Below, piece after piece: positions 1-64,000 of a stretch of 64,000 bases of DNA. The stretch lies in NCBI RefSeq assembly GCF_026676115.1, contig NZ_JAPONB010000001.1, forward strand, positions 620,001 to 684,000. Direction: 5' to 3'. Under the pieces are notes generated by a model that worked only from the letters and a program-made list of their open reading frames with translations, was not told the origin of the DNA and did no database searches. The DNA is from Salinimicrobium sp. TH3. GTDB lineage: Bacteria; Bacteroidota; Bacteroidia; Flavobacteriales; Flavobacteriaceae. The position numbers were made by a program, and so were the translations under genes. Each line of letters opens with the position of its first letter. The first letter of the stretch is position 1.

Positions 1-2
1 CA

Positions 3-92
3 AGAAAAAACAGGATTAACGATCAATTGAGTCGTTACCACTGGAATGACCTTGTTGCAAGAATAGATGCAGCCCTTGACGTGGATGCATAG
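3..92 (+). CDS. C-terminal end of an unidentified protein (truncated by window start)
   Basis: The third forward frame is open from the first bases to a TAG at 90-92, and a terminator follows about 30 bases later, so this is most likely the tail of a gene that begins outside the window. The 29 visible residues include NDLVARIDAALDVDA, which reads as an amphipathic helix. That is too little to name a family. Glycosyltransferase tails can look similar, but this is only a guess. Confidence 0.55.
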   Translation, partial: RKNRINDQLSRYHWNDLVARIDAALDVDA

Positions 93-121
93 AACATAAG
101 AATTTCCAAAAGGGATTTTTT

Positions 122-149
122 AAGCTCCGCTATTCGCGGAGCTTTTTTT
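122..149 (+). terminator. Intrinsic terminator
   Basis: Nine-base-pair stem AAGCTCCGC / GCGGAGCTT (122-130 and 136-144) with a five-base loop, followed by a run of seven T. It closes the truncated gene at the left edge. Confidence 0.9.
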
Positions 150-168
150 GTTTATTAAACTATTTTTA

Positions 169-206
169 TTTAACCTAATTATTGATAATCAATTAATTAG
201 GTTAAA
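169..206. promoter_or_regulatory. Long AT-rich palindrome in front of the TPR lipoprotein gene
   Basis: A 13-base perfect inverted repeat, TTTAACCTAATTA (169-181) and its complement (194-206), encloses TTGATAATCAA, which is itself palindromic, so almost all 38 bases form one dyad. It lies 30 bases before the start codon and has no T tract after it. An operator is therefore likelier than a terminator. A second short dyad, ATTAG-A-CTAAT, follows at about 214-224. Confidence 0.45.
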
Positions 207-234
207 TTTACTTATTAGACTAATGGAGGAGATT

Positions 235-1968
235 ATGAAGAAGGTAAGTTTAATTTTAATGATCCTGTCGTTGGCAGTTCTTTCCTGCAAGAATTCAACA
301 ACGACTGAAAATGATGAAGTGCTACTGGAAACATCCAAAGTAGGTTCTACATATGGATGTGCGCCCCCAACAGTGGATAGTGAGTGGTATAGGAAGAATA
401 ATGTTGCACCGCTCCTGGACGGGCTTGATGTGCTGCATTATCCCATTACCACAAATGATCCTAAAGCCCAGGAATATTTTAACCAGGGTCTGGTGCTTTC
501 TTATGGTTTTAACCATGCCGAGGCTGCAAGGTCTTTTTACTATGCTACCAGACTGGATCCCGAATGTGCTATGTGCTTTTGGGGCTTCGCTTATGTTTTG
601 GGGCCAAATTACAACGCGGGAATGGAGCCCGACAATTATGAGCGGGCTTATGACGCCATTCAGCAGGCTGTTACTCTTTCAGATAAGGTTACAGAAAAAG
701 AAAAAGCCCTTATCGATGCCCTTGCCCAGCGGTATGTTCCGGAACCCGTGGAAGACCGTCGGGAACTGGATGTAAGGTATTCTGCTGCGATGGAAGATTT
801 GTTTAACAGGTATGAGGGCGATCCAGAAATAGCAGCCCTTTATGCCGAATCTGTGATGGATCTGTATCCCTGGAATTTATATGATAAAGAGGGAGAGGCC
901 AGGGAGTGGACCCCAAAGGTGATCATGCTGCTTGAAAAAGTGATGAAGGATTTTCCCGACCATCCGGGAGCCCATCACTTTTACATACATGCTACAGAGG
1001 CTTCAAAGACTCCCGGGAGGGCGCTTGGTAGTGCAAAAAAGTTTGATGAAGGCTTAGTGCCGGGTGCCGGCCATCTACTTCATATGCCCTCACATACCTA
1101 TATCCAGACGGGAGATTATCACAAGGGTAGTTTAGCTAATTTAAGAGCGGTGGAAAGAGATAGTGCTTATGTTACCCTCTGTCATGCACAGGGCGCATAT
1201 CCTTTGGTTTATTATCCGCATAACTACCACTTTCTCGCTGCAACCGCGACTCTGGAAGGCAATAGCAAATGGGCCCTTATGGGTTCCGAAAAACTGGCTA
1301 AGAAAATTCATCCCGATATCATGACAGAACCGGGGTGGTCTACCCTGCAACACTATTACATGATCCCATATTTTGTAGATGTGAAGTTTGCAAAATGGGA
1401 TAAGATCCTTGCAAGGCAAGTGATAGATACTTTATTATATCCTGAAGCAATTTCCCGCTATGCTCGCGGTATGGCTTACCTGGGTAAAAAAGATTTACAG
1501 AAGGCGAAGGAAGAACTAAAGAAGCTAAAAGTCCTGGAAAAGGATGAAAGGCTGGCAGAAATGATGATATGGGAGATCAATTCCATGAAGACCATTGTAG
1601 AGATTGCCAGGAAAGTACTCGAGGCTGAAATTTTAGCCAGCGAAGAACAATTTGACAGGAGCATAATTTTGCTGGAGGAAGCTGTAGCTTTGGAAGACAG
1701 TCTGAATTTTCAGGAACCGCCGGATTGGTTTTTCTCGGTTCGCCACACCCTTGGAGCTGTACAAATAGAGGCCGGAAGATATCCGGAGGCGGTTAAGACT
1801 TTAAAAAAGGACCTGGAGATCCTGCCAAAAAACGGATGGGCACAACACGGGCTGAAACTGGCCTATGAAAAAATGAATGACCGGGAAAAAGTTCTGGAGA
1901 TGGAAACTGCCCTTAAGGATTCCTGGACCACAGCAGATGTGGTGATAAATACCTCCAGAATAAAATGA
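235..1968 (+). CDS. TPR-repeat lipoprotein
   Basis: This 577-residue protein starts with MKKVSLILMILSLAVLSC, a lipoprotein signal with Cys18 as the probable lipidated residue, so it should sit in the periplasm or outer membrane. The start at 235 is chosen because it gives this signal peptide and has GGAGGA just upstream; the frame is open back to 148. The body is almost entirely alpha-helical with tetratricopeptide-like pairs, such as EAARSFYYATRLDP near residue 85 and YPEAVKTLKKDLEILP near residue 530. It belongs to a family of about 550-600 residues common in Bacteroidetes and usually annotated only as TPR protein. TPRs mediate protein-protein contacts; the partner is unknown. It appears monocistronic. 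Confidence 0.8.
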   Translation: MKKVSLILMILSLAVLSCKNSTTTENDEVLLETSKVGSTYGCAPPTVDSEWYRKNNVAPLLDGLDVLHYPITTNDPKAQEYFNQGLVLSYGFNHAEAARSFYYATRLDPECAMCFWGFAYVLGPNYNAGMEPDNYERAYDAIQQAVTLSDKVTEKEKALIDALAQRYVPEPVEDRRELDVRYSAAMEDLFNRYEGDPEIAALYAESVMDLYPWNLYDKEGEAREWTPKVIMLLEKVMKDFPDHPGAHHFYIHATEASKTPGRALGSAKKFDEGLVPGAGHLLHMPSHTYIQTGDYHKGSLANLRAVERDSAYVTLCHAQGAYPLVYYPHNYHFLAATATLEGNSKWALMGSEKLAKKIHPDIMTEPGWSTLQHYYMIPYFVDVKFAKWDKILARQVIDTLLYPEAISRYARGMAYLGKKDLQKAKEELKKLKVLEKDERLAEMMIWEINSMKTIVEIARKVLEAEILASEEQFDRSIILLEEAVALEDSLNFQEPPDWFFSVRHTLGAVQIEAGRYPEAVKTLKKDLEILPKNGWAQHGLKLAYEKMNDREKVLEMETALKDSWTTADVVINTSRIK

Positions 1969-2159
1969 TCGTTTCGTGAAGGTATAGTAGAGTTTCAAAT
2001 AAGGATAAAAGTCCTGCAGAGATGTAGGGCTTTTAATATTCTCAGGAATTCTTCATCAGAGGCAGCCAGGAGAGGGTTATATATTGAAAATTAACTTGTT
2101 ATCATGTTAAAAATTATTTATTTTACAGATTATTTGATGTTTCCATAAAATATTATGAA

Positions 2160-3053
2160 ATGAATAGAGTATTTATTAATGGTTTAAAGATAATAGGATT
2201 ATTTCTACTGGGCTTTCTGTCAGTAATCCTTTTATTGATGTATACCGGAGTGATCTGGAGGTCGCCGGAGCACTATTCTGTTGCAGCCGTAAAGGATTTT
2301 AAACAACCTGTAATGAGCATGGAGGAGTACAGCAACGTACCCGGCCATCGCCGACCCTATACTTTCCACCTCAGTAAAGGCGAAGGGGAAGCATATATCG
2401 TGGGAATTGAGCATACAAAAGATACAAACGACCCGCAGCTCGACACTATAAACAGGATCTGGGAAGATTTTAAACCCAATGTGGTATTGGTAGAAGGACG
2501 ATTGGGTTTTTTGTTTAGCGGAATCCAGGATCCTGTAAAGACACATGGAGAAGGAGGCAGGGTGATAAGCCTGGCCAGGCGGGACAATGTGAAATTCTAT
2601 ACCTGGGAACCTCTTAAGCAGGATGAGGTGAATATGATGCTTAAGCGTTTTCCTGCTGAAAAAGTAGCACTCTTTTATTCCCTAAGACCTTACCTGAGCA
2701 ACTATAGGTATGGTAGACCTGCAAATCCGACTAAGAATTTACAGGGTTACATTGACAGCAGGACCGACTATGATGGTATAAGAGGAGAGATAACCACAGT
2801 TGCACAGGTAGACAGTATATGGGCGGCAGATTATCCGCAGGAAAAGGACTGGCGGGATTCGACCGATCAATTCGGTTGGCCAAAAGGGGAGCTTTCAGAA
2901 ATGGCGGCGTATTCCAATGAGCTGCGGAATATCCACATGTGCACGGCCATTCTTGAACTCATGGAGCAGGGGAAAAAGGTATTTGTAAGCATGGGTTCCA
3001 GCCATGCCTACAGGATCGAAAATACTTTAAAGGAGGAGCTTAAAAAAGAGTGA
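2160..3053 (+). CDS. Membrane-anchored TIKI/TraB-like protein
   Basis: This 297-residue protein has one N-terminal membrane segment (about residues 10-30) and a soluble domain predicted outside the cytoplasm. The spaced motifs GIEH (82-85), VEGR (101-104) and GSSH (His about 282) match the layout of the TIKI/TraB/PrgY/GumN superfamily. In that superfamily a Gly-x-x-His, a Glu and a second Gly-x-x-His build the active site of putative metal-dependent proteases. Assignment to the superfamily is moderately firm; the substrate and even catalysis are unproven. The gene stands alone, with gaps of about 190 bases upstream and 90 downstream, and points toward the opposite-strand uspA-like gene. Confidence 0.6.
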   Translation: MNRVFINGLKIIGLFLLGFLSVILLLMYTGVIWRSPEHYSVAAVKDFKQPVMSMEEYSNVPGHRRPYTFHLSKGEGEAYIVGIEHTKDTNDPQLDTINRIWEDFKPNVVLVEGRLGFLFSGIQDPVKTHGEGGRVISLARRDNVKFYTWEPLKQDEVNMMLKRFPAEKVALFYSLRPYLSNYRYGRPANPTKNLQGYIDSRTDYDGIRGEITTVAQVDSIWAADYPQEKDWRDSTDQFGWPKGELSEMAAYSNELRNIHMCTAILELMEQGKKVFVSMGSSHAYRIENTLKEELKKE

Positions 3054-3140
3054 AAAATAAAGGATAACCTGGCGATCTGTCAATCTTCTTACAAAGATTG
3101 CATCTCAATTTGTTGCTTAAAAAATGTGAGCCAGTCTCAT

Positions 3141-3587
3141 TTACTCCTCAATGGGTATAGCCAATATCGGAATGCTGGCTTTCTTCACTAATTCCAGAGA
3201 AACGCTTTCCTGCAAAAGGTTGTGTAGAAAGCTGTGTTTATGTGTACCTACAATGAGAAGATCGCAATTTAGCTTTTGTGCCTCTTCCAAAACAGCTTCT
3301 ACAGTAGAACCCTGGATGAGCAGGGCTTCTTTTTCTATATCCCCACCCAAAAAATTGTCACAGTACATTTGCAGGTTACGATGTTCTTCTCTGAACTCTT
3401 CGGCCTTAAAATCCCTGATGTATTGTGGCCCGGGTTCATAACCCACAAAATCGGGATCGGGTTCTGCCACGTGCAACACCCAGACTTTGGCACCGAACTT
3501 TTCTGCCAGGCCATCGGCATAACCGAGCAAATCTCCTACGGCGTCATTAAAATCTACTGCTACTAATATGTTCTTTAGTTCGTTCAT
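3141..3587 (-). CDS. UspA-family universal stress protein
   Basis: This is a single-domain 148-residue UspA. It opens with ILVAVDF and ends with the typical strand PILAIPI. The frame is open upstream to 3716, but the added residues are translated heptanucleotide repeats (QQATGTRQQATG), so the Met at 3587 is taken as the start. The usual nucleotide motif G-x2-G-x9-G-S/T is degraded here to VGTHKHSFLHNLLQES. The protein may therefore be of the class that does not bind ATP. Usp proteins act in the cytoplasm in stress survival; no specific partner is encoded next to it. Confidence 0.85.
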   Translation of the reverse strand: MNELKNILVAVDFNDAVGDLLGYADGLAEKFGAKVWVLHVAEPDPDFVGYEPGPQYIRDFKAEEFREEHRNLQMYCDNFLGGDIEKEALLIQGSTVEAVLEEAQKLNCDLLIVGTHKHSFLHNLLQESVSLELVKKASIPILAIPIEE

Positions 3588-3621
3588 GATGTTGGCTTTT
3601 TTAGGATTTTCTGTTCCGATT

Positions 3622-3705
3622 TTCTGTTGCCTGTGGCCTGTTGCCTGTTGCCTGGTGCCTGTTGCCTGTTGCCTGTTGCGAGTTACCTGATACCCGTTGC
3701 CAGTA
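3622..3705. repeat. Heptanucleotide tandem array (unit GCCTGTT)
   Basis: Twelve consecutive units of seven bases in unbroken phase. The main unit is GCCTGTT, with decayed variants at both ends. The array lies directly upstream of the UspA start codon. See the finding on period-7 arrays. Confidence 0.9.
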
Positions 3706-3732
3706 TTTAAGATCAATTACTAACAAGGTCAC

Positions 3733-3766
3733 ACTGACCATTGACCACTGCCACTGATCACTAAAT
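3733..3766. repeat. Heptanucleotide array (unit ACTGACC)
   Basis: Units ACTGACC, ATTGACC, ACTGCC (one base short), ACTGATC and ACTAAAT. It ends where the next minus-strand gene stops. Confidence 0.75.
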
Positions 3767-3767
3767 A

Positions 3768-4688
3768 CTAGTACTCCTTCTTCCTGTCTACTTCATTCTC
3801 CAGGTTTTTCCCTTCCTGCATTAAGCGAAAATTCTTCAGGATCTGTGGAGTTACGGACTCTATATTGGTGGTACTGGCGATATGCGGGGAAATCCTGATC
3901 TTTTTATTGTTCCAAAATGGATGTCCTTCTGGCAAAGGTTCTTTCCTGAAAACATCCAATGCAGCGCCCGAAAGGTGGCCATTGTTAATCATTTCCAGCA
4001 GGTCATCTTCTACAAGATGCTCCCCCCGAGCCACGTTGATCACATACGCCCCCTTAGGTAGCTTCTCAAAAAGGTGTTTATTTAATATGTTTCTTGTCTC
4101 GGAAGTAAGAGGCAGTAAATTCACCAGCACCCTGCTGTCTTTCAGGAAATCCTGCAACTGGTCATCCCCGTGATATTTGGTCACTCCCAGGATCTCTTTA
4201 TTAGTGCGGGACCAGCCGGTGACATTGAATTTGTTCTGAATAAGTTTTTCGGCTACCCCTACACCTAAAACACCCATGCCCATAATCCCTACCTGTACTT
4301 CTTCGGGTCGTAAATAGGAGGTGGGATTCCATTCCTTGCTGCAATGATGTTCTGCGAGATTGCGCAGGTGTTCAAGAACCAAAGAAAGGACAAAGACACT
4401 CATATCTTTCGTAAGCTGCTCATCTACCAGACGGGTAATACGAATGTGTTGCGGAATCTCCTTATCACCTATGATATGATCTATTCCTGCTCCCATGGAC
4501 GCGATCACTTTTAAATTTGGATAATCCCGAAAAGCTCCGTGGGGATGTTTCCAGGACAGGGCAAATTCCACCTTTTTAGGGTCTCTAACTTCGGGATACA
4601 CCTCCAGATCAAGATCGGGTGCTTTTTCTTTCAAAGCTTCCACCCAGGGTTTTGAATCTTTATGGGAAGTGATGATAAGGAATGACAT
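3768..4688 (-). CDS. D-2-hydroxyacid dehydrogenase (glyoxylate/hydroxypyruvate reductase type)
   Basis: This 306-residue protein has the size of GhrA-like reductases, which reduce glyoxylate or hydroxypyruvate with NAD(P)H in the cytoplasm. The nucleotide-binding motif is GIMGMGVLGVGVAEKL (near residue 135). The expected catalytic residues are visible: Arg in INVARGEHL, Glu in FRKEPLP and His in SPHIAS. The WSR sequence after the Rossmann motif (GWSRT) fits NADPH preference as in GhrA. Heptad arrays flank it on both sides, and it seems to be transcribed alone. The subfamily assignment is good; the physiological substrate is inferred. Confidence 0.85.
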   Translation of the reverse strand: MSFLIITSHKDSKPWVEALKEKAPDLDLEVYPEVRDPKKVEFALSWKHPHGAFRDYPNLKVIASMGAGIDHIIGDKEIPQHIRITRLVDEQLTKDMSVFVLSLVLEHLRNLAEHHCSKEWNPTSYLRPEEVQVGIMGMGVLGVGVAEKLIQNKFNVTGWSRTNKEILGVTKYHGDDQLQDFLKDSRVLVNLLPLTSETRNILNKHLFEKLPKGAYVINVARGEHLVEDDLLEMINNGHLSGAALDVFRKEPLPEGHPFWNNKKIRISPHIASTTNIESVTPQILKNFRLMQEGKNLENEVDRKKEY

Positions 4689-4712
4689 TTGTTAGTTAAT
4701 TTTCTGGTTAAA

Positions 4713-4747
4713 AAACTAGATGCTGGAAACTAGAACCTGGAATTTTT
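4713..4747. repeat. Heptanucleotide array (AAACTAG / AACCTGG)
   Basis: Five units of seven bases alternate as AAACTAG, ATGCTGG, AAACTAG, AACCTGG, AATTTTT, which gives a 14-base superperiod. Located in the gap between two minus-strand genes. Confidence 0.7.
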
Positions 4748-4770
4748 TATTTGCTTTTCCTATAATTTTA

Positions 4771-4805
4771 TGACCACTGACCACTGACCACTTACCACTG
4801 TCAAC
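4771..4805. repeat. Heptanucleotide array (unit TGACCAC)
   Basis: TGACCAC three times, then TTACCAC and TGTCAAC. It is followed at 4811 by CTTGGCT and CTTGGTT, which may continue it up to the stop codon of the acyl-CoA dehydrogenase gene. Confidence 0.85.
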
Positions 4806-4847
4806 TCCGTCTTGGCTCTTGGTTCTAGCAGCGGAGCGGTCTAGCCT

Positions 4848-6212
4848 CTAACTCACAAACGCACTATACCCCGTGATCGCTCTTCCTACAATAAGGGAGT
4901 TGATCTCCTTGGTTCCTTCGTAACTATAGATAGCTTCGGCATCTGCGACAAATCGTGCTACGTCGTATTCCAGCAGAATTCCATTGCCGCCCATGACTTC
5001 CCTAGCCCTGCTCACAACATCGCGCATCCTCATGCTCGTATAGACTTTTGCCAGGGAGGCATGTTCATCTTTTAGCAGGTCCTGATCCTGTAGTTCAGAT
5101 AACCTGAAACAGAGCGTTTGCATCGAGGTGAGATTGGCGATCATCTCCACCAGGTGGTTTTGGATCAATTGGTACGAAGCTATAGGCCTTCCAAATTGTT
5201 CTCTTTTCTTGGTGTATTTCAATGCGCTTTCATAAGCCCCGCGGGCGCAGCCCACGGCCTGCCAGGCTACCCCGGCACGTGTCATCCTCAGTACCTTTGC
5301 AGTGTCTTTAAAAGATTCCGCTTTTTGAAGCCTGTCTTTCTCATCGATTTTGCAGTCGGTAAGGGTGATAAGGGCGTTTTGTACAATACGCAGCGCCATC
5401 TTATCTTCCATTTTTTCAGCTTTAAAACCGGGGTTGTCTTTTCTAACTAAAAAACCTTTTACCTGATTGGAATCTTCATCCCTGGCCCATATCACTATTA
5501 CATCGGCAAAAGTGGCATTTCCAATCCATTTTTTCTGTCCGTTAAGTACCCAGTGCTCGCCATCAAACTTACAGGTAGTTTCCAGTCCGCCGGCAACGCC
5601 GCTTCCCACATTGGGTTCGGTGAGGCCAAAAGCCCCAATGGCCTCAAGGCGCTGCATTTTTGGAAGCCATTCTTCTTTTTGTTCCTCGCTTCCGCAGAGA
5701 TAAATAGAGCCCATTGCAAGCCCGCTATGGACTCCAAAAAAGGTGGAAATTGAAACATCCACCCTGGCGATCTCCTGCGCAATGATACCTTCCATCAAAA
5801 ATGGCAAATTAGGGCAGCCGTAGCCTTCATAAGGCACTCCTGTAATATTGAGTTTTTTAAACTTATCGATGATCTCATGAGGGAATTTTGCACGGTTCCA
5901 GTGATCGTTGACCAGTGGCCGCACTTCATCTTCCATAAAGTTCCGCACCCTTAACTGCAGTTCGCGCTGTTCTTCGGTCAATTTCAGGTCAAGATTATAG
6001 AAATCCCCGTCAATTGGTGGAAGATCGTGCTGACCTTTGCGCCGTTTGGTCTTTAGCATTTTCATGAGCCCTTTAAGTTGATTATCGTCCAGCTGACCAA
6101 GGGTTTGCATAGCTTCCGAAAGATCGATCTGTTTATTGATCTTCGCCAGTTGATCAAGATCGATGTTCTTTAAAAGATTGATGGTGTTTCTAACTTTTCC
6201 GAAAAAGGCCAT
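4848..6212 (-). CDS. Acyl-CoA dehydrogenase, glutaryl-CoA dehydrogenase-like
   Basis: This is a 454-residue flavoprotein of the acyl-CoA dehydrogenase family. Residues 1-65 are an extra helical N-terminal extension. The catalytic domain follows, with FGLTEPNVGSG (FAD/substrate loop), REQFGRPIASYQ, and the C-terminal YSYEGTKEI, whose Glu432 corresponds to the catalytic base. The ending EGT..I..LIVGRAITG is typical of glutaryl-CoA dehydrogenases and their close relatives. FAD-dependent oxidation of an acyl-CoA in the cytoplasm is certain at family level. The exact substrate is inferred and could be glutaryl-CoA or a short-chain acyl-CoA. Confidence 0.85.
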   Translation of the reverse strand: MAFFGKVRNTINLLKNIDLDQLAKINKQIDLSEAMQTLGQLDDNQLKGLMKMLKTKRRKGQHDLPPIDGDFYNLDLKLTEEQRELQLRVRNFMEDEVRPLVNDHWNRAKFPHEIIDKFKKLNITGVPYEGYGCPNLPFLMEGIIAQEIARVDVSISTFFGVHSGLAMGSIYLCGSEEQKEEWLPKMQRLEAIGAFGLTEPNVGSGVAGGLETTCKFDGEHWVLNGQKKWIGNATFADVIVIWARDEDSNQVKGFLVRKDNPGFKAEKMEDKMALRIVQNALITLTDCKIDEKDRLQKAESFKDTAKVLRMTRAGVAWQAVGCARGAYESALKYTKKREQFGRPIASYQLIQNHLVEMIANLTSMQTLCFRLSELQDQDLLKDEHASLAKVYTSMRMRDVVSRAREVMGGNGILLEYDVARFVADAEAIYSYEGTKEINSLIVGRAITGYSAFVS

Positions 6213-6340
6213 AGGTTTAGGTTTTTCTAAAAATAGGGATTAAAGAAGAAGCATCTTGTTAAAGCTTTCTCAAACCCACAACTCCAGGTGCTGCCGGTTG
6301 ATCCAATAAAATGTTATAAATTACCTGTAAAACAATATTT

Positions 6341-6721
6341 ATGGGAATTTTTTCATCATTAATGGGCAATGCCGGTGCAGTTGACAATCAAAACTTACAG
6401 AATGATTACGGGCAGTTGCTTTTTGAATCTGAAACTATTGAAGCAGGTTTTAAAATTTTTAGAGACACCTTTATTTTCACCAATAGAAGATTGATTTTGG
6501 TGGATAAGCAGGGATTGACCGGAAGCAAGACACAATATCTCTCGGTAAGCTATAAAAGTATTTCCCGCTTTAGTGTAGAAACAGCAGGAACTTTTGATCT
6601 TGATGCGGAATTGAAAATATGGATTTCGGCTGAACAGCAACCAAGTATAAGCAGGAAGTTTAATAAATCTGTGAACGTGTATGAAGTGCAGAAAATCCTG
6701 GCACAACATGTTTTAAGGTAG
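6341..6721 (+). CDS. Bacterial PH-domain protein
   Basis: This is a 126-residue soluble protein. The central part, FIFTNRRLILVDKQGLTGSKTQYLSVSYKSI split over several strands, is the signature of bacterial pleckstrin-homology-like domains: a β-sheet with TNRRL and then SYKSI. The C-terminal helix VNVYEVQKILAQHVL closes the fold. These domains form oligomeric rings and often bind membrane or partner proteins, but no biochemical role is known for this group. It is divergent from the acyl-CoA dehydrogenase gene and probably monocistronic. Confidence 0.75.
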   Translation: MGIFSSLMGNAGAVDNQNLQNDYGQLLFESETIEAGFKIFRDTFIFTNRRLILVDKQGLTGSKTQYLSVSYKSISRFSVETAGTFDLDAELKIWISAEQQPSISRKFNKSVNVYEVQKILAQHVLR

Positions 6722-6792
6722 ACTTTTAGCAAAACTTTAGTTGCTTTCTTTCCTTCGTCGGCTTCACTTTATTTAAATTAATGGGAAATCCT

Positions 6793-6823
6793 GAGGTGTC
6801 AAAAATGGCATTTTTGGAACCTC
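6793..6823. repeat. Palindromic mini-element with AAAATGNCATTTT core
   Basis: GAGGTGTCAAAAATG and CATTTTTGGAACCTC form a near-perfect 31-base dyad centred on one base, 20 bases before the SDR gene. The same core recurs through the window; see findings. Confidence 0.8.
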
Positions 6824-6843
6824 TTCAAAAAAAAGTTTGAGCT

Positions 6844-7740
6844 ATGAAAGATGACAACAAAGAAATGAAGGACCCACAAAAGAAAGAAGCACAACCCCCT
6901 TTTGAAAATCAGGAACGGCAGCAGGCTACGCCGGGTAAAGAAAAGAAAATGCATCCCAGAGTCGATCACGGCGAGGAATCTTATAAAGGCTCGGGTAAGC
7001 TGGAAGGGAAGAATGCCATCATTACAGGAGGTGATTCCGGAATTGGTCGCGCGGTGGCCATAGCCTTTGCAAGAGAAGGAGCGAATGTCCTGATTTCTTA
7101 CCTGGAAGAACACGATGATGCCAAAGAAACTGCCAAATGGGTAATAAAGGCTGGGAAAAAGGCAGTTTTGGTGCCAGGAGATGTAAGTGAAGAAGAGCAT
7201 TGCAGCAAGATCGTCCAAAAGGCTGTAGATGAGTTTGGGCAGATCGATATACTTGTTAATAATGCAGCCTTTCAAATGGCAAGAGAAAAGATACAGGACA
7301 TTCCGAGCGATGAGTGGGATAAGACTTTTAAAACCAATATCTATTCCATGTTCTACCTGGTGAAAGCTGCCGAACCTCACATGAAACCCGGGAGTACAAT
7401 AATTAATACTACTTCTATCAACGCATATAAGCCACATCCGCAACTGCTGGCCTATGCTGCCACAAAAGGGGCTATTCAAAACTTTACAGCCAATCTCGGG
7501 CAAATTTTAGCACCAAAAGGAATTCGTGCAAACTGTGTAGCTCCGGGTCCGGTTTGGACGCCATTGATCCCGTCTACCATGCCCATGGATGAGGTAGAAA
7601 CTTTCGGGAAAGATACTCCCCTTGGCAGGCCGGGACAACCGTCTGAATTTGCGGCGCCTTTTGTACTATTGGCCTCGGAAGGTTCAAGTTATATGATCGG
7701 CTCTACCGTCCAGGTGACGGGAGGAAGACCAACAATTTAG
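6844..7740 (+). CDS. SDR-family oxidoreductase (YghA/YhdF type)
   Basis: This 298-residue short-chain dehydrogenase has a 45-residue charged N-terminal extension. The Rossmann motif is TGGDSGIGRA (near residue 59), NNAA marks the central strand, and the catalytic triad is Ser (TTSIN), Tyr and Lys (YAATKGA). The late APGPVWTPLIP loop is typical of the glucose/ribitol dehydrogenase-like subgroup (YghA in E. coli, YhdF and stress protein 39 in Bacillus). NAD(P)-dependent oxidoreduction in the cytoplasm is firm; the substrate is not known. The charged extension is common in stress-induced members. Confidence 0.85.
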   Translation: MKDDNKEMKDPQKKEAQPPFENQERQQATPGKEKKMHPRVDHGEESYKGSGKLEGKNAIITGGDSGIGRAVAIAFAREGANVLISYLEEHDDAKETAKWVIKAGKKAVLVPGDVSEEEHCSKIVQKAVDEFGQIDILVNNAAFQMAREKIQDIPSDEWDKTFKTNIYSMFYLVKAAEPHMKPGSTIINTTSINAYKPHPQLLAYAATKGAIQNFTANLGQILAPKGIRANCVAPGPVWTPLIPSTMPMDEVETFGKDTPLGRPGQPSEFAAPFVLLASEGSSYMIGSTVQVTGGRPTI

Positions 7741-7742
7741 TT

Positions 7743-7750
7743 TATTTTTG
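7743..7750 (+). promoter_or_regulatory. Bacteroidetes -7 element (TATTTTTG)
   Basis: TATTTTTG fits TAnnTTTG exactly and ends 19 bases before the PAP2 start codon, directly after the SDR stop codon. No TTG is found at the usual distance upstream, so the promoter is plausible but unproven. Confidence 0.5.
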
Positions 7751-7769
7751 CACTTTTCAAATTAAAGGA

Positions 7770-8381
7770 ATGTCCAGATTTACCGCAGACCGTTCAACTG
7801 AAGGGGAAGTCTTCTTTTCCCGGTTTTACAGGATCTTTTTCATCCTGTTTTTAAGCTTTACACTTAGTATGCCTGCAACTTTGCAGGCACAACTCATCGA
7901 GCCGAACAGCGAAGCTGTCGAAACCAGCGGCGATATCATACTTTTGGCTTTGCCTGCATCGGCTGCCCTTAGCACTATAGTAATGAAGGACAAAAAGGGG
8001 TTTTGGCAGTTCACCAAAAGTTTTGCGACTAATATTGCTATTACAGGCGCATTAAAATATACTATCAATAAGCGAAGGCCTTTCAATGATGGGGGGCAGG
8101 CCTTTCCCTCGGGACATACATCCATTACATTTCAGGCAGCATCCTTTATCCACAGGAGGTATGGCTTTAAATACAGTATTCCGGGATATTTACTTGCCGG
8201 CTGGACCGGCTATAGTCGCATAAATGCCACACGTCATGATGGATATGATGTTCTTGCAGGGGCAGTGGTAGGCATCGGAAGTAGCTTTTTATTCACCACT
8301 CCTTATCAGCAGGAACATATGCAGCTCAGCTTTAAGAGCTCCGAGGATGAATTTTTGCTGAGGTTTATTTATAAGTTTTGA
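7770..8381 (+). CDS. PAP2-family phosphatase, exported
   Basis: This 203-residue protein has an N-terminal hydrophobic signal (about residues 18-41, ending LQAQ) and then a compact PAP2 domain. All three phosphatase motifs are present: K-x6-RP (K96 to P104), PSGH (113-116) and SR-x5-H-x3-D (S149, R150, H156, D160). Such enzymes remove phosphate from lipid phosphates or undecaprenyl pyrophosphate at the periplasmic face. The fold appears shorter than six-helix membrane PAP2 proteins and ends in FIYKF, so an outer-membrane or periplasmic position is possible. The substrate is inferred only from the family. Confidence 0.85.
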   Translation: MSRFTADRSTEGEVFFSRFYRIFFILFLSFTLSMPATLQAQLIEPNSEAVETSGDIILLALPASAALSTIVMKDKKGFWQFTKSFATNIAITGALKYTINKRRPFNDGGQAFPSGHTSITFQAASFIHRRYGFKYSIPGYLLAGWTGYSRINATRHDGYDVLAGAVVGIGSSFLFTTPYQQEHMQLSFKSSEDEFLLRFIYKF

Positions 8382-8412
8382 AAGATGGGTATCAGTTAAA
8401 ACCTGATCAAAC

Positions 8413-8444
8413 AAAAAACGCTTCCCGAAAGAGAAGCGTTTTTT
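8413..8444. terminator. Bidirectional intrinsic terminator
   Basis: AAAAAACGCTTC / GAAGCGTTTTTT with an eight-base loop lies between the convergent PAP2 and metK genes. The A run on one side and the T run on the other let it work in both directions. Confidence 0.9.
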
Positions 8445-8459
8445 GCTGTTTTTGAAAAG

Positions 8460-9716
8460 TTATATTCCAAACTCTTCTTTCACTTTGTCCACATAATCAA
8501 GTTCCTCCCAGGTAAATAATTTTACCTCCAAAGTTTTTTCTCCATTGTATGGACTCTTGAATACTTTTCTTTCGGTACGGGGTTCTTTTCCGAAGTGACC
8601 GTACGCCGAAGTCTCCCGGTAAATAGGATTTCTAAGACTCAACCGTTCTTCAATGGCCGACGGTCTCATGTCAAAAATCTTGAGCACCTTCTGCGCGATC
8701 TCCCCTTGAGAAAGATCAACTTTCTTAGATCCGTAAGTTTCCACGAGAATGGACGTAGGCTCCACAACTCCAATAGCGTAAGATACCTGCACCAGGACCT
8801 CGTCGGCCACACCGGCAGCTACAAGGTTCTTGGCGATGTGTCGTGCAGCATATGCAGCAGAGCGATCCACTTTACTTGGATCCTTTCCTGAAAATGCACC
8901 CCCGCCGTGAGCTCCTTTTCCGCCGTAGGTATCTACAATAATTTTTCTTCCGGTGAGCCCGGTATCCCCATGAGGTCCCCCAATGACGAACTTTCCGGTA
9001 GGATTGATATGGTATTTGATCTTATCATTGAATAATTTCTGAACATATTCCGGCAGCTGTGCCTGCACCCGCGGAATAAGAATTTCAAGGATGTCTTTTT
9101 TGATCTTTTCGAGCATGCGGTTATCATTCTCGTCAAACTCGTCATGCTGTGTAGAGACTACGATGGCAACTATACGTTGCGGTACATTGTCATCACTGTA
9201 TTCAATTGTGACCTGGCTCTTGGAATCGGGGCGCAGGTAAGTGATCTCATCATTTTCCCGGCGTAATTTTGCGAGTTCGATAAGGATCTTGTGAGAAATA
9301 TCAAGCGCGAGGGGCATATAATTTTCAGTTTCTTTGGTCGCGTAACCAAACATCATTCCCTGGTCACCTGCACCTTGTTCCTCCTTGTTACCGCGATCTA
9401 CGCCCTGGTTGATGTCCTGCGACTGTTCATGGATAAGGGAAATAACCCCGCAGGAATCCCCGCTAAATTTATACGCGCCCTTAGTATAACCAATGTCGTT
9501 GATCACCTCTCTTGCAATGGTTTGAACATCGAGGTAAGTATCGCTTTTCACCTCGCCGGCAAGTACCACCTGCCCTGTAGTAACGAGGGTTTCACAGGCA
9601 ACTTTAGATTCGGGATCAAAAGCAAGGAAATTATCTAACAGGGTATCACTAATCTGGTCTGCAACTTTATCGGGGTGGCCTTCAGATACACTTTCTGAAG
9701 TAAATAAGTATGGCAT
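8460..9716 (-). CDS. metK: S-adenosylmethionine synthetase
   Basis: This 418-residue MetK makes SAM from methionine and ATP in the cytoplasm. It opens with [21 protein letters not shown], broken here as the N-terminal methionine/ATP-binding signature. It also contains [12 protein letters not shown] (near residue 117) and the phosphate-binding [16 protein letters not shown] (near residue 270). It is somewhat longer than the E. coli enzyme, as is usual in Flavobacteria. The gene is transcribed away from the metY operon, behind its own promoter and a probable SAM-II riboswitch. Its product would therefore be under feedback by its own product SAM. Confidence 0.97.
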
Positions 9717-9773
9717 GCTTCGTAGTTTTTATTATTCCGGGAGAAATTTGACGTGGAAGCGCTAGAGGAGTTT

Positions 9774-9822
9774 TCACTGCTTTAGCATTTTTAAGGGTTG
9801 CAATCAGTCAAATTTTTCCCTG
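9774..9822 (-). ncRNA. Probable SAM-II riboswitch of metK
   Basis: Read on the minus strand, the metK leader contains AGGG, a loop with AAATTTGACTGATTGCAA, then CCCT, then TTAAAAATGCTAAAGCAG. This follows the SAM-II (metA motif) layout as I remember it: stem P1 (AGGG/CCCT), a loop with TTTG and TTGCA, and a 3' strand TTAAA...GCTAAA. The 3' strand folds back as a pseudoknot, here CTG with CAG and GCA with TGC. It starts about 10 bases after the likely transcription start and ends about 58 bases before the metK ATG. A covariance search would settle it. Confidence 0.68.
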
Positions 9823-9836
9823 TAATTTTTCAGCAG

Positions 9837-9844
9837 CAAATGTA
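9837..9844 (-). promoter_or_regulatory. metK -7 promoter element (TACATTTG)
   Basis: On the minus strand TACATTTG matches TAnnTTTG exactly. Transcription would start a few bases downstream, just ahead of the riboswitch, which gives a leader of about 115 bases. No clear TTG lies at -33. Confidence 0.6.
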
Positions 9845-9892
9845 TGGAATTTGATTTAAATGAGAATGCTATATTCAATTTTAGAATGGTTT

Positions 9893-9990
9893 GGGCGCTC
9901 CGCCCCGTCCTCCCGGCCGTCCCGGCAGGCTTTCGCGGGTCGCTTCCCGCTCCCTCCGGGCAGCGGGAGAGCTCCAACAGCCGCTCTATC
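9893..9990. repeat. GC-rich structured intergenic element
   Basis: About 100 bases with far higher GC than their surroundings lie between the metK promoter and the next gene. They contain short hairpins: GGGCG-CTC-CGCCC, GCGGG...CCCGC and AGCGG...CCGCT. The tail CCAACAGCCGCTCTATCC resembles repetitive GC-rich intergenic elements I associate with Flavobacteria genomes. No coding function is apparent; the small ORFs across it look accidental. It could be a mobile palindromic repeat or an RNA. Confidence 0.55.
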
Positions 9991-10030
9991 CTTAGCGCAA
10001 GGCACTACAACAATGGATATCCTTTATGAA

Positions 10031-10073
10031 AAAAAAGGCTTTTCATGGGGAGATTCCGTGAAAAGCCTTTTTT
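10031..10073 (-). terminator. Intrinsic terminator of the outer-membrane protein gene
   Basis: A 15-base-pair stem AAAAAAGGCTTTTCA / TGAAAAGCCTTTTTT with a 13-base loop lies 20 bases after the stop codon of the minus-strand gene ending at 10093. Confidence 0.9.
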
Positions 10074-10092
10074 AAAATTTGAAGACCGAATA

Positions 10093-10725
10093 TTAGAACT
10101 TTTCAGCAGTATTTTCTGCCTCAGCACGAGACAGGAAAATCTGTATCCCCAGGTTAATACCTAAAGAATGCTGGAAGTCTGTGTTTCCTCCACCCACCAG
10201 ACCATTATATTTTACGCTCGCCTCAAGAGCCACGTATTGGTTGAGGAACAGGGAATATCCCGGACCAAATCCAAAGGCAAAACCATTGGTGGATGGACCG
10301 TCTTCCACATTTACACCGGCAATACCTGCATGAGTTTCCAAAAAGAAATAACCGGTAGGTATTTTATTGCCCAGATTGATGTCTGAGGGTGCCACATAAA
10401 ATCTTGCTAAGGCCTGGACACCATACACGAAGGTATTGACAGATTCATCATCGGGTCCTTCAGAATTGTTATACCCCAGGTTCACAATTGCTCCTGCGAC
10501 AAAGGTATCGGTGAAGAAATATCCGGCCTTTGGACTTATCCCGATGTTGTATCCCGAATCTTCATTTAACCCAATGTTAATTCCGAAGAGTCCGTTGGTA
10601 GAAGTAGTGCTAAGACCACTTCCAATGTCGGCCCCTAGCATAAAATTTCCTTCCTGCAATTGCCCATGGGAAATATGGGTGAATCCAAAAATCATCAAAG
10701 TCGATAGAAGTAAAATTTTTTTCAT
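10093..10725 (-). CDS. Outer-membrane beta-barrel protein
   Basis: This 210-residue protein has a Sec signal (MKKILLLSTLMIFGFTHISHG, cleaved near residue 21) and a body of alternating short β-strands rich in Gly and aromatic residues, for example GYNIGISPKAGYFF and GFGPGYSLFLNQYVALEAS. This is the pattern of the OmpA-like/porin-family eight-stranded barrel domains. The last strand is followed by a polar tail (SRAEAENTAEKF), so the usual terminal aromatic is the final Phe. It sits alone between its terminator and the divergent leader region of the metY operon. No specific function can be given. Confidence 0.75.
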   Translation of the reverse strand: MKKILLLSTLMIFGFTHISHGQLQEGNFMLGADIGSGLSTTSTNGLFGINIGLNEDSGYNIGISPKAGYFFTDTFVAGAIVNLGYNNSEGPDDESVNTFVYGVQALARFYVAPSDINLGNKIPTGYFFLETHAGIAGVNVEDGPSTNGFAFGFGPGYSLFLNQYVALEASVKYNGLVGGGNTDFQHSLGINLGIQIFLSRAEAENTAEKF

Positions 10726-10959
10726 AACTGTTATTTTTAAGGTTTAGGGGGGATTGTTATTATGTATAAATTACTAACAACCAAGTGTTTAAATGGTAAT
10801 TTTTAATACTTTTTAAGTGCCAATTCACGAATTTTTATTAGGAGAATTCGCAAATTCCTACACTCTTACGAAGAATGTTGTTCTTCAAGTTAATATTTAA
10901 AAGAAATCCCCTGCAAACATTTGAATTTCCTGAAAAAATCAAATTATTTTCAAGTTTAT

Positions 10960-10991
10960 TTGTTCCTTAAAGTTTTCTGTCGTTAACTTTG
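10960..10991 (+). promoter_or_regulatory. Promoter of the Met/Cys leader and metY operon
   Basis: TTG (10960-10962), 21 bases, then TAACTTTG (10984-10991) match the Bacteroidetes consensus TTG-N17-23-TAnnTTTG. Transcription should begin near 10997, about a dozen bases before the first leader start codon. Confidence 0.75.
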
Positions 10992-11009
10992 CCTAATACA
11001 AAACAGGAA

Positions 11010-11078
11010 ATGAAACAGGTAATTTGTAATATGATGTGCATGATGTGGAGAAAGTCCGCAGCGCGTCCTATTGCATGA
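11010..11078 (+). CDS. Met/Cys-rich leader peptide 1
   Basis: This is a 22-codon ORF, MKQVICNMMCMMW followed by RKSAARPIA and a TGA. Residues 6-12 read C-N-M-M-C-M-M, so six of seven codons are Met or Cys. It follows a consensus promoter by about 18 bases and is followed by an intrinsic terminator at 11099. It heads the methionine operon. This is the classic layout of a transcription-attenuation leader. GCAGCG (11058-11063) within its second half can pair with CGCTGC (11106-11111) of the terminator's left arm. A ribosome stalled at the Met/Cys codons would leave that segment free and prevent termination. Confidence 0.8.
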   Translation: MKQVICNMMCMMWRKSAARPIA

Positions 11079-11098
11079 TCCAGAGGAGATAAATTTGC

Positions 11099-11129
11099 AA
11101 AAAGCCGCTGCCACCGCAGCGGCTTTTTT
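11099..11129 (+). terminator. Attenuator terminator 1
   Basis: AAAAAGCCGCTG / CAGCGGCTTTTT with a six-base loop and a T run. It lies 20 bases after leader peptide 1 and well before any structural gene. Its left arm contains the target of the proposed antiterminator. Confidence 0.85.
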
Positions 11130-11148
11130 GTTTTTAGGTATAAAACAA

Positions 11149-11177
11149 GAGGCGCCAAAAATGCCATTTTTAAGACC
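11149..11177. repeat. Palindromic mini-element with AAAATGNCATTTT core
   Basis: GAGGCGCCAAAAATGC and CATTTTTAAGACC lie between the first attenuator and leader peptide 2. It is the same family as the element at 6793. Confidence 0.75.
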
Positions 11178-11216
11178 CTTTACAAACTAAAGCTGATGAC
11201 AGCTAAAGCAGAAAAA

Positions 11217-11309
11217 ATGAGAATTAACCCGGTAACAGCAATGATGATGTGTTGTATGATGTGCATGATGTGCGCAGGAAATCGCTATTGCCAAAAGATG
11301 AGGATCTAA
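11217..11309 (+). CDS. Met/Cys-rich leader peptide 2
   Basis: This is a 30-codon ORF whose residues 9-19 read MMMCCMMCMMC, eleven Met or Cys codons in a row, with another Cys at 25 and a Met at 28. The start at 11217 is preferred for its A-rich upstream context; an in-frame ATG at 11196 would add seven residues (MTAKAEK). TTGCCAAA (11288-11295), lying just behind the Met/Cys run but inside the ORF, is perfectly complementary to TTTGGCAA (11340-11347) in the left arm and loop of the following terminator. It is a second attenuation leader on the same presumed transcript toward metY. Confidence 0.85.
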   Translation: MRINPVTAMMMCCMMCMMCAGNRYCQKMRI

Positions 11310-11331
11310 GTTAGTTATATATTCAGTTACT

Positions 11332-11367
11332 AAAATCCCTTTGGCAAGCGAGTCAAAGGGATTTTTT
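11332..11367 (+). terminator. Attenuator terminator 2
   Basis: AAAATCCCTTTG / CAAAGGGATTTT with a ten-base loop and a T run, 22 bases after leader peptide 2. The left arm overlaps the eight-base antiterminator target at 11340-11347. Confidence 0.88.
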
Positions 11368-11389
11368 CTTTTACGACAACCCTTTTTTA

Positions 11390-11452
11390 CAATCAACAAT
11401 TATCAATTAGCAATGAACAATAATCAGTCACCAATGAGTAAAAGACAACAAC
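11390..11452. repeat. Heptanucleotide array (unit CAATNAN)
   Basis: Nine units in unbroken 7-base phase: CAATCAA, CAATTAT, CAATTAG, CAATGAA, CAATAAT, CAGTCAC, CAATGAG, TAAAAGA, CAACAAC. Confidence 0.85.
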
Positions 11453-11463
11453 AGAGGAAACCC

Positions 11464-11522
11464 GGATGAGATCTCTCGGCGCATTTCCTTTCTCCGAAAG
11501 AAAATGCTCTGTCGAGATGACA
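11464..11522. repeat. 59-base dispersed repeat, copy 1
   Basis: It starts GGATGAGATCTCTCG and ends CTGTCGAGATGACA. It is repeated at 11735 with only two differences. The reverse strand begins GTCATCTCGACAGAGC, the style of common Flavobacteria intergenic repeats. Confidence 0.9.
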
Positions 11523-11531
11523 ATAAAAAAT

Positions 11532-11573
11532 CAGACAACCGACAACTGATAACCGTTAACCAAGAACAAAAAA
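11532..11573. repeat. Heptanucleotide array (unit CCGACAA)
   Basis: CAGACAA, CCGACAA, CTGATAA, CCGTTAA, CCAAGAA, CAAAAAA in 7-base phase, directly after the first 59-base repeat. Confidence 0.75.
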
Positions 11574-11654
11574 TTAAAAGCATCAAGCACCAAATAATAA
11601 TTCGGGAAAAGAGTGAAGACTTTGAAAATAGTTGTGAAATCGGAACAATTTTTT

Positions 11655-11682
11655 AACACGCAACACGCAACCCGCACAGGGA
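11655..11682. repeat. Heptanucleotide array (unit AACACGC)
   Basis: AACACGC twice, AACCCGC, then ACAGGGA. A short array of period 7 in the metY leader region. Confidence 0.65.
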
Positions 11683-11734
11683 AACATTTAAAACTAGACA
11701 AGAAACAAAGGCAATATGGTAGAAGTACAAAACA

Positions 11735-11793
11735 GGATGAGATCTCTCGTCGCATCTCCTTTCTCCGAAAGAAAATGCTCTGTCGAGATGACA
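11735..11793. repeat. 59-base dispersed repeat, copy 2
   Basis: It is identical to the copy at 11464 except at two positions, in direct orientation 271 bases away. Again a heptad array follows immediately. Confidence 0.9.
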
Positions 11794-11884
11794 GCCGACA
11801 ACCGACAACCGACAACCGAGAACTGAGAACCGTAACCATAAGCCCGAAACAACAAACAATTAAACCTTAAACCTTAAACCTTGA
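11794..11884. repeat. Long heptanucleotide array ending at metY
   Basis: Thirteen units keep one 7-base phase, drifting from GCCGACA and ACCGACA through ACTGAGA and CCCGAAA to ACCTTAA (twice) and ACCTTGA. The array ends four bases before the metY start codon, so it would form the end of the 5' untranslated RNA. Confidence 0.85.
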
Positions 11885-11888
11885 AAAG

Positions 11889-13193
11889 ATGAGTACAACA
11901 AACAATTTCTCGACCAACGCCCTTCACGCGGGGCATGACGTAGCAGCAAACGGCGGGACCCGGGCAGTTCCCATTTACCAAACAACTTCTTACGTCTTCA
12001 AAAATTCAGATCACGCGGCGAACCTGTTTTCTCTTGCAGAACCCGGATTCATCTACACCCGACTCAACAACCCGACAAATGATGTGCTGGAACAGCGATT
12101 GGCAGCACTGGAAGGCGGGATCGCTGCTGTAGTAACAGCATCTGGAACGGCGGCCATAAGCACAACGCTGCTCACCCTGCTAAAAACCGGAGATCATATC
12201 GTCGCTTCCAGCAGTCTTTACGGCGGAACTTACAATCTACTGGGCGTTACTTTACCCAGGCTCGGCATCACGACCACTTTTGTAGATCCTACAGATCCTA
12301 AAAATTTCTCTGATGCTGTAAAAGAGAATACACGTGCGGTCTTTGTTGAGTCACTTGGAAACCCAAAGCTCGATGTGCTGGACCTGCAGGCGATTTCCAA
12401 AGTGGCTAAGAAACATAAAGTGCCATTTATAGTGGATAATACAGTAGCAACTTCTGCTTTGGTCAAACCTATAGATCATGGTGCCGACCTGGTGATCCAC
12501 TCCCTCACAAAATACATCGCCGGCAATGGTACTTCTCTCGGCGGTGTCATTATCGACGCGGAAAGATTTGATTGGGCCAATGGCAAATTTCCGGAATTCA
12601 CCGAGCCGTCTCCTGGTTACCACGGACTCGTTTATCATGATGCTTTAAAAGAAGCAGCCTTTATAGCCAAAGTAAGAATCGAAGGCTTAAGAGATCTGGG
12701 AGCTGCCCTAAGCCCGTTCAATGCTTTTCAGATTATTCAGGGGCTGGAGACTCTGGAGGTAAGGATCAAAAAGCACAGCGAAAATGCATTAGCCCTGGCA
12801 AAATGGCTGGAGCAAAAAGAAGAGGTGAGCTGGGTGAACTATCCCGGGCTGGAGAGCAGTGCTTATTATGAACTGGCACAAAAATATCTTCCAAAAGGGC
12901 AAAGCGGAGTGGTGACTTTTGGAGTGAAAGGCGGCTATGAAGCTGCAAAAGTGTTAGTGGACGAAACAAAACTTTTCTCTTTGCTTGCCAATATTGGGGA
13001 TACTAAATCTTTGATCATTCACCCCGCCAGCACTACCCATCAGCAGCTAAATGACCAGCAGCAGGAATCAACCGGAGTAACAAAGGACCTGGTAAGACTT
13101 TCTGTTGGTTTGGAAGACCTGGAAGATCTTAAAGCAGACCTGGAACAGGCCCTGGCGCAAATTTCCAATAAGAAAGCAGTTAAAACAGCATAA
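11889..13193 (+). CDS. metY: O-acetylhomoserine sulfhydrylase
   Basis: This is a 434-residue PLP enzyme of the Cys/Met-metabolism family. It makes homocysteine from O-acetylhomoserine and sulfide in the cytoplasm. Visible signatures are YTRLNNPTNDVLEQR (substrate and PLP phosphate contacts), ASGTAAI, VDNT, and HSLTKYIAGNG with Lys208 as the PLP lysine. The length of about 430 residues favours the MetY (sulfhydrylase) branch over the shorter cystathionine enzymes. It is the first gene of metY-metX-hom-osmC, with gaps of 56 bases and then overlaps. Control is likely through the two upstream Met/Cys leader attenuators, although about 520 bases of repeats separate the last one from the gene. Confidence 0.93.
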   Translation: MSTTNNFSTNALHAGHDVAANGGTRAVPIYQTTSYVFKNSDHAANLFSLAEPGFIYTRLNNPTNDVLEQRLAALEGGIAAVVTASGTAAISTTLLTLLKTGDHIVASSSLYGGTYNLLGVTLPRLGITTTFVDPTDPKNFSDAVKENTRAVFVESLGNPKLDVLDLQAISKVAKKHKVPFIVDNTVATSALVKPIDHGADLVIHSLTKYIAGNGTSLGGVIIDAERFDWANGKFPEFTEPSPGYHGLVYHDALKEAAFIAKVRIEGLRDLGAALSPFNAFQIIQGLETLEVRIKKHSENALALAKWLEQKEEVSWVNYPGLESSAYYELAQKYLPKGQSGVVTFGVKGGYEAAKVLVDETKLFSLLANIGDTKSLIIHPASTTHQQLNDQQQESTGVTKDLVRLSVGLEDLEDLKADLEQALAQISNKKAVKTA

Positions 13194-13249
13194 GAACCCA
13201 ATCCGGAATAGCTGAAATATTGTCTGCTGTTCCGGTAAAATAATAATTT

Positions 13250-14263
13250 ATGTTACAGGAAATCATACTTCCCGACTTTGAGAATTCCGCCGGAAGCCTT
13301 CAGAAAATCCATGTGTTCTTTCGCTTTTTTGGGAGGGAAGCGGGAACCGCACCTGTGGTGCTGGTAAACCATTCTCTTACCGGGGATGCCGATGTTACCG
13401 GTGAGAAAGGCTGGTGGAAGGAACTTGTTGGCCCCCAAAAATGTATCGACACCAACAGGTTTTGCGTCCTGGGGATCAACGTTCCCGGCAATGGTGCAAG
13501 TGGGAATAGGGAGCATCTGTTGCACAATTACACAGAATTTACAGTACATGATGTCGCCAGGATCTTTTCCACTGTTCTTGAGAAGCTGAAGATTGATAGT
13601 CTTTTTGCAGCTATAGGTGGGTCAATCGGGGGAGCTCTTGCCTGGCATCTGGCAGTGCTAAAGCCAAACCTCATACAAAACCTAATTCCAATTGCGACCG
13701 ATCTTAAGGCCACCGACTGGGTGCTGGGGCAGTGCAAGGTACAGGACCAGATCCTCAACAATTCGGTAGATCCCATTCACGATGCCCGCATGCACGCGAT
13801 GACTTTTTATCGTACTCCGGCTTCCTTTTCAGCAAAATTCCGCAGGAAAAAGAATGAACTCAATTTCCAGTTTGAAGTGGCGAACTGGCTAAGCTATCAC
13901 GGGCGTAAACTGGAGAACAGATTTGATCTGGCAGCCTATAAACTAATGAACCATTTGCTTACTACCATAGATGTTTCGGGAGGGAACGGGGAACCTTCAG
14001 CAGCTGCCAAAAAGATCAGCGGGAATATACATTTGGTGGGGATCGATAGCGATCTGTTTTTTCTTCCGGAGGAAATAAGGGGAACCTATGGTGAACTTTC
14101 CGAAGTAAAGGAAAATGTGAGTTACCACGAGATCAAATCCATACATGGCCATGATGCTTTTCTTATTGAATACGAGCAGTTATCACAAATTTTAGAATCC
14201 ATTTTTAATCAAAATAAAACACAAAATGAAGAAAATAAATATAGTTCTCTTTGGAACCGGTAA
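13250..14263 (+). CDS. metX: Homoserine O-acetyltransferase
   Basis: This 337-residue alpha/beta-hydrolase-fold acyltransferase transfers acetyl from acetyl-CoA to homoserine. It has NHSLTGDAD near residue 40, the nucleophile elbow AIGGSIGGAL with Ser125, and the late GIDSDLFF and HGHDAFLIEY segments carrying the Asp and His of the triad. These are the normal MetX features. Its product feeds MetY, encoded just upstream. The 3' end overlaps the hom gene by 38 bases, so translation of the two is probably coupled. Confidence 0.93.
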   Translation: MLQEIILPDFENSAGSLQKIHVFFRFFGREAGTAPVVLVNHSLTGDADVTGEKGWWKELVGPQKCIDTNRFCVLGINVPGNGASGNREHLLHNYTEFTVHDVARIFSTVLEKLKIDSLFAAIGGSIGGALAWHLAVLKPNLIQNLIPIATDLKATDWVLGQCKVQDQILNNSVDPIHDARMHAMTFYRTPASFSAKFRRKKNELNFQFEVANWLSYHGRKLENRFDLAAYKLMNHLLTTIDVSGGNGEPSAAAKKISGNIHLVGIDSDLFFLPEEIRGTYGELSEVKENVSYHEIKSIHGHDAFLIEYEQLSQILESIFNQNKTQNEENKYSSLWNR

Positions 14264-15302
14264 CGTAGGAAGTATCCTTGTAAATCAAATTTTGCAGGCC
14301 CGGGAATCACTTCAGCAAAAAGAAGGCCTTGAGATCAACCTGCCCGTCATCGCTAATTCTACAACAGCTTTTTTCCAAAAGGAGAATCAGCAGTCTTCCT
14401 GGGAAGCCGATCTTAAGAATTTCGGTTTTCCTTATAAGCTGGAGGATATTCTGGATTATGTGCAAAAACAGCAGTACGGGAATCTTATTGCTGTAGATGC
14501 TACGGCCAGTGAGGAATTTGTGGATAATTATCTTGATCTTATTCGTGGCGGTTTTCACATCGTTGCCGCCAATAAGGTAGCCAATACCCTTTCGTCTCAA
14601 TCCTATACTCAATTACGGGAAACGTTGCAGGAGCACAACAAGCATTTTCTCTATGAGACAAACGTGGGTGCTGGATTGCCTGTTATTGAGACCCTTCGGA
14701 ATTTTTATCGTGCCAATGAGCGGGTGACAAAGGTGAGGGGAGTATTTTCAGGTTCTCTTAGCTATATCTTCAATACCTACTGCGAGGAGGAAAAGGCATT
14801 TTCGGAAGTGCTTACCGAAGCGGCCGACAAAGGTTTCACAGAACCCGATCCACGGGTAGACCTATCCGGTAAAGATGTTGCCCGTAAGCTGTTGATCCTT
14901 GGCAGGGAACTGGGGTTACAAAAAGAGTTTGAGGAGATAAGCATTCAGGACCTGGTGCCGGTTCATCTCAACGGGCAATCTACCCTCAAGAATTTTCAAA
15001 AGAAAAAGAAGGATCTGGACCCGGTTTTTTCGAAGTTAAAAAAAGATCTAAAACGTGATGAGGTAATTCGGCATGTTGGCGAGCTGGATCTTCAAAGCGG
15101 TATTCTGGATGTGAAACTGGTGACAGAAAACAGAACTTCTGCCCTTGGCAGCCTTAAAAATGCCGATTCTTCCTTTGAAATATTTACAGAATCTTATGGC
15201 GAGCATCCTTTGGTCATTAAAGGCGCGGGAGCAGGAGCTGCAGTGACGGCACGTGGAGTTCTTACAGATTTAATTAAATTAGCCGAAAAATTACCCTCAT
15301 GA
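14226..15302 (+). CDS. hom: Homoserine dehydrogenase (monofunctional, no ACT domain)
   Basis: This 358-residue enzyme opens MKKINIVLFGTGNVGS with the dinucleotide motif GTGNVG (10-15). It carries AANKVAN and the catalytic region FTEPDPRVDLSGKDVARK. It reduces aspartate semialdehyde to homoserine. There is no fused aspartokinase and no C-terminal ACT domain, so threonine feedback is not evident. Placement in the met operon suggests a copy dedicated to methionine, while a bifunctional ThrA is probably encoded elsewhere (inference). It starts within metX and ends in a four-base overlap with the osmC-like gene. Confidence 0.92.
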   Translation: MKKINIVLFGTGNVGSILVNQILQARESLQQKEGLEINLPVIANSTTAFFQKENQQSSWEADLKNFGFPYKLEDILDYVQKQQYGNLIAVDATASEEFVDNYLDLIRGGFHIVAANKVANTLSSQSYTQLRETLQEHNKHFLYETNVGAGLPVIETLRNFYRANERVTKVRGVFSGSLSYIFNTYCEEEKAFSEVLTEAADKGFTEPDPRVDLSGKDVARKLLILGRELGLQKEFEEISIQDLVPVHLNGQSTLKNFQKKKKDLDPVFSKLKKDLKRDEVIRHVGELDLQSGILDVKLVTENRTSALGSLKNADSSFEIFTESYGEHPLVIKGAGAGAAVTARGVLTDLIKLAEKLPS

Positions 15303-15724
15303 AGATCCATCTAAAAAGGCTCAACGACAATTACCATTTTGAAACAGTTAATGAACGCGGCAATGTAATTCATCTCGATAACAAGAGTGAACCGAATTCG
15401 CAGGGAGCAAGCCCAATGGAATTGCTACTTATGGGAATTGCTGGTTGCAGTGGGATCGATATCGTAATGATCCTGAAAAAACAACAACTTGAGATGACTA
15501 ATCTGGAGATGGATGTGGAAGGTTTTAGAGTTGACGGTGCTGTTCCCAATGTTTTCACCAGAATTCACCTAAAGATAACTATTGACGGGGAAATTCCTGA
15601 AAATAAAGCAAAAAGAGCAGTAGATCTTTCCCTGGAAAAGTACTGTTCAGTTGCAAAAATGTTGGAGAAAACTGCAGAGATCACTACAGAAGTCATCCTT
15701 AACGGTTCGCCTGTAAAGAAATAA
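15299..15724 (+). CDS. OsmC-family protein
   Basis: This is a 141-residue OsmC-fold protein. It has GASPMELLLMGIAGCSGIDI, broken here as the helix bearing the conserved Cys, and the second motif EKYCSVAKML with a second Cys. The pair is the redox site of OsmC/Ohr proteins that reduce peroxides with thiols. ATGA overlap with hom shows it is the last gene of the methionine operon. A role in sulfur-compound or thiol metabolism is suggested by the context but not demonstrated. Confidence 0.85.
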   Translation: MKIHLKRLNDNYHFETVNERGNVIHLDNKSEPNSQGASPMELLLMGIAGCSGIDIVMILKKQQLEMTNLEMDVEGFRVDGAVPNVFTRIHLKITIDGEIPENKAKRAVDLSLEKYCSVAKMLEKTAEITTEVILNGSPVKK

Positions 15725-15742
15725 TTCCGGCGCCGGTCCCCC

Positions 15743-16834
15743 ATGCGAAAACTGCTGCTCCTTTTTTTAATTTGCCTTGGCCAGACTGCTTTTTCGCAGG
15801 AGAAGCATTATTCTATAGAGGCAAATTATTTCTACGGCAACATCTGGGAGCACAACCCGAATATTTCACATTTGATCACTGATCATCCTTATGGATTGCT
15901 CTTGCATTTCAACCGGAAAACCTATGGAGATCAGGCCTGGGAGCGGCGGTATAATTATCCTAATGTAGGATTTTCACTTTCTTATCAGGATCTCAAAAAT
16001 GAACATTTGGGAGAGAATTTTGGAGCCTATGCGCACCTCGGATTCTATTTTCTGAAGCGACACCTTTTGCTGAAGGTTGGACAAGGCCTGGCAGTGACTA
16101 CGAATCCTTATCACCCGGATGATAATTACCGAAACAATGCCTACGGCTCCCGCATCCTCAGTTCCACGATCTTCACCGGAAATCTGCAGTTCGAAAACCT
16201 CATTGGCGGTCTCGGCTTTCAAACCGGCCTCGCCCTTATTCACTATTCCAATGCCGATTTTAAGTCCCCCAACAGCTCAACCAACACGCTGGCCTGGAAC
16301 GCCGGGCTCAACTATGACTTTAACCATGGCTCCCAAAGAGAATTTATTCCTAAAGATCCAAAAGTGCCATTTTCGGCACCTGTAGGATACAACCTGGTAT
16401 TGCGCAGCGGAGTAAATACTCCCGGAGTCATAGGATCTGAATCCTATCCTTTTTTAACTTTGTCGGCCTATGCAGATAAGTCCCTGAACCATAAAAGCAC
16501 CCTGCAGGCAGGTACAGAACTGTTCCTTTCAAGGGCCATGGAGGAATATATCTATTTCCATTCTGTTGCCTTTCCTTTGGATGGTTCTGCCGGAGATGAA
16601 GACGCGAAACGGGTAGGGATCTTTGCGGGACATCAGCTGACTTTTAGGAAGCTTAGCCTCATTACGCATTTGGGATATTATGTTTACTATCCCTACGACA
16701 AATATGTGGATAGAATTTACAATAGGGTAGGTTTGCAAAGAGAGATATGGAATGACCTTTTTGGATCTGTAACCGTCCGCTCCCATGGTGCAAATGCTGA
16801 GGCAGTTGAATTTTCAATAGGATATCGCCTATGA
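15743..16834 (+). CDS. PagL-like acyloxyacyl hydrolase / lipid A deacylase, outer membrane
   Basis: This 363-residue protein has a signal peptide (MRKLLLLFLICLGQTAFSQ) and a β-barrel body. The segment LALIHYSNADFKSPNSSTN holds an adjacent His and Ser (H-Y-S-N), matching the active-site His-Ser of PagL-type lipid A 3-O-deacylases. In Bacteroidetes such proteins are annotated as acyloxyacyl hydrolases and are longer than the Gram-negative prototype of about 170 residues. The last residues IGYRL fit an outer-membrane strand. It overlaps the next gene by four bases. Activity on lipid A is inferred from the motif. Confidence 0.65.
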   Translation: MRKLLLLFLICLGQTAFSQEKHYSIEANYFYGNIWEHNPNISHLITDHPYGLLLHFNRKTYGDQAWERRYNYPNVGFSLSYQDLKNEHLGENFGAYAHLGFYFLKRHLLLKVGQGLAVTTNPYHPDDNYRNNAYGSRILSSTIFTGNLQFENLIGGLGFQTGLALIHYSNADFKSPNSSTNTLAWNAGLNYDFNHGSQREFIPKDPKVPFSAPVGYNLVLRSGVNTPGVIGSESYPFLTLSAYADKSLNHKSTLQAGTELFLSRAMEEYIYFHSVAFPLDGSAGDEDAKRVGIFAGHQLTFRKLSLITHLGYYVYYPYDKYVDRIYNRVGLQREIWNDLFGSVTVRSHGANAEAVEFSIGYRL

Positions 16835-17601
16835 AACAGCTGCTGAAAAAATATCTGCCGGTTTTGCCCTTTTTGGCACTCCTGTCTCTGGTGAGCTGTG
16901 ATACAGAAGACACACCCGATTGTTTCCAAACTGCCGGGAAAAAGATTACAAAAGAAATTCGGGTGAAAACTTTTCACGAGCTCCTTGTTTATGAGGATAT
17001 CAACCTGTACATAGAGCAGGGGACAGAACATAAGGTTGTTGTAGAAACAGGGGAGAACCTAATGAAGGAGATCTCTGCTGAAGTAGTGGACGGCAGACTC
17101 ATACTTCGAAATTCCAACGGATGTAATTTTTTGCGGGATTATGGTCTTACCAGTATCTACGTTACCGTCCCTAATCTGGAGTGGCTGCAAAACTCAGGAA
17201 ACCAAGTTATACGAAGTGTGGGGGAATTACATTTTCCTGAAATCTGGCTTCGCAGTCTTAACCAGGAACGCGCAAAAGGAGTGTATACCGTAGGGGATTT
17301 TGACTTGCACCTTGTTTCAAATCTTGTGCGGGTGACTGGGGATGATTTTTCCAATTTCTTTCTTCGCGGGGAGACAGATTATTTGAATCTCTATATCGCC
17401 AATGGTGACGGCAGGGTGGAAGCACAGGAAATGATCGCAGGGACAGTAGAGATACAGCACCGTGGAACGAATAAGTTGCTTGTGAATCCGCAGCAGGTGT
17501 TGAAGGGGGAGATAAGAAGTACCGGTGATGTGATCTCTGTAAACCGCCCGCCCGTAGTGCAGGTGGAGACGTTCTATACCGGGAAATTGATCTTTGAGTA
17601 A
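16831..17601 (+). CDS. DUF2807 (head GIN domain) lipoprotein
   Basis: This 256-residue lipoprotein has the lipobox LALLSLVSC (Cys23). Most of the chain is a right-handed β-helix-like run of short strands (FHELLVYEDINLYIEQG, ISAEVVDGRLILRN), which is typical of DUF2807 proteins. These are widespread in Bacteroidetes and have no known biochemical role. Cell-surface or periplasmic exposure is expected. It is coupled to the PagL-like gene by an ATGA overlap and is followed by inverted repeats. Confidence 0.8.
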   Translation: MKQLLKKYLPVLPFLALLSLVSCDTEDTPDCFQTAGKKITKEIRVKTFHELLVYEDINLYIEQGTEHKVVVETGENLMKEISAEVVDGRLILRNSNGCNFLRDYGLTSIYVTVPNLEWLQNSGNQVIRSVGELHFPEIWLRSLNQERAKGVYTVGDFDLHLVSNLVRVTGDDFSNFFLRGETDYLNLYIANGDGRVEAQEMIAGTVEIQHRGTNKLLVNPQQVLKGEIRSTGDVISVNRPPVVQVETFYTGKLIFE

Positions 17602-17612
17602 AAAGGAAGTTT

Positions 17613-17674
17613 CGGCACGGATCACAGATCCGCGCCATCTTTTCATTGTTGGCGCGGATCTGCAATCCGTGCCG
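17613..17674. repeat. 25-base inverted repeat element
   Basis: The arms CGGCACGGATCACAGATCCG... (17613-17637) and its complement (17650-17674) match at 23 of 25 positions around a 12-base loop. The element is GC-rich, has no T tract, and lies after the DUF2807 gene between convergent genes. Confidence 0.85.
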
Positions 17675-17689
17675 GGGATTTTAACCAAT

Positions 17690-17722
17690 AACCCTTTCAG
17701 GGTTTGGAACCCTGAAAGGGTT
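17690..17722. terminator. Perfect 15-base inverted repeat, likely bidirectional transcription end
   Basis: AACCCTTTCAGGGTT, loop TGG, AACCCTGAAAGGGTT. It lies between convergent genes, three bases from the gldA stop. A near-identical element occurs at 24418. No T run follows, so termination is uncertain. Confidence 0.6.
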
Positions 17723-17724
17723 GA

Positions 17725-18624
17725 CTATTTCTTCAGCGTTAATTCTGAAAATAAATTCTCCAGGTTCTTATTCTTTCGGTTTAACTGTAGGGTTTTTAAT
17801 CCGTTATCGTGGGCGAAGTCAAACACTGTAGGGCGCATGTCTTTTTGGGTCTCGAAAGTAAGTTCATATACAAAACCTCCGGTATTCCTGGTGTGCATCA
17901 AATGTGGAAGTTGCTGCAGGGCAACTTCTTCAATACGGTAGTCAAATTCTACTTCGATGATCTGCACCTGTTCGTCGCGTAGTTCTGCAAGACTTTTATC
18001 GGCTACAATTTTTCCTTTGTTGATAATAATCACCCGTTCGCATAACGCCTCCACTTCACGCATGACGTGGGTGGAGAGAAAAATGGTTTTTTCTTTTCCG
18101 GTTTGTTTGATTAATTCTCTTATTTCGACCAATTGGTTGGGGTCCAATCCTGTGGTAGGTTCATCCAGGATCAAAACTTCGGGGTCGTGTAAGAGGGCGT
18201 TCGCAAGACCTACCCGCTGCCTAAAACCTTTGGAGAGTTGTTCGATCTTTTTATTGGCTTCGGGCAACAGCCCGGTTTGAACAATGACTTCTTCAATTCG
18301 GCTTTTTGGCACCTTATAAATGAGCGCATTGAACTCGAGGTATTCCCGCACGTACATTTCTGTATAAAGGGAATTATGTTCTGGTAAATACCCTGTGCTT
18401 CTTTGTGCATCCAGCATTTCTTCTGTAAGGAGATGACCGTTAACAGTAGCTTCTCCCGAAGATGGCTGCAAATAGCCTGTAAGGATCTTCATTAGGGTTG
18501 ATTTTCCCGCACCGTTGGGGCCGAGAAAGCCTACAATTTCCCCTTTTTGAATAGAAAAGGAAACCTCGTCAAGGGCCTTTTGCTCCCCGTAATATTTTGA
18601 GATCTTATTTACCTGTATGGACAT
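17725..18624 (-). CDS. gldA: GldA, ATP-binding subunit of the gliding/T9SS-associated ABC transporter
   Basis: This 299-residue ABC ATPase has Walker A GPNGAGKST (near residue 35), signature LSKGFRQRVGLANAL, Walker B VLILDEPTTGLDP and the switch His in STHV. The C-terminal 80 residues (VEVEFDYRIEEVALQQL and after) form the extra domain seen in GldA of Flavobacterium, whose length this matches. GldA works with the membrane proteins GldF and GldG, which are not in this window. The identification as GldA rather than a generic exporter rests on overall similarity from memory. Confidence 0.8.
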   Translation of the reverse strand: MSIQVNKISKYYGEQKALDEVSFSIQKGEIVGFLGPNGAGKSTLMKILTGYLQPSSGEATVNGHLLTEEMLDAQRSTGYLPEHNSLYTEMYVREYLEFNALIYKVPKSRIEEVIVQTGLLPEANKKIEQLSKGFRQRVGLANALLHDPEVLILDEPTTGLDPNQLVEIRELIKQTGKEKTIFLSTHVMREVEALCERVIIINKGKIVADKSLAELRDEQVQIIEVEFDYRIEEVALQQLPHLMHTRNTGGFVYELTFETQKDMRPTVFDFAHDNGLKTLQLNRKNKNLENLFSELTLKK

Positions 18625-18766
18625 AGCAGCTTTTTTTCAAAAGTAAATCAACTTTTTCAAAAGAAGGAAATTTTAGAAGGAGAAGTCCGGAGCAAAGGAA
18701 TTTTACTAAATCGTTCTCGTGAATTATCACAAAAAAAATATCGTTTTCTGAAAATATGTACTACAT

Positions 18767-18774
18767 TAGCTTTT
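18767..18774 (+). promoter_or_regulatory. Possible -7 element for the aromatic leader
   Basis: TAGCTTTT matches seven of eight positions of TAnnTTTG and ends eight bases before the leader start codon. No TTG is seen at -33, so this is a weak call. Confidence 0.35.
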
Positions 18775-18781
18775 CACAAAG

Positions 18782-18865
18782 ATGAGAATGAGCAATTTAT
18801 TTATCTGGAACGCCTGGTATTATTTTTATTTCTATTCAAGAGATAGGATCGGGAGTGCCGTATAA
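18782..18865 (+). CDS. Aromatic (Trp/Tyr/Phe) leader peptide
   Basis: This is a 27-codon ORF whose residues 7-18 read FIWNAWYYFYFY: two Trp, four Tyr and three Phe in twelve codons. It is followed by a terminator and then the pheA-tyrA operon. ATCGGGA (18848-18854), inside the ORF just behind the aromatic run, repeats the sequence of the terminator's right arm. It is perfectly complementary to TCCCGAT (18890-18896) of the left arm. A ribosome stalled for lack of charged aromatic tRNA would let this antiterminator form and allow readthrough into pheA. The peptide itself probably has no other role. Confidence 0.88.
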   Translation: MRMSNLFIWNAWYYFYFYSRDRIGSAV

Positions 18866-18885
18866 TTAGATCAATAGTTATAACC

Positions 18886-18918
18886 AAAATCCCGATGTAA
18901 GCATCGGGATTTTTTTTT
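18886..18918 (+). terminator. Attenuator terminator of the aromatic operon
   Basis: AAAATCCCGATG / CATCGGGATTTT, a 12-base-pair stem with loop TAAG and a run of nine T. It ends nine bases before the pheA start codon, so it must be bypassed for expression. Confidence 0.92.
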
Positions 18919-18926
18919 GCCGTAAA

Positions 18927-19754
18927 ATGGAAGAAAAAATAGCCATACAGGGAATAAAAGGATCTTTTCACCACCAGGTGGCCCTGGAATATTTTGGGGA
19001 GGAAGTGCCCGTGGATGAATGCCAGTCCTTTAGGGAGGTAGTTGACAGTTTGCTAAATAACCGGGCTATAAGTGCTGTTATGGCAATTGAAAATTCTACA
19101 GCGGGAACTATTCTGCCTAATTATGCCCTTATTGATGAGAACAATCTTCAAATAAAAGGGGAGCATTATATTCCCATTTTCATGAACCTTATGGTGCTTC
19201 CGGGCCAGAAGATATCAGAAATAAAAAAAGTTTGTTCTCACCCAATGGCCCTGTTGCAGTGCCAGGCTTTCTTCAAAGAATACCCACATATAGAACTTAT
19301 TGAAGATACCGATACTGCAGATGTTGCGAAAAGGATAAGCGAACACAAGTTGAAGGGAGTCGCGGCTGTGGCAAGCAAAGCAGCGGCCAGAATTTATGGA
19401 CTGGAGATCCTTAATGAAGGAATCCAGACTATGAAAAGTAATTCCACACGATTCCTTGTGCTTTCCTCCAAAAATGCGGCCCCTGTGGTCACCGGCGTAG
19501 ATAAGGCTTCTTTAAAATTCGTGCTTGAGAATAAAAGAGGAAGCCTGGTAAGTGTATTAAATATTTTACGGGATTTTGATCTTGATATGACCAAGATACA
19601 AAGTGTTCCGGTGGTTGATATCCCCTGGAAATATGCATTTTTTATAGATGTGCTGTTTCAGGATGAAGAGGAATTTCAAAAGGTATTGGAGATCCTTTCA
19701 GGATTAACTGAAGAATTAAAAGTATTGGGGATTTATAAAAACGGGTTATTATGA
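18927..19754 (+). CDS. pheA: Prephenate dehydratase
   Basis: This 275-residue enzyme converts prephenate to phenylpyruvate for phenylalanine synthesis. The periplasmic-binding-protein-like catalytic part includes IQGIKGSFHHQVAL at the N terminus, AVMAIENSTAGTI (near residue 53) and the conserved NSTRFLVL (near residue 172). An ACT domain (about residues 190-275, KRGSLVSVLNILRDFDLDMTKIQS in part) provides feedback by phenylalanine. It is not fused to chorismate mutase, which is instead attached to the DAHP synthase three genes downstream. It overlaps the aminotransferase gene by four bases. Confidence 0.93.
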   Translation: MEEKIAIQGIKGSFHHQVALEYFGEEVPVDECQSFREVVDSLLNNRAISAVMAIENSTAGTILPNYALIDENNLQIKGEHYIPIFMNLMVLPGQKISEIKKVCSHPMALLQCQAFFKEYPHIELIEDTDTADVAKRISEHKLKGVAAVASKAAARIYGLEILNEGIQTMKSNSTRFLVLSSKNAAPVVTGVDKASLKFVLENKRGSLVSVLNILRDFDLDMTKIQSVPVVDIPWKYAFFIDVLFQDEEEFQKVLEILSGLTEELKVLGIYKNGLL

Positions 19755-20899
19755 TAGCACAAGCCAGCAGATTAAATCATGTTGAGGAATACTACTTCTC
19801 AACAAAATTGAAGGAAGTGAGGGCTTTACAGGATTCCGGGAAGCCTATTATTAATTTGGGAGTGGGAAGCCCGGACCTTGCACCACCTCCACAGGTGATG
19901 ACGGCACTGCACCAGGCCTTGCTCAACCCCGATGCTCACCAGTATCAGCCCTATCGCGGAACAAATGATTTTAGAAAGGCAATAGCAGAATTCTACCAAA
20001 ACTTCTATGGCGTTGCATTAAACTCTGAAACCGAGATCCTTCCCCTTATGGGCAGCAAGGAGGGAATCACGCATATTTCGATGGCATTTTTAAATGAAGG
20101 AGATGAGGTGCTGGTACCAAATCCCGGCTATCCCACTTATGCTGCTGTTAGTCGTTTAGTAGGGGCCAGTACAGTGTTTTATGATCTTAGTGAAGAAACA
20201 GGGTGGCTGCCAGATTTTGAGCAACTGGAAAAGCGGGATTTGAGCAGGGTGAAATTGATGTGGGTGAATTATCCTAACATGCCTACCGGTGCGGTGGCAA
20301 AAAAGGCAATTTTCGAACAGCTTATTGCCTTCGGAAAAAAGCATCACATTCTAATCGTCAATGACAACCCGTACAGCTTTATTTTAAATGAGGAGCCGGA
20401 AAGTATTCTGAAGTATGCCGATGATACAGACGGCGTGCTGGAGCTGAATTCTTTAAGTAAGAGCTTCAATATGTCTGGCTGGCGTATAGGTATGCTTTGC
20501 GGAAGTGAGAAGCACATCAATTCTGTCCTGAAAGTGAAGACCAACATGGACAGCGGAATGTTTTTTCCGCTACAGGCGGGTGCGGCAATGGCAATGAGAC
20601 TTCCGCCAGACTGGTTTAGGGAGCAGAATAAGATCTACCTGCGCCGGAAGGAAAAGATTAGTATACTGGCAGAGGCCCTTGACTGTAGTTTTACCCGGGA
20701 TCAAACGGGAATGTTTTTATGGTGCCGGGTACCACAAGGTATTACTTCGGAAGCTTTTGTGGACCATCTTTTAAAGCAGTATCATATTTTTGTGGCCCCG
20801 GGTTTTATTTTTGGCAGTCAGGGAGAAGGATATATAAGATTTTCCCTCTGTTCGCCTGAAGAAACTATTATTAAAGCCTGTAAAAGATTATCAGCATGA
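19751..20899 (+). CDS. Class I/II aminotransferase of the aromatic operon
   Basis: This 382-residue fold-type I PLP aminotransferase has YQPYRGTNDFRKAI, PNPGYPTY, VNYPNMPTGA and the PLP lysine in SLSKSFNMSGWRIG (Lys237). The C-terminal GFIFGSQGEGYIRFSL contains the Arg that binds the substrate carboxylate. Placed between pheA and tyrA with ATGA overlaps on both sides, it most likely aminates phenylpyruvate and 4-hydroxyphenylpyruvate as the last step to Phe and Tyr. It could also act on aspartate or prephenate. Confidence 0.88.
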   Translation: MIAQASRLNHVEEYYFSTKLKEVRALQDSGKPIINLGVGSPDLAPPPQVMTALHQALLNPDAHQYQPYRGTNDFRKAIAEFYQNFYGVALNSETEILPLMGSKEGITHISMAFLNEGDEVLVPNPGYPTYAAVSRLVGASTVFYDLSEETGWLPDFEQLEKRDLSRVKLMWVNYPNMPTGAVAKKAIFEQLIAFGKKHHILIVNDNPYSFILNEEPESILKYADDTDGVLELNSLSKSFNMSGWRIGMLCGSEKHINSVLKVKTNMDSGMFFPLQAGAAMAMRLPPDWFREQNKIYLRRKEKISILAEALDCSFTRDQTGMFLWCRVPQGITSEAFVDHLLKQYHIFVAPGFIFGSQGEGYIRFSLCSPEETIIKACKRLSA

Positions 20900-21744
20900 A
20901 GGTTAATATAATAGGTTTAGGTTTAATAGGCGGCTCGTTTGCTCTTGGAATAAGAAAGGCATTTCCCGATGTTGAAATTCTGGGGATTGATGCAAGTGAA
21001 GCTCACCTCCACAAGGCTGCTGAGTTAAAACTTATTGACGATGCTGCGGAATTTGGGGAAATAAAGGAGGCAGATGTCGTGATAATAGCCGTTCCTGTTG
21101 ATGCGGCAAAAAAAGTAGCCATTGAGGTGCTGGATAAAGTAGGTGTAAATACCCTTGTTTTTGATGCAGGTTCGACAAAGGCAGGCCTGTGTGAAACTAT
21201 AGCAACACATCCTAACCGGCGGAATTTTCTTGCAGCTCATCCTATTGCGGGTACTGAATTTTCAGGACCTTCAGCCGCTGTAGAAGACCTCTTTAGAAAC
21301 AAGACCAACATTATTTGTGAAGTGGAAAAGACAGCCTTTAAACTTCAGGAAAGAGCACTGGAAATTTTTCAGAAGCTGGGAATGCGCATTAGGTATATGG
21401 ATCCAAAATCCCATGACAGGCATATCGCCTATGTTTCTCACCTGTCACACATCAGCTCTTTTATGTTGGGAAAAACCGTACTTGAAAAAGAGCAGAACGA
21501 GAAAGACATTTTTGACCTGGCAGGAAGTGGATTCGCATCCACAGTGCGGCTGGCAAAAAGTTCCCCCGCCATGTGGACTCCAATTTTTCAGCAGAACAAA
21601 GGCAACATCCTGGAGACGCTGGATGAATACATTAGCAATCTTACCAAATTCAAAAACCTTATCGAAAATGATGATTTTGAGGAGGTTTTTCTGGAGATGG
21701 AAAGAACGAATCATATTAAAACAATTTTAAACGGAATAAACTGA
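20896..21744 (+). CDS. tyrA: Prephenate dehydrogenase
   Basis: This 282-residue TyrA oxidises prephenate to 4-hydroxyphenylpyruvate. The NAD motif GLGLIGGSFALG is at residues 6-17. FDAGSTKAG and AAHPIAGTEFSGP carry the expected catalytic and substrate-binding residues, and HDRHIAYVSHLSH contains the conserved His-x-His. There is no fused chorismate mutase or ACT domain. It is the third gene of the leader-controlled operon, overlapping the aminotransferase by four bases and seven bases from the next gene. Confidence 0.92.
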   Translation: MKVNIIGLGLIGGSFALGIRKAFPDVEILGIDASEAHLHKAAELKLIDDAAEFGEIKEADVVIIAVPVDAAKKVAIEVLDKVGVNTLVFDAGSTKAGLCETIATHPNRRNFLAAHPIAGTEFSGPSAAVEDLFRNKTNIICEVEKTAFKLQERALEIFQKLGMRIRYMDPKSHDRHIAYVSHLSHISSFMLGKTVLEKEQNEKDIFDLAGSGFASTVRLAKSSPAMWTPIFQQNKGNILETLDEYISNLTKFKNLIENDDFEEVFLEMERTNHIKTILNGIN

Positions 21745-21751
21745 TCATAAA

Positions 21752-22840
21752 ATGGAAAATAAAAAAGAACTGAGAACCTGGCTGGACAATTTTGGACTGG
21801 ATCATCCTCTTGTAATTGCCGGCCCCTGCAGTGCAGAAACTGAGGAGCAGGTACTCAAAATAGCACACCAGTTAAAAGACACCGATGCCACAGTTCTTAG
21901 GGCTGGGATATGGAAACCGAGAACCCGCCCGGGAAATTTTGAAGGTGTGGGTGCGCTTGGGCTAAAATGGCTTCAAAAGGCCAAGGAAGAGACGGGAATG
22001 CTTACTACGACTGAAGTAGCGAACCCAAACCACGTGGATCTTGCCCTCAAACATGATATTGATATCCTGTGGATAGGCGCCCGAACTACGGTTTCCCCTT
22101 TCATTATTCAGGAGATAGCCGATGCTCTTAAAGGAACAGATAAGGTGGTGCTGGTGAAAAATCCTGTGAACCCCGATCTTTCCCTTTGGCTGGGAGCGGT
22201 GGAGAGGTTTTACACCAGTGACATCAAAAATCTTGGGGTGATCCACCGCGGATTCTCCACTTACGAAAAGACCAGGTACAGGAATAATCCTGAATGGCAG
22301 ATTCCTATTGATCTACAGACAAAATTTCCCGATTTGCCGTTGATCCTTGATCCATCACACATTGCAGGAAACAGGACGTCGATCTTTGATCTTTGCCAAA
22401 CGGCCCTGGACCTTAACTATGACGGACTCATGGTAGAGACGCACCACGACCCCGATAACGCATGGAGTGACGCAGCCCAACAAATTACGCCGGCCACACT
22501 GGTGCAGTTTATGGAAGATTTGAGGATAAGGAAAGTGATTTCTGAAAGTGAGGAATTTAAATCGAAACTTCAAAGTTTGAGAGCGATGATAGATATTGCC
22601 GATACTCAGTTACTGGACGTTTTATCGAGAAGAATGAAAATATCGGATGAAATAGGGAAAGCTAAAAAATCTCAAAACGTAGCGGTACTTCAGAATCAGC
22701 GATGGAGTGAAATTCTGGAAAAAATGACCGCAGAAGGGCAGCAAAATGGATTGAGTGAAGAATTTATCATGAGAATCTTCAAGGCAATTCACCAGGAATC
22801 AATCGACCACCAGGAGAAGATCATGAGATCTATGCAGTAA
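21752..22840 (+). CDS. DAHP synthase fused to chorismate mutase
   Basis: This is a 362-residue bifunctional enzyme. Residues 10-260 are a type I beta DAHP synthase (VIAGPCSAET, LRAGIWKPRTRPGNFEG, DPSHIAGNRTSIF), which makes the first intermediate of the shikimate pathway. Residues 275-360 are an AroQ chorismate mutase helix bundle (LRAMIDIADTQLLDVLSRRM, HQESIDHQEKIMR), which makes prephenate for the neighbouring PheA and TyrA. The fusion places the entry and branch steps of aromatic synthesis in one protein. Similar DAHP synthase-mutase fusions are known, where the mutase part mediates feedback by prephenate. Confidence 0.92.
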   Translation: MENKKELRTWLDNFGLDHPLVIAGPCSAETEEQVLKIAHQLKDTDATVLRAGIWKPRTRPGNFEGVGALGLKWLQKAKEETGMLTTTEVANPNHVDLALKHDIDILWIGARTTVSPFIIQEIADALKGTDKVVLVKNPVNPDLSLWLGAVERFYTSDIKNLGVIHRGFSTYEKTRYRNNPEWQIPIDLQTKFPDLPLILDPSHIAGNRTSIFDLCQTALDLNYDGLMVETHHDPDNAWSDAAQQITPATLVQFMEDLRIRKVISESEEFKSKLQSLRAMIDIADTQLLDVLSRRMKISDEIGKAKKSQNVAVLQNQRWSEILEKMTAEGQQNGLSEEFIMRIFKAIHQESIDHQEKIMRSMQ

Positions 22841-22912
22841 ATTCCTGTGTTTATTTTTTCAGGTACAGATGCTGCAATGCGGTAAAATAATAGGTAATGA
22901 AAATTTATAATG

Positions 22913-22920
22913 TAATTTTG
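22913..22920 (+). promoter_or_regulatory. -7 promoter element (TAATTTTG)
   Basis: TAATTTTG is an exact TAnnTTTG match 86 bases before rsgA. No TTG is evident at -33. It probably drives rsgA-dtd and the genes behind them. Confidence 0.5.
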
Positions 22921-23005
22921 CCTATCTAGTTAAAAGCACAGAATACATGGTTTTGAGTGCTTTCTTTTTCCATTGCGGAAAGTTTTCAAAACCTAAAATA
23001 ATTTT

Positions 23006-23962
23006 ATGACAGGAACTGTTTACAAATCTACCGGAAGTTGGTATCAGGTAAAAGCTGATGACGGAAACTTTTATCAATGCCGAATTAAAGGAAAGTTCAG
23101 GATCAAGGGTATTAAAAGCACCAATCCTGTGGCTGTGGGAGACCGGGTGGAATTTAAACTGGAAAATACCAACGATGAAGATCAAAACGGGGTGATCACA
23201 GGGATCAAGGAGCGGGAAAACTATATTATCCGCAAATCGGTTAACCTGTCAAAGCAAACGCACATTATTGCCTCAAACATTGATCAGGCCTTTTTACTGG
23301 TCACCCTTAAAAATCCGCCAACCTTTACCGTTTTTATTGATCGTTTTCTTATCACTGCAGAAGCATATGAGATCAAGGCAATTTTGCTTTTCAACAAGAT
23401 CGATACTTATAAAGATGATGAGCTGGACGAAGTGAAATATCTCGCAGCCATGTATCGCCAAATCGGTTATCAATGTATAGGAATTTCGGCAAAGACCGGA
23501 AAAAAAGTGGAGCAGGTAAAAGAGCTTATGAAGGGGAAAACCAGTTTGATCTCCGGTCATAGCGGAACGGGGAAGTCTACTTTAATTAATGCGATCGAAC
23601 CTAAACTGGACCTGAAGACTACCGAGATTTCTGAGCAGCACCGTCAGGGCCAGCATACAACTACCTTTGCTGAAATGTATGATCTTGATTTTGGTGCCCA
23701 GATCATTGATACTCCCGGGATAAAAGGCTTTGGGGTAGTAGATATTGAAAAAGAGGAATTAGGGAACTATTTTCCCGAGTTCTTTGCGCGGAAAAAGGAC
23801 TGTAAGTTCTATAATTGCCTTCACCTGGAAGAACCCAAGTGTGCTGTAAAAGAGGCATTGGAAGCCGGGGAGATCCCGTGGTCCCGTTATAAAAGTTATC
23901 TGCAAATATTGAAAGGCGAAGACGAACAGAATTATCGATTCGACAATTACCAGCCCGAATGA
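23006..23962 (+). CDS. rsgA: Ribosome small-subunit-dependent GTPase A
   Basis: This 318-residue protein has an OB-fold N-terminus and a circularly permuted GTPase domain: NKID (G4) precedes SGHSGTGKST (G1) and DTPGIKGFG (G3), as in RsgA/YjeQ. A C-terminal zinc finger, CKFYNCLHLEEPKC, supplies the Cys and His ligands. The protein helps mature the 30S ribosomal subunit. Its 3' end overlaps dtd by four bases. Confidence 0.95.
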   Translation: MTGTVYKSTGSWYQVKADDGNFYQCRIKGKFRIKGIKSTNPVAVGDRVEFKLENTNDEDQNGVITGIKERENYIIRKSVNLSKQTHIIASNIDQAFLLVTLKNPPTFTVFIDRFLITAEAYEIKAILLFNKIDTYKDDELDEVKYLAAMYRQIGYQCIGISAKTGKKVEQVKELMKGKTSLISGHSGTGKSTLINAIEPKLDLKTTEISEQHRQGQHTTTFAEMYDLDFGAQIIDTPGIKGFGVVDIEKEELGNYFPEFFARKKDCKFYNCLHLEEPKCAVKEALEAGEIPWSRYKSYLQILKGEDEQNYRFDNYQPE

Positions 23963-24411
23963 GAGCAGTAATACAAAGAGTTTCCAAAGCATCGGTGACC
24001 ATAAATGGTGTCAAAAACGCTGAAATTGGTATTGGATTATTGATCCTGTTAGGAATAGTTGAAGAAGATACTTCCGAGGATATTGCCTGGCTATGCAAAA
24101 AGATCGTGAACATGAGGATCTTTAATGATTCCAATGGAGTGATGAATGATTCTCTACTTGACGTGAAGGGAGATGGCATAGTCGTAAGCCAGTTCACCCT
24201 GCATGCGAGCACAAAAAAAGGAAACCGTCCCAGTTATATCAAAGCCGCCAAACCCGATGTTGCTATTCCCTTATACGAGGAATTTGTAGGTCAGTTTCAG
24301 CAGGAGTTGGGTAAAGCCGTAGGCACAGGAGAATTTGGTGCAGACATGAAGGTGGAGCTTTTAAATGATGGGCCTGTTACGATAATTATTGATTCGAAAA
24401 ATAAGGAATGA
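23959..24411 (+). CDS. dtd: D-aminoacyl-tRNA deacylase
   Basis: This 150-residue DTD starts MRAVIQRVSKASVTI and has the catalytic-site motifs SQFTL and, near the end, NDGPVT (the Gly-cisPro region). It removes D-amino acids wrongly charged on tRNA. It is translationally coupled to rsgA by the four-base overlap. Confidence 0.95.
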   Translation: MRAVIQRVSKASVTINGVKNAEIGIGLLILLGIVEEDTSEDIAWLCKKIVNMRIFNDSNGVMNDSLLDVKGDGIVVSQFTLHASTKKGNRPSYIKAAKPDVAIPLYEEFVGQFQQELGKAVGTGEFGADMKVELLNDGPVTIIIDSKNKE

Positions 24412-24417
24412 TAGAAT

Positions 24418-24450
24418 AACCCTTTTAGGGTTCTAAACCCTGAAAGGGTT
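24418..24450. repeat. 33-base palindromic element, second copy
   Basis: AACCCTTTTAGGGTT, three bases, AACCCTGAAAGGGTT. It differs from the element at 17690 by one base in the stem (a G-T wobble) and in the loop. It sits between dtd and the MazG-like gene in the same direction, so it may attenuate or protect the mRNA. Confidence 0.85.
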
Positions 24451-24463
24451 CAAAATAACAATA

Positions 24464-24790
24464 ATGAATATACAGGATTCTCAAAAAGCAGTAGATAACT
24501 GGATCAAAGAACACGGCGTGCGGTATTTCAATGAACTTACCAATATGGCCCAACTTACCGAAGAGGTGGGCGAAGTGGCACGCATCATTGCCCGCCGCTA
24601 CGGCGAACAAAGCGAAAAAGAGAGTGACAAAACAAAAGACCTTGGCGAGGAACTTGCCGATGTTGTATTTGTGGTGCTCTGCCTTGCCAATCAAACCGGC
24701 ATCAACCTCCAGGAAGCCTTTGATAAAAAGCTGGATCTTAAATCTCAGCGGGACAAAGACAGACATAAAAACAATAAAAAATTAAAATAA
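24464..24790 (+). CDS. MazG-like nucleotide pyrophosphohydrolase
   Basis: This is a 108-residue all-alpha MazG-family protein. The metal-binding motifs EEVGE (near residue 30) and EELADVVF (near residue 64) give the E-x2-E...E-x2-D pattern of the family, whose members hydrolyse nucleoside triphosphates to monophosphates. The substrate is not predictable from sequence. It is followed without a gap by a small membrane protein and aroA, all on one strand. Confidence 0.85.
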   Translation: MNIQDSQKAVDNWIKEHGVRYFNELTNMAQLTEEVGEVARIIARRYGEQSEKESDKTKDLGEELADVVFVVLCLANQTGINLQEAFDKKLDLKSQRDKDRHKNNKKLK

Positions 24791-25051
24791 ATGCGCATTT
24801 TAGAAGATATTAAAAACCCGGATTACTGGACAAAAGTTTTCCAATTAGGAATCATCTTTTTTGTCATATTTGTGGGACTATCATTGATCATCTCTCATTT
24901 TCGCCAGATCATGTCGGGGGATTTTAGTGCTATTTACCAGGATGAATTTGCAGATGGGAAATGGGTAGAATATATTCTTGTTAAGGCTGCAATAAGTCTT
25001 GTGTATGCAATGTATATGACCAGTAGGCGCAAGAACTTCAAAAGAGAATAA
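24791..25051 (+). CDS. Small membrane protein of unknown function
   Basis: This 86-residue protein has one clear membrane segment, LGIIFFVIFVGLSLIISHF (about 19-37), and a second weaker one (about 62-77) before a basic tail RRKNFKRE. I do not recognise a family. It starts one base after the MazG-like stop and ends three bases before aroA, so co-expression is nearly certain. In related genomes a small membrane protein in this position is a familiar sight, from memory. Confidence 0.75.
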   Translation: MRILEDIKNPDYWTKVFQLGIIFFVIFVGLSLIISHFRQIMSGDFSAIYQDEFADGKWVEYILVKAAISLVYAMYMTSRRKNFKRE

Positions 25052-25054
25052 TCT

Positions 25055-26287
25055 ATGCAGCTGCAGCTTTCTACCAGGAGCCGGGAACTTGCCGGCAGGA
25101 TCTCTGTTACCGGTTCAAAAAGTGAATCTAACAGGCTTCTTATATTGCAGGCGCAGTTTCCCTCCATCCAAATCCAAAATCTTTCCAACAGCGATGATAC
25201 CCGGGTACTTCAAACTGCTCTTGCTTCTTTAGAAGAGGTTATAGACATTCACCACGCGGGTACGGCAATGCGTTTTTTAACCGCTTACCTGGCATCTACT
25301 GTAGGCCGGGAGGTAATTTTAACCGGCAGCCAAAGGATGCAGGAACGACCAATGGGGATTCTTGTAGATGCACTTCGGGAATTGGGAGCAGAGATTTCTT
25401 ATAAAAGTAATGAAGGTTATCCACCTTTACGCATCAAAGGGAAAAAGCTGGTTAAAAATGAGGTGAAAGTACTGGCAAACATCAGTAGCCAGTATATTTC
25501 GGCTTTGATGCTGATCGCACCCGGTATGCCCGAAGGTTTGCACATACACCTGGAAGGAAAAGTAACTTCTGTACCTTATATCTTAATGACCCTGCAACTC
25601 CTGAAGCAATGCGGAATCTCCGGAACCTTTGAAAACAATAAAATTTCTATCGAGCCACAAAAATCGGTGCCGAAAACTGAAATTGTTGTTGAATCTGACT
25701 GGAGTTCGGCTTCTTATTTTTACAGCCTCGCAGCCCTTTCAAATTCGGCAGAGATTCATCTTACTTCCTATCGGGAAAATAGTCTGCAGGGAGACAGAAA
25801 CGTAGCAGAGATTTATCAAAAATTAGGTGTAAAAACCACCTTTTTGGAAGGTGAGATAAAGCTGGAGAAAACTGAAGTACTATTTCCCAAAATTTTGGAG
25901 CTGGACCTCTCTAACAAACCCGACCTTGCACAAACTGTGGCCGTTACCTGCTTTGGCCTTGGAATAGAAGCCCGGTTAACAGGTTTGCATACCTTAAAGA
26001 TCAAGGAAACAGATAGGCTTCAGGCATTGAAGAACGAGATTGAGAAGCTTGGGGGTGAGGTTTCAATTACAGAGAATTCGCTGCAGCTTTCAGCTTCCGA
26101 AGAAATAAATTCAAATATTTCAATAGATACTTATAATGACCATCGTATGGCACTTGCTTTTGCGCCTTTGGCATTAAAAGTGCCAATAGGGATCAATAAT
26201 GCAGGAGTGGTGAGTAAATCTTTTCCGGGATTCTGGAAAGTAATGCAACAACTTGGATTTTCTGTAGAAGATTTAGCGGTCGAATAA
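25055..26287 (+). CDS. aroA: 3-phosphoshikimate 1-carboxyvinyltransferase (EPSP synthase)
   Basis: This 410-residue EPSP synthase joins shikimate 3-phosphate and phosphoenolpyruvate, the sixth step to chorismate. The motifs TGSKSESNR (near residue 21), HAGTAMRFLTAY (near residue 69), QERPMG, SDWSSASYF and the late KETDRLQAL and YNDHRMALAFA are all present. At 410 residues it is slightly shorter than the E. coli enzyme. Although its pathway is that of the leader-controlled aromatic operon 2 kb upstream, it lies in a different transcription unit with rsgA and dtd. Confidence 0.93.
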   Translation: MQLQLSTRSRELAGRISVTGSKSESNRLLILQAQFPSIQIQNLSNSDDTRVLQTALASLEEVIDIHHAGTAMRFLTAYLASTVGREVILTGSQRMQERPMGILVDALRELGAEISYKSNEGYPPLRIKGKKLVKNEVKVLANISSQYISALMLIAPGMPEGLHIHLEGKVTSVPYILMTLQLLKQCGISGTFENNKISIEPQKSVPKTEIVVESDWSSASYFYSLAALSNSAEIHLTSYRENSLQGDRNVAEIYQKLGVKTTFLEGEIKLEKTEVLFPKILELDLSNKPDLAQTVAVTCFGLGIEARLTGLHTLKIKETDRLQALKNEIEKLGGEVSITENSLQLSASEEINSNISIDTYNDHRMALAFAPLALKVPIGINNAGVVSKSFPGFWKVMQQLGFSVEDLAVE

Positions 26288-26356
26288 AAATTTTGTAAAA
26301 GAACCCGTTGTGTGGCCGCGTCAATTAACAGATTTCTTAAATAAACCTGCATTTAC

Positions 26357-26388
26357 TTGACAACGCCTATCTCGAGGTCGTATATTTG
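26357..26388 (+). promoter_or_regulatory. queA promoter
   Basis: TTG (26357-26359), 21 bases, TATATTTG (26381-26388): a full match to the Bacteroidetes consensus. The predicted start site leaves a leader of about 19 bases before queA. Confidence 0.8.
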
Positions 26389-26411
26389 CAGCTTCAAAAA
26401 AACTATCTTAT

Positions 26412-27467
26412 ATGGGAATGAAATTATCGCACTTCAGCTTTGATCTGCCACCAGAACTTTTGGCCGAATATCCTTCAGAAAACAGGGATGAGGCACGTTT
26501 AATGGTTTTGAATAGAAAAGATCAAACTATTGAGCACAAACAATTCAAGGATCTTATCGATTATTTTGAACCGCATGACGTGATGGTATTGAACAATACC
26601 AAGGTTTTTCCTGCGCGTTTGTTTGGTAATAAAGAGAAGACCGGTGCTCGTATTGAAGTGTTCCTTTTGAGGGAATTAAATGCTGAAACCCGTTTGTGGG
26701 ATGTGCTGGTAGATCCAGCCAGAAAGATTAGGATAGGGAATAAATTATATTTTGGAGAGGATGAAAGCCTTGTGGCCGAAGTCATTGACAATACTACTTC
26801 CCGTGGGAGAACACTTCGTTTCCTATATGACGGTTCTTATGAAGAATTCCGTGATAAATTGACAGAGCTGGGTGAAACTCCGCTGCCAAAATACATCAAG
26901 AGAGAAGTACAGCCTGAAGATAAAGAGCGTTACCAAACGATCTATGCGAAATCTGAAGGTGCTGTAGCGGCACCAACTGCCGGACTTCACTTCTCAAAGC
27001 ATCTTTTAAAGAGGTTAGAGATCAAAGGAATTGATTTCGCCGAGGTGACGCTACACGTTGGATTGGGAACTTTTAGCCCTGTTGAGGTAGAAGATCTTTC
27101 AAAACATAAAATGGACAGCGAGGAAGCCTTTATTGAAAAACCGGCTGTAGATACTATTAATAAAGCTATTAGCGAAAAACGTAAGGTTTGTGCAGTAGGA
27201 ACTACTGTGATGCGTTCCCTGGAAAGCTCTGTTTCTTCGAACAGAACTCTAAATGAATTTGGTGGATGGACCAATAAATTTATCTTCCCTCCTTACGATT
27301 TTAGTATAGCGAACTGTATGATCACCAACTTCCATACTCCAAAATCGACTTTATTGATGATGGTTTCTGCCTTTGCAGGTCATGATTTCATGAAAAAGGC
27401 TTATGCTGAAGCGGTGAAAGAAAAATATAAATTCTACACCTACGGGGATGCGATGCTAATTCTTTAA
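26412..27467 (+). CDS. queA: S-adenosylmethionine:tRNA ribosyltransferase-isomerase
   Basis: This 351-residue QueA transfers and isomerises ribose from SAM onto 7-aminomethyl-deazaguanine in tRNA, during queuosine synthesis. Motifs include [21 protein letters not shown], shown in part, plus [20 protein letters not shown] and [10 protein letters not shown] second ATG at 26418 (MKLSHFSF) gives the more usual start. The gene is monocistronic between a consensus promoter and a strong terminator. Confidence 0.95.
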
Positions 27468-27491
27468 TAACGCAGTCGGCAGTATTATAAT

Positions 27492-27530
27492 AAAAAACCT
27501 CACAGATCTCAAAGATCTGTGAGGTTTTTT
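27492..27530 (+). terminator. Strong intrinsic terminator after queA
   Basis: AAAAAACCTCACAGATCT / AGATCTGTGAGGTTTTTT, an 18-base-pair stem with a three-base loop and a T run. Confidence 0.95.
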
Positions 27531-27538
27531 ATTAAGTA

Positions 27539-27660
27539 TCATGCTGAACTTGTTTCAGCATCTCTCCAGAATTGCGTTTTGCCAAGACCCTGAAATGAAT
27601 TTAGGGTGACGGAAAGCTTTCCCCATTTCAAGTCATTTTGAACTTGATTCAGCATCACCA
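27539..27660. repeat. Cluster of imperfect palindromes (REP-like)
   Basis: Three short dyads follow one another: CATGCTGAACTTG/TTTCAGCATC (27540-27562), ACCCTGAAATG/ATTTAGGGT (27588-27608) and TCATTTTGAACTTGATTCAGC (27634-27655, a decayed version of the first). Repeats of this style are common between genes in Flavobacteria. Nothing else is evident in this gap before the element at 27774. Confidence 0.75.
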
Positions 27661-27773
27661 TATCAACGGTTTCATAAGATTAATATGTGCATCTGTAGCT
27701 AAAAAATAGCTGAACTTTAAAATCATAATTCTTAAATCCCGAACCCGGAATCCTTTTTTGGCTAACTTATTGA

Positions 27774-27798
27774 TCCTCAAAAATGACATTTTAGAGGA
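27774..27798. repeat. Palindromic mini-element upstream of rlmN
   Basis: TCCTCAAAAATGACATTTTAGAGGA is a 25-base dyad (12-base arms, two mismatches), with AAAATGACATTTT as its core. It lies 26 bases before the rlmN -7 element, where an operator could act. Confidence 0.8.
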
Positions 27799-27823
27799 GT
27801 ATTAGAAATCACAATAACTTTAG

Positions 27824-27831
27824 TATTTTTG
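27824..27831 (+). promoter_or_regulatory. rlmN -7 promoter element (TATTTTTG)
   Basis: An exact TAnnTTTG match that ends four bases before the GTG start codon of rlmN. The predicted start site coincides with the start codon, which implies a leaderless mRNA. Confidence 0.6.
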
Positions 27832-27835
27832 CAGC

Positions 27836-28891
27836 GTGAAAAACGGAAAGAAAGACATACGGGCATTGACCAAAGAACAACTTCAGCAATTCTTTGTTTC
27901 TCAGGGGGATAAATCCTTCCGCGGAACTCAGGTTTATGAGTGGCTGTGGGGTAAGGGGGCCCATTCTTTTGAAGATATGACCAATATTTCAAAAGATACA
28001 CGTCAAATGCTGAATGATAACTTTGTGATCAATCACATTCGGGTGGACCAGATGCAGCGGAGTAGTGACGGGACCATCAAAAATGCAGTGAAATTACACG
28101 ATGATCTTACCGTGGAATCTGTTCTAATTCCAACGAAAACACGTACTACTGCTTGTGTTTCCTCGCAGGTAGGCTGCAGTCTGGACTGTAAGTTCTGCGC
28201 GACCGCAAAGCTCAAACGAATGCGAAACCTCAATCCCGATGAAATTTACGATCAGGTAGTTGCCATTGATAATGAGAGCCGGTTGTACTTTGATAAGCCG
28301 TTATCCAACATTGTATTTATGGGAATGGGCGAGCCGCTTATGAATTACAATAATGTTCTTAAGGCTATAGAAATGATTACTTCTCCCGAAGGTTTAGGGA
28401 TGTCACCAAAACGTATTACCGTTTCCACTTCCGGGGTACCAAAAATGATCAAAAAAATGGCCGATGAGGAGGTGAAGTTCAAACTTGCCGTTTCCCTGCA
28501 TTCAGCCATTGATGAGGTGCGAACGTCTATTATGCCCTTTAACGCCACCTTCCCGCTTAAAGACCTTAGAGAGTCCCTGGAATACTGGTATGCTATGACC
28601 GGAAGCCGTATCACCTATGAATATGTGGTGTGGAAAGGAATCAATGACAGTAAAAACGATGTAGATGCATTGGTGAGATTCTGTAAGTACGTTCCCTGCA
28701 AGGTGAACCTTATAGAATACAATCCAATTGGCGACGATCATTTTATGCAGGCACCCGAAGAAACTACGAATTTGTACGTGAGGGAGCTGGAACGCAACCA
28801 CATTACCTGTACGGTTCGCCGGTCCCGGGGGAAGGACATAGATGCAGCCTGTGGACAGCTTGCAAACAAATCCAAAGAAGTTACCGTATAG
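27836..28891 (+). CDS. rlmN: 23S rRNA/tRNA adenine-C2 methyltransferase
   Basis: This 351-residue radical-SAM enzyme methylates A2503 of 23S rRNA and A37 of some tRNAs. The iron-sulfur motif is CSLDCKFCA, with the methyl-carrying Cys near the C terminus (DAACGQL) and the other key Cys in TTACVSSQVG. The start codon is GTG, chosen because the protein then begins like known family members (KDIRALTKEQLQQFF). No ATG is available further upstream in frame before the promoter. Confidence 0.94.
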   Translation: MKNGKKDIRALTKEQLQQFFVSQGDKSFRGTQVYEWLWGKGAHSFEDMTNISKDTRQMLNDNFVINHIRVDQMQRSSDGTIKNAVKLHDDLTVESVLIPTKTRTTACVSSQVGCSLDCKFCATAKLKRMRNLNPDEIYDQVVAIDNESRLYFDKPLSNIVFMGMGEPLMNYNNVLKAIEMITSPEGLGMSPKRITVSTSGVPKMIKKMADEEVKFKLAVSLHSAIDEVRTSIMPFNATFPLKDLRESLEYWYAMTGSRITYEYVVWKGINDSKNDVDALVRFCKYVPCKVNLIEYNPIGDDHFMQAPEETTNLYVRELERNHITCTVRRSRGKDIDAACGQLANKSKEVTV

Positions 28892-28919
28892 ACTGCTAAA
28901 AAGGCCTTTTTTTGAAGGG

Positions 28920-28948
28920 TTGAAAATTTAATCTTTTAACTATCTTAG
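28920..28948 (+). promoter_or_regulatory. Promoter of the polyprenyl synthase gene
   Basis: TTG (28920-28922), 18 bases, TATCTTAG (28941-28948, seven of eight positions). The start codon follows eight bases later, so the mRNA leader would be only a few bases long. Confidence 0.5.
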
Positions 28949-28956
28949 CAGCCCTT

Positions 28957-29934
28957 ATGAAGGTTATTTCCAAAATAAAGCTGCCGGTAGAAAAGGAGAT
29001 GGAACTTTTTGAAAAAAAGTTCACTCAGTCGATGTCTTCGAAGGTTGCTCTTTTAAACAGAATCACCCATTTTATTGTAAACCGGAAGGGTAAGCAAATG
29101 CGGCCTATGTTCGTTTTTCTTGTTGCAAAAATGGTTGCAGACGGGAAGGTAAACGAACGTACCTACAGGGGAGCTTCTGTTATTGAACTTATCCACACCG
29201 CTACTCTTGTTCACGATGATGTGGTCGACGATTCTAACCGCCGCCGGGGATTCTTTTCTATCAACGCCCTTTGGAAAAATAAGATTGCCGTTCTTGTAGG
29301 AGACTACCTGCTTTCAAAGGGACTTTTGCTTTCCATAGATAATAATGATTTTGATTTACTGAAGATAATTTCAGTTGCTGTTCGCGAAATGAGTGAGGGC
29401 GAACTGTTGCAGATCGAAAAAGCCCGTCGCCTGGATATTACCGAAGATATTTACTACGAGATCATTCGGCAAAAAACGGCTACGCTAATTGCTGCCTGTT
29501 GCAGTCTGGGAGCGGCCTCTGTGCAACCAGATTCTCCTGAAGTGGAGAAAATGCGTCATTTTGGAGAACTTATAGGAATGGCTTTCCAGATCAAGGATGA
29601 TCTTTTTGACTACGGTAATGAACGCATTGGAAAACCTACCGGGATCGATATTAAAGAACAGAAAATGACCCTTCCTCTTATTCATGTGCTTAACAAGGTT
29701 TCTCCTAAAGAGAAAGCATGGGTAATAAACTCGGTGAAAAACCATAATAAGGACGGCAAACGGGTAAAGGAAGTCATTGAATTTGTCAAGAAAAATGATG
29801 GACTTGATTATGCCGTTGCAAGAATGAAATCCTTTCAACAAGAGGCGCTGGCTTTACTTGAAGAATATCCCGATTCTCCCTATAAGGATTCTCTAATCCT
29901 AATGGTAAACTACGTTATTGAACGTAAGAAATAA
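28957..29934 (+). CDS. Polyprenyl diphosphate synthase (long-chain, trans)
   Basis: This 325-residue isoprenyl synthase condenses isopentenyl diphosphate onto an allylic primer. The first aspartate-rich motif is DDVVDDSNRRRG and the second is QIKDDLFDYG. The residues before the first motif (IELIHTATLVH) have small side chains, as in long-chain synthases. It probably makes the menaquinone side chain, but the chain length cannot be read with certainty. Confidence 0.9.
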   Translation: MKVISKIKLPVEKEMELFEKKFTQSMSSKVALLNRITHFIVNRKGKQMRPMFVFLVAKMVADGKVNERTYRGASVIELIHTATLVHDDVVDDSNRRRGFFSINALWKNKIAVLVGDYLLSKGLLLSIDNNDFDLLKIISVAVREMSEGELLQIEKARRLDITEDIYYEIIRQKTATLIAACCSLGAASVQPDSPEVEKMRHFGELIGMAFQIKDDLFDYGNERIGKPTGIDIKEQKMTLPLIHVLNKVSPKEKAWVINSVKNHNKDGKRVKEVIEFVKKNDGLDYAVARMKSFQQEALALLEEYPDSPYKDSLILMVNYVIERKK

Positions 29935-30165
29935 TTCCGCCTTTGTGCCATTTTCTCCTCCATTTTATGGATTAAAACACCTGTTTCCGGTGGAGATTTT
30001 ATATCTGCTTATTATTTACTGCATATCCTTAAGTACTAATCTGCCTTCCATGCTGTATCCATGAAATAATTTTCAAATCACTTCATTAGGTGATTAAAAG
30101 GAAAAAAAGTTACCTTTCAATAACAAAAAGTTGTTGCTCACTTACTGCACAAATGTTATTTCATC

Positions 30166-32910
30166 ATGGAAAAACTTAGTTGTAAATTACTTATAATCAC
30201 AGCTTTATCCTTTTATTTCACTACAGCTCAGGAACTTTCACCACCTATACACAATTACACTTCCCTTGATTATAAAGCAGCCAGCCAAAATTGGGATATG
30301 GCTATTGATGATCGAGGGGTAATCTTTGCTGCCAATAACCAGGGACTGCTTTCTTTTGATGGACAACGATGGGAATTATTCGCTCTCGAAGGTGGTGCTG
30401 TGATAAGATCTGTTTTACCACATAAAGGAAAAATTTATACGGGATCTTACAGGGAGTTTGGATATTGGGAAAAAGATAATAAAGGGGATATGTGTTATAC
30501 CTCTCTCATTCCTTTGTTGGGGGATTATGAACTCCAGAGTGAGGAGTTTTGGGAAATTATTTCTCATAATGATGTTATCTATTTCAGGTCGTTTGGGGCT
30601 ATCTATCAATATAAGGAAGATGCTATTATTCCTCTGAAAAGAGTCAATATAAACCAAATGGAAGTTTTCAAGGGGCGATTGGTGGTTGGCATAGGAGGAG
30701 ATGGGGTTTTTTATCTTGATGAATCTGGAAAATTGGAGCCTCTTCCAAATGAGGAGCTGCTTAAGAATAAACCGGTAAGAGAATTAATTGTTCACGGTGA
30801 TGAACTATTAATTGGAGTCAAGGATGAAATCTTCCTTTTTAATGGTACCAAAATCCAAAGGTTAAAAAACAGTAATCTTGAGCAGAAACTTCAAAATTAC
30901 GAGCTTAATCATGTGTTGTCGCTTTCGTCTACTGAATTGGTAATAGGAACACTAAAAAATGGGATAATCCACTTTAATGCAAAAACGGGAGAGATATCCT
31001 CCTATAATCGCAGGGATGGTATCCAGAATAACACTGTTCTCTCAATGGCCAGGAAAAATGGGAAAGTTTGGTTGGGACTCGATAATGGTATCGATGCGGT
31101 TGATATACATTCTCCAATCAAATTCTTTACAAATGAAAGTGGAGAACTTGGCTCTGTCTACGACATCGTTTTTCGGGATAAGGAACTTTACCTTGCCAGT
31201 AACACGGGAGTTTTCAAATTTGTAGACAATGAAATAGAATTACTTGATGGAGCCGAAGGTCATTCCTGGAATCTTCAGCTTTATGGCGGGGAAATGTACA
31301 GCAATCACAACAATGGAACCTATAAAGTTGTGAATGATGGCTTTGTGCCTGTGGACCAGCGTACGGGGAGCTTTGATATTTTAGAGTACAACGATAATAA
31401 ATTTCTGATAGGGAATTACACCGGTATAGATTATTATAAGGCAGCAACCGGAGAAGTACAAAGACTTAGCGGCATAGATTTTCCTGTCAAACAGATGCTC
31501 GTTGAAAATCCGACCACCCTTTGGGCAACAGATGCATATGAAGGGATCTACAAGATTGGATTAAACAGGGAAGGAGATAGTATTACTTCTGTAAACAAAC
31601 TGCGCTCTTCGAACCAGAGAGGTGATCATAATGCACAGCTGTACCGGGTGAATAACCAAATCGTTGTATTCACCAATGGAAAATGGTACCGGCACAATCC
31701 CTTTACTCAGGACCTGGAAGTACTAACTGAATGGGAGGAATACGCAAATAACAGGCTGCTTGGACAGCATAGCGACCTCTTCTGGTTTATGAATTCTGAA
31801 GAAAATTTCCTGGAAATAACCGATTTTAAAGATCAGAAAATCCTGGTAACAGCCGGAATGCTCAATAACCGAACTGTAAAGAAAAATGAACGTCTCATAA
31901 AATTCAATGATTCTATCTATTATATAACCCTTCATGACGGTTTTGCCAAGCTCAACCTTGAGGAATTAAAAGCTTTTAGAGCGAAGGAGCACATAAGTAA
32001 ACCTGTAGTTCAGAAATTACATGATGCAAAAGAATATTATGACATTAATTCTTTGCCTCATATACCCAGCAAACAGGCCAAGGAGGTTACCATTCTGGCC
32101 GGTCTGCCTGTGTCTGATGCAGTAGGAATGCATTATGAACTGGTGGGCGAAAACAGTGCGCCCATCAGAGGAAAGGTACAGGAAGGAAAGATTCAATTTC
32201 AAAATTTACCCTATGATGTTTACAATCTCACTTTAACAGCAGTGGGATCACAAGAAAAGGCATCAGTTTTTAGTTCCTTTCAGTTTGTGGTAGACCCTCC
32301 CTGGTATTTGAAAGACTATATGAAATTCTTATATATTCTCTCTCTGCTTCTTCTTGTGGTACTTATCTACTATGTGAATAGGGTTAAACTTCAAAAGCAA
32401 AGACAACTATTGAAGATTAGGTATAAGAAGGAACATGAGGAAAAAATTAGTAAGCTGGAAAAAGAACAGCTCATAAACGAGATCAACCTTAAGCGCAAGG
32501 AGTTGGCAAATTCAACAATGATGGCTGCTAAAAAAAATGAAATCCTCATGCAGATTCATGGAGAACTGAGTAAAGATAAAACTAAATTTTCTAACCAATA
32601 CAGGTTGAAAAATATAATGACCAAGATTAACAATGCGGTAAAGAATGATGATGAATGGAAAGTGTTCGAAACTAACTTCAATGAATTACATGAAGATTTT
32701 TTTAAAGATCTTCTGGTAAAATATCCCCAGTTGAGTAATAGAGATTTAAAATTGTGTGCTTACCTAAAAATGAATCTTACTTCAAAAGAGATTGCTCCAC
32801 TAATGGGAATTAGTGTTAGAGGAGTTGAAGTGCACCGATATAGACTGCGAAAAAAAATTGGTGTAACTAATTCAGAAAACCTCACCAATTGGCTCATTGC
32901 GAATTTCTGA
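30166..32910 (+). CDS. Membrane sensor-regulator: beta-propeller, Y_Y_Y domain, LuxR-type HTH
   Basis: This is a 914-residue protein. A signal peptide (1-21) is followed by a two-component-regulator-type β-propeller (about 30-600, repeats such as GKVWLGLDNGIDAVDI), a triple-tyrosine (Y_Y_Y) domain (about 640-720) and one membrane helix (FLYILSLLLLVVLIYYV, about 722-740). A coiled coil comes next, and the C-terminal part is a LuxR/GerE-type DNA-binding domain (about 850-914, NLTSKEIAPLMGISVRGVEVH). There is no histidine kinase, so the sensor is directly joined to a DNA-binding domain. Proteins of this build control neighbouring PULs. Here the SusC gene begins 220 bases downstream. The sensed ligand is probably an oligosaccharide (inference). 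Confidence 0.88.
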   Translation: MEKLSCKLLIITALSFYFTTAQELSPPIHNYTSLDYKAASQNWDMAIDDRGVIFAANNQGLLSFDGQRWELFALEGGAVIRSVLPHKGKIYTGSYREFGYWEKDNKGDMCYTSLIPLLGDYELQSEEFWEIISHNDVIYFRSFGAIYQYKEDAIIPLKRVNINQMEVFKGRLVVGIGGDGVFYLDESGKLEPLPNEELLKNKPVRELIVHGDELLIGVKDEIFLFNGTKIQRLKNSNLEQKLQNYELNHVLSLSSTELVIGTLKNGIIHFNAKTGEISSYNRRDGIQNNTVLSMARKNGKVWLGLDNGIDAVDIHSPIKFFTNESGELGSVYDIVFRDKELYLASNTGVFKFVDNEIELLDGAEGHSWNLQLYGGEMYSNHNNGTYKVVNDGFVPVDQRTGSFDILEYNDNKFLIGNYTGIDYYKAATGEVQRLSGIDFPVKQMLVENPTTLWATDAYEGIYKIGLNREGDSITSVNKLRSSNQRGDHNAQLYRVNNQIVVFTNGKWYRHNPFTQDLEVLTEWEEYANNRLLGQHSDLFWFMNSEENFLEITDFKDQKILVTAGMLNNRTVKKNERLIKFNDSIYYITLHDGFAKLNLEELKAFRAKEHISKPVVQKLHDAKEYYDINSLPHIPSKQAKEVTILAGLPVSDAVGMHYELVGENSAPIRGKVQEGKIQFQNLPYDVYNLTLTAVGSQEKASVFSSFQFVVDPPWYLKDYMKFLYILSLLLLVVLIYYVNRVKLQKQRQLLKIRYKKEHEEKISKLEKEQLINEINLKRKELANSTMMAAKKNEILMQIHGELSKDKTKFSNQYRLKNIMTKINNAVKNDDEWKVFETNFNELHEDFFKDLLVKYPQLSNRDLKLCAYLKMNLTSKEIAPLMGISVRGVEVHRYRLRKKIGVTNSENLTNWLIANF

Positions 32911-33129
32911 ATGGCTGATCTGGTTTAAAAACAGGCCAAATTTCACTACAACAACACTACATCACAATGAAATTTAACGTTGAAAATTTTACTTCACGTG
33001 ATGCGTAATTAGCTTAAAAACAGTAAATTGTAGAGGAAAGCGGCGTGATGTAACAAATGTGTACTATAACGTTTTCGTGTCACGGTGCTCTGATGTACTT
33101 TCATATAAATTTTGTAAACAGTTTACCTT

Positions 33130-36100
33130 ATGAAAATTAAACTACTATTGACATTTCTGGCTCTCCTGTTGTATGGAATAGGATATGCGCAGCAACCTAA
33201 AACTATTACGGGTACTGTTATTGGTCCCGATGATATGCCTTTACCGGGCGCGGAGGTAAAAGTAGTCGGAAAGAACATTTTTGATATTACCGACTTTGAT
33301 GGAAATTTCACTCTGGAAGGAGTGGTTGAAGGTGATACATTCAGGATCACCTTTCTTGGCTTCGAGCCGCAGGAGTTACCTGTGTTGGGAGCCAATGATT
33401 ATCAGATAACCCTTATGGAGAGTGCGGCCGCACTGGATGAAGTAGTTGTGGTGGGATATGGTACTCAAAGAAAAGCTGATCTTACTGGTTCTATTGTCAC
33501 CATTGAGTCCGAAGAAATTGAAAAAACACCTACTTCCAATGTTATGCAGTCTTTGCAAGGGAAAGTGGCAGGAGTGCAAATCACTTCTATTGGTTCTCCC
33601 GGGGATTCCCCGAACGTAAGGGTAAGAGGTTTGGGAACTTACACCAGTGGTACGAACGTTTTGTATGTAGTAGATGGAGCATTGTATGATAACATTGACT
33701 TCCTTAGCACCAAGGACATTAAGACAATAAACGTTCTAAAAGATGCATCCTCATCTGCTATTTATGGGGTTAGGGCTGCAAATGGGGTTATTATAATAGA
33801 GACAAAATCTGGACGACTTAACCAGAAGCCGCAGTTTGAATATGACGGCTATACCGGGGTACAACGAGCTCAGGATATCGTGAAAATGGCGAATGCAGAG
33901 CAGTTTACGACAATGGCTTTCGAATCGGGTTCCCAGGCCGATATTCAATTTGTGATGAATGCCATGCAACGTTTCGGCCGAAGCCGTATTAATCCTAATA
34001 TTCCAGATGTGAATACCGACTGGTATGAAGAGATCTTGAGAGATGGGATTATTCAAAGCCATAGTATAGGTGTTTCAGGAGGGGGAGATAATGTCACCTA
34101 TTCCATAGGAACTAACTATTTTTCACAGGAAGGTATCCTGGACATGAAGAATGAGTATGAAAGGTTTAACATTCGGTCTAAAATGGATGTGGATATCACC
34201 GACAGGTTTAAAACTGGAGTGAATCTCGTATTTAGTAACGCTACTAAATATGAACCCGAAAATGCAGCCTGGTTCAATGCATACTTTGCTGTCCCTATTC
34301 TTCCTGTTATAGATCCATTAAACACTGCAGCTGAACCAATACGGTATGCTAATGCAAAATCCCTGGGTTACAGAAACAGTCAAAACCCATTTCCTGTCAT
34401 GGATTTTAATGAGAACAGGATTAAAATTAGAAAGTTGTTGGCTACGATTGATTTCCAATATGATATCATAGAAGATAAGCTTGATTTCAAGACCACCTAT
34501 AGCCATAACCTAACTGCCCTGGAAGAACGATATGTGAGTTTACCTTACAATCTTGGTTTTAATACCGAGATACAGTCTTCCATTCGAAGAGAAAATAACA
34601 CCTTCTCAAAACAATACTGGGATAATGTGTTAACATATCAGGACCAGATTGGCGATCATAAATTTACTGTAATGGCAGGTACCTCATTTAGAGATGAAGC
34701 TTCAAATGAATTTGAAGCTACCGGAAGAAATATTGCCGGGATAAGGTTCGAGTCGAGCTGGTATCTGGATTTTGCCGATCCGGAATCCTTTAACGACAAC
34801 GTGAGTGAAATTGGTAGAAGATATTATGGGATGTCCTACTTCGGAAGGATCTCCTATAATTATCTGGACAGATATTTGGTCTATGGGACTTTTAGGGCAG
34901 ACGGTTCTTCGAAATTTACTCTTGATCCCTGGGGTTATTTCCCATCAGTCGGACTTGGATGGGTAATTTCAGAAGAAATTTTTATGGATGATGTAGGAGT
35001 TATTGACTTTCTGAAATTTAGAGCTGCCTGGGGTAAATTAGGTAATGATAATGTTGCAGCCAGTGCAGGGTCAAATACCATTACAGTTATCACTGTTCCT
35101 TTTGGAGAACAACAGCGAACAGGAATTACTTCTTCAAGTGTTTTTTCTAATAATACCTGGGAGGTAATAGAAGAATTTAACTTTGGTATGGACCTGGAAC
35201 TTCTTGAAAATCGTCTTTCTATTACTGCAGATTATTACATTAGGGATACAGAAGATGCGATCTTGCCCGTATATATTCCTATTGTGGATCGCAGTGTGGA
35301 CAGAAATTCAGGAGTTATTCGTAACAAAGGATTTGAATTCAGTGGAAACTACTTCGGGAATATTGGCAAAGATTTCGAATTTTCTATAGGTGCAAACTTT
35401 ACCACGCTCAAAAATGAAGCCATTGAAATTGAGGATGAGCGGGGTTACCTTGATGCCGGTTCGGCTGAATTTAGGCAAAGAACTATTGAAGGAGGTCCTT
35501 TGTTTGGATTTTATGGCTATGAGAGAGTGGGGGTTTACCAGAACCAGGCAGAAATCGAAGCAGATCCTATTGCTGTAGCAAACAATTTGGTGCCGGGAGA
35601 TCTTATTTACCGGGATCAAAACGGTGATGGGGAAATTAACGATGAAGACAGGGTAATTCTGGGATCGTTTCTACCCGATTTTACCTATGGAGGAAATATT
35701 TCCATGAACTTTAAAGATTTTGATTTTTCCATGAATTTTTACGGGCAGGCAGGTAATAAGATCTTAAACAGAAGAAGGGGAGAGATCATATTTACCAATG
35801 ACACCAACATGGATGCAGATTTGGCTATTAACAGATGGCATGGTGAAGGAACAAGTAATATCTACCCTTCCTCTGCAGGAATGCGTAAAGCATGGAACCA
35901 GCGCCTTAGTGACTTTTGGGTTGAGGATGGGGATTTCTTCAGAATACAGAATATTCAGGTTGGATACACTGTAGAACAAGAGGATTTTCCTTTAACAAGA
36001 ATATATTTTACTGCAGAGAGACCTTTTTCTTTCTTTGATTATAATGGTTTTACTCCCGAAGTTTCCGATGGAGTAGACAGGCAGACTTATCCAATACCTT

Positions 36101-36135
36101 CTATTTACACAGTAGGAGTTAATGTGAAATTTTAA
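33130..36135 (+). CDS. susC: SusC/RagA-type TonB-linked outer-membrane transporter
   Basis: This 1001-residue protein has a signal peptide (1-20). A carboxypeptidase-D-like domain follows (about 25-105, ITGTVIGPDDMPLPGAEV), then the SusC signature DEVVVVGYGTQ, a plug domain (about 110-230, LYVVDGALYD, DASSSAIYGVRAANGVI) and a 22-strand barrel ending in Phe. There is no STN domain, so signalling through a FecIR-type sigma factor is not expected. It imports oligosaccharides with the SusD partner encoded 12 bases downstream. It is first in the PUL, behind the sensor-regulator. Confidence 0.96.
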   Translation: MKIKLLLTFLALLLYGIGYAQQPKTITGTVIGPDDMPLPGAEVKVVGKNIFDITDFDGNFTLEGVVEGDTFRITFLGFEPQELPVLGANDYQITLMESAAALDEVVVVGYGTQRKADLTGSIVTIESEEIEKTPTSNVMQSLQGKVAGVQITSIGSPGDSPNVRVRGLGTYTSGTNVLYVVDGALYDNIDFLSTKDIKTINVLKDASSSAIYGVRAANGVIIIETKSGRLNQKPQFEYDGYTGVQRAQDIVKMANAEQFTTMAFESGSQADIQFVMNAMQRFGRSRINPNIPDVNTDWYEEILRDGIIQSHSIGVSGGGDNVTYSIGTNYFSQEGILDMKNEYERFNIRSKMDVDITDRFKTGVNLVFSNATKYEPENAAWFNAYFAVPILPVIDPLNTAAEPIRYANAKSLGYRNSQNPFPVMDFNENRIKIRKLLATIDFQYDIIEDKLDFKTTYSHNLTALEERYVSLPYNLGFNTEIQSSIRRENNTFSKQYWDNVLTYQDQIGDHKFTVMAGTSFRDEASNEFEATGRNIAGIRFESSWYLDFADPESFNDNVSEIGRRYYGMSYFGRISYNYLDRYLVYGTFRADGSSKFTLDPWGYFPSVGLGWVISEEIFMDDVGVIDFLKFRAAWGKLGNDNVAASAGSNTITVITVPFGEQQRTGITSSSVFSNNTWEVIEEFNFGMDLELLENRLSITADYYIRDTEDAILPVYIPIVDRSVDRNSGVIRNKGFEFSGNYFGNIGKDFEFSIGANFTTLKNEAIEIEDERGYLDAGSAEFRQRTIEGGPLFGFYGYERVGVYQNQAEIEADPIAVANNLVPGDLIYRDQNGDGEINDEDRVILGSFLPDFTYGGNISMNFKDFDFSMNFYGQAGNKILNRRRGEIIFTNDTNMDADLAINRWHGEGTSNIYPSSAGMRKAWNQRLSDFWVEDGDFFRIQNIQVGYTVEQEDFPLTRIYFTAERPFSFFDYNGFTPEVSDGVDRQTYPIPSIYTVGVNVKF

Positions 36136-36147
36136 TTTACGTACCAA

Positions 36148-37725
36148 ATGAAAAATTCAAAAAATATATTTATCCGTCTCTCTGCACTGGCTTTTGCTTT
36201 AGTAATTAGCTCGTGTTCCGACAAGCTGGACACTCAGGAGGGGCAACTTAATACTGGGGACATCGATTATACCGATGCCAGCCAGATGGTAGAACCATTA
36301 ATTGGGGCCTATTATGAAATAGCAGACATGGGCTGGGAAGAGCCTTTACTCCTGGGAGTACGCGGGGATGACGTGAATTCCGGAGGTCTTGGTGACCAAC
36401 CACTCTATACAGAGACCGATCTTTTCAATTACAATAAAGATTTCTGGATGTATAATCAGGTATGGAATTCGCATTATAACGATATTATAAATATGAATAC
36501 AGCCATTGAACAGATCGAGAATTTTATGGAATTTGCCAGTGAAGCTGATTTTGCCCGCGGTGAGCAGTACATTGCTGAAATGAAGGTCTTAAGAGCCTGG
36601 CTTCATTTAAACCTGGCGAGAACGTGGGAGGATATTTTTATAATAACTTCAAGTCAACCCGAAGCCGAATTGGAGCAGGGAGTAGCTACTAAAGAGGAGG
36701 TCATGCAGTTTATAAGTGATCAAATGGATGAGGCTATTCCTAACCTACCCGATATGAGACCAAATCAACGCACAGATCTCCCCGGGGCAGTTACCCGGTA
36801 CACTGCTTATGCAATTAAAGCATTGGCACAGCAGGAGCTTCAAAATTACCAGGGAGTGGCAGATGCTACTGGAGCAATTATTAGTTCCGGGCTTTTCTCT
36901 CTTTATCCGGATTTTTATCAACTCTTTAAAAAGCCGGGAGAATTAAGTAACGAAAGCCTTCTTGAACTACAGTATACAGACTATGGTACGGCATCTGGAG
37001 GAGAGTTTTATCACCTTTATGCGCCATTTGGACCACAAAATTGGGAGCCTGCAAGGGAAAATGCCTCAGCGGGATGGGGGTTTTATGAGCCAAGCACTAA
37101 GTTTATAGGATTTATGCTTGACAGAAATGAAACTGTTCGACTGGAAACCAGTGTTTTATTTACCCCCGATGGGATAGAAGAACTAAGGGCAGAGGGTTAT
37201 ACCATCCCTTCTTTTGTAAATAATGTTACTCCTTCCGATGATGTGATCAACAATTATGTGAGGGCAGATTTTGCGAGTGGAAAACATTATTTACCCTCCA
37301 TACAACTCACTGACGGACGTAATAATTACGGTGCCGGGAAAAACTTCATAGTAATAAGGTACGCCGAAATCCTGCTCATGTATGCCGAAGCAGTGACAAG
37401 AGGGGCCAGTGCTACTGCAATACCTGCAGATGAAGCGGTAAATTTGGTAAGAGAGCGTGCAGACATGCCGCCACTTTCAGGAGTGACCACACAGGATGTC
37501 CTTGATGAAAAATTTGCTGAACTGGCAATGGAGTGGGGAATTCGTTACTACGACATGATTCGGGTAGACAACTATAATGAACTCAGCTATGACGGCAGGA
37601 CTTTCTCTGCCAGTGATGAGTACCTGCCTTATCCACAAGCCCAGGTGGATGCTTTGCCTCTTGAAGCTACAGCAGTAGATAGAAATACTGCCATGAATGA
37701 TGTATTGTCCATTTTAAATAAGTAA
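36148..37725 (+). CDS. susD: SusD/RagB-type surface glycan-binding lipoprotein
   Basis: This 525-residue lipoprotein has the lipobox LVISSC (Cys23). It has the helical TPR-like SusD fold, with an early WNSHYNDIINMNTAIE segment, EMKVLRAWLHLNLARTW, and late RYAEILLMYAEAV and LDEKFAELAMEWGIRYYDMIR. It forms the lid of the SusC barrel and presents the oligosaccharide. The tight spacing to susC and to the LamG gene (2 bases) shows one transcript. Confidence 0.96.
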   Translation: MKNSKNIFIRLSALAFALVISSCSDKLDTQEGQLNTGDIDYTDASQMVEPLIGAYYEIADMGWEEPLLLGVRGDDVNSGGLGDQPLYTETDLFNYNKDFWMYNQVWNSHYNDIINMNTAIEQIENFMEFASEADFARGEQYIAEMKVLRAWLHLNLARTWEDIFIITSSQPEAELEQGVATKEEVMQFISDQMDEAIPNLPDMRPNQRTDLPGAVTRYTAYAIKALAQQELQNYQGVADATGAIISSGLFSLYPDFYQLFKKPGELSNESLLELQYTDYGTASGGEFYHLYAPFGPQNWEPARENASAGWGFYEPSTKFIGFMLDRNETVRLETSVLFTPDGIEELRAEGYTIPSFVNNVTPSDDVINNYVRADFASGKHYLPSIQLTDGRNNYGAGKNFIVIRYAEILLMYAEAVTRGASATAIPADEAVNLVRERADMPPLSGVTTQDVLDEKFAELAMEWGIRYYDMIRVDNYNELSYDGRTFSASDEYLPYPQAQVDALPLEATAVDRNTAMNDVLSILNK

Positions 37726-37727
37726 AA

Positions 37728-39443
37728 ATGAAAAATATTAATATCAAAATTTTAGGCATCCTCACCTTTCTGTTTATTTTGGCAGGTTGTGAGCGTGAAG
37801 GAATTGATCCTATAACAAATGTAGAGCCCGGGCAGGATGAAGGAGCTCCGGAAATCAATATAAAATACCCTCAACAGGGCACTGTGATCAAGGAAGTCTC
37901 AGAATTTTCTGATATCACTATTGATCTTGAGGTGGAAGACGATATTGAGCTACAGGAGATCGTCGTGCTTATGGATGGAGAAGTGGTAGCCACCTTTACC
38001 GAATTCACCGATTACCGTATAGCTCTTAAAACTGTCAATGTTGAAGGCTTAGCTATGGGTGAGCATACTGTTACTGTAAGGGCAACAGATATGGAAGGTA
38101 AAGAGACCGTTAAAACTACAACCTTCAGCAAAGAACCTCCATATACTCCAGTTTTTGAAAATGAGATCTTCTATATGCCTTTTGATAAAGATTTTATGGA
38201 ACTCATTGGGCTGCAAACTCCCGAACAAATTGGGAATCCCGGTTTTTCAGATGATGCTAAAGAGGGAACAGGAGCTTATAAGGGAGCTGCAGATTCTTAT
38301 CTAAGCATTCCTTTGCCTGAATTAGGAGATGAATTTAGTATCGCCTTCTGGTATAAATTAGATCCAAGTGTGGAGAGAGCCGGAATATTGACAGCGACAG
38401 ATGATGCTGATCTCAATCAGGGATTCAGATTGTTTAGAGAATCTCAGGGTAACCAGGATACTCAAACTATTAAACTTAATATGGGAATTGGTGAAGACAC
38501 TGCCTGGAATGATGGAGGCAAAATTTCTAGTGTAGAACCGGAATGGACCCATATTACATTTACTGTGTCTCCCACAGGAACAGCCATCTATTTTAACGGA
38601 GTTTTAGAAAGAGCTACGGTGCTCAACAATGTGACGATAGACTGGACAGGCGTTGAAAATTTGGTAATAGGCTCAGGCTTGAATTTTAATGGTTGGGGTC
38701 ACAACTCCGATCCAAGTTTAATAGATGAACTACGGATTTTTGATGCAGCTTTAACCGCAGAGGAGGTCAATACCATGGTCAATCCTCCTTCTGAAGATAT
38801 TTCTCTTCACCTGCCTTTTGACGGAAATTTTAACGAACAAGTTACAGGCCGCAGCATTAATGTTGTAGGATCGCCTGGATTTACCGAGGATGCTAAAGTA
38901 GGAAGTAATGCTTATGCCGGGGCAGAAGGGGCTTATTTAACCTTCCCTTCTCAAAATCTGTTAAGCGAAGAGTTTAGTGCCACATTTTGGTATAAAGTTG
39001 ACTCAAGTCCAGACCGGGCGGGTATTATTTCCATTAGTGCTGTAAATCCAGATGGTGCCAATAAAAACAATTTGACCAAAGGCTTCCAGTTATTTAGAGA
39101 AGGAAGTGCCGACAGCCAACGTATAAAGGCGAGCATTGGAACCGGAGCAAGTAATAGCTGGAATGATGGCGGATTGATCGATGCTACTGCCGGCGAATGG
39201 GTGCATATAGGTTTTGTCATTACTGAAAATAAAAGCAGGATATATATCAATGGTGAACTGGCCACCGAAGCTGCTGTACCCGGTGGTGTAGACTGGACCG
39301 GTGCCGATCTTGTTTCTGTAATGTCTGGAGCTCCACGTTTTGTGGAATGGAATCACCTTTCCGATCAAAGTTATATCGACGACCTGCGTTTTTACCGTGT
39401 GGCTTTGACAGAAGAAGAAATAGAAGCGGATATGAATAATTGA
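37728..39443 (+). CDS. Surface lipoprotein with two LamG domains
   Basis: This is a 571-residue lipoprotein (LFILAGC, Cys21). Residues 40-135 are an Ig-like strand-rich domain (LQEIVVLMDGEVVATF). Two LamG/concanavalin-like domains follow, about 148-350 and 358-571. They share FSIAFWYKLD / FSATFWYKVD, RAGI, GFRLFRE / GFQLFRE and the final SLIDELRIFDAALTAEEV / SYIDDLRFYRVALTEEEI, so the second arose by internal duplication. It takes the place of SusE/SusF and probably binds the target glycan at the cell surface. A terminator follows. Confidence 0.88.
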   Translation: MKNINIKILGILTFLFILAGCEREGIDPITNVEPGQDEGAPEINIKYPQQGTVIKEVSEFSDITIDLEVEDDIELQEIVVLMDGEVVATFTEFTDYRIALKTVNVEGLAMGEHTVTVRATDMEGKETVKTTTFSKEPPYTPVFENEIFYMPFDKDFMELIGLQTPEQIGNPGFSDDAKEGTGAYKGAADSYLSIPLPELGDEFSIAFWYKLDPSVERAGILTATDDADLNQGFRLFRESQGNQDTQTIKLNMGIGEDTAWNDGGKISSVEPEWTHITFTVSPTGTAIYFNGVLERATVLNNVTIDWTGVENLVIGSGLNFNGWGHNSDPSLIDELRIFDAALTAEEVNTMVNPPSEDISLHLPFDGNFNEQVTGRSINVVGSPGFTEDAKVGSNAYAGAEGAYLTFPSQNLLSEEFSATFWYKVDSSPDRAGIISISAVNPDGANKNNLTKGFQLFREGSADSQRIKASIGTGASNSWNDGGLIDATAGEWVHIGFVITENKSRIYINGELATEAAVPGGVDWTGADLVSVMSGAPRFVEWNHLSDQSYIDDLRFYRVALTEEEIEADMNN

Positions 39444-39453
39444 TCATAAGCTT

Positions 39454-39494
39454 AAACAGTCCTCGAAAATGACATTTTAGAGGACTGTTTTTTC
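39454..39494 (+). terminator. Terminator after the SusCD-LamG unit (contains the palindrome core)
   Basis: The stem AAACAGTCCTC (39454-39464) / GAGGACTGTTT (39480-39490) is followed by a T run. The loop-proximal part is AAAATGACATTTT, the same core as the dispersed palindromes, so the element doubles as a terminator here. Confidence 0.85.
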
Positions 39495-39519
39495 AAAAAT
39501 TTTTACTAATTCCTATCTC

Positions 39520-40887
39520 ATGAAAAGTCTCTTAAAATACTTTTCCCTCCTTAATATTGTGGTACTTTTTCTGGCTTGTTCAGATGATTCAGGCCCCGGA
39601 TATCAGGAACCCTACATTCCTGATCCCGGAAACGGAGAGGAACCGGCACCCCAACTTTCAGATGAAGAACTCCTGGACCTGGTGCAGGAACAGACTTTTC
39701 AATATTTCTGGGATTTTGCCGAACCAAATTCCGGTATGGCCAGAGAACGGTCTCAGGACGATGCCTATGGAGGGCTGTCTCCAAGATTAGTAACCACAGG
39801 AGGTACTGGTCTTGGCCTGGCTTCCTTTCCCGCTGCAGTTGAAAGAGGCTGGATCAGTAGAAATGATGCGGTTCAAAGATTGGATAAGATTCTCAACTTT
39901 CTAGAAGATGTGCCCACGTACCACGGAGTTTTTTCTCACTGGTACAATGGTGAGACTGCTCAAACTATTGCCTTTAGCACCATGGATGATGGAGGAGACC
40001 TGGTAGAAACTGCTTTGCTAATGCAGGGGCTATTGATCAACAGGCAATACTTTTCAGGAGATGGGGAAGAAGAAACTGCCATCAGGGAAAGAATAAGCGA
40101 TTTATGGGAAGCGGTGGAATGGTCGTGGTATACAAATGGTCAAAATGTGCTTTACTGGCATTGGTCCCCCACATACAATTTTCAAATGAACCTGCCTGTC
40201 AAAGGCTGGAATGAAGCCCTTATTGTCTATGTTTTGGCGGCTTCTTCGCCAACTTATCCTATTGAAAAAGGAGTATATGATGCAGGCTGGGCTTCAAACG
40301 GAAGTATGGTCACCAACAGGAACCATTACAATATACAAATGCCACTCGGTCCGTCCTACGGAGGTCCTCTCTTCTTTGCACATTATTCCTTTTTAGGACT
40401 TGATCCTAACGGACTTCAGGATCAATATGCCAATTACCGGGAACAGAACGAAGCACATGCATTGATCCATTATAATTACGCCCTCGCTAATCCTAAGAAC
40501 TTCGAAGGCTATGGTGAAAATGCCTGGGGGCTTACTGCAAGTGACAGCTATGAAGGCTATTCGGCTCACAGTCCTACCAATGACCTGGGGGTCATAGCAC
40601 CTACGGCAGCACTCTCATCCTTTCCTTACACTCCCCAGGAGTCCATGCAGGCACTTCGCTACTATTATGAAGAATTGGGAGATGAACTGTGGGGGCCTTA
40701 TGGATTCTATGATGCTTTTTCTGAAGAAAGGAATTGGTTTGCCGATGGATATTTAGCCATTGATCAGGGGCCCATCATTGGAATGATCGAGAATTACAGG
40801 ACCGGTTTGCTTTGGGACCTGTTTATGAGCAATGAGGAAGTTTTGACCGGTTTGGAAAAATTAGGATTTAGTTACAGCACCCCATAA
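39520..40887 (+). CDS. GH144-like (glucoamylase-domain) lipoprotein enzyme 1
   Basis: This 455-residue lipoprotein (VLFLAC, Cys20) has an alpha/alpha-barrel domain (about 50-450) of the type called glycoamylase, which contains the GH144 endo-beta-1,2-glucanases. Characteristic stretches are QTFQYFWDFAEPNSGMARER, DGGDLVETALLMQGLL, LYWHWSPTYNF, AENAWGLTASD-like GENAWGLTASD, SAHSPTNDLGVIAPTAA and the C-terminal MIENYRTGLLWDLF. A paralogue follows directly. Endo-acting cleavage of a beta-1,2-glucan or related polymer at the surface or periplasm is the best guess from the family; other specificities exist. Confidence 0.82.
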   Translation: MKSLLKYFSLLNIVVLFLACSDDSGPGYQEPYIPDPGNGEEPAPQLSDEELLDLVQEQTFQYFWDFAEPNSGMARERSQDDAYGGLSPRLVTTGGTGLGLASFPAAVERGWISRNDAVQRLDKILNFLEDVPTYHGVFSHWYNGETAQTIAFSTMDDGGDLVETALLMQGLLINRQYFSGDGEEETAIRERISDLWEAVEWSWYTNGQNVLYWHWSPTYNFQMNLPVKGWNEALIVYVLAASSPTYPIEKGVYDAGWASNGSMVTNRNHYNIQMPLGPSYGGPLFFAHYSFLGLDPNGLQDQYANYREQNEAHALIHYNYALANPKNFEGYGENAWGLTASDSYEGYSAHSPTNDLGVIAPTAALSSFPYTPQESMQALRYYYEELGDELWGPYGFYDAFSEERNWFADGYLAIDQGPIIGMIENYRTGLLWDLFMSNEEVLTGLEKLGFSYSTP

Positions 40888-40899
40888 AGAACGTAAAAC

Positions 40900-42276
40900 A
40901 TGAAACTTATATACCGAGCTCTTTTTTTCTTTGTTCCATTGCTTCTCGGTAGTTGCAAGAATTCTGAAGAGACGGCCCAGATCCTTACGCAGGAACCGGA
41001 ACTTACCCAGACTCTCAGCGATGATGAACTGCTGGGCCTGGTTCAGAAGCAAACCCTGAAATATTTCTGGGACTATGCCGAACCTAATTCGGGTATGGCC
41101 CGGGAGCGATTTCACCCGGATGGAGATTATCCAAAGAACGATGCTCATGTAGTAACTACCGGAGGTACCGGCTTTGGCCTGATGTCAATTGTGGTGGGAA
41201 TCGAAAGAGAATTTATTCCGCGGGATTCGGCTGTTGTAAGGCTAAACAAGATAGCAGATTTTCTTGCCGGCACTACTCGTTTCCATGGTGCCTGGCCCCA
41301 CTGGATCAATGGCGAGACAGGAGAAACGCAGGCCTTCAGTTCAAAGGACAACGGCGGAGACCTGGTGGAGACTTCTTTCTTAGCTCAGGGATTCCTGGTG
41401 GTGAGGGAATACCTAAAAAATGGAAATCCAGAAGAACAGGCCGTGGCTCAAAAATATGATGAGCTGTGGAAAGGCATTGAATGGAACTGGTATACCAACA
41501 ATAAAAATGGACTTTTTTGGCACTGGTCGCCCAATTATCAATGGGAAATGAACTTTATGATCCAGGGCTATAATGAGTGCCTCATTACCTACGTGATGGC
41601 CGCAGCCTCCCCAGATCATGCCATTGAGCCCGAAGTTTACCATGAAGGATGGGCAAGAAGCGGGAATATCAAATCCTATGGGGAATCTTATGATCTCCCG
41701 CTTATCCTTAAGCACAACACCAGGGGAAATAAAGGAGGTCCGTTGTTCTGGGCGCATTATTCTTATTTAGGTCTCAATCCGAAAGGCCTCGTGGATGAAT
41801 ATGCTAACTATTGGGATCTTAATCGCAATCACTCCCTTATTAATTACCGCTACTGCCAGGAGAACCCAAAAGACTATGAAACTTATAATGAGAATTCCTG
41901 GGGCTTAACTGCCAGTTATACCCGCCACGAAGATGGAAGTATAGGATATACGGCCCATTCCCCCGATAATGACCGCGGAGTAGTTTCTCCCACTGCTGCA
42001 GTTAGTTCTCTGCCTTATACTCCCGAAGAATCCATGCGCGCCATCCGGCATTTCTATGAAGACCAACACGATTTATTGTGGGGTCCTGCAGGATTTTACG
42101 ATGCCTACAGTCTGGTAGGTGAACCCTGGGTAGCCGATCGTTATCTGGCTATCGACCAGGGACCGCAGGTGGTTATGATAGAAAATTATCGCACCGGTCT
42201 CATCTGGGATCTATTCATGCAGGCACCGGAGGTGAAGAACGGACTTAAAAAACTTGGCTTTACCTATGAAAAATAA
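40900..42276 (+). CDS. GH144-like (glucoamylase-domain) lipoprotein enzyme 2
   Basis: This 458-residue lipoprotein (LLLGSC, Cys19) is collinear with the preceding enzyme. Shared segments include FWDYAEPNSGMARERF, NGGDLVETSFLAQGFLV, LFWHWSPNYQWEMN, YNENSWGLTASY and MIENYRTGLIWDLFM. The pair is a tandem duplication that has clearly diverged, so the two may cut different positions or chain lengths. The gene overlaps the alpha/beta hydrolase gene by 11 bases. Confidence 0.82.
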   Translation: MKLIYRALFFFVPLLLGSCKNSEETAQILTQEPELTQTLSDDELLGLVQKQTLKYFWDYAEPNSGMARERFHPDGDYPKNDAHVVTTGGTGFGLMSIVVGIEREFIPRDSAVVRLNKIADFLAGTTRFHGAWPHWINGETGETQAFSSKDNGGDLVETSFLAQGFLVVREYLKNGNPEEQAVAQKYDELWKGIEWNWYTNNKNGLFWHWSPNYQWEMNFMIQGYNECLITYVMAAASPDHAIEPEVYHEGWARSGNIKSYGESYDLPLILKHNTRGNKGGPLFWAHYSYLGLNPKGLVDEYANYWDLNRNHSLINYRYCQENPKDYETYNENSWGLTASYTRHEDGSIGYTAHSPDNDRGVVSPTAAVSSLPYTPEESMRAIRHFYEDQHDLLWGPAGFYDAYSLVGEPWVADRYLAIDQGPQVVMIENYRTGLIWDLFMQAPEVKNGLKKLGFTYEK

Positions 42277-43066
42277 AATTCTGTTCATATTGGCATTTTT
42301 GACACTCCAGTTTTCTGTGGAAGCACAGGACCGGGAGCTATTCGAACGCGAGAAATTTATTTCTGAAGGAGATACGCTTCGATATCGTATTCTTTATCCG
42401 GAAGGTTTTAAGAAGAACAAAAAGTACCCTCTCATCCTGTTCCTGCATGGAGCGGGAGAAAGGGGCGATGACAATGCTGCACAATTAACCCACGGAAGTG
42501 ATCTTTTCCTGAAGCCGGATGTCAGAAAAAAGTTTCCTGCATTTGTCATTTTTCCACAGGCTCCAAAAGAAGATTATTGGGCTAAAGTGGAAGTGGATAG
42601 AGAAGTAAAGCCGTTTGAATTTAATTTTAAGGAGGAGGAAGGGCCTACAACATCCCTACAGTTGGTCATGGCCCTTCTGAATTCTGTTTCTGCCAAAAAA
42701 TATGTGGATAAAAACCGGATCTATGTGGGCGGCTTATCTATGGGCGGTATGGGTACCTATGAGATCCTTTATCGCCAACCCGAAATGTTCGCGGCCGCTT
42801 TTGCCATTTGCGGCGGAGCAGATCCGGCAATTGTGAAGGAATATCCCGTAGGTTTTCCAATCTGGATCTTCCATGGAGGAAAAGATGACGTTGTTCCTCC
42901 CGCCTGGTCCAAAACTATGGCACGGGAGATCAACTCTCATGGAGGTAATGCCAAATTATCCCTGTACCCAAACGATAACCATAACAGCTGGGATTCAGCC
43001 TTTTCGGAACCTTATCTTTTGCCCTGGTTATGGGCCCAGAGAAAAAATGAACGAAATCATAAATGA
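42266..43066 (+). CDS. Exported alpha/beta hydrolase (prolyl-oligopeptidase-like / esterase)
   Basis: This is a 266-residue protein from the ATG at 42266, which gives the signal peptide MKNKILFILAFLTLQFSVEAQ, split by cleavage after AQ. Upstream extension would need a TTG. It has FLHGAGERGDDN (oxyanion region), the nucleophile elbow GGLSMGGMG, the Asp in FHGGKDDVVPP and the His in NDNHNSWD. This is the family of predicted peptidases/carboxylesterases often found in PULs, so removal of acetyl or other acyl groups from the glycan is likely. It overlaps its neighbours on both sides. Confidence 0.8.
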   Translation: MKNKILFILAFLTLQFSVEAQDRELFEREKFISEGDTLRYRILYPEGFKKNKKYPLILFLHGAGERGDDNAAQLTHGSDLFLKPDVRKKFPAFVIFPQAPKEDYWAKVEVDREVKPFEFNFKEEEGPTTSLQLVMALLNSVSAKKYVDKNRIYVGGLSMGGMGTYEILYRQPEMFAAAFAICGGADPAIVKEYPVGFPIWIFHGGKDDVVPPAWSKTMAREINSHGGNAKLSLYPNDNHNSWDSAFSEPYLLPWLWAQRKNERNHK

Positions 43067-44868
43067 AAAAGATTAAGCATATATCCACAGCAGTAGCTCT
43101 AATAGTCAGCTTCGTCACTTACGCGCAGGAAGTAGTGCCGGAGACCTATATTAATCCGCTGGACATCGACTATACCTACATGGTCTATAATTCCAGTAAG
43201 AATATCTCCTATCGCTCGGGTGCAGATCCTGCCGTGATTGAATTCCGCGGGGAATACTATATGTTCGTTACGCGTTCATTTGGCTACTGGCATTCTAAAG
43301 ACCTGGTCAACTGGGAGTTCATTAAACCTAAACAATGGTTCTTTGAAGGTTCCAATGCGCCAACGGCTTTCAATTACAAGGATTCCCTGGTCTATTTTGC
43401 CGGTGACCCTGCAGGATATGGAAGTATTTTATATACCGATGATCCAAAAAGCGGAAATTGGACACCCACAGCTTCAATCACCAGTAATATTCAGGATTCC
43501 GAGTTGTTCATTGATGATGATGGAAAAGCTTATCTGTACTGGGGTTCTTCCAATGTACATCCGCTAAAAGTAAAGATGTTGGACAAGGATGATCGTTTTC
43601 TTGAAACAGGCGTAGAAAAGGAATTGATCAATCTTGTGGAAGAAGAGCACGGGTGGGAACGTTTCGGTGAAAATAATTTTCATCCCACTTTAAAGGAAGG
43701 TTACATGGAAGGGGCTTCCATGACTAAGCACGATGGTAAATATTATTTGCAATATGCTGCCCCCGGAACACAATTCAACGTATATGCTGATGCCGCGTAT
43801 ATTGGAGAAACTCCTCTCGGCCCGTTTAAATACATGAAGAACAATCCCTATAGTTTTAAACCCGGAGGTTTTGCCAATGGGGCAGGCCACGGAATTACCG
43901 TGAAGCAAACCAATGGTCAGTACTGGCATTTTGCGACCATGGCCCTGGCTTCTAATTCCCACTGGGAGCGTCGCCTCGCGATGTGGCCCACTTATTTTGA
44001 TGATGAAGGCCTCATGTATACCAACACCAGCTACGGGGATTATCCTTTGCATTCACCCGATCATCCTACCAAAGCCGGACTTCACACGGGATGGATGCTG
44101 CTGTCATACAAAGGAAATACTACTGTTTCTTCTTCCCGGATGCAGGTTAGAAAAAGCACATCTACAGATGGGGATTACGACATACAGGAGATGCCGCTCG
44201 AAAGAAACAGCGAAGGGGAGATCATTTCAAAAGTGCTGACAGATGAAAGCCCTAAATCATTCTGGGTTGCTGAAGCCAATGATGAGGAGCAATGGGTTGA
44301 AATTGAAATGTTGGCTCCGGGAGACATTTATGCCGTACAACTTAATTTTCATGATCAGGATGCAGGTATTTACACCCGTACCGAGGGGTTAAGACATAGA
44401 TTCATTCTAGAGGTATCCAATGATGGAAAGAACTGGAAAACCCTTGTAGACAGAAGTAACAGTTTTGAAGATGCTCCCAATGCTTACCTGCCTTTAAATC
44501 AACCGGTAAGAGGTAAATATGTGCGCTACAACAATGTGGAGGTTCCGGGGAATAACCTGGCCTTATCAGAGATCAGGGTGTTTGGTAAAGGTTTGGGAAA
44601 TAAGCCTGCTAAGGTTAAAGGTTTCAAAGTTGACCGGCAGAAAGACAGAAGGGATGCTGCCTTTAAGTGGGAGCCGGTGAAAGGGGCGCAGGGGTATAAT
44701 ATTCGCTGGGGAATAGCTCCGGATAAATTATACCAGTCATGGTTGATCTACGGCGAAAATGAACATTTTATGCGCAACCTTGACCGTGGGACTAAATATT
44801 ACTTCAGTATTGAAGCATTCAATCAAAATGGAATTTCAGAAAGAACTGAAATTCAGGAAGTGGAATAA
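43063..44868 (+). CDS. GH43-like enzyme with discoidin and FnIII domains, copy 1
   Basis: This 601-residue exported protein (signal to AQ22) starts with a five-bladed β-propeller of the GH43 clan (about 30-330). The likely acidic residues are Asp55 (GADPAV), Asp145 (NIQDSELFIDDDG) and Glu216 (YMEGASMTKH). An F5/8 type C (discoidin) domain (about 390-510, ending LALSEIRVFG) and a fibronectin type III domain (about 520-600) follow. The Pro usually next to the second Asp is Ser. It could act on arabinose-, xylose- or galactose-type side chains. A paralogue lies beyond the GH3 gene. Confidence 0.83.
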   Translation: MKKIKHISTAVALIVSFVTYAQEVVPETYINPLDIDYTYMVYNSSKNISYRSGADPAVIEFRGEYYMFVTRSFGYWHSKDLVNWEFIKPKQWFFEGSNAPTAFNYKDSLVYFAGDPAGYGSILYTDDPKSGNWTPTASITSNIQDSELFIDDDGKAYLYWGSSNVHPLKVKMLDKDDRFLETGVEKELINLVEEEHGWERFGENNFHPTLKEGYMEGASMTKHDGKYYLQYAAPGTQFNVYADAAYIGETPLGPFKYMKNNPYSFKPGGFANGAGHGITVKQTNGQYWHFATMALASNSHWERRLAMWPTYFDDEGLMYTNTSYGDYPLHSPDHPTKAGLHTGWMLLSYKGNTTVSSSRMQVRKSTSTDGDYDIQEMPLERNSEGEIISKVLTDESPKSFWVAEANDEEQWVEIEMLAPGDIYAVQLNFHDQDAGIYTRTEGLRHRFILEVSNDGKNWKTLVDRSNSFEDAPNAYLPLNQPVRGKYVRYNNVEVPGNNLALSEIRVFGKGLGNKPAKVKGFKVDRQKDRRDAAFKWEPVKGAQGYNIRWGIAPDKLYQSWLIYGENEHFMRNLDRGTKYYFSIEAFNQNGISERTEIQEVE

Positions 44869-44901
44869 GAAAAGCCAGTTATAATTTTAAAGAATAAAAA
44901 A

Positions 44902-47172
44902 ATGAAAAATTTCAATCTATCCGTCGTATTTCTGCTTTTTCTGGGGCTTTCGGGCCTTCACGCACAGGAAAGAATTCCGCAGGTGGAAGCCCTGCTGGAA
45001 AAAATGACTTTAGAAGAGAAAATAGGACAGCTTAATCTTCTCACCCCGGGTGGGGGAATAGCCACAGGATCTGTGGTGAGTGAAGACGTGGAAGCAAAGA
45101 TCAAAGCCGGAAATGTAGGAGGGGTCTTCGGAGTTTCAAGTCCGGAGAGGGTAAGACAGGCCCAGGAGCTGGCGGTAAAGAATTCCCGCCTGGGAATCCC
45201 ACTGCTTATTGGATCTGATGTTATTCACGGTTATAAAACCACTTTTCCTATTCCGTTGGGACTTTCTTCCAGCTGGGACATGGAATTAATAAAGGAAACA
45301 GCAAAAGTGGCGGCAAAAGAAGCTACTGCCGATGGGATCAACTGGAATTTTTCGCCAATGGTCGACATTTCGCGCGACCCAAGATGGGGCCGTGTAGCCG
45401 AAGGGGCAGGCGAAGATGCTTATCTCGGTTCACAGATTGCCCGTGCAATGGTGCAGGGTTACCAGCAGGACGATCTTACTGAGCCTCATACCATGATGGC
45501 GACTGTTAAACACCTTGCGCTATATGGCGCACCCGAAGGGGGGAGGGATTACAATCGTGTGGATATGAGCCGCACCAAGATGTTCAACGAATATCTGCCG
45601 CCTTACAAAGCGGCGGTTGATGCCGGTGTAGGAAGTGTAATGACCTCTTTCAATGACATTGATGGAGTGCCTGCAACAGGAAACAAGTGGTTGCTTACAG
45701 ACCTGCTTAGGGAGCGATGGGGCTTTGACGGCTTTGTGGTATCCGATTATACTTCGGTTAATGAAATGATAGCCCACGGAATGGGAGACCTTCAGGATGT
45801 ATCGGCCATGGCGCTAAAAGCAGGTTTAGATATGGACATGGTGGGAGAAGGATTTTTGACAACGCTGAAGAAATCTGTGGAAGAAGGAAGAGTTTCTGAA
45901 GAAGAGATCACCACTGCAGCCCGCAGGATACTCGAAGCCAAACATAAACTGGGACTTCTTGATGATCCTTATAAATATTCGGATGCCAGCAGGCCGGAAA
46001 AAGATATTTTAACTAAAGAAAACCGTCAGCTGGCACGTCGTGCAGCTACTCAGTCTTTCGTGTTGCTGAAAGATCATAACGACATACTTCCGGTATCAAA
46101 AAGGGCAAAAATCGCCCTCATTGGTCCGTTGGCGAACAACCAGTCAAACATGCTTGGTACCTGGGCTCCTACAGGAGATTTTAATTTATCTGTTCCCGTA
46201 CTTGAAGGTTTTAAAAATGTAGCACCAAATGCACAGATTACTTATGCTAAGGGTGCAAACATTACCAACGACAGCGTATTCGCTAAAAAGGTGAATGTTT
46301 TTGGTCCTAAAGTGGAAATTTCCGATCGCTCTCCTGAAGAATTGCTTCAGGAAGCACTTAAAGTCGCAAAAGCATCAGATGTTGTCATTGCCGTAGTTGG
46401 GGAAGCCAGTGAAATGAGTGGGGAAGCGGCCAGCCGTACCAATATCCAAATTCCGGAGAGTCAAAAAAGACTTATCAGAGAACTTGTTGCCACGGGAAAA
46501 CCTGTTGCCCTTGTTCTAATGAGCGGTCGCCCGCTTGATATTTCCGAAGAAATGGGTATGCCGGTAAGCATTTTACAGGCCTGGCACCCAGGAGTGGAAG
46601 CCGGGAACGCAATTGCCGATGTTGTTTTTGGAGATGTGAATCCTTCAGGAAAGCTTACCATGAGCTGGCCAAGAAATGTGGGACAGATCCCGGTTTATTA
46701 CGGCTCCAGAATTACCGGAAGACCTGCTCCCACAGAGGAATTTCAGAAGTTTAAAACGAATTATCTCGATGTACCCAATTCTCCGCTTTTACCTTTTGGA
46801 CATGGTTTAAGTTATACCACTTTCCAGTATTCAAAGATCAAAGCACACGGCGAAACACTGCGCCCGGGAGACAGTTTGATGATCAGTACCACTGTTACCA
46901 ATACCGGTGACAGAGCAGGACAGGAAGTAGTGCAGCTTTATATTCATGACAAGGTTAGAAGTCTTACTCCTCCAAAAAAGCAACTTATTGCCTTTGAAAA
47001 AATAGCGCTGCAACCAGGGGAATCAAAGACTGTAGAATTTCCTGTGACCGTAGAAGATCTTAAATTCTATAATGGGCAGCTCGAATATGTAGCTGAACCC
47101 GGAGAATTCGAATTTTTTGTTGGCGGCACCTCAGATTGTGAGATGCAGGGAAGCTTTACACTGGTAGAATAA
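44902..47172 (+). CDS. bglX: GH3 beta-glucosidase
   Basis: This is a 756-residue exported GH3 (signal to HAQ22). The N-terminal TIM barrel has VKHLALYGAPEGGRDYN and the nucleophile Asp282 in GFVVSDYTSV. The sandwich domain has VAVVGEASEMSGEAASR, with a Glu in the usual acid/base region. A C-terminal FnIII-like domain ends the protein. The layout is that of periplasmic BglX. It should release glucose from the oligosaccharides made by the GH144-like enzymes. A GH3 of this type acting on beta-1,2-glucooligosaccharides is known in Bacteroides (from memory). Confidence 0.92.
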   Translation: MKNFNLSVVFLLFLGLSGLHAQERIPQVEALLEKMTLEEKIGQLNLLTPGGGIATGSVVSEDVEAKIKAGNVGGVFGVSSPERVRQAQELAVKNSRLGIPLLIGSDVIHGYKTTFPIPLGLSSSWDMELIKETAKVAAKEATADGINWNFSPMVDISRDPRWGRVAEGAGEDAYLGSQIARAMVQGYQQDDLTEPHTMMATVKHLALYGAPEGGRDYNRVDMSRTKMFNEYLPPYKAAVDAGVGSVMTSFNDIDGVPATGNKWLLTDLLRERWGFDGFVVSDYTSVNEMIAHGMGDLQDVSAMALKAGLDMDMVGEGFLTTLKKSVEEGRVSEEEITTAARRILEAKHKLGLLDDPYKYSDASRPEKDILTKENRQLARRAATQSFVLLKDHNDILPVSKRAKIALIGPLANNQSNMLGTWAPTGDFNLSVPVLEGFKNVAPNAQITYAKGANITNDSVFAKKVNVFGPKVEISDRSPEELLQEALKVAKASDVVIAVVGEASEMSGEAASRTNIQIPESQKRLIRELVATGKPVALVLMSGRPLDISEEMGMPVSILQAWHPGVEAGNAIADVVFGDVNPSGKLTMSWPRNVGQIPVYYGSRITGRPAPTEEFQKFKTNYLDVPNSPLLPFGHGLSYTTFQYSKIKAHGETLRPGDSLMISTTVTNTGDRAGQEVVQLYIHDKVRSLTPPKKQLIAFEKIALQPGESKTVEFPVTVEDLKFYNGQLEYVAEPGEFEFFVGGTSDCEMQGSFTLVE

Positions 47173-47196
47173 ATTTATCATCCCCATTGAACGCCT

Positions 47197-49005
47197 ATGT
47201 TGCAAAGTCGCAATATCATATTAATTTTCATATTTCTCCTGATTTCCCATTGGAACCCGGCACAGAATGGACTCCAAAAAAGGGATTTTAAGACCTATTG
47301 TAATCCAATAGATATTGACTACACCTATGTAGCACATAATTCCTACACCGGAGTGTCTTACAGGGCAGGTGCAGACCCTGCTGTGATCAATTTCAATGGG
47401 AAGTATTATATGTTTGTGACGCGCTCTTACGGCTACTGGGTTTCAGAAGATATGAGCAACTGGGAATTTGTCACCCCTCAAAACTGGTATTTCAACGGCA
47501 GTAATGCCCCTGCCGCTGCCGTTCATGGAGATAAGGTAATTGTAGCGGGAGATCCCTCGGGCAGTATGGCGGTTATTGAGACTAAAACTCCCGAAGTAGG
47601 CGACTGGCAAACCAACTACAGAGTTTTACCCATAGCTATTCAGGATCCGGCTTTGTTTGTAGACGTTAATGGAAGGGTCTACCTGTATGAGGAATCGTCC
47701 AATGTTCATCCCTTACATGGTGTGGAACTTGACCCGGAAAAGAATTACCTGCCAATAGGAGAGGAAAAGCCACTTATAACTTTAGACCCGGAGAAGCACG
47801 GCTGGGAGCGTTTTGGACAGGACCATTCCTCTGACATGGCTCCTTACCTGGAAGGACCCTGGATGACAAAGCACAATGGCGTTTACTATTTGCAGTATGG
47901 TGCGCCGGGAACCGAATTCAATGTTTACGCCGATGGCGTTTACACCAGTAATGATCCGCTTGGGCCGTTTGAGTATGCTCCCTACAGCCCAATCTCTTAC
48001 AAGCCCGGCGGATTTGTTACAGGTGCCGGTCATGGCAGTACCGTACAGGACAATAACGGTAACTACTGGCACTTTGCAACCATGCCCATTGCCGTTAATT
48101 ATAAATTTGAGCGGCGAATTGGCCTCTTTCCCGCTGGCTTTGAAGATGACGGGCAAATGTATGTCAATACAGCCTATGGAGATTATCCCCACTTTTTACC
48201 GGGAGTAGAGGTGGAGGACCACAAAGACCGCTTCACCGGTTGGATGCTGTTGTCTTACAACAAAGGGGTGACCGCTAATTCGGTTCTTCCTGAGGGAATA
48301 CAGCAGGAAGTAATAGGTCCGGGCATGAAAGCCATTAAAAGGGAGGCCAACATTGAATATGATGCTTCCAAACTTGTTGACGAGAACATTAGTACCTTCT
48401 GGGTTGCCAATGGCAATGACTCTTCCATGCAGGTAAGCCTTGATCTGGGGAAAAAAATGAGGGTGAATGCCGTACAGGTGAATTTTCAGGAGTTCAATGC
48501 AGATATCTTCGGAAGGCAATCGGGCCTAAAGCACCAGTTTATTATTGAACATTCTCCAGAGGGAAGGAATTGGAAACCACTGATAGATTATTCAGAAAAT
48601 ATGAGGGATCAACCCCATGCTTATATTGAACTGGAAACACCAACAGATACCCGTTATCTGCGCTATAAAAATGTTGATACGCCAAATGAATACCTGGCTA
48701 TTTCAGAATTCAGGGTGTTTGGGAAAGGCTACGGAAAAGCTCCTTCGCAACCAAAAAGCTTTGAAGTTGCCCGGCAGCAGGATAGACGTAATGCCAGGGT
48801 TAGTTGGAAGACAGAGAAAGATGTTGTTGGTTCGGTGATCTACTGGGGAATTGAAAAGGAAAAGCTAAACAATTCCGTAATGGTCTATGAAAAGGACAAT
48901 TATGAACTCAGGGCTTTAAACGCAGATCAGGCGTATTACCTTCAGGTAGAGAACTTCAACGAGAATGGAATTTCAGAAAGAAGTAAAATGATCAGAATCG
49001 AATAA
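47197..49005 (+). CDS. GH43-like enzyme with discoidin and FnIII domains, copy 2
   Basis: This 602-residue protein is closely collinear with the copy at 43063. It has a signal peptide (to AQ23), a β-propeller with Asp60 (GADPAVI), Asp150 (AIQDPALFVD) and Glu219 (YLEGPWMTKH), then a discoidin domain and an FnIII domain (ENFNENGISERS, matching EAFNQNGISERT in the other). Unlike copy 1 it keeps the canonical Asp-Pro. The two copies flank the GH3 gene and presumably handle related linkages. Confidence 0.83.
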   Translation: MLQSRNIILIFIFLLISHWNPAQNGLQKRDFKTYCNPIDIDYTYVAHNSYTGVSYRAGADPAVINFNGKYYMFVTRSYGYWVSEDMSNWEFVTPQNWYFNGSNAPAAAVHGDKVIVAGDPSGSMAVIETKTPEVGDWQTNYRVLPIAIQDPALFVDVNGRVYLYEESSNVHPLHGVELDPEKNYLPIGEEKPLITLDPEKHGWERFGQDHSSDMAPYLEGPWMTKHNGVYYLQYGAPGTEFNVYADGVYTSNDPLGPFEYAPYSPISYKPGGFVTGAGHGSTVQDNNGNYWHFATMPIAVNYKFERRIGLFPAGFEDDGQMYVNTAYGDYPHFLPGVEVEDHKDRFTGWMLLSYNKGVTANSVLPEGIQQEVIGPGMKAIKREANIEYDASKLVDENISTFWVANGNDSSMQVSLDLGKKMRVNAVQVNFQEFNADIFGRQSGLKHQFIIEHSPEGRNWKPLIDYSENMRDQPHAYIELETPTDTRYLRYKNVDTPNEYLAISEFRVFGKGYGKAPSQPKSFEVARQQDRRNARVSWKTEKDVVGSVIYWGIEKEKLNNSVMVYEKDNYELRALNADQAYYLQVENFNENGISERSKMIRIE

Positions 49006-49006
49006 T

Positions 49007-50734
49007 ATGAGGTTTGAAAAACGACGAAAATTTGTAAGCTTACATCTAGACAAACTGGTAGTCCTGTTCGCTTTTTTTGCACTGGTTTCATGTAAAGAGG
49101 AGAAACAGGAACAGATTGAGGAGGAGCCAAAAAGGCCGAATATCGTATTCATAATGACCGATGATCATGCTGCACAGGCCATTAGCGCCTACGGTCATCC
49201 ACTTAGCAAGCTTGCCCCTACTCCTAATATTGACCGTATTGCCAAAAATGGAGCAAAGTTCAACACGAACTTCTGTACCAACTCCATCTGCGGGCCCAGT
49301 CGTGCTGTGATCCTTACCGGAAAGCACAGCCATCTTAACGGCTTCAGGATGAACGGGGAGGTTTTTGACGGTTCTCAACCTACCTTACCAAAATATTTAA
49401 AAGAAGTCGGCTACCAAACTGCCCTATTCGGGAAGTGGCATCTGCACGGACTTCCTGAAGAATTTGATGAATGGAACATTTTGGTAGACCAGGGAAATTA
49501 CTATAATCCCGACTTTATCAGGGAAGGCGACACCACCAGAATTGAAGGCTATGCCACAGATATTGTTACCCAAATGGGTCTCGACTGGCTCAAGAGAAAT
49601 GCCGGAAAAGAGGAACCTTTCTTGTTGATGGTCCAGCATAAAGCCCCACACCGTAACTGGATGCCCGCCTTACGACACCTTACCTTGTATGATAGCGTAC
49701 AGTTCCCGCTGCCCGAGACCTACTTTATCGAGCATGAAGGTTCCATAGCTTCACAGGAGCAGTTGCAAACCATCTATGATGATATGTATGAAGGGCATGA
49801 TCTTAAATTAAGCGTGAAAAAGGGGAGTGATTCCCTGGCTCATAATCCCTGGACCAGTGATTTTAACCGCATGACTGCGGAGCAAAGAAGAATATGGGAC
49901 AATGCCTACCGACCCAAAAATGATGCTTTTCACGAAGCCAATTTAAAAGGGAAAGAGCTGGCAGAATGGAAAGGTCAGCGGTACTTGAGAGATTATCTTT
50001 CGACCGTAGCCTCTGTGGATGAAGGAGTGGGCAAGATCCTCGATTATCTGGAGAAGAATGGTCTAATGGAAAATACGATCATCGTTTACACTACAGATCA
50101 GGGATTTTATTTGGGCGAAAAAGGCTTTTTTGACAAGCGCTTCATGTATGAAGAATCTCTTGCTATGCCACTTTTAGTGCAGTATCCAAAGGAGATCCCT
50201 GCCGGTATAGAGATCGATGCCTTAACTCAAAATCTTGATTTTGCACCTACTTTTCTCGATTTTGCGGGGGCAGAAATTCCTGCAGAGATGCAGGGAAAAT
50301 CTTTAAGAGGTCTTTTAGCTGAAGGCGAAAGCGGTAAGGATTTTAGAAATGCAATTTATTACCACTATTATGATTTTCCGGCATTCCACATGGTGAAACG
50401 TCACTACGGCGTAAGGACAGACAGGTATAAGCTTATGCATTTCTACGATGATATCGATCAATGGGAAATGTACGACCTGCAGGAAGATCCGCGGGAGATC
50501 AATAATATCTATGACCATCCCGATTATGCCGAGGTTCAAAAGGAGCTGCATGAGACATTAATTTCTCTGCAGGAGCAGTACCAGGTGACTGAAAAGGAAT
50601 TCGAGCAGACTCCGCCTGAAAGGGTAGAACGCGCCTACCGCAACTTCGCCCGTCTTGCAGATGACGATGTGCGGAACTATGAAGGTTACTTAAGGAAATA
50701 TGGTTCAGGGAAGGTGCCGAAGGATGTGAAATAA
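49007..50734 (+). CDS. S1-family sulfatase, lipoprotein
   Basis: This 575-residue sulfatase has a lipobox FALVSC (Cys29). The metal site opens with IVFIMTDDHAAQA. The catalytic signature is SICGPSRAVILTG, with Cys95 to be converted to formylglycine, followed by GKWHLHG, and later YTTDQGFYLGEKGFFDKRFMYE carries metal and sulfate ligands. The C-terminal HYYDFPAFHMVKRHYGVR is typical of the S1 group acting on polysaccharides. It starts one base after the GH43-like gene, ending the PUL's plus-strand operon. Maturation could be done by the formylglycine enzyme encoded at 51210. Confidence 0.93.
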   Translation: MRFEKRRKFVSLHLDKLVVLFAFFALVSCKEEKQEQIEEEPKRPNIVFIMTDDHAAQAISAYGHPLSKLAPTPNIDRIAKNGAKFNTNFCTNSICGPSRAVILTGKHSHLNGFRMNGEVFDGSQPTLPKYLKEVGYQTALFGKWHLHGLPEEFDEWNILVDQGNYYNPDFIREGDTTRIEGYATDIVTQMGLDWLKRNAGKEEPFLLMVQHKAPHRNWMPALRHLTLYDSVQFPLPETYFIEHEGSIASQEQLQTIYDDMYEGHDLKLSVKKGSDSLAHNPWTSDFNRMTAEQRRIWDNAYRPKNDAFHEANLKGKELAEWKGQRYLRDYLSTVASVDEGVGKILDYLEKNGLMENTIIVYTTDQGFYLGEKGFFDKRFMYEESLAMPLLVQYPKEIPAGIEIDALTQNLDFAPTFLDFAGAEIPAEMQGKSLRGLLAEGESGKDFRNAIYYHYYDFPAFHMVKRHYGVRTDRYKLMHFYDDIDQWEMYDLQEDPREINNIYDHPDYAEVQKELHETLISLQEQYQVTEKEFEQTPPERVERAYRNFARLADDDVRNYEGYLRKYGSGKVPKDVK

Positions 50735-50757
50735 AGACTGCTGCGCTGCAGGAAATA

Positions 50758-50848
50758 AGAATCAAGAACCAAGAATCAAGAATCAAGAATCAAGAAACAA
50801 GAGACAAGCCTAACTTTGAAGCACCAATTTTACAAGCACCAAATTCCA
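50758..50848. repeat. Heptanucleotide array (unit AGAATCA)
   Basis: Thirteen units keep 7-base phase: AGAATCA and variants for seven units, then AGCCTAA, CTTTGAA, GCACCAA, TTTTACA, AGCACCA and AATTCCA. It starts directly after the sulfatase gene. Confidence 0.85.
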
Positions 50849-50900
50849 AAATGGTTTATTGGTTATAAGTTAATGAGTTAATGGGAGATTGAGGAATGTT

Positions 50901-51171
50901 TGATCTGCGTAGATCTGTGAGATCTGCGGGAAACTTTCAGGATTGCTTTAGCAATGTTTTAAAAAATCTCTGCGGCCTCTGCGAGACCTTGGTGGACTTT
51001 GCGTGAAATCAAGGAGTATGGATTTGTCATTCCGACGAAGGAGGAATCTCTTTTCGTAAGATACTTCACTTCGCTGCCGCTCGTTCTGAAAGACAGGAAG
51101 ATTCTAACTTCGTCCTTCTAAAATCGTATTTCAAAAAGATTCTTCACTTCACTGCCGCTCGTTCTGAATGA
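50901..51171. repeat. Mixed short repeats in the gap between sulfatase and FGE genes
   Basis: Three GATCTGYG units with a spacing of 9-10 bases (50903-50932) are followed by CTCTGCG units (50968-50984). Then come GTCATTCCGACGAAGGAGGA... (51026-51050) and a 33-base direct repeat, CTTCACTTCGCTGCCGCTCG and flanks, at 51061-51093 and 51139-51171. No gene is seen in this 475-base gap between convergent genes. Confidence 0.75.
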
Positions 51172-51182
51172 TCGAATTTTTC

Positions 51183-51210
51183 TGACCACTGATCACCGAC
51201 CACTGATCAC
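51183..51210. repeat. Heptanucleotide array (unit TGACCAC)
   Basis: TGACCAC, TGATCAC, CGACCAC, TGATCAC in phase, touching the stop codon of the FGE gene. The unit is the same as at 4771. Confidence 0.8.
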
Positions 51211-52259
51211 TATTTCAGCATCTCCGGTGTAGCTACGGTTCTAAACCCAAGATGTTCATGTGAAGAATCCAGGGAATTCTGCATACGCGCAGAAGGTCTG
51301 AAACTGGCGCAGTAGGAAACCTGGCAAAGGAAAGAACCACCTTTGATGACCTTTTCGGGCACCTGTGGGTTGTGCGGATTGTAAGGTGCTTTTGCACCTG
51401 AAGGATTTAGCAGAGTTCCTTTTTCCAGGGACTCAGCGTAATATTTGGTGTTGTACCAATCCGAAGTGTATTCCCAAACATTTCCTGTCATTTCATAAAG
51501 CCCGTAATCGTTGGGTGGAAAACTTTTCACGGGAGCCACACGTTCATAACCATCAGCCAGATTGTTCTCAGTTGGGAAAATTCCGGTCCAGGTATTGGCT
51601 TTTTCTTTTATTAAAGTTTCATCATCACCCCATCCAAAAATGGCATTTTTGGCACCTCCTTTTGCGGCATATTCCCACTCAGCTTCGGTCGGCAATCTTC
51701 TTCCCGCCCATTCGGCATAAGCAACCGCATCCTCATAAGCTATGTGCACTACAGGATAGTTCTCTTTTCCTTCCAGGTTGGAATCAGGTCCACTAGGATG
51801 TTTCCAGTTGGCCCCAATTTTCCATTCCCACCACTGTGAGAAGTCATAGAGATTCGGCACCTTTTTTCCCGGTTTTTTGAATACCAGAGAGCCGGGCTGT
51901 AAAATGGAATCATGGGGTTTTGGAGTACCGGGAGGAAGCTGTTTTTTCATCTCCTCCCAATCTATTTCCCGCTCGGCTACTGTTACATAGCCTGTTTCAT
52001 TGACAAATTCCTCAAACTCCTTGTTCGTCACTTCAGTAACATCCATAAAGAACCCGTCTACAGCAACGGGATGTGCGGGTTTTTCGTGGCCAAGTGCCAT
52101 TGGGTCATTTTCTACCGCTCCCATGGTAAATTCGCCTCCGGGGATCCATACCATTCCTTCCGGAACTTCAAGCTCGGCGGGTTTTTCCACCATAACTGAA
52201 GCTTCTTTTTTACAACCCGCCATCAGCATGAGCAACAGGAAAAATAATGTCTTCTTCAT
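51210..52259 (-). CDS. Formylglycine-generating enzyme (SUMF1-type), lipoprotein
   Basis: This is a 349-residue protein with lipobox LMLMAGC (Cys15). The FGE-sulfatase domain (about 35-345) contains PGGEFTMGA, RRLPTEAEWEYAAKGG, YEMTGNVWEYTSDWY and GGSFLCQVSYCASFRPSAR. Cys312 and Cys317 correspond to the two copper-binding catalytic cysteines of true FGE, while most domain homologues lack them. It should convert Cys in the sulfatase motif C-x-P-S-R to formylglycine, aerobically. It shares one base with the GH2 stop codon, so it belongs to the minus-strand half of the PUL. The membrane-anchored location is unusual for a maturation enzyme. Confidence 0.85.
   Translation of the reverse strand: MKKTLFFLLLMLMAGCKKEASVMVEKPAELEVPEGMVWIPGGEFTMGAVENDPMALGHEKPAHPVAVDGFFMDVTEVTNKEFEEFVNETGYVTVAEREIDWEEMKKQLPPGTPKPHDSILQPGSLVFKKPGKKVPNLYDFSQWWEWKIGANWKHPSGPDSNLEGKENYPVVHIAYEDAVAYAEWAGRRLPTEAEWEYAAKGGAKNAIFGWGDDETLIKEKANTWTGIFPTENNLADGYERVAPVKSFPPNDYGLYEMTGNVWEYTSDWYNTKYYAESLEKGTLLNPSGAKAPYNPHNPQVPEKVIKGGSFLCQVSYCASFRPSARMQNSLDSSHEHLGFRTVATPEMLK
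51635..51657. repeat. Palindromic core inside the FGE gene
   Basis: CCAAAAATGGCATTTTTGGCACC, split across 51635-51657, is an in-gene copy of the dispersed palindrome; it encodes KNAIF. Confidence 0.7.
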
Positions 52260-54844
52260 TACAGCTTCTCAAGTTTAATGGCTGAAAGCAGTGACTTACC
52301 TGCATTTTCAGCAAACTTCACGGTTATTCCATCTTTGGAATTTACTTTATATGTAATGCTGATCGCCCTGATCTTCCCATAATCCCGCGCCGGATTAAGA
52401 TCTTGCTGTACCGGCTCTTCGTTGATCAGGATATCAAAACTGCGGACGCTCTCCTCCATTGTTTCTTCTGAAGATGACAGGTTATAAATGAGTGCTTCCG
52501 AAGCATTGAATTGAGGTTCGGCTAGCATAACCGTCACCAGATAAATACCTTCTTCCACATCAAATTTATAGGACTCAATTCCTTCCCTCATGGTCTGGAA
52601 AAGCGGATCATTTTCAGTTCCCTGTATATCTGAAGCAGTACCCTGGATCTTATTTTTATCCTTTTGAAATACCTCTCCGCCAACATACCCAAAGCTATTC
52701 TCGCGGTAAGGTTGATCGGCGATCCAGACTTCTCCCGTAACAGGATCTTTATACTGAACATGGGCTCCCACGTTCACAAGTATTGCTTTTTCATCAATTT
52801 TATCTAAAAGATTCTCCCGGAAATGCACCTCGAATACCTGGGAATGAGAAACATCTCCGGCAGTAGCTGTCACTTTATTCTTTCCTTCGGGCAATGGGAT
52901 CTCAAAAATGGCAATTCCGTCGTTGGTTTCTGCGGAATAAGTTTTATCTCCGCTGCTAAGAGTTACCTGTGGGGCATTGGAGAAAACTGTGATCTCCACC
53001 TGTTCATCAGAATGTATATAACGATCTGTAAAGTTCTTTCCTGCTACATAGACCATAGGTTCTTTAAGTAGCCGCGCCTGATAGTTGTAGTAAATATCCT
53101 TTTTGCTGCGGTCAAAATTGACAAGGCCTTTTTGGTTGATATACGGCATTGCATCCTGCCGGAAGGAGGATCCAAAATCGGCAAAGTTCCAGGCTGCCAT
53201 CCCAAAGACATAATCCCGCTCCAGCACCTGGTTGAGGTAACTCCGGTGCAGCTTTAACTGGTAGGCTTCACTGTAATCCCATGGCTGCGGGTCTGTGGTT
53301 TGTATTCTTACGTCGGCACCGGGGCCGTATTCTGAAATGAAGAGCGGCCTGTTGGGGTAACGTTGGTGTTGATCGTCCAGGAATTTTCCGAAGCTTTCCA
53401 GGCCGGGAGAATACCAGCCAAAATAAAGGTTCCAGCCTATGACATCGGGAATATCGGCAATCCCGCTGGTGTTATATAATTCATTTTCGTGCAGGGCCAT
53501 CACCGTTAGCCGGTCAGGATCCAATTCCTTGGTTAGCTTTTCAAGTTTTTCGGCCAGTTCTACAGAGGTTTTGATCTTTGCTGCCTTTTCGGGTTCGGTC
53601 ATTTTGTTGTTGAAAACGAGCCTGATGAAGATCTCGTTCATATGTCCCCACATGATCACCGAAGGATGGTTGAAGAACTGTTTGATCTGTTCCCGTTGCA
53701 TTTTTAAAGAGACATTGTGGTAAGCATCAGAAGCCGTGACATCATTGATCACCGGCACTTCACTCCAAACCAACAGTCCGAGTTCATCGCAGATCCTGTA
53801 CACTTCGGGATCCTGCGGATAATGTGCCGTGCGGATGAAATTTGCACCCATCTCCTTGATCATCTCGTAATCCTTCTGGTGGAGACGATCGGGGAGTGCA
53901 TTCCCTAATCCCTGGAAATCCTGGTGCCGGTTGGCACCTATGAGTTTTATAGGTTCTCCATTCAGAAAGAAGCCTTTTTCAGGATCCACTTCAAACCAGC
54001 GAAAGCCGAAATTAGAGCTTAACACATCCTGTGTTTTCCCTTCTGAAATAAGCCTGATCTCTGCCCTGTAGAGGTTGGGAGCTGCAGGAGACCACAGTTT
54101 CGGAGATATGATGTCACCTTCAAAAGTGACTTCCACAACTTCTCCGGCCTTTATCCTGCTCTTATTTTTTAAAAGCTTAACGGAATTTCCCTGAGGATCA
54201 AAGATCTCAGCTTCTACTGTCACTGCTTCTCTTTTGGCGGTGCTATTCTTAATGCTGCTTTCAATCAAGATCCTGCCATTTTCCGCAGATACTTCAGGAG
54301 TTCTGATCAAGAAATTGCCTGTTGCCTCATTTGCAGTCTCAAAATGCAGTTTTGGAGTAGTAATTAGCCATAGGTCCCGGTAAATTCCGCCGTAGAAATT
54401 GAAGTCGGCATCAAGGGGAGGGATATCAACATTATGACCGTTGTCAACAACAATCCTGATCTGGTTTTCGGCGCCCGGAATTAATGTTTTTGTGAGATCG
54501 AAAACAAAGCCCGTATAGCCGCCGCGATGTTCGCCGACTAGCTGATCGTTAACATATAATGTTGTCACCTGGTTGCTGCCTTCAAACTTCAGAAATACCT
54601 GCCTGTTTTCCCATTTTTGAGGAGCAAATAAAGTTTTTGTGTAAGTTCCTTCTCCGCGGAAATATTCCTTGCCGTCCCTGAAAGGGTCTTGAGCATTCCA
54701 GGTGTGGGGAAGGTCCACGATCTTTTCGGCATGTGCTTCCGAAGAAAATTTCCAGGCAGAATTGAGCGTTTGTACCTGTCGCTGGGAATAAACAAAACTG
54801 TTTAAAAATATTAGGACAAACAACATGGGCTTTGAATAATTCAT
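52259..54844 (-). CDS. GH2 glycosidase (beta-galactosidase type) with malectin-like domain
   Basis: This 861-residue exported GH2 (signal to YSQ21) has a sugar-binding sandwich (about 25-180), an Ig-like domain (about 180-285) and a TIM barrel (about 290-600). The acid/base is Glu404 in WGHMNEIF and the nucleophile is Glu505 in LFISEYGPGAD. An Ig-like region comes next, and the last 170 residues (NVGAHVQYKDPVTGEVWIAD...) resemble malectin-type carbohydrate-binding domains. It could be a beta-galactosidase, beta-glucuronidase or related exo-enzyme. It shares its operon with the FGE and the disrupted esterase. Confidence 0.87.
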   Translation of the reverse strand: MNYSKPMLFVLIFLNSFVYSQRQVQTLNSAWKFSSEAHAEKIVDLPHTWNAQDPFRDGKEYFRGEGTYTKTLFAPQKWENRQVFLKFEGSNQVTTLYVNDQLVGEHRGGYTGFVFDLTKTLIPGAENQIRIVVDNGHNVDIPPLDADFNFYGGIYRDLWLITTPKLHFETANEATGNFLIRTPEVSAENGRILIESSIKNSTAKREAVTVEAEIFDPQGNSVKLLKNKSRIKAGEVVEVTFEGDIISPKLWSPAAPNLYRAEIRLISEGKTQDVLSSNFGFRWFEVDPEKGFFLNGEPIKLIGANRHQDFQGLGNALPDRLHQKDYEMIKEMGANFIRTAHYPQDPEVYRICDELGLLVWSEVPVINDVTASDAYHNVSLKMQREQIKQFFNHPSVIMWGHMNEIFIRLVFNNKMTEPEKAAKIKTSVELAEKLEKLTKELDPDRLTVMALHENELYNTSGIADIPDVIGWNLYFGWYSPGLESFGKFLDDQHQRYPNRPLFISEYGPGADVRIQTTDPQPWDYSEAYQLKLHRSYLNQVLERDYVFGMAAWNFADFGSSFRQDAMPYINQKGLVNFDRSKKDIYYNYQARLLKEPMVYVAGKNFTDRYIHSDEQVEITVFSNAPQVTLSSGDKTYSAETNDGIAIFEIPLPEGKNKVTATAGDVSHSQVFEVHFRENLLDKIDEKAILVNVGAHVQYKDPVTGEVWIADQPYRENSFGYVGGEVFQKDKNKIQGTASDIQGTENDPLFQTMREGIESYKFDVEEGIYLVTVMLAEPQFNASEALIYNLSSSEETMEESVRSFDILINEEPVQQDLNPARDYGKIRAISITYKVNSKDGITVKFAENAGKSLLSAIKLEKL

Positions 54845-54863
54845 TGTTATATTATCTTCCGGA

Positions 54864-55763
54864 TTATTTTAGTACTTCTATTTGTAGTTTTTCGCTATCA
54901 AGAAAAGCCCGCTTAAAAAATCCAAATACCCTATCCAGGTGATCAAAAGGCATCCCCGCATGTTCATGTTTTCCTCCTTCAAAGCTGTAAAGCAGGTAGG
55001 AGGTGTCAAGTTCTTTTAGCTTACTGCTAATCGTTCGGGAGCCATCCAGCATAATATAACCCGGCGCATTAGGATCACAATAATGATGGGGAGCGGTGGC
55101 ATAAGGAACAAGATTATCTTCTGTTCCGTGAAAAAATACTCCGGGAACTGCATTTTCGGTAGTTATGTACCGAGCGTCTACAATAGCACCGGCGAGGGAG
55201 AATACTCCGTCAATGTCTATGGAATTATATTTTGTAGTATTCCCGAACATGAGTCGGGCGTTATAAACTGCATTAAGAACTGCTTCGGCGCCAGCACTGC
55301 TTCCGCCCACGATCACCTGCTCAGGATCTATTCGGTACTTTTCTTTATTGTTAATCATAAATTGAACAGCATCCATAAAATCTTCAGCGGCTTTTTTAAA
55401 AGTTGCTATTTTTCCGGAAGCTTCATAGTCACAGCCAAAGGATTGACCTTTTCGGGTGAGACGGTAAGAGATCTGGACCGCGACATAACCTTTTCTTGCG
55501 GCTGCCTGTGCAAATTTTACCTCGGCTTCATTGGTGCGGGTGCCACCTGCGAATCCGCCGCCATGCATAAAAACTATCAAAGGCCTTGTGTGGGAAGTAT
55601 CGTTCTTTGGCTGGTAAATATCCAGTTTAAGGTCTTCGCCGTTTTTGACAGCATAGGTTTCTGTCACCGCAGCTTCAGCTTCAAAAATGTCATTTAAGTA
55701 ACGTTCTTGAGCAGAGCATAAGAAGGACAGGAACAGGAAACTCAGGACTAAAAATTAGCGCAT
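54864..55763 (-). pseudogene. Exported alpha/beta-hydrolase esterase with in-frame stop at codon 3
   Basis: The reading frame from the GTG at 55667 encodes a 267-residue esterase: FMHGGGFAGGT (oxyanion hole), VGGSSAGAEAVL (nucleophile), HGTEDNLVPYATA (Asp) and GGKHEHAGMP (His). Further upstream the same frame reads FLVLSFLFLSFLCSAQERY, a perfect secretion signal, and before it ATG CGC TAA at 55763-55755. Changing TAA to AAA would give MRKFLVLSFLFLSFLCSAQ. The gene therefore seems to have lost export, or all function, by one base change, unless the base is a sequencing error. It would otherwise be a PUL esterase next to GH2. Confidence 0.75.
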
Positions 55764-55969
55764 TTCACAAAAAATGTTAGGAGCTCTAAGATAAGTTTTT
55801 TCTGAATTTTCAGCAGCTTTAACTTCAGCAAATCCAAGGCTCCAATTGCATTTTCTGGTAATTGCAAAACTGTATTAATATGATAATTCAAAAAAAAAAT
55901 CTCAGCCTCAGGCAACCTTTTGTAACTTTCACTCGTCTATGTTAATAGAAGGCCTTTAAAAATGTTTGA

Positions 55970-56539
55970 GTGAAAGTAATTCAACTCTTTAAAAATGATT
56001 CTCTGTTGATCAAACGTGCAGCCGCCGGTAACCGGCAGGCACAGCGTAAGATCTATGAGAAACATTCAGGGAAAATGCTTAGCGTTTGCAGGCAGTATGT
56101 GAAGGATCTTCAGCATGCCGAGGATGTAATGCTAAATGGGTTTTTCAAGGTATTTGCCCACCTGGAAGATTTTCGGGATGAGGGCAGCTTTGAGGGCTGG
56201 ATGCGCAGGATCATGATAAGGGAGGCAATCTCTTTTCTCCGGACAGATAAACGTTCATTATTTGCTGAAGATGAGGTGCCTGAAAAGACTGATTTCTCAT
56301 ACACCTTTACTGAAGATTTTAATGCGGCGCACATCCAGGAGATGATCGACAGCCTGCCCGAAGGTTATAAAATGGTGTTTTTGATGTATGCTGTGGAAGG
56401 TTACAAGCACTCAGAAATCGCGAAAATGCTGAACATTACTAAAGGAACTTCTAAATCACAGCTTTTTAAGGCCAGAAAGATGCTGCAGGAAAAGCTGAAA
56501 CAGGAAAACATGACAGAATATGGAATCGGAAAAATTTGA
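55970..56539 (+). CDS. ECF-type RNA polymerase sigma factor
   Basis: This is a 189-residue sigma-70 family protein. Region 2 spans about 15-85 (YEKHSGKMLSVCRQYVKD, AEDVMLNGFFKVF) and region 4 about 120-175 (SLPEGYKMVFLMYAVEGYKHSEIAKMLNITKGTSKSQLFKARKML, split here for description). The start is GTG at 55970; the nearby ATG at 55962 is in another frame. A TAACTTTC box at 55923-55930 may be the promoter. It overlaps the next gene, a membrane protein, by 20 bases. That is the normal arrangement of a sigma factor with its controlling protein. Confidence 0.9.
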   Translation: MKVIQLFKNDSLLIKRAAAGNRQAQRKIYEKHSGKMLSVCRQYVKDLQHAEDVMLNGFFKVFAHLEDFRDEGSFEGWMRRIMIREAISFLRTDKRSLFAEDEVPEKTDFSYTFTEDFNAAHIQEMIDSLPEGYKMVFLMYAVEGYKHSEIAKMLNITKGTSKSQLFKARKMLQEKLKQENMTEYGIGKI

Positions 56540-57260
56540 AAATAGGATAAAAATCTTGCTTGAAGAGAGAGAAATAAAGCCTTCTCCTCAAAGTTGGGAT
56601 CGTCTCGAGCAGCGGCTTGATAAAAAGAAGAAGGTGAGAAAACCTTACCTGTTATGGATTAGTTCCGCAGCCGCCGTGGCCATAATCTTCTTTAGCCTGG
56701 GCACATATATTAATGCTCCAGTAGCTTCGGAAGGGCCGCAAGTGGTGGAGCAAACTTTACAAGATCCCATTTTGGAGGAGAAAATACAGGAGCCTGAGGT
56801 AATTCAGTTAGCTACTTTAGAAGGTGAAGGAGAGCAAGGGGAAGGAGACCAAAAAGATCCTGAAACAGAGAAAAAATCTTCAGCTGAAAAACCTTCCAAA
56901 AATGTCATTTTTGAGACCCCTGTTGGAGATGCTTCCGAAGAAGAAAGTTTGCTGGCTTCAGAAAATACTTCAGAAACAATTGAAGTTGTAAATCCGGAAA
57001 ATGAATTGCTGCTGGCTGAAAATAAAGAGGAAAGTTCTGAACCTGAAATACCTTATGAAGTAAGTGATACTGAAGTGGAAGCACTCTTATTGCTGGCATC
57101 GGCCGAATTAGAATCTGATCCTGTCTTTACCGTAGATTCGGGGGATTTACTGCACCAGGTAGAATATGAACTGGACCAGTCGTTTAGAGAAAAAGTATTT
57201 GAGGTTGTAAAAGAAGGTCTTTCCAGGGCAAAAACTGCAGTCGCAAACAGGGATTTTTAA
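56520..57260 (+). CDS. Putative anti-sigma-type membrane protein
   Basis: This 246-residue protein has a basic cytoplasmic N-terminus (about 1-42, RIKILLEEREIKPSPQSWDRLEQRLDKKKK split as two helices), one membrane helix (about 43-63) and a very acidic, low-complexity outer part (EEKIQEPE, GEGEQGEGDQ, EEESLLASE). The SPQSWDRLEQRL segment is typical of the N-terminal domains of Bacteroidetes anti-sigma-like proteins. Coupling to the ECF sigma gene suggests it holds that factor at the membrane. No known anti-sigma zinc motif is present, so the role is inferred. Confidence 0.65.
   Translation: MESEKFENRIKILLEEREIKPSPQSWDRLEQRLDKKKKVRKPYLLWISSAAAVAIIFFSLGTYINAPVASEGPQVVEQTLQDPILEEKIQEPEVIQLATLEGEGEQGEGDQKDPETEKKSSAEKPSKNVIFETPVGDASEEESLLASENTSETIEVVNPENELLLAENKEESSEPEIPYEVSDTEVEALLLLASAELESDPVFTVDSGDLLHQVEYELDQSFREKVFEVVKEGLSRAKTAVANRDF
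56898..56912. repeat. Palindromic core inside the anti-sigma-like gene
   Basis: AAAAATGTCATTTTT, a perfect core copy within coding DNA (encodes KNVIF), with CC before and GAGACCCC after as in the intergenic copies. Confidence 0.7.
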
Positions 57261-57322
57261 TCAAATAATTCATCAATCAATCAATTAACGGGCTTTGTAC
57301 AGAAGCCCAAAAAACTAAAATC

Positions 57323-58345
57323 ATGAAAAATATTACATTTTTAATGCTCTTAACTCTTTGTTCCTTTATTGTTAATCCTGCTTTGGCACAGGAAAAAACA
57401 AACAGCGAAAAGATCGAACAGTTGGAAAAACAAAAAGAGCAGATCATCGCCGAGGAGAAGGAAGCTCTTAAACTCGAAGTAGAAGCAATTAACCGACGTG
57501 CAGAAGCTAAGGAGATCGACTGGGAAGAAGCCGAAAAACTCAAGAGCGAAGCCGCAAGAAAACATGCCTTGAACATCCAGAACAGGGTAGCGATAATAGA
57601 TAACCAGATCGCCCTGCTAACAAGGGAAGAAGGGACCGAGGAATTTGAGTGGGAAGATGAGGAGGAAGATGATGATGATGATCACTGGTACAACAAAAGT
57701 AAGTACAGCCGAACTTCCACCCACCTTGTACTAGCTGTGGGATTCAATAATGCACTTACCGAAGACCAGTCTATCAATGATTCTGACTTTAAAGTAGGAG
57801 GCAGTCGTTTTTTCGAACTTGGAATTGCATGGAGAACCCGCGTTTTTGAACAAAGTAACTTTATGCGTTTACGGTATGGATTCTCATTTCAGTTCAATGG
57901 TTTAAAACCTACAGATAACCGTTTCTTTGTTGAAGATGGAGATCTCACTATGCTGGAGGAATATCCACTTGATCTGGACAAGTCGAAATTCAGGATGGAT
58001 AATCTTGTATTTCCTGTTCATTTTGAGTTTGGTCCTTCTAAAAAAGTCGAAACTCCGCGCAGTGTTTGGTTTTCAACGCATAACAAACTCAAAATTGGCC
58101 TTGGGGGCTACGCCGGTGTAAACCTGGGGGAACGTCAAAAATTGAAATATGAAGAGGATGGAGAAAAGGTGAAGGAAAAGCTCAAGGGAGATTATAATAC
58201 AAACGACTTTATCTATGGGCTGAGTGGTTATCTTGGCTGGGGAGATGCCTCCATTTATGTGAAGTACGATCTTAATCCTATTTTTAAAGATCCAAACCCC
58301 GAGATGCGAAACATTTCTATAGGTCTGAGATTTGATGCGAACTAG
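57323..58345 (+). CDS. Outer-membrane barrel protein with coiled-coil N-terminus
   Basis: This 340-residue exported protein (signal to ALAQ23) has a long charged coiled coil (about 25-95), an acidic stretch EEEDDDDDH (about 112-120) and a C-terminal β-barrel-like domain (about 130-340, STHLVLAVGFNNAL, KIGLGGYAGVNLG, ending IGLRFDAN). I do not know a named family. It lies 62 bases after the anti-sigma-like gene and shares its direction, so it could be the envelope component sensed by, or made under, the sigma factor. A terminator follows. Confidence 0.65.
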   Translation: MKNITFLMLLTLCSFIVNPALAQEKTNSEKIEQLEKQKEQIIAEEKEALKLEVEAINRRAEAKEIDWEEAEKLKSEAARKHALNIQNRVAIIDNQIALLTREEGTEEFEWEDEEEDDDDDHWYNKSKYSRTSTHLVLAVGFNNALTEDQSINDSDFKVGGSRFFELGIAWRTRVFEQSNFMRLRYGFSFQFNGLKPTDNRFFVEDGDLTMLEEYPLDLDKSKFRMDNLVFPVHFEFGPSKKVETPRSVWFSTHNKLKIGLGGYAGVNLGERQKLKYEEDGEKVKEKLKGDYNTNDFIYGLSGYLGWGDASIYVKYDLNPIFKDPNPEMRNISIGLRFDAN

Positions 58346-58496
58346 GTTTATTTAATAGACCTTCTAAAGTTATGGGACCACCATTCTGCATTTATATTTA
58401 GAAGGTTTCGCGAATTTTTTGAAATGAATGAAATATTTTGAAACATGTTCAGGGTGAGATAAAACTGATCTGTTACATCGACTGATAATAGAATTT

Positions 58497-58525
58497 GAAG
58501 GGATTTCCCAATAGGAAATCCCTTC
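58497..58525 (+). terminator. Intrinsic terminator
   Basis: GAAGGGATTTCC / GGAAATCCCTTC with a five-base loop, followed by TGTTTT. It separates the sigma-factor group from dnaG. Confidence 0.8.
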
Positions 58526-58545
58526 TGTTTTATGGTTATAAAACG

Positions 58546-58553
58546 TACATTTG
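58546..58553 (+). promoter_or_regulatory. dnaG -7 promoter element (TACATTTG)
   Basis: An exact TAnnTTTG match. Transcription would start near 58558, which excludes the upstream in-frame ATG at 58532 and supports the start at 58577. Confidence 0.6.
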
Positions 58554-58576
58554 AGCAAAATTTCCGCAGTAAAAAA

Positions 58577-60529
58577 ATGATCTCAAAATCTACCATAGAC
58601 CGTGTTTTTGAAGCTTCCCGCGTAGAGGAGGTGCTTGGCGATTTTGTAAATCTAAAGAAGTCGGGCAGCAATTACAAAGGCCTTAGCCCGTTTAGCGATG
58701 AGCGCACACCCAGTTTCATGGTTTCTCCTGTCAAGCAGATATGGAAGGATTTTTCCAGCGGAAAAGGAGGAAATGTGGTGGCCTTTTTAATGGAGCATGA
58801 ACATTTCACCTATCCCGAAGCTATCAAGTACCTGGCAAAGAAGTACAACATTGAAGTTGAAGAGACAGAGCAGAGCCAGGAGCAAAAGGAGCAGGCAGAT
58901 GAGAGGGAGAGCATGTTCCTTGTTTCGGAATTTGCTGCAAAATATTTTCAGAACAACCTGCTAAAGACCGAGCTGGGAAAGGCCATTGGTCTTAGTTATT
59001 TCAGGGAACGGGGTTTTACAGATGAAACCATCAAGAAATTTAATTTGGGTTACTGCCTGGATGACTGGAACGCCTTTACCAATGAAGCCCTTAAAAAGGG
59101 TTACAAGCTGGAATACCTAGAGAAAACCGGGCTTAGTATTGTAAAGGAGGATAAGCAGTTTGACAGGTTTAAAGGTCGGGTAATGTTCCCTATCCAGTCC
59201 ATGAGTGGTCGTGTGTTGGGTTTTGGGGGAAGGATACTTACTAATGATAAAAAAGCGGCAAAATACCTTAACAGCCCCGAAAGTGATATTTACCATAAGA
59301 GCAAAGTGCTTTACGGGATCTACCATGCAAAGCAGGCTATTGCCAAAGAGGATAATTGCTACCTGGTAGAAGGCTATACAGATGTGATCCAGTTTAATCA
59401 GGCCGGAATTGAGAATGTTGTTTCCTCATCGGGTACAGCTTTAACGCCCGAGCAGATAAGGCTGATCAACAGGCTTACAAAAAATATAACGGTACTTTTC
59501 GATAGTGATGCTGCCGGCCAACGTGCATCCATTCGTGGAATTGACCTTATCCTGGAGCAGGGGATGAACGTTAAAGTTTGTGCCTTCCCTGAAGGGGAGG
59601 ATCCCGACAGTTTTGCCAAAAAGATTTCCGAAGAAGATATAAGGCTGTACCTGAAAGAAAATTCAAAGGACTTCATCAATTACAAAGCCTCCCTCTTGAT
59701 GGAGGAAGCTAAGAACGATCCCGTCAAGAAGGCTTCCTTGATTAGGGATATGGTGAGCAGCATTTCAAAGATCCCGGATAATATTCAGCAGGAAGTTTAT
59801 GTGCAGGAAACCTCCCGCATTATGGATATTTCTGAAGAAGTGTTATTTACCACCCTTGCACAACTTGGAGGTAAAGTCGTTGGGAAGCCAACTTCTAAAA
59901 AGACCCAGCAGTTTGAAGTAGTAAGGGATGACCCTGCCCCGCGGGTGAAGGTTGACGAGTTGTATGTGCTGGAGCGAACTATTATTAGTCTTTTGCTGCA
60001 CTACGGAATGATGGAGGAGGATTTTGAAGACCTGGTCGTTAAGGTAGACGATAAAGGGGAAATTACCCTCGAACCCGAGATGGTAACAGCGAAGGTTTAT
60101 GAAAAGATCTTCCTCGATTTACAGGAGGATGAAGTAGCATTTGCAAATGAACATTTCCAGAAGATCTATCAACTGATTATTCAAAAATATAACGAGGAGG
60201 AAGAATTTTCCATAGACACTTTCATAAATGGTTTGCAACCTGAAAATGCTTCGGAAGTAACGAGTATTTTGATGGATGAAGAGCAATATGTTCTTCATGA
60301 CTGGGAAAGGATGGAAATATTTGTAAAAGGGAAAAAAGCTGAAATTGGTCGCCTGGTAAATGAGACAATTCTCGCTTTGAGAAGGTATTTGGTGAACCGA
60401 AAAATTAATGAACTGAACCGGGAAATAAAAGAAGTTCCCCCCGAGGAGTCCATGGGGATCCTTCAGGATATTATGGATTATATTTCTCTAAAAAAGGTGC
60501 TGTCGGGCAAACTAAACCGGGTTATGTAG
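58577..60529 (+). CDS. dnaG: DNA primase lacking zinc ligands
   Basis: This is a 650-residue primase that makes RNA primers for replication. The N-terminal domain keeps the shape of the zinc-binding domain, but the ligands are gone: CPxH is SPFS (37-40), and the CFGC segment is DFSSG (58-62). The Toprim core is intact, with VEGYTDVIQF and VLFDSDAAGQRA. The C-terminal third (about 450-650) is the helicase-binding region. The chosen start follows the promoter at 58546 and an A-rich stretch. Loss of zinc ligands seems shared by relatives, from memory. Confidence 0.93.
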   Translation: MISKSTIDRVFEASRVEEVLGDFVNLKKSGSNYKGLSPFSDERTPSFMVSPVKQIWKDFSSGKGGNVVAFLMEHEHFTYPEAIKYLAKKYNIEVEETEQSQEQKEQADERESMFLVSEFAAKYFQNNLLKTELGKAIGLSYFRERGFTDETIKKFNLGYCLDDWNAFTNEALKKGYKLEYLEKTGLSIVKEDKQFDRFKGRVMFPIQSMSGRVLGFGGRILTNDKKAAKYLNSPESDIYHKSKVLYGIYHAKQAIAKEDNCYLVEGYTDVIQFNQAGIENVVSSSGTALTPEQIRLINRLTKNITVLFDSDAAGQRASIRGIDLILEQGMNVKVCAFPEGEDPDSFAKKISEEDIRLYLKENSKDFINYKASLLMEEAKNDPVKKASLIRDMVSSISKIPDNIQQEVYVQETSRIMDISEEVLFTTLAQLGGKVVGKPTSKKTQQFEVVRDDPAPRVKVDELYVLERTIISLLLHYGMMEEDFEDLVVKVDDKGEITLEPEMVTAKVYEKIFLDLQEDEVAFANEHFQKIYQLIIQKYNEEEEFSIDTFINGLQPENASEVTSILMDEEQYVLHDWERMEIFVKGKKAEIGRLVNETILALRRYLVNRKINELNREIKEVPPEESMGILQDIMDYISLKKVLSGKLNRVM

Positions 60530-61160
60530 GTTTTATTTGTAATAAACGGGATTGGTTAATAAGATCGGCAAGGTTATCTACACGTAATTTTTTAAGAAGC
60601 CTGGTTTTATAGGTGCTCACGGTCTTTTCATTGATCTTTAAGGCTTCGGCGATATCCTTATTTCTTTTTCCGGTGGAGAGTAGGTTGAGTACTTCAATTT
60701 CCCTGGTGGAAAGTTTTTTATAACGGGAAACAAGGTTATTGGATCTTGTAGTTCCCGAATTGATCTTTTCACTAATCTCTTTGTTGAGATAGATTCCTCC
60801 CCTGGCCACTTGATGTACTGCCTCAAGAAGAATATCTGTAGAGACCGTTTTTGAAAGATAAGCAGCGGCACCTGCCTTAATCGAGTTTAAGGCGTACATT
60901 TCTTCGGGATGACAGCTAAGGATAAGGATTTTGGTTCCGGGATTTTCAGATTTTATAGTTCTTAGAGCTGTAATTCCGTTTATGTCCGGCAAGTCGATCT
61001 CGAGGATCAATACATCGGGATTCTTATTTTTAAGAGCCTTGAAAAGATCCTTCCCATTGGTAACTTTCCCTACAACTTCGTACACACCTTCCTTTTCCAA
61101 AAGTGAGGAAATTCCCATTCGGGTAATAGGATGGTGATCTGCAATTAAAATTTTAGTCAT
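60522..61160 (-). CDS. NarL/LuxR-type response regulator with Glu at the phosphorylation site
   Basis: This 212-residue protein has a receiver domain (1-120) and a LuxR-type helix-turn-helix (about 148-205, LSTREIEVLNLLSTGKRNKDI, split at residue 20). In the receiver, the segment that should read LLDxxMP reads LILEIDLP, so Glu54 replaces the phosphoacceptor Asp. The acidic pair before HP is Asp-His. Lys104 and the Ser at 82 are kept. It may therefore act without phosphorylation, as Glu can mimic phospho-Asp. No kinase gene lies nearby. The gene overlaps dnaG tail-to-tail by eight bases. Confidence 0.88.
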   Translation of the reverse strand: MTKILIADHHPITRMGISSLLEKEGVYEVVGKVTNGKDLFKALKNKNPDVLILEIDLPDINGITALRTIKSENPGTKILILSCHPEEMYALNSIKAGAAAYLSKTVSTDILLEAVHQVARGGIYLNKEISEKINSGTTRSNNLVSRYKKLSTREIEVLNLLSTGKRNKDIAEALKINEKTVSTYKTRLLKKLRVDNLADLINQSRLLQIKPT

Positions 61161-61300
61161 CGTTCGAATTTTAGCACAAGAAATTTCACAGACTATACTT
61201 TCATAACCGTTTAAGTATTAGATTTGAATCGTAAAGTCAGGGGGAGAAGGAAATTTACTACCTTATTCTCTCGAAAAATAATTTTTTCGATTAACTGCAA

Positions 61301-62089
61301 TTATTTCAGGTCAAGAGGGATATGGCAAACCGGGATGGGTTCCATCTTATGTTTGTTAGCCCTATGGCGCATCTTATAGATCCTGAAAACTTCCTGCTGG
61401 CGTCCTGAAAAATCTTGTTCGGTTTTTCCTGTTTCAGCTTCCTTCATGGCCCATTCAAGCTCGTCATAACTGGCGCCAATTTGATCTTCATCACTTCTGC
61501 TATCGCCAAAAAGACCATCGGTAGGTGCGGCAATTACTATGCTTTCTATCACATCCAGTTCTTTGGCGATTTCGTAAACTTCACTCTTCATAAGATCGGC
61601 AAGAGGGCTAAGATCCACTCCGCCGTCACCATATTTGGTAAAAAAACCTACTCCAAAATCTTCTACTTTGTTGCCTGTGCCAGCTACTAGGTAGTTATGG
61701 AGTCCGGCAAAATAATAAAGGGTTGTCATTCGTAATCTTGCACGCACGTTTGCCATGGTAAGATGCAGCTTGGGACTTTCTTCTACCAGTGGTACGGTGT
61801 TGCTAAATGTGTCGAAGGTTTGAGTAAGATCCACCTGTACATCGGTCACATTCGAAAACTTCTTTTTTAAATGAGTGATATGTTCCTGGGCACGGGTGAC
61901 CTGCTCGAGTGACTGGTGGATAGGGAGTTCTACGCAAAGAGTCCTCATTCCTGTTTTAGCGCAAAGTGCAGAAACAACAGCCGAATCCACGCCACCACTA
62001 ACACCAACCACAAAGCCATTCATTTTAGCGTTAGCAGCATAATCTTTTAGCCAGTTTGTGATGTGGTCAATTACTTGTTTAGTTTTCAT
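61301..62089 (-). CDS. nadE: NAD synthetase
   Basis: This 262-residue NadE makes NAD from deamido-NAD, ATP and, in this short form, ammonia. It has the ATP-pyrophosphatase loop VGVSGGVDSAVVSALC (near residue 28), GTGNKVEDFGVGFFTKYGDGG, broken in the usual binding loop, and DLSPLADLMKSEVY. No glutaminase domain is present. It is divergent from gldB. Confidence 0.95.
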   Translation of the reverse strand: MKTKQVIDHITNWLKDYAANAKMNGFVVGVSGGVDSAVVSALCAKTGMRTLCVELPIHQSLEQVTRAQEHITHLKKKFSNVTDVQVDLTQTFDTFSNTVPLVEESPKLHLTMANVRARLRMTTLYYFAGLHNYLVAGTGNKVEDFGVGFFTKYGDGGVDLSPLADLMKSEVYEIAKELDVIESIVIAAPTDGLFGDSRSDEDQIGASYDELEWAMKEAETGKTEQDFSGRQQEVFRIYKMRHRANKHKMEPIPVCHIPLDLK

Positions 62090-62193
62090 AATAGTTGGTG
62101 AGTTTGTGCCGGAAATAATATCTTTGTTAACAAATATACTTTTTCGGTCAAGTTTCCCGAAATAGCGCGCGTTAAACCATTCTTAATTTGCTC

Positions 62194-63153
62194 ATGCTAA
62201 AAAAAATATTTCTTATCTGTCTGGTTGCCACTTTGTTTTCTTGTGCCGAAGATGATAGGAGGGAAGAGGAAATTGCAAATATCGCGGTGGAACTGGATGT
62301 TCAAAGATTTGATCAACGTTTTGCACGTGCAACGGCCGATAGTCTTCCTGCTCTAAAAAGGGATTTTTCGTTCCTCTTTCCGCGGCAGTACCCTGATATT
62401 CTTTGGGTGGAAAAAATGAATGATACCATTCAGCTGGAATTGAACAAAGCTGTGGCTAATGAATTTCCTAGTCTTAAGAAGACTGAGCAGGATCTTGAAA
62501 GTCTTTTTCAGCATATAAAGTATTATTTTCCGGAGCGCAAAATCCCCAAAGTGATTACCCTTACCAGTGATGTTGATTATCGAAACCAGGTTGTATGGGC
62601 CGATTCGCTGCTATTAGTGGCCCTTGACACCTATTTGGGCATGGATCATCCACTATATGCGGGCGTGCAGGATTACATCAAAAAGGAAATGCGTAAAGAG
62701 CAAATTTCTGTTGATGCTGCCGAGGCCTTTGCACAAACCGTGGTACCGCGACCAGGTTCCCGGGATTTCCTTGCGCACATGATCTACTATGGAAAGATCC
62801 TTTACCTAAAAGACCTGTTGGTTCCTTTTAAGACCGATGCACAAAAAATGACATTTTTGCCCGAAGAAATGGCTTGGGCAGAAGCCAATGAAGACCAGGT
62901 TTGGAGGTATTTTGTGGAGCGGGAATTGCTCTATTCCTCAGATTCAGACCTGTATACGAGATTCCTTTATCCTGCACCTTTTTCAAAATTTTACCTGGAA
63001 CTGGATGCCGAAGCTCCGCCGCGTCTTGGACAATTCATAGGCTGGCAAATTGTAAAGCAATACATGGAAAAAAATGATGTTTCTGTAGAAGAGATGGTAC
63101 AGAAAGATGGAGGAACAATTTTTAAACAATCAAATTATAAACCACAGAAGTAA
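62194..63153 (+). CDS. gldB: Gliding motility lipoprotein GldB
   Basis: This 319-residue lipoprotein starts at the ATG at 62194 (MLKKIFLICLVATLFSC, Cys17); a TTG two codons upstream is a less likely start. The sequence, with DVQRFDQRFA, DFSFLFPRQYPDILW, VDYRNQVVW and GQFIGWQIVKQYMEKN, matches GldB of Flavobacterium as I recall it. GldB is needed for gliding and type IX secretion in that group. gldC follows with a one-base overlap. A TTAATTTG box ends four bases before the ATG. Confidence 0.88.
   Translation: MLKKIFLICLVATLFSCAEDDRREEEIANIAVELDVQRFDQRFARATADSLPALKRDFSFLFPRQYPDILWVEKMNDTIQLELNKAVANEFPSLKKTEQDLESLFQHIKYYFPERKIPKVITLTSDVDYRNQVVWADSLLLVALDTYLGMDHPLYAGVQDYIKKEMRKEQISVDAAEAFAQTVVPRPGSRDFLAHMIYYGKILYLKDLLVPFKTDAQKMTFLPEEMAWAEANEDQVWRYFVERELLYSSDSDLYTRFLYPAPFSKFYLELDAEAPPRLGQFIGWQIVKQYMEKNDVSVEEMVQKDGGTIFKQSNYKPQK
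62843..62859. repeat. Palindromic core inside gldB
   Basis: AAAAAATGACATTTTTG within coding DNA. Here it encodes KMTFL, a different frame from the KNAIF and KNVIF copies. Confidence 0.7.
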
Positions 63154-63491
63154 TGGCAATAGCAAAAACATCGAACATCAATATTAAAGTCTCACTGGAT
63201 GAAAATCGTGTTCCGGAAGAACTTCATTGGAGCGCAGAAGACGGAGGGGTGGAACATCAAGAAGCGAAGGCCATGATGCTGTCCATGTGGGATCCACAGC
63301 AAAAGGAAACTTTAAAGATCGATCTATGGACCAAGGATATGCCTCTGGATGACATGAAAATGTTTTTCCACCAAACCCTGGTTACTATGAGTGATACTTT
63401 TTATCGCGCTACTCAAGATGAAAAAATGAGGGATACGATGAAGGATTTTTGTGAATTCTTTGCAGATAAAATGGAATTGAAGAAAGAGTGA
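63153..63491 (+). CDS. gldC: Gliding motility protein GldC
   Basis: This 112-residue soluble protein matches GldC: MAIAKTSNINIKVSLDENRV (split), PEELHWSAEDGG, LWTKDMPLDDMKMFFHQTL, DTMKDFCEFFADKM. In Flavobacterium johnsoniae gldB and gldC are adjacent in this order, and GldC improves but is not strictly required for gliding. The start codon shares one base with the gldB stop. Confidence 0.92.
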   Translation: MAIAKTSNINIKVSLDENRVPEELHWSAEDGGVEHQEAKAMMLSMWDPQQKETLKIDLWTKDMPLDDMKMFFHQTLVTMSDTFYRATQDEKMRDTMKDFCEFFADKMELKKE

Positions 63492-63495
63492 AAAA

Positions 63496-63530
63496 GTGGT
63501 CAGTATTCAGTGGTCAGTGATCAGTAAGTT
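63496..63530. repeat. Heptanucleotide array (unit GTGGTCA)
   Basis: GTGGTCA, GTATTCA, GTGGTCA, GTGATCA, GTAAGTT in 7-base phase, directly after gldC. The reverse complement of the unit is TGACCAC, as at 4771 and 51183. Confidence 0.85.
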
Positions 63531-63591
63531 TAGCCATCCTTTTACGTGCGGCTCAAAAGTATTTGTGGGTTGGTGGCTGCAAAGATCTTCT

Positions 63592-63855
63592 AAAAAGGCA
63601 TTTTTGAAGCTTATTTCTGCGGTAGAAGCGACCAAATTCTGATGTAATAAAGTGATTTTGGCTAACATTCGTGCATTCGTGGCTGAAAAACTTACCTCTC
63701 AAAAAGGGTTTTTTGGCAACTATTTCTGCGGAAAAATACGAAGCAATGAATTTTGAGCCGGTAAGAAAATGGTTCGGTTAATCAAGATAATATTCGTGAA
63801 TTCATAGCCAAGGCTTACCTTTCAGAAAGGGAATTTTTGACAGTTATTTCTGCGG
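63592..63855. repeat. Three degenerate copies of the engB 3' end
   Basis: TATTTCTGCGG occurs at 63612, 63721 and 63845. Each is preceded by an AAAAGG...TTTTTGA-type segment and flanked by ATTCGTG-like stretches (63661-63690, 63792-63810). Read on the minus strand each copy ends PQK followed by a stop, like EngB itself. These are decayed tandem duplications of 109 and 124 bases filling the gap between gldC and engB. No other gene is seen here. Confidence 0.7.
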
Positions 63856-64000
63856 AAGAAGATTGTCATTGATGTTCTGGATATAATTTAGAACATCTTC
63901 ACTCCCCATTCCGTTTGCCGAAGAGGTGACAAAAAACTGGGGCATTTCTGTCCAGGTTTTTAGCATCTCTGCCTGGTAGTCATTAATATTTCTTTCCAAA
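63844..64000 (-). CDS. engB: Ribosome biogenesis GTP-binding protein EngB/YihA (C-terminal part)
   Basis: The minus-strand frame is open from the window edge to a TAA at 63846-63844, giving 51 residues. It contains WTEMPQFFVTSSANGMGSED and VLNYIQNIND, the G5 region (TSSxxxxG) and final helix of the EngB GTPase. EngB assists assembly of the large ribosomal subunit. The N-terminal part lies outside the window. Confidence 0.85.
   Translation of the reverse strand, partial: LERNINDYQAEMLKTWTEMPQFFVTSSANGMGSEDVLNYIQNINDNLLPQK

Follow-up and report, generated by a model that had tools for sequence, protein, structure and literature searches.

Two Met/Cys-codon leader peptides, probably attenuators in series, upstream of metY-metX-hom in Salinimicrobium sp. 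TH3 and their apparent exchange with SAM-I at metY

The DNA discussed here is a stretch of 64,000 nucleotides from Salinimicrobium sp. TH3, referred to as the window, and its nearest named relatives are Salinimicrobium. It carries metY, a metX-like gene and hom, followed by an OsmC-like gene that overlaps the end of hom by 4 nt. Upstream of metY there are two short ORFs rich in Met and Cys codons, leader 1 and leader 2, each followed by an intrinsic terminator, and a promoter element precedes the pair. Models R1 and R2 were made for leader 1 and leader 2, respectively. The features are listed below.

10984 to 10991, forward: Bacteroidota-type -7 element TAACTTTG, which fits TAnnTTTG
11010 to 11078, forward: leader 1 ORF, MKQVICNMMCMMWRKSAARPIA*; 138.8 bits with model R1, whose training set includes this row
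11031 to 11045, forward: leader 1 Met/Cys run MMCMM (translation)
11044 to 11049, forward: leader 1 segment 1, TGTGGA, which pairs with TCCGCA at 11055-11060
11055 to 11063, forward: leader 1 segment 2, TCCGCAGCG, of which GCAGCG at 11058-11063 pairs with segment 3
11099 to 11128, forward: leader 1 intrinsic terminator, with segment 3 CGCTGC at 11106-11111
11217 to 11309, forward: leader 2 ORF, MRINPVTAMMMCCMMCMMCAGNRYCQKMRI*, from ATG 11217 to TAA 11309; 167.1 bits with model R2, whose training set includes this row
11241 to 11273, forward: leader 2 run of eleven Met/Cys codons (translation)
11282 to 11295, forward: leader 2 segment 2, TCGC-TA-TTGCCAAA
11332 to 11365, forward: leader 2 intrinsic terminator, a stem of 14 pairs, with segment 3 TTTGGCAAGCGA at 11340-11351
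11889 to 13193, forward: metY, O-acetylhomoserine sulfhydrylase, OAH/OAS sulfhydrylase subfamily TIGR01326, above the curated cut-off
13250 to 14263, forward: metX-like homoserine O-acetyltransferase, TIGR01392 with E 3.9e-57, below the curated cut-off
14226 to 15302, forward: hom, homoserine dehydrogenase, below the curated cut-offs
15299 to 15724, forward: OsmC-like gene, below cut-off

A preliminary description of this DNA had drawn attention to leader 2. The run it reported, MMMCCMMCMMC at residues 9-19, is found there when ATG 11217 is taken as the start, and the terminator that it placed behind the ORF is present. ATG 11217 is the start kept among close relatives; an in-frame alternative lies upstream at ATG 11196. 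The description also proposed an 8-base pairing, and TTGCCAAA (11288-11295) is indeed complementary to TTTGGCAA (11340-11347), but the antiterminator helix is longer. It consists of 12 pairs with a 2-nt bulge between 11282-11295 and 11340-11351, the extension being formed by TCGC (11282-11285) and GCGA (11348-11351), and folding gives 11.5 expected pairs. The leader described is real; however, it is one of two leaders in series, and leader 1 had been overlooked.

The two leaders have an exact 17-mer, ATGATGTGCATGATGTG, in common (11031-11047 and 11256-11272). The pattern ATGATGTGYATG occurs twice in the 3.69-Mb genome, once in each leader, and the reversed pattern, taken as a control, occurs once. 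TAnnTTTG, which we take to be the consensus of the Bacteroidota -7 element, was sought in rows with at least 100 nt of upstream sequence. It is found in the 110 nt before leader 1 in 46 of 59 rows, 36 of these at 26-28 nt, and in 6.5% of shuffles. In the 110 nt before leader 2 it is found in 0 of 51 rows, and likewise in none of that interval in the window. Since a single promoter element lies ahead of the leader pair, the two attenuators are probably arranged in series on one transcript with two terminators before metY-metX-hom. The nearest long ORF upstream of the leaders (10093-10725) is on the opposite strand, so the terminators are not the end of its transcript.

The trp, his, phe, thr, leu and ilv operons of Proteobacteria are controlled by ribosome-dependent leader-peptide attenuators, and this form of control is classical. 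Both units in the window have a run of cognate codons in a short ORF and a terminator before the first structural gene, and on this basis they are candidate members of the same class. The resemblance to trp/his-type attenuators extends to mutually exclusive helices, 2:3 and 3:4 in both leaders and 1:2 in leader 1, and to the biosynthetic operon downstream, whereas the codons here are Met and Cys, the organism belongs to Bacteroidota and two units lie behind one promoter element. Mixed-codon leaders are known for ilv and thr, but we know of none with Met and Cys.

Ribosome-dependent transcription attenuation that responds to the supply of Met-tRNA, either Met alone or Met together with Cys, is our main reading of the locus, with a probability of about 0.86. 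With an ample supply of charged Met-tRNA, and perhaps of charged Cys-tRNA, a ribosome would cross the Met/Cys codons, reach the stop codon and mask segment 2, segment 3 would then pair with segment 4, and transcription would terminate. When charged tRNA is scarce, the ribosome would stall in the run, segment 2 would remain exposed and could pair with segment 3 ahead of the synthesis of segment 4, and RNA polymerase would continue. Both brakes would have to be passed before metY-metX-hom is reached. A point against this reading is that internal initiation could occur at the repeated AUGs. Because attenuation in its classical form works only if RNA polymerase is closely followed by a ribosome, the leaders also lend themselves to testing whether transcription and translation are coupled in Bacteroidota.

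Evidence that the leader ORFs are read comes from codon phase. The distance from a fixed column to segment 2 varies from 32 to 41 nt in leader 1 and from 38 to 65 nt in leader 2, yet 56 of 59 distinct leader-1 rows and 48 of 56 distinct leader-2 rows agree in phase modulo 3, and the length of the run changes mostly by whole codons. All phases are represented in the control interval, from segment 2 to the terminator. Met accounts for 20.6% (leader 1) and 26.2% (leader 2) of residues in the reading frame but never exceeds 0.6% in the other two, and no scored leader has fewer than 3 Met. The leader ORFs thus appear to be under selection as coding sequence. For 7 of 59 leader-2 rows the script recognised no terminator, and these rows were omitted from the frame and duplex, last-permissive-codon, promoter and Cys counts.

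The same evidence bears on the suggestion that the region is a riboswitch of a new kind, with methionine, SAM or homocysteine as ligand, and that the ORFs are incidental. A long conserved hairpin spans most of the leader-1 ORF, and a SAM riboswitch occupies the same place in other relatives, as would fit such an element. However, codon-phase conservation and frame-specific enrichment of Met need translation, and Rfam gave no match at gathering score for the leaders, including leader families such as Phe_leader and Thr_leader; the best leader-type match was Phe_leader with 23.7 vs 55 bits. The T-box model is absent from the matches of the window and the leaders, and SAM-I (RF00162) has no match in either. 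A new riboswitch is very unlikely.

The only gathering-level Rfam match in the whole window is a SAM-II riboswitch (RF01726, 9772-9827, reverse strand, 56.3 bits) upstream of the divergent metK. SAM-II is present in loci of both kinds, those with leaders and those with SAM-I.

The alternative helices were compared among relatives, where the compensatory changes that the preliminary description had proposed looking for, like the conserved Met/Cys runs, are present. In leader 1, 94.9% of the cells of the antiterminator are paired over 59 distinct rows (slid controls, 25-55%), and 25 cells are double-changed compared with 7.9 in shuffles (0/500 as high), although the cells in such counts are not independent because the rows share common ancestry. 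Segments 2 and 3 change jointly, as GCAGCG/CGCTGC, GCAAGG/CCTTGC and GCAGAG/CTCTGC. The number of antiterminator pairs with a double change and the number of further pair types were within the range of shuffles (224/500 and 312/500). The 1:2 helix of leader 1 also covaries, with 92.1% of its cells paired (0/500 shuffles as high) and its count of pairs with a double change within shuffles (107/500), and so does the 3:4 helix of the terminator.

For leader 2, the antiterminator is 89.0% paired, with a covariation of 0.190 vs 0.149 in shuffles (0/500) and 9 double-changed cells vs 4.5 (9/500 shuffles as high); further pair types are within shuffles (173/500). Its terminator is 98.5% paired and covaries strongly (0.499 vs 0.288), again with further pair types within shuffles (435/500). 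Covariation therefore suggests that the 2:3 and 3:4 helices are mutually exclusive, less strongly for leader 2 and not by every measure. The duplex of segments 2 and 3 in the window gave p 0.03 for leader 2 and 0.144 for leader 1 against 200 dinucleotide shuffles, and single-locus duplex energies reached p<0.05 in 25 of 60 leader-1 rows and 37 of 52 leader-2 rows. Single-locus comparisons of this kind are too weak to settle the matter: the duplex in the window alone is modestly above shuffles, and it is conservation that carries the case for the antiterminators.

Nascent RNA was folded ahead of the ribosome and before the right arm of the terminator is made, with the ribosome edge assumed 12 nt past the start of the A site. 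Segment 2 is able to capture segment 3 when the A site lies within the run of Met/Cys codons and unable to do so when the A site is at the stop codon. Leader 1 is permissive up to Trp 11046, while in leader 2 capture falls after Cys 11271 and is gone after Gly 11277. In the window segment 2 is likewise free with a ribosome upstream of the run, so folding sets only the downstream boundary. Among relatives, the last permissive codon is at +2 after the last Met/Cys codon in 46 of 59 distinct leader-1 rows and at 0 to +3 in 55; for leader 2 it is at 0 to +3 in 34 of 49 distinct rows, the other 15 mostly having Cys codons inside segment 2. These counts are observed values without a shuffled comparison.

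Folded to equilibrium, the complete leader adopts the terminator in every case, and the decision can therefore only be a kinetic one. With no ribosome, leader 1 forms the 1:2 hairpin, although its 1:2 numbers are approximate since folding used 11045-11050 as segment 1 when the actual range is 11044-11049. Leader 2 of the window lacks a 1:2 hairpin and keeps 2:3 (11.5 pairs), so an untranslated leader 2 is predicted to read through.

Peptides rich in Met and Cys are capable of binding Cu(I), and Cys-rich leader peptides that respond to copper are known in Bordetella. Both facts would suit a nascent peptide that binds metal and so responds to copper or to thiol-reactive stress, not to tRNA charging. 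However, the genes downstream produce methionine precursors, the switch point tracks the end of the codon run, and the leader-2 peptides, apart from the run and the part corresponding to segment 2, are highly variable. It is highly improbable that the leaders are metal sensors.

How closely the leaders are tied to metY was determined with a pattern scan for an ORF of 8-80 codons with at least 5 Met/Cys in 9 and a terminator 5-45 nt past the stop codon. Scanned on both strands, the window has exactly two matches. Among 80 named relatives, chosen as the loci most similar to the metY of the window, 73 matches were found in 45 loci, all at most 900 nt upstream of metY, and elsewhere in those 80 loci there were 0 matches in 917,527 strand-bases. 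If the hairpins were ordinary terminators insulating metY and the ORFs were low-complexity sequence arising by chance, it would be fitting that both hairpins in the window resemble strong terminators, but the terminators lie downstream of a conserved promoter element, the pattern is confined to the region before metY in these loci and segment 2 covaries with segment 3. We give insulation hardly any credence.

Attenuation by Met-tRNA supply is also in keeping with the distribution of the leaders. With thresholds of about 45 bits for R1 and about 44 bits for R2, leader 1 is found in 34 of the 80 loci and leader 2 in 45; 33 loci carry the pair and 46 carry one leader or more, 6 of these 46 being from genomes of training rows (L086, L087, L088, L091, L098 and L100). 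SAM-I lies directly upstream of metY in 32 of the 34 loci without leaders. The remaining two are L089, in which the contig ends 383 nt before metY, and L157. SAM-I before metY was found in 0 of the 27 leader loci scanned, out of 46. The 80 loci were chosen by similarity to the window, so these proportions are no survey of the family. In a quick metY protein tree, with two other rows omitted and weak deep branches, the leader and SAM-I groups need two changes.

A set of 30 metY loci that overlaps the 80 comprised 12 with leaders, 15 with SAM-I, 2 with neither (L027 and L029) and 1 that was cut short. Of 13 additional loci from the family, 8 have SAM-I, 3 have leader-like ORFs with terminators (L170, L173 and L177) and 2 have neither (L167 and L172). 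Together with L157, these four are the metY loci found without a leader and without SAM-I, a point against the main reading. L157 has its full upstream sequence, with neither element before metY, and L167, of the same family, has a SAM-II riboswitch just upstream of metY and no SAM-I or leaders.

Searches with the models were made more widely. R1 passed E 1e-3 in 142 of 397 genomes of the family, where matches below about 45 bits resemble generic terminators and were not counted. Among 30 loci from this family-wide search, 27 have a Met/Cys-rich ORF and a terminator, and L081, L084 and L085 were dropped as leader loci since they have no leader ORF. Of the 27, which include 5 from the R1 training set (G000, G005, G009, G031 and G041), 23 precede a metY orthologue and one (L069) precedes a 36%-identical paralogue. 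Phylum-wide, R1 was found in 15 of 395 genomes and, order-wide, R2 in 22 of 296; all belong to the same family, and the share of each sample outside the family is not given.

SAM-I has no match in the window's own genome. It is present at least once in 9 of 12 genomes of the genus and never near metY where metY was located. The family PF01077 (sulfite/nitrite reductase) has no match in the window's own genome (G000) either, and from these two absences the organism may depend on reduced sulfur.

SAM-I (S-box) and the leaders therefore appear to be exchanged at metY within one family. In different Flavobacteriaceae they occupy one and the same position before metY, but SAM-I senses SAM whereas the leaders should sense tRNA charging. 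So far as is known, methionine genes are mostly controlled by SAM riboswitches, T-boxes or repressors. A Met/Cys leader that is kept across genera and alternates with SAM-I at one gene would provide a clean pair of sensors, one for SAM and one for charged tRNA.

The preliminary description had suggested that shortage of charged Met- or Cys-tRNA switches on the operon. Attenuation of this kind is supported overall, and from the composition of the runs the sensing of Met stands better than that of Cys. Cys makes up 7.4% of leader 1 and 17.3% of leader 2 in frame, and 10.1% and 13.4% in the +1 frame. Within the runs the values are 23.2% in frame and 28.9% in +1 for leader 1, and 28.7% and 25.1% for leader 2. 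Part of the +1-frame Cys arises because ATG-TGY in frame yields TGT one base on. Met is in every scored run, whereas 11 of 57 distinct leader-1 runs and 2 of 49 distinct leader-2 runs have no Cys. Since Cys lacks frame specificity and some runs are free of Cys, Cys sensing is less certain than Met sensing.

A narrower form of attenuation, in which Met alone is sensed and the Cys codons are incidental, either as parts of RNA structure or as mutational neighbours in a Met run, would account for these figures, and for the leader-2 run of Salegentibacter maritimus, in which Arg, Asp, Ser and His stand between the Mets and there is no Cys. It would also fit L179, L180 and L181, metY loci from other families of the order, which have Met-only ORFs with terminators and a similar switch geometry before metY; these are 3 of 7 regions fetched, were chosen by eye and serve as leads only. 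On the other hand, Cys ranks second to Met among the residues of both run sets and is written with both codons (128 TGT and 95 TGC in leader 2), a leader of the same type precedes a cysteine and sulfite-reduction operon in G714, and the name of the MetY subfamily covers both O-acetylhomoserine and cysteine-synthase activity. Sensing of Met alone is quite possible, although we would sooner doubt it than rely on it.

The operon in G714 is one of several cases of single leaders before genes other than metY, found in L207, L208 and L209 (genus group g151, Flavobacterium-like by their leaders) and in L210 (g167). In L208, at 1281-1402, a Met/Cys leader with a terminator lies upstream of an operon for a hexapeptide transferase, a PALP enzyme, sulfite reductase and siroheme, and the same genome (G714) has a tandem leader pair before metY. 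In L209, at 1257-4593, the order is leader 1, a TonB-dependent receptor, leader 2 and metY; here the leaders are separated and apparently serve different genes. The leader in L207 precedes pieces of a Cys/Met PLP enzyme, and the one in L210 precedes a fused alpha/beta-hydrolase-aspartokinase-homoserine-dehydrogenase gene.

The fullest form of attenuation would be a dual sensor of Met and Cys charging, with two attenuators in series, that governs the synthesis of sulfur amino acids in a large part of Flavobacteriaceae, has replaced SAM-I or been replaced by it at metY, and has an RNA-peptide regulon including sulfite-reduction/cysteine, metX-hom and TonB-receptor genes. Its probability is lowered because Cys, unlike Met, shows no frame specificity, and we put it forward tentatively, at a little under even odds. 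If it holds, this lineage reads tRNA charging and not SAM at metY, and close coupling of transcription and translation in Bacteroidota is implied.

Related systems have been reported. A leader peptide, metL, has been proposed before metNIQ in Streptomyces lividans, and in the available sections of that paper a typical Rho-independent terminator is missing and termination is unclear according to the authors (PMC8079986). The preliminary description did not know a Met/Cys peptide attenuator in Bacteroidetes to have been described; with metL proposed as a methionine leader peptide elsewhere, the idea is new only in part. The printed metL peptide also has several Cys, but it comes from one genome, has few Met and no long run, and lies before a transporter and not biosynthesis genes. 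The cys operons of Actinobacteria have Cys leader peptides, in Mycobacterium without conserved terminator hairpins, and the available text finds no conserved RNA structure upstream of actinobacterial methionine operons (PMC1262725). Like the leaders described here, the actinobacterial ones are short ORFs with Cys codons before sulfur amino-acid genes; unlike them, they have their Cys runs close to the stop codon (PMC1262725).

Within the same family as the window, Flavobacterium psychrophilum shows strong clues of leader-peptide attenuation upstream of amino-acid biosynthesis operons (PMC9723704), but the available sections name no operon and the word methionine is absent from the main text; the supplements may overlap with the present case. 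Exchange of sensors at one gene among lineages has been described for T-boxes and leader peptides (PMC2965389), whereas here a riboswitch and leader peptides are exchanged at metY within one family. Leader-like sORFs are reported in B. thetaiotaomicron (PMC7366714), and a 2010 survey of structured RNAs describes SAM-II with long loops and Flavo-1 in Bacteroidetes, with no 'leader peptide' in its main text (PMC2864571). The available parts of PMC1273637, PMC9373788 and PMC6230763 describe no methionine leader peptide. As far as the literature was searched, excluding subscription journals, preprints and supplements, the conserved tandem Met/Cys form with its covarying switch and the exchange with SAM-I are new.

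Some further elements were observed. On its minus strand, L207 has two more short ORFs rich in Met and Cys (6735-6986); they lie upstream of a pair of genes on that strand which, judged by eye, resemble transporters. In the window a near-palindrome (about 11150-11177) follows terminator 1 and precedes leader 2. It is degenerate there, has the form CCAAAAATGGCATTTTTGG in several Salinimicrobium loci and in some loci is the source of the upstream ATG of leader 2. Downstream of the second terminator, in the long stretch before metY, there is a 65-nt direct repeat (11458-11522 and 11729-11793, 94% identical) near simple repeats of the CCGACAACCGAC type.
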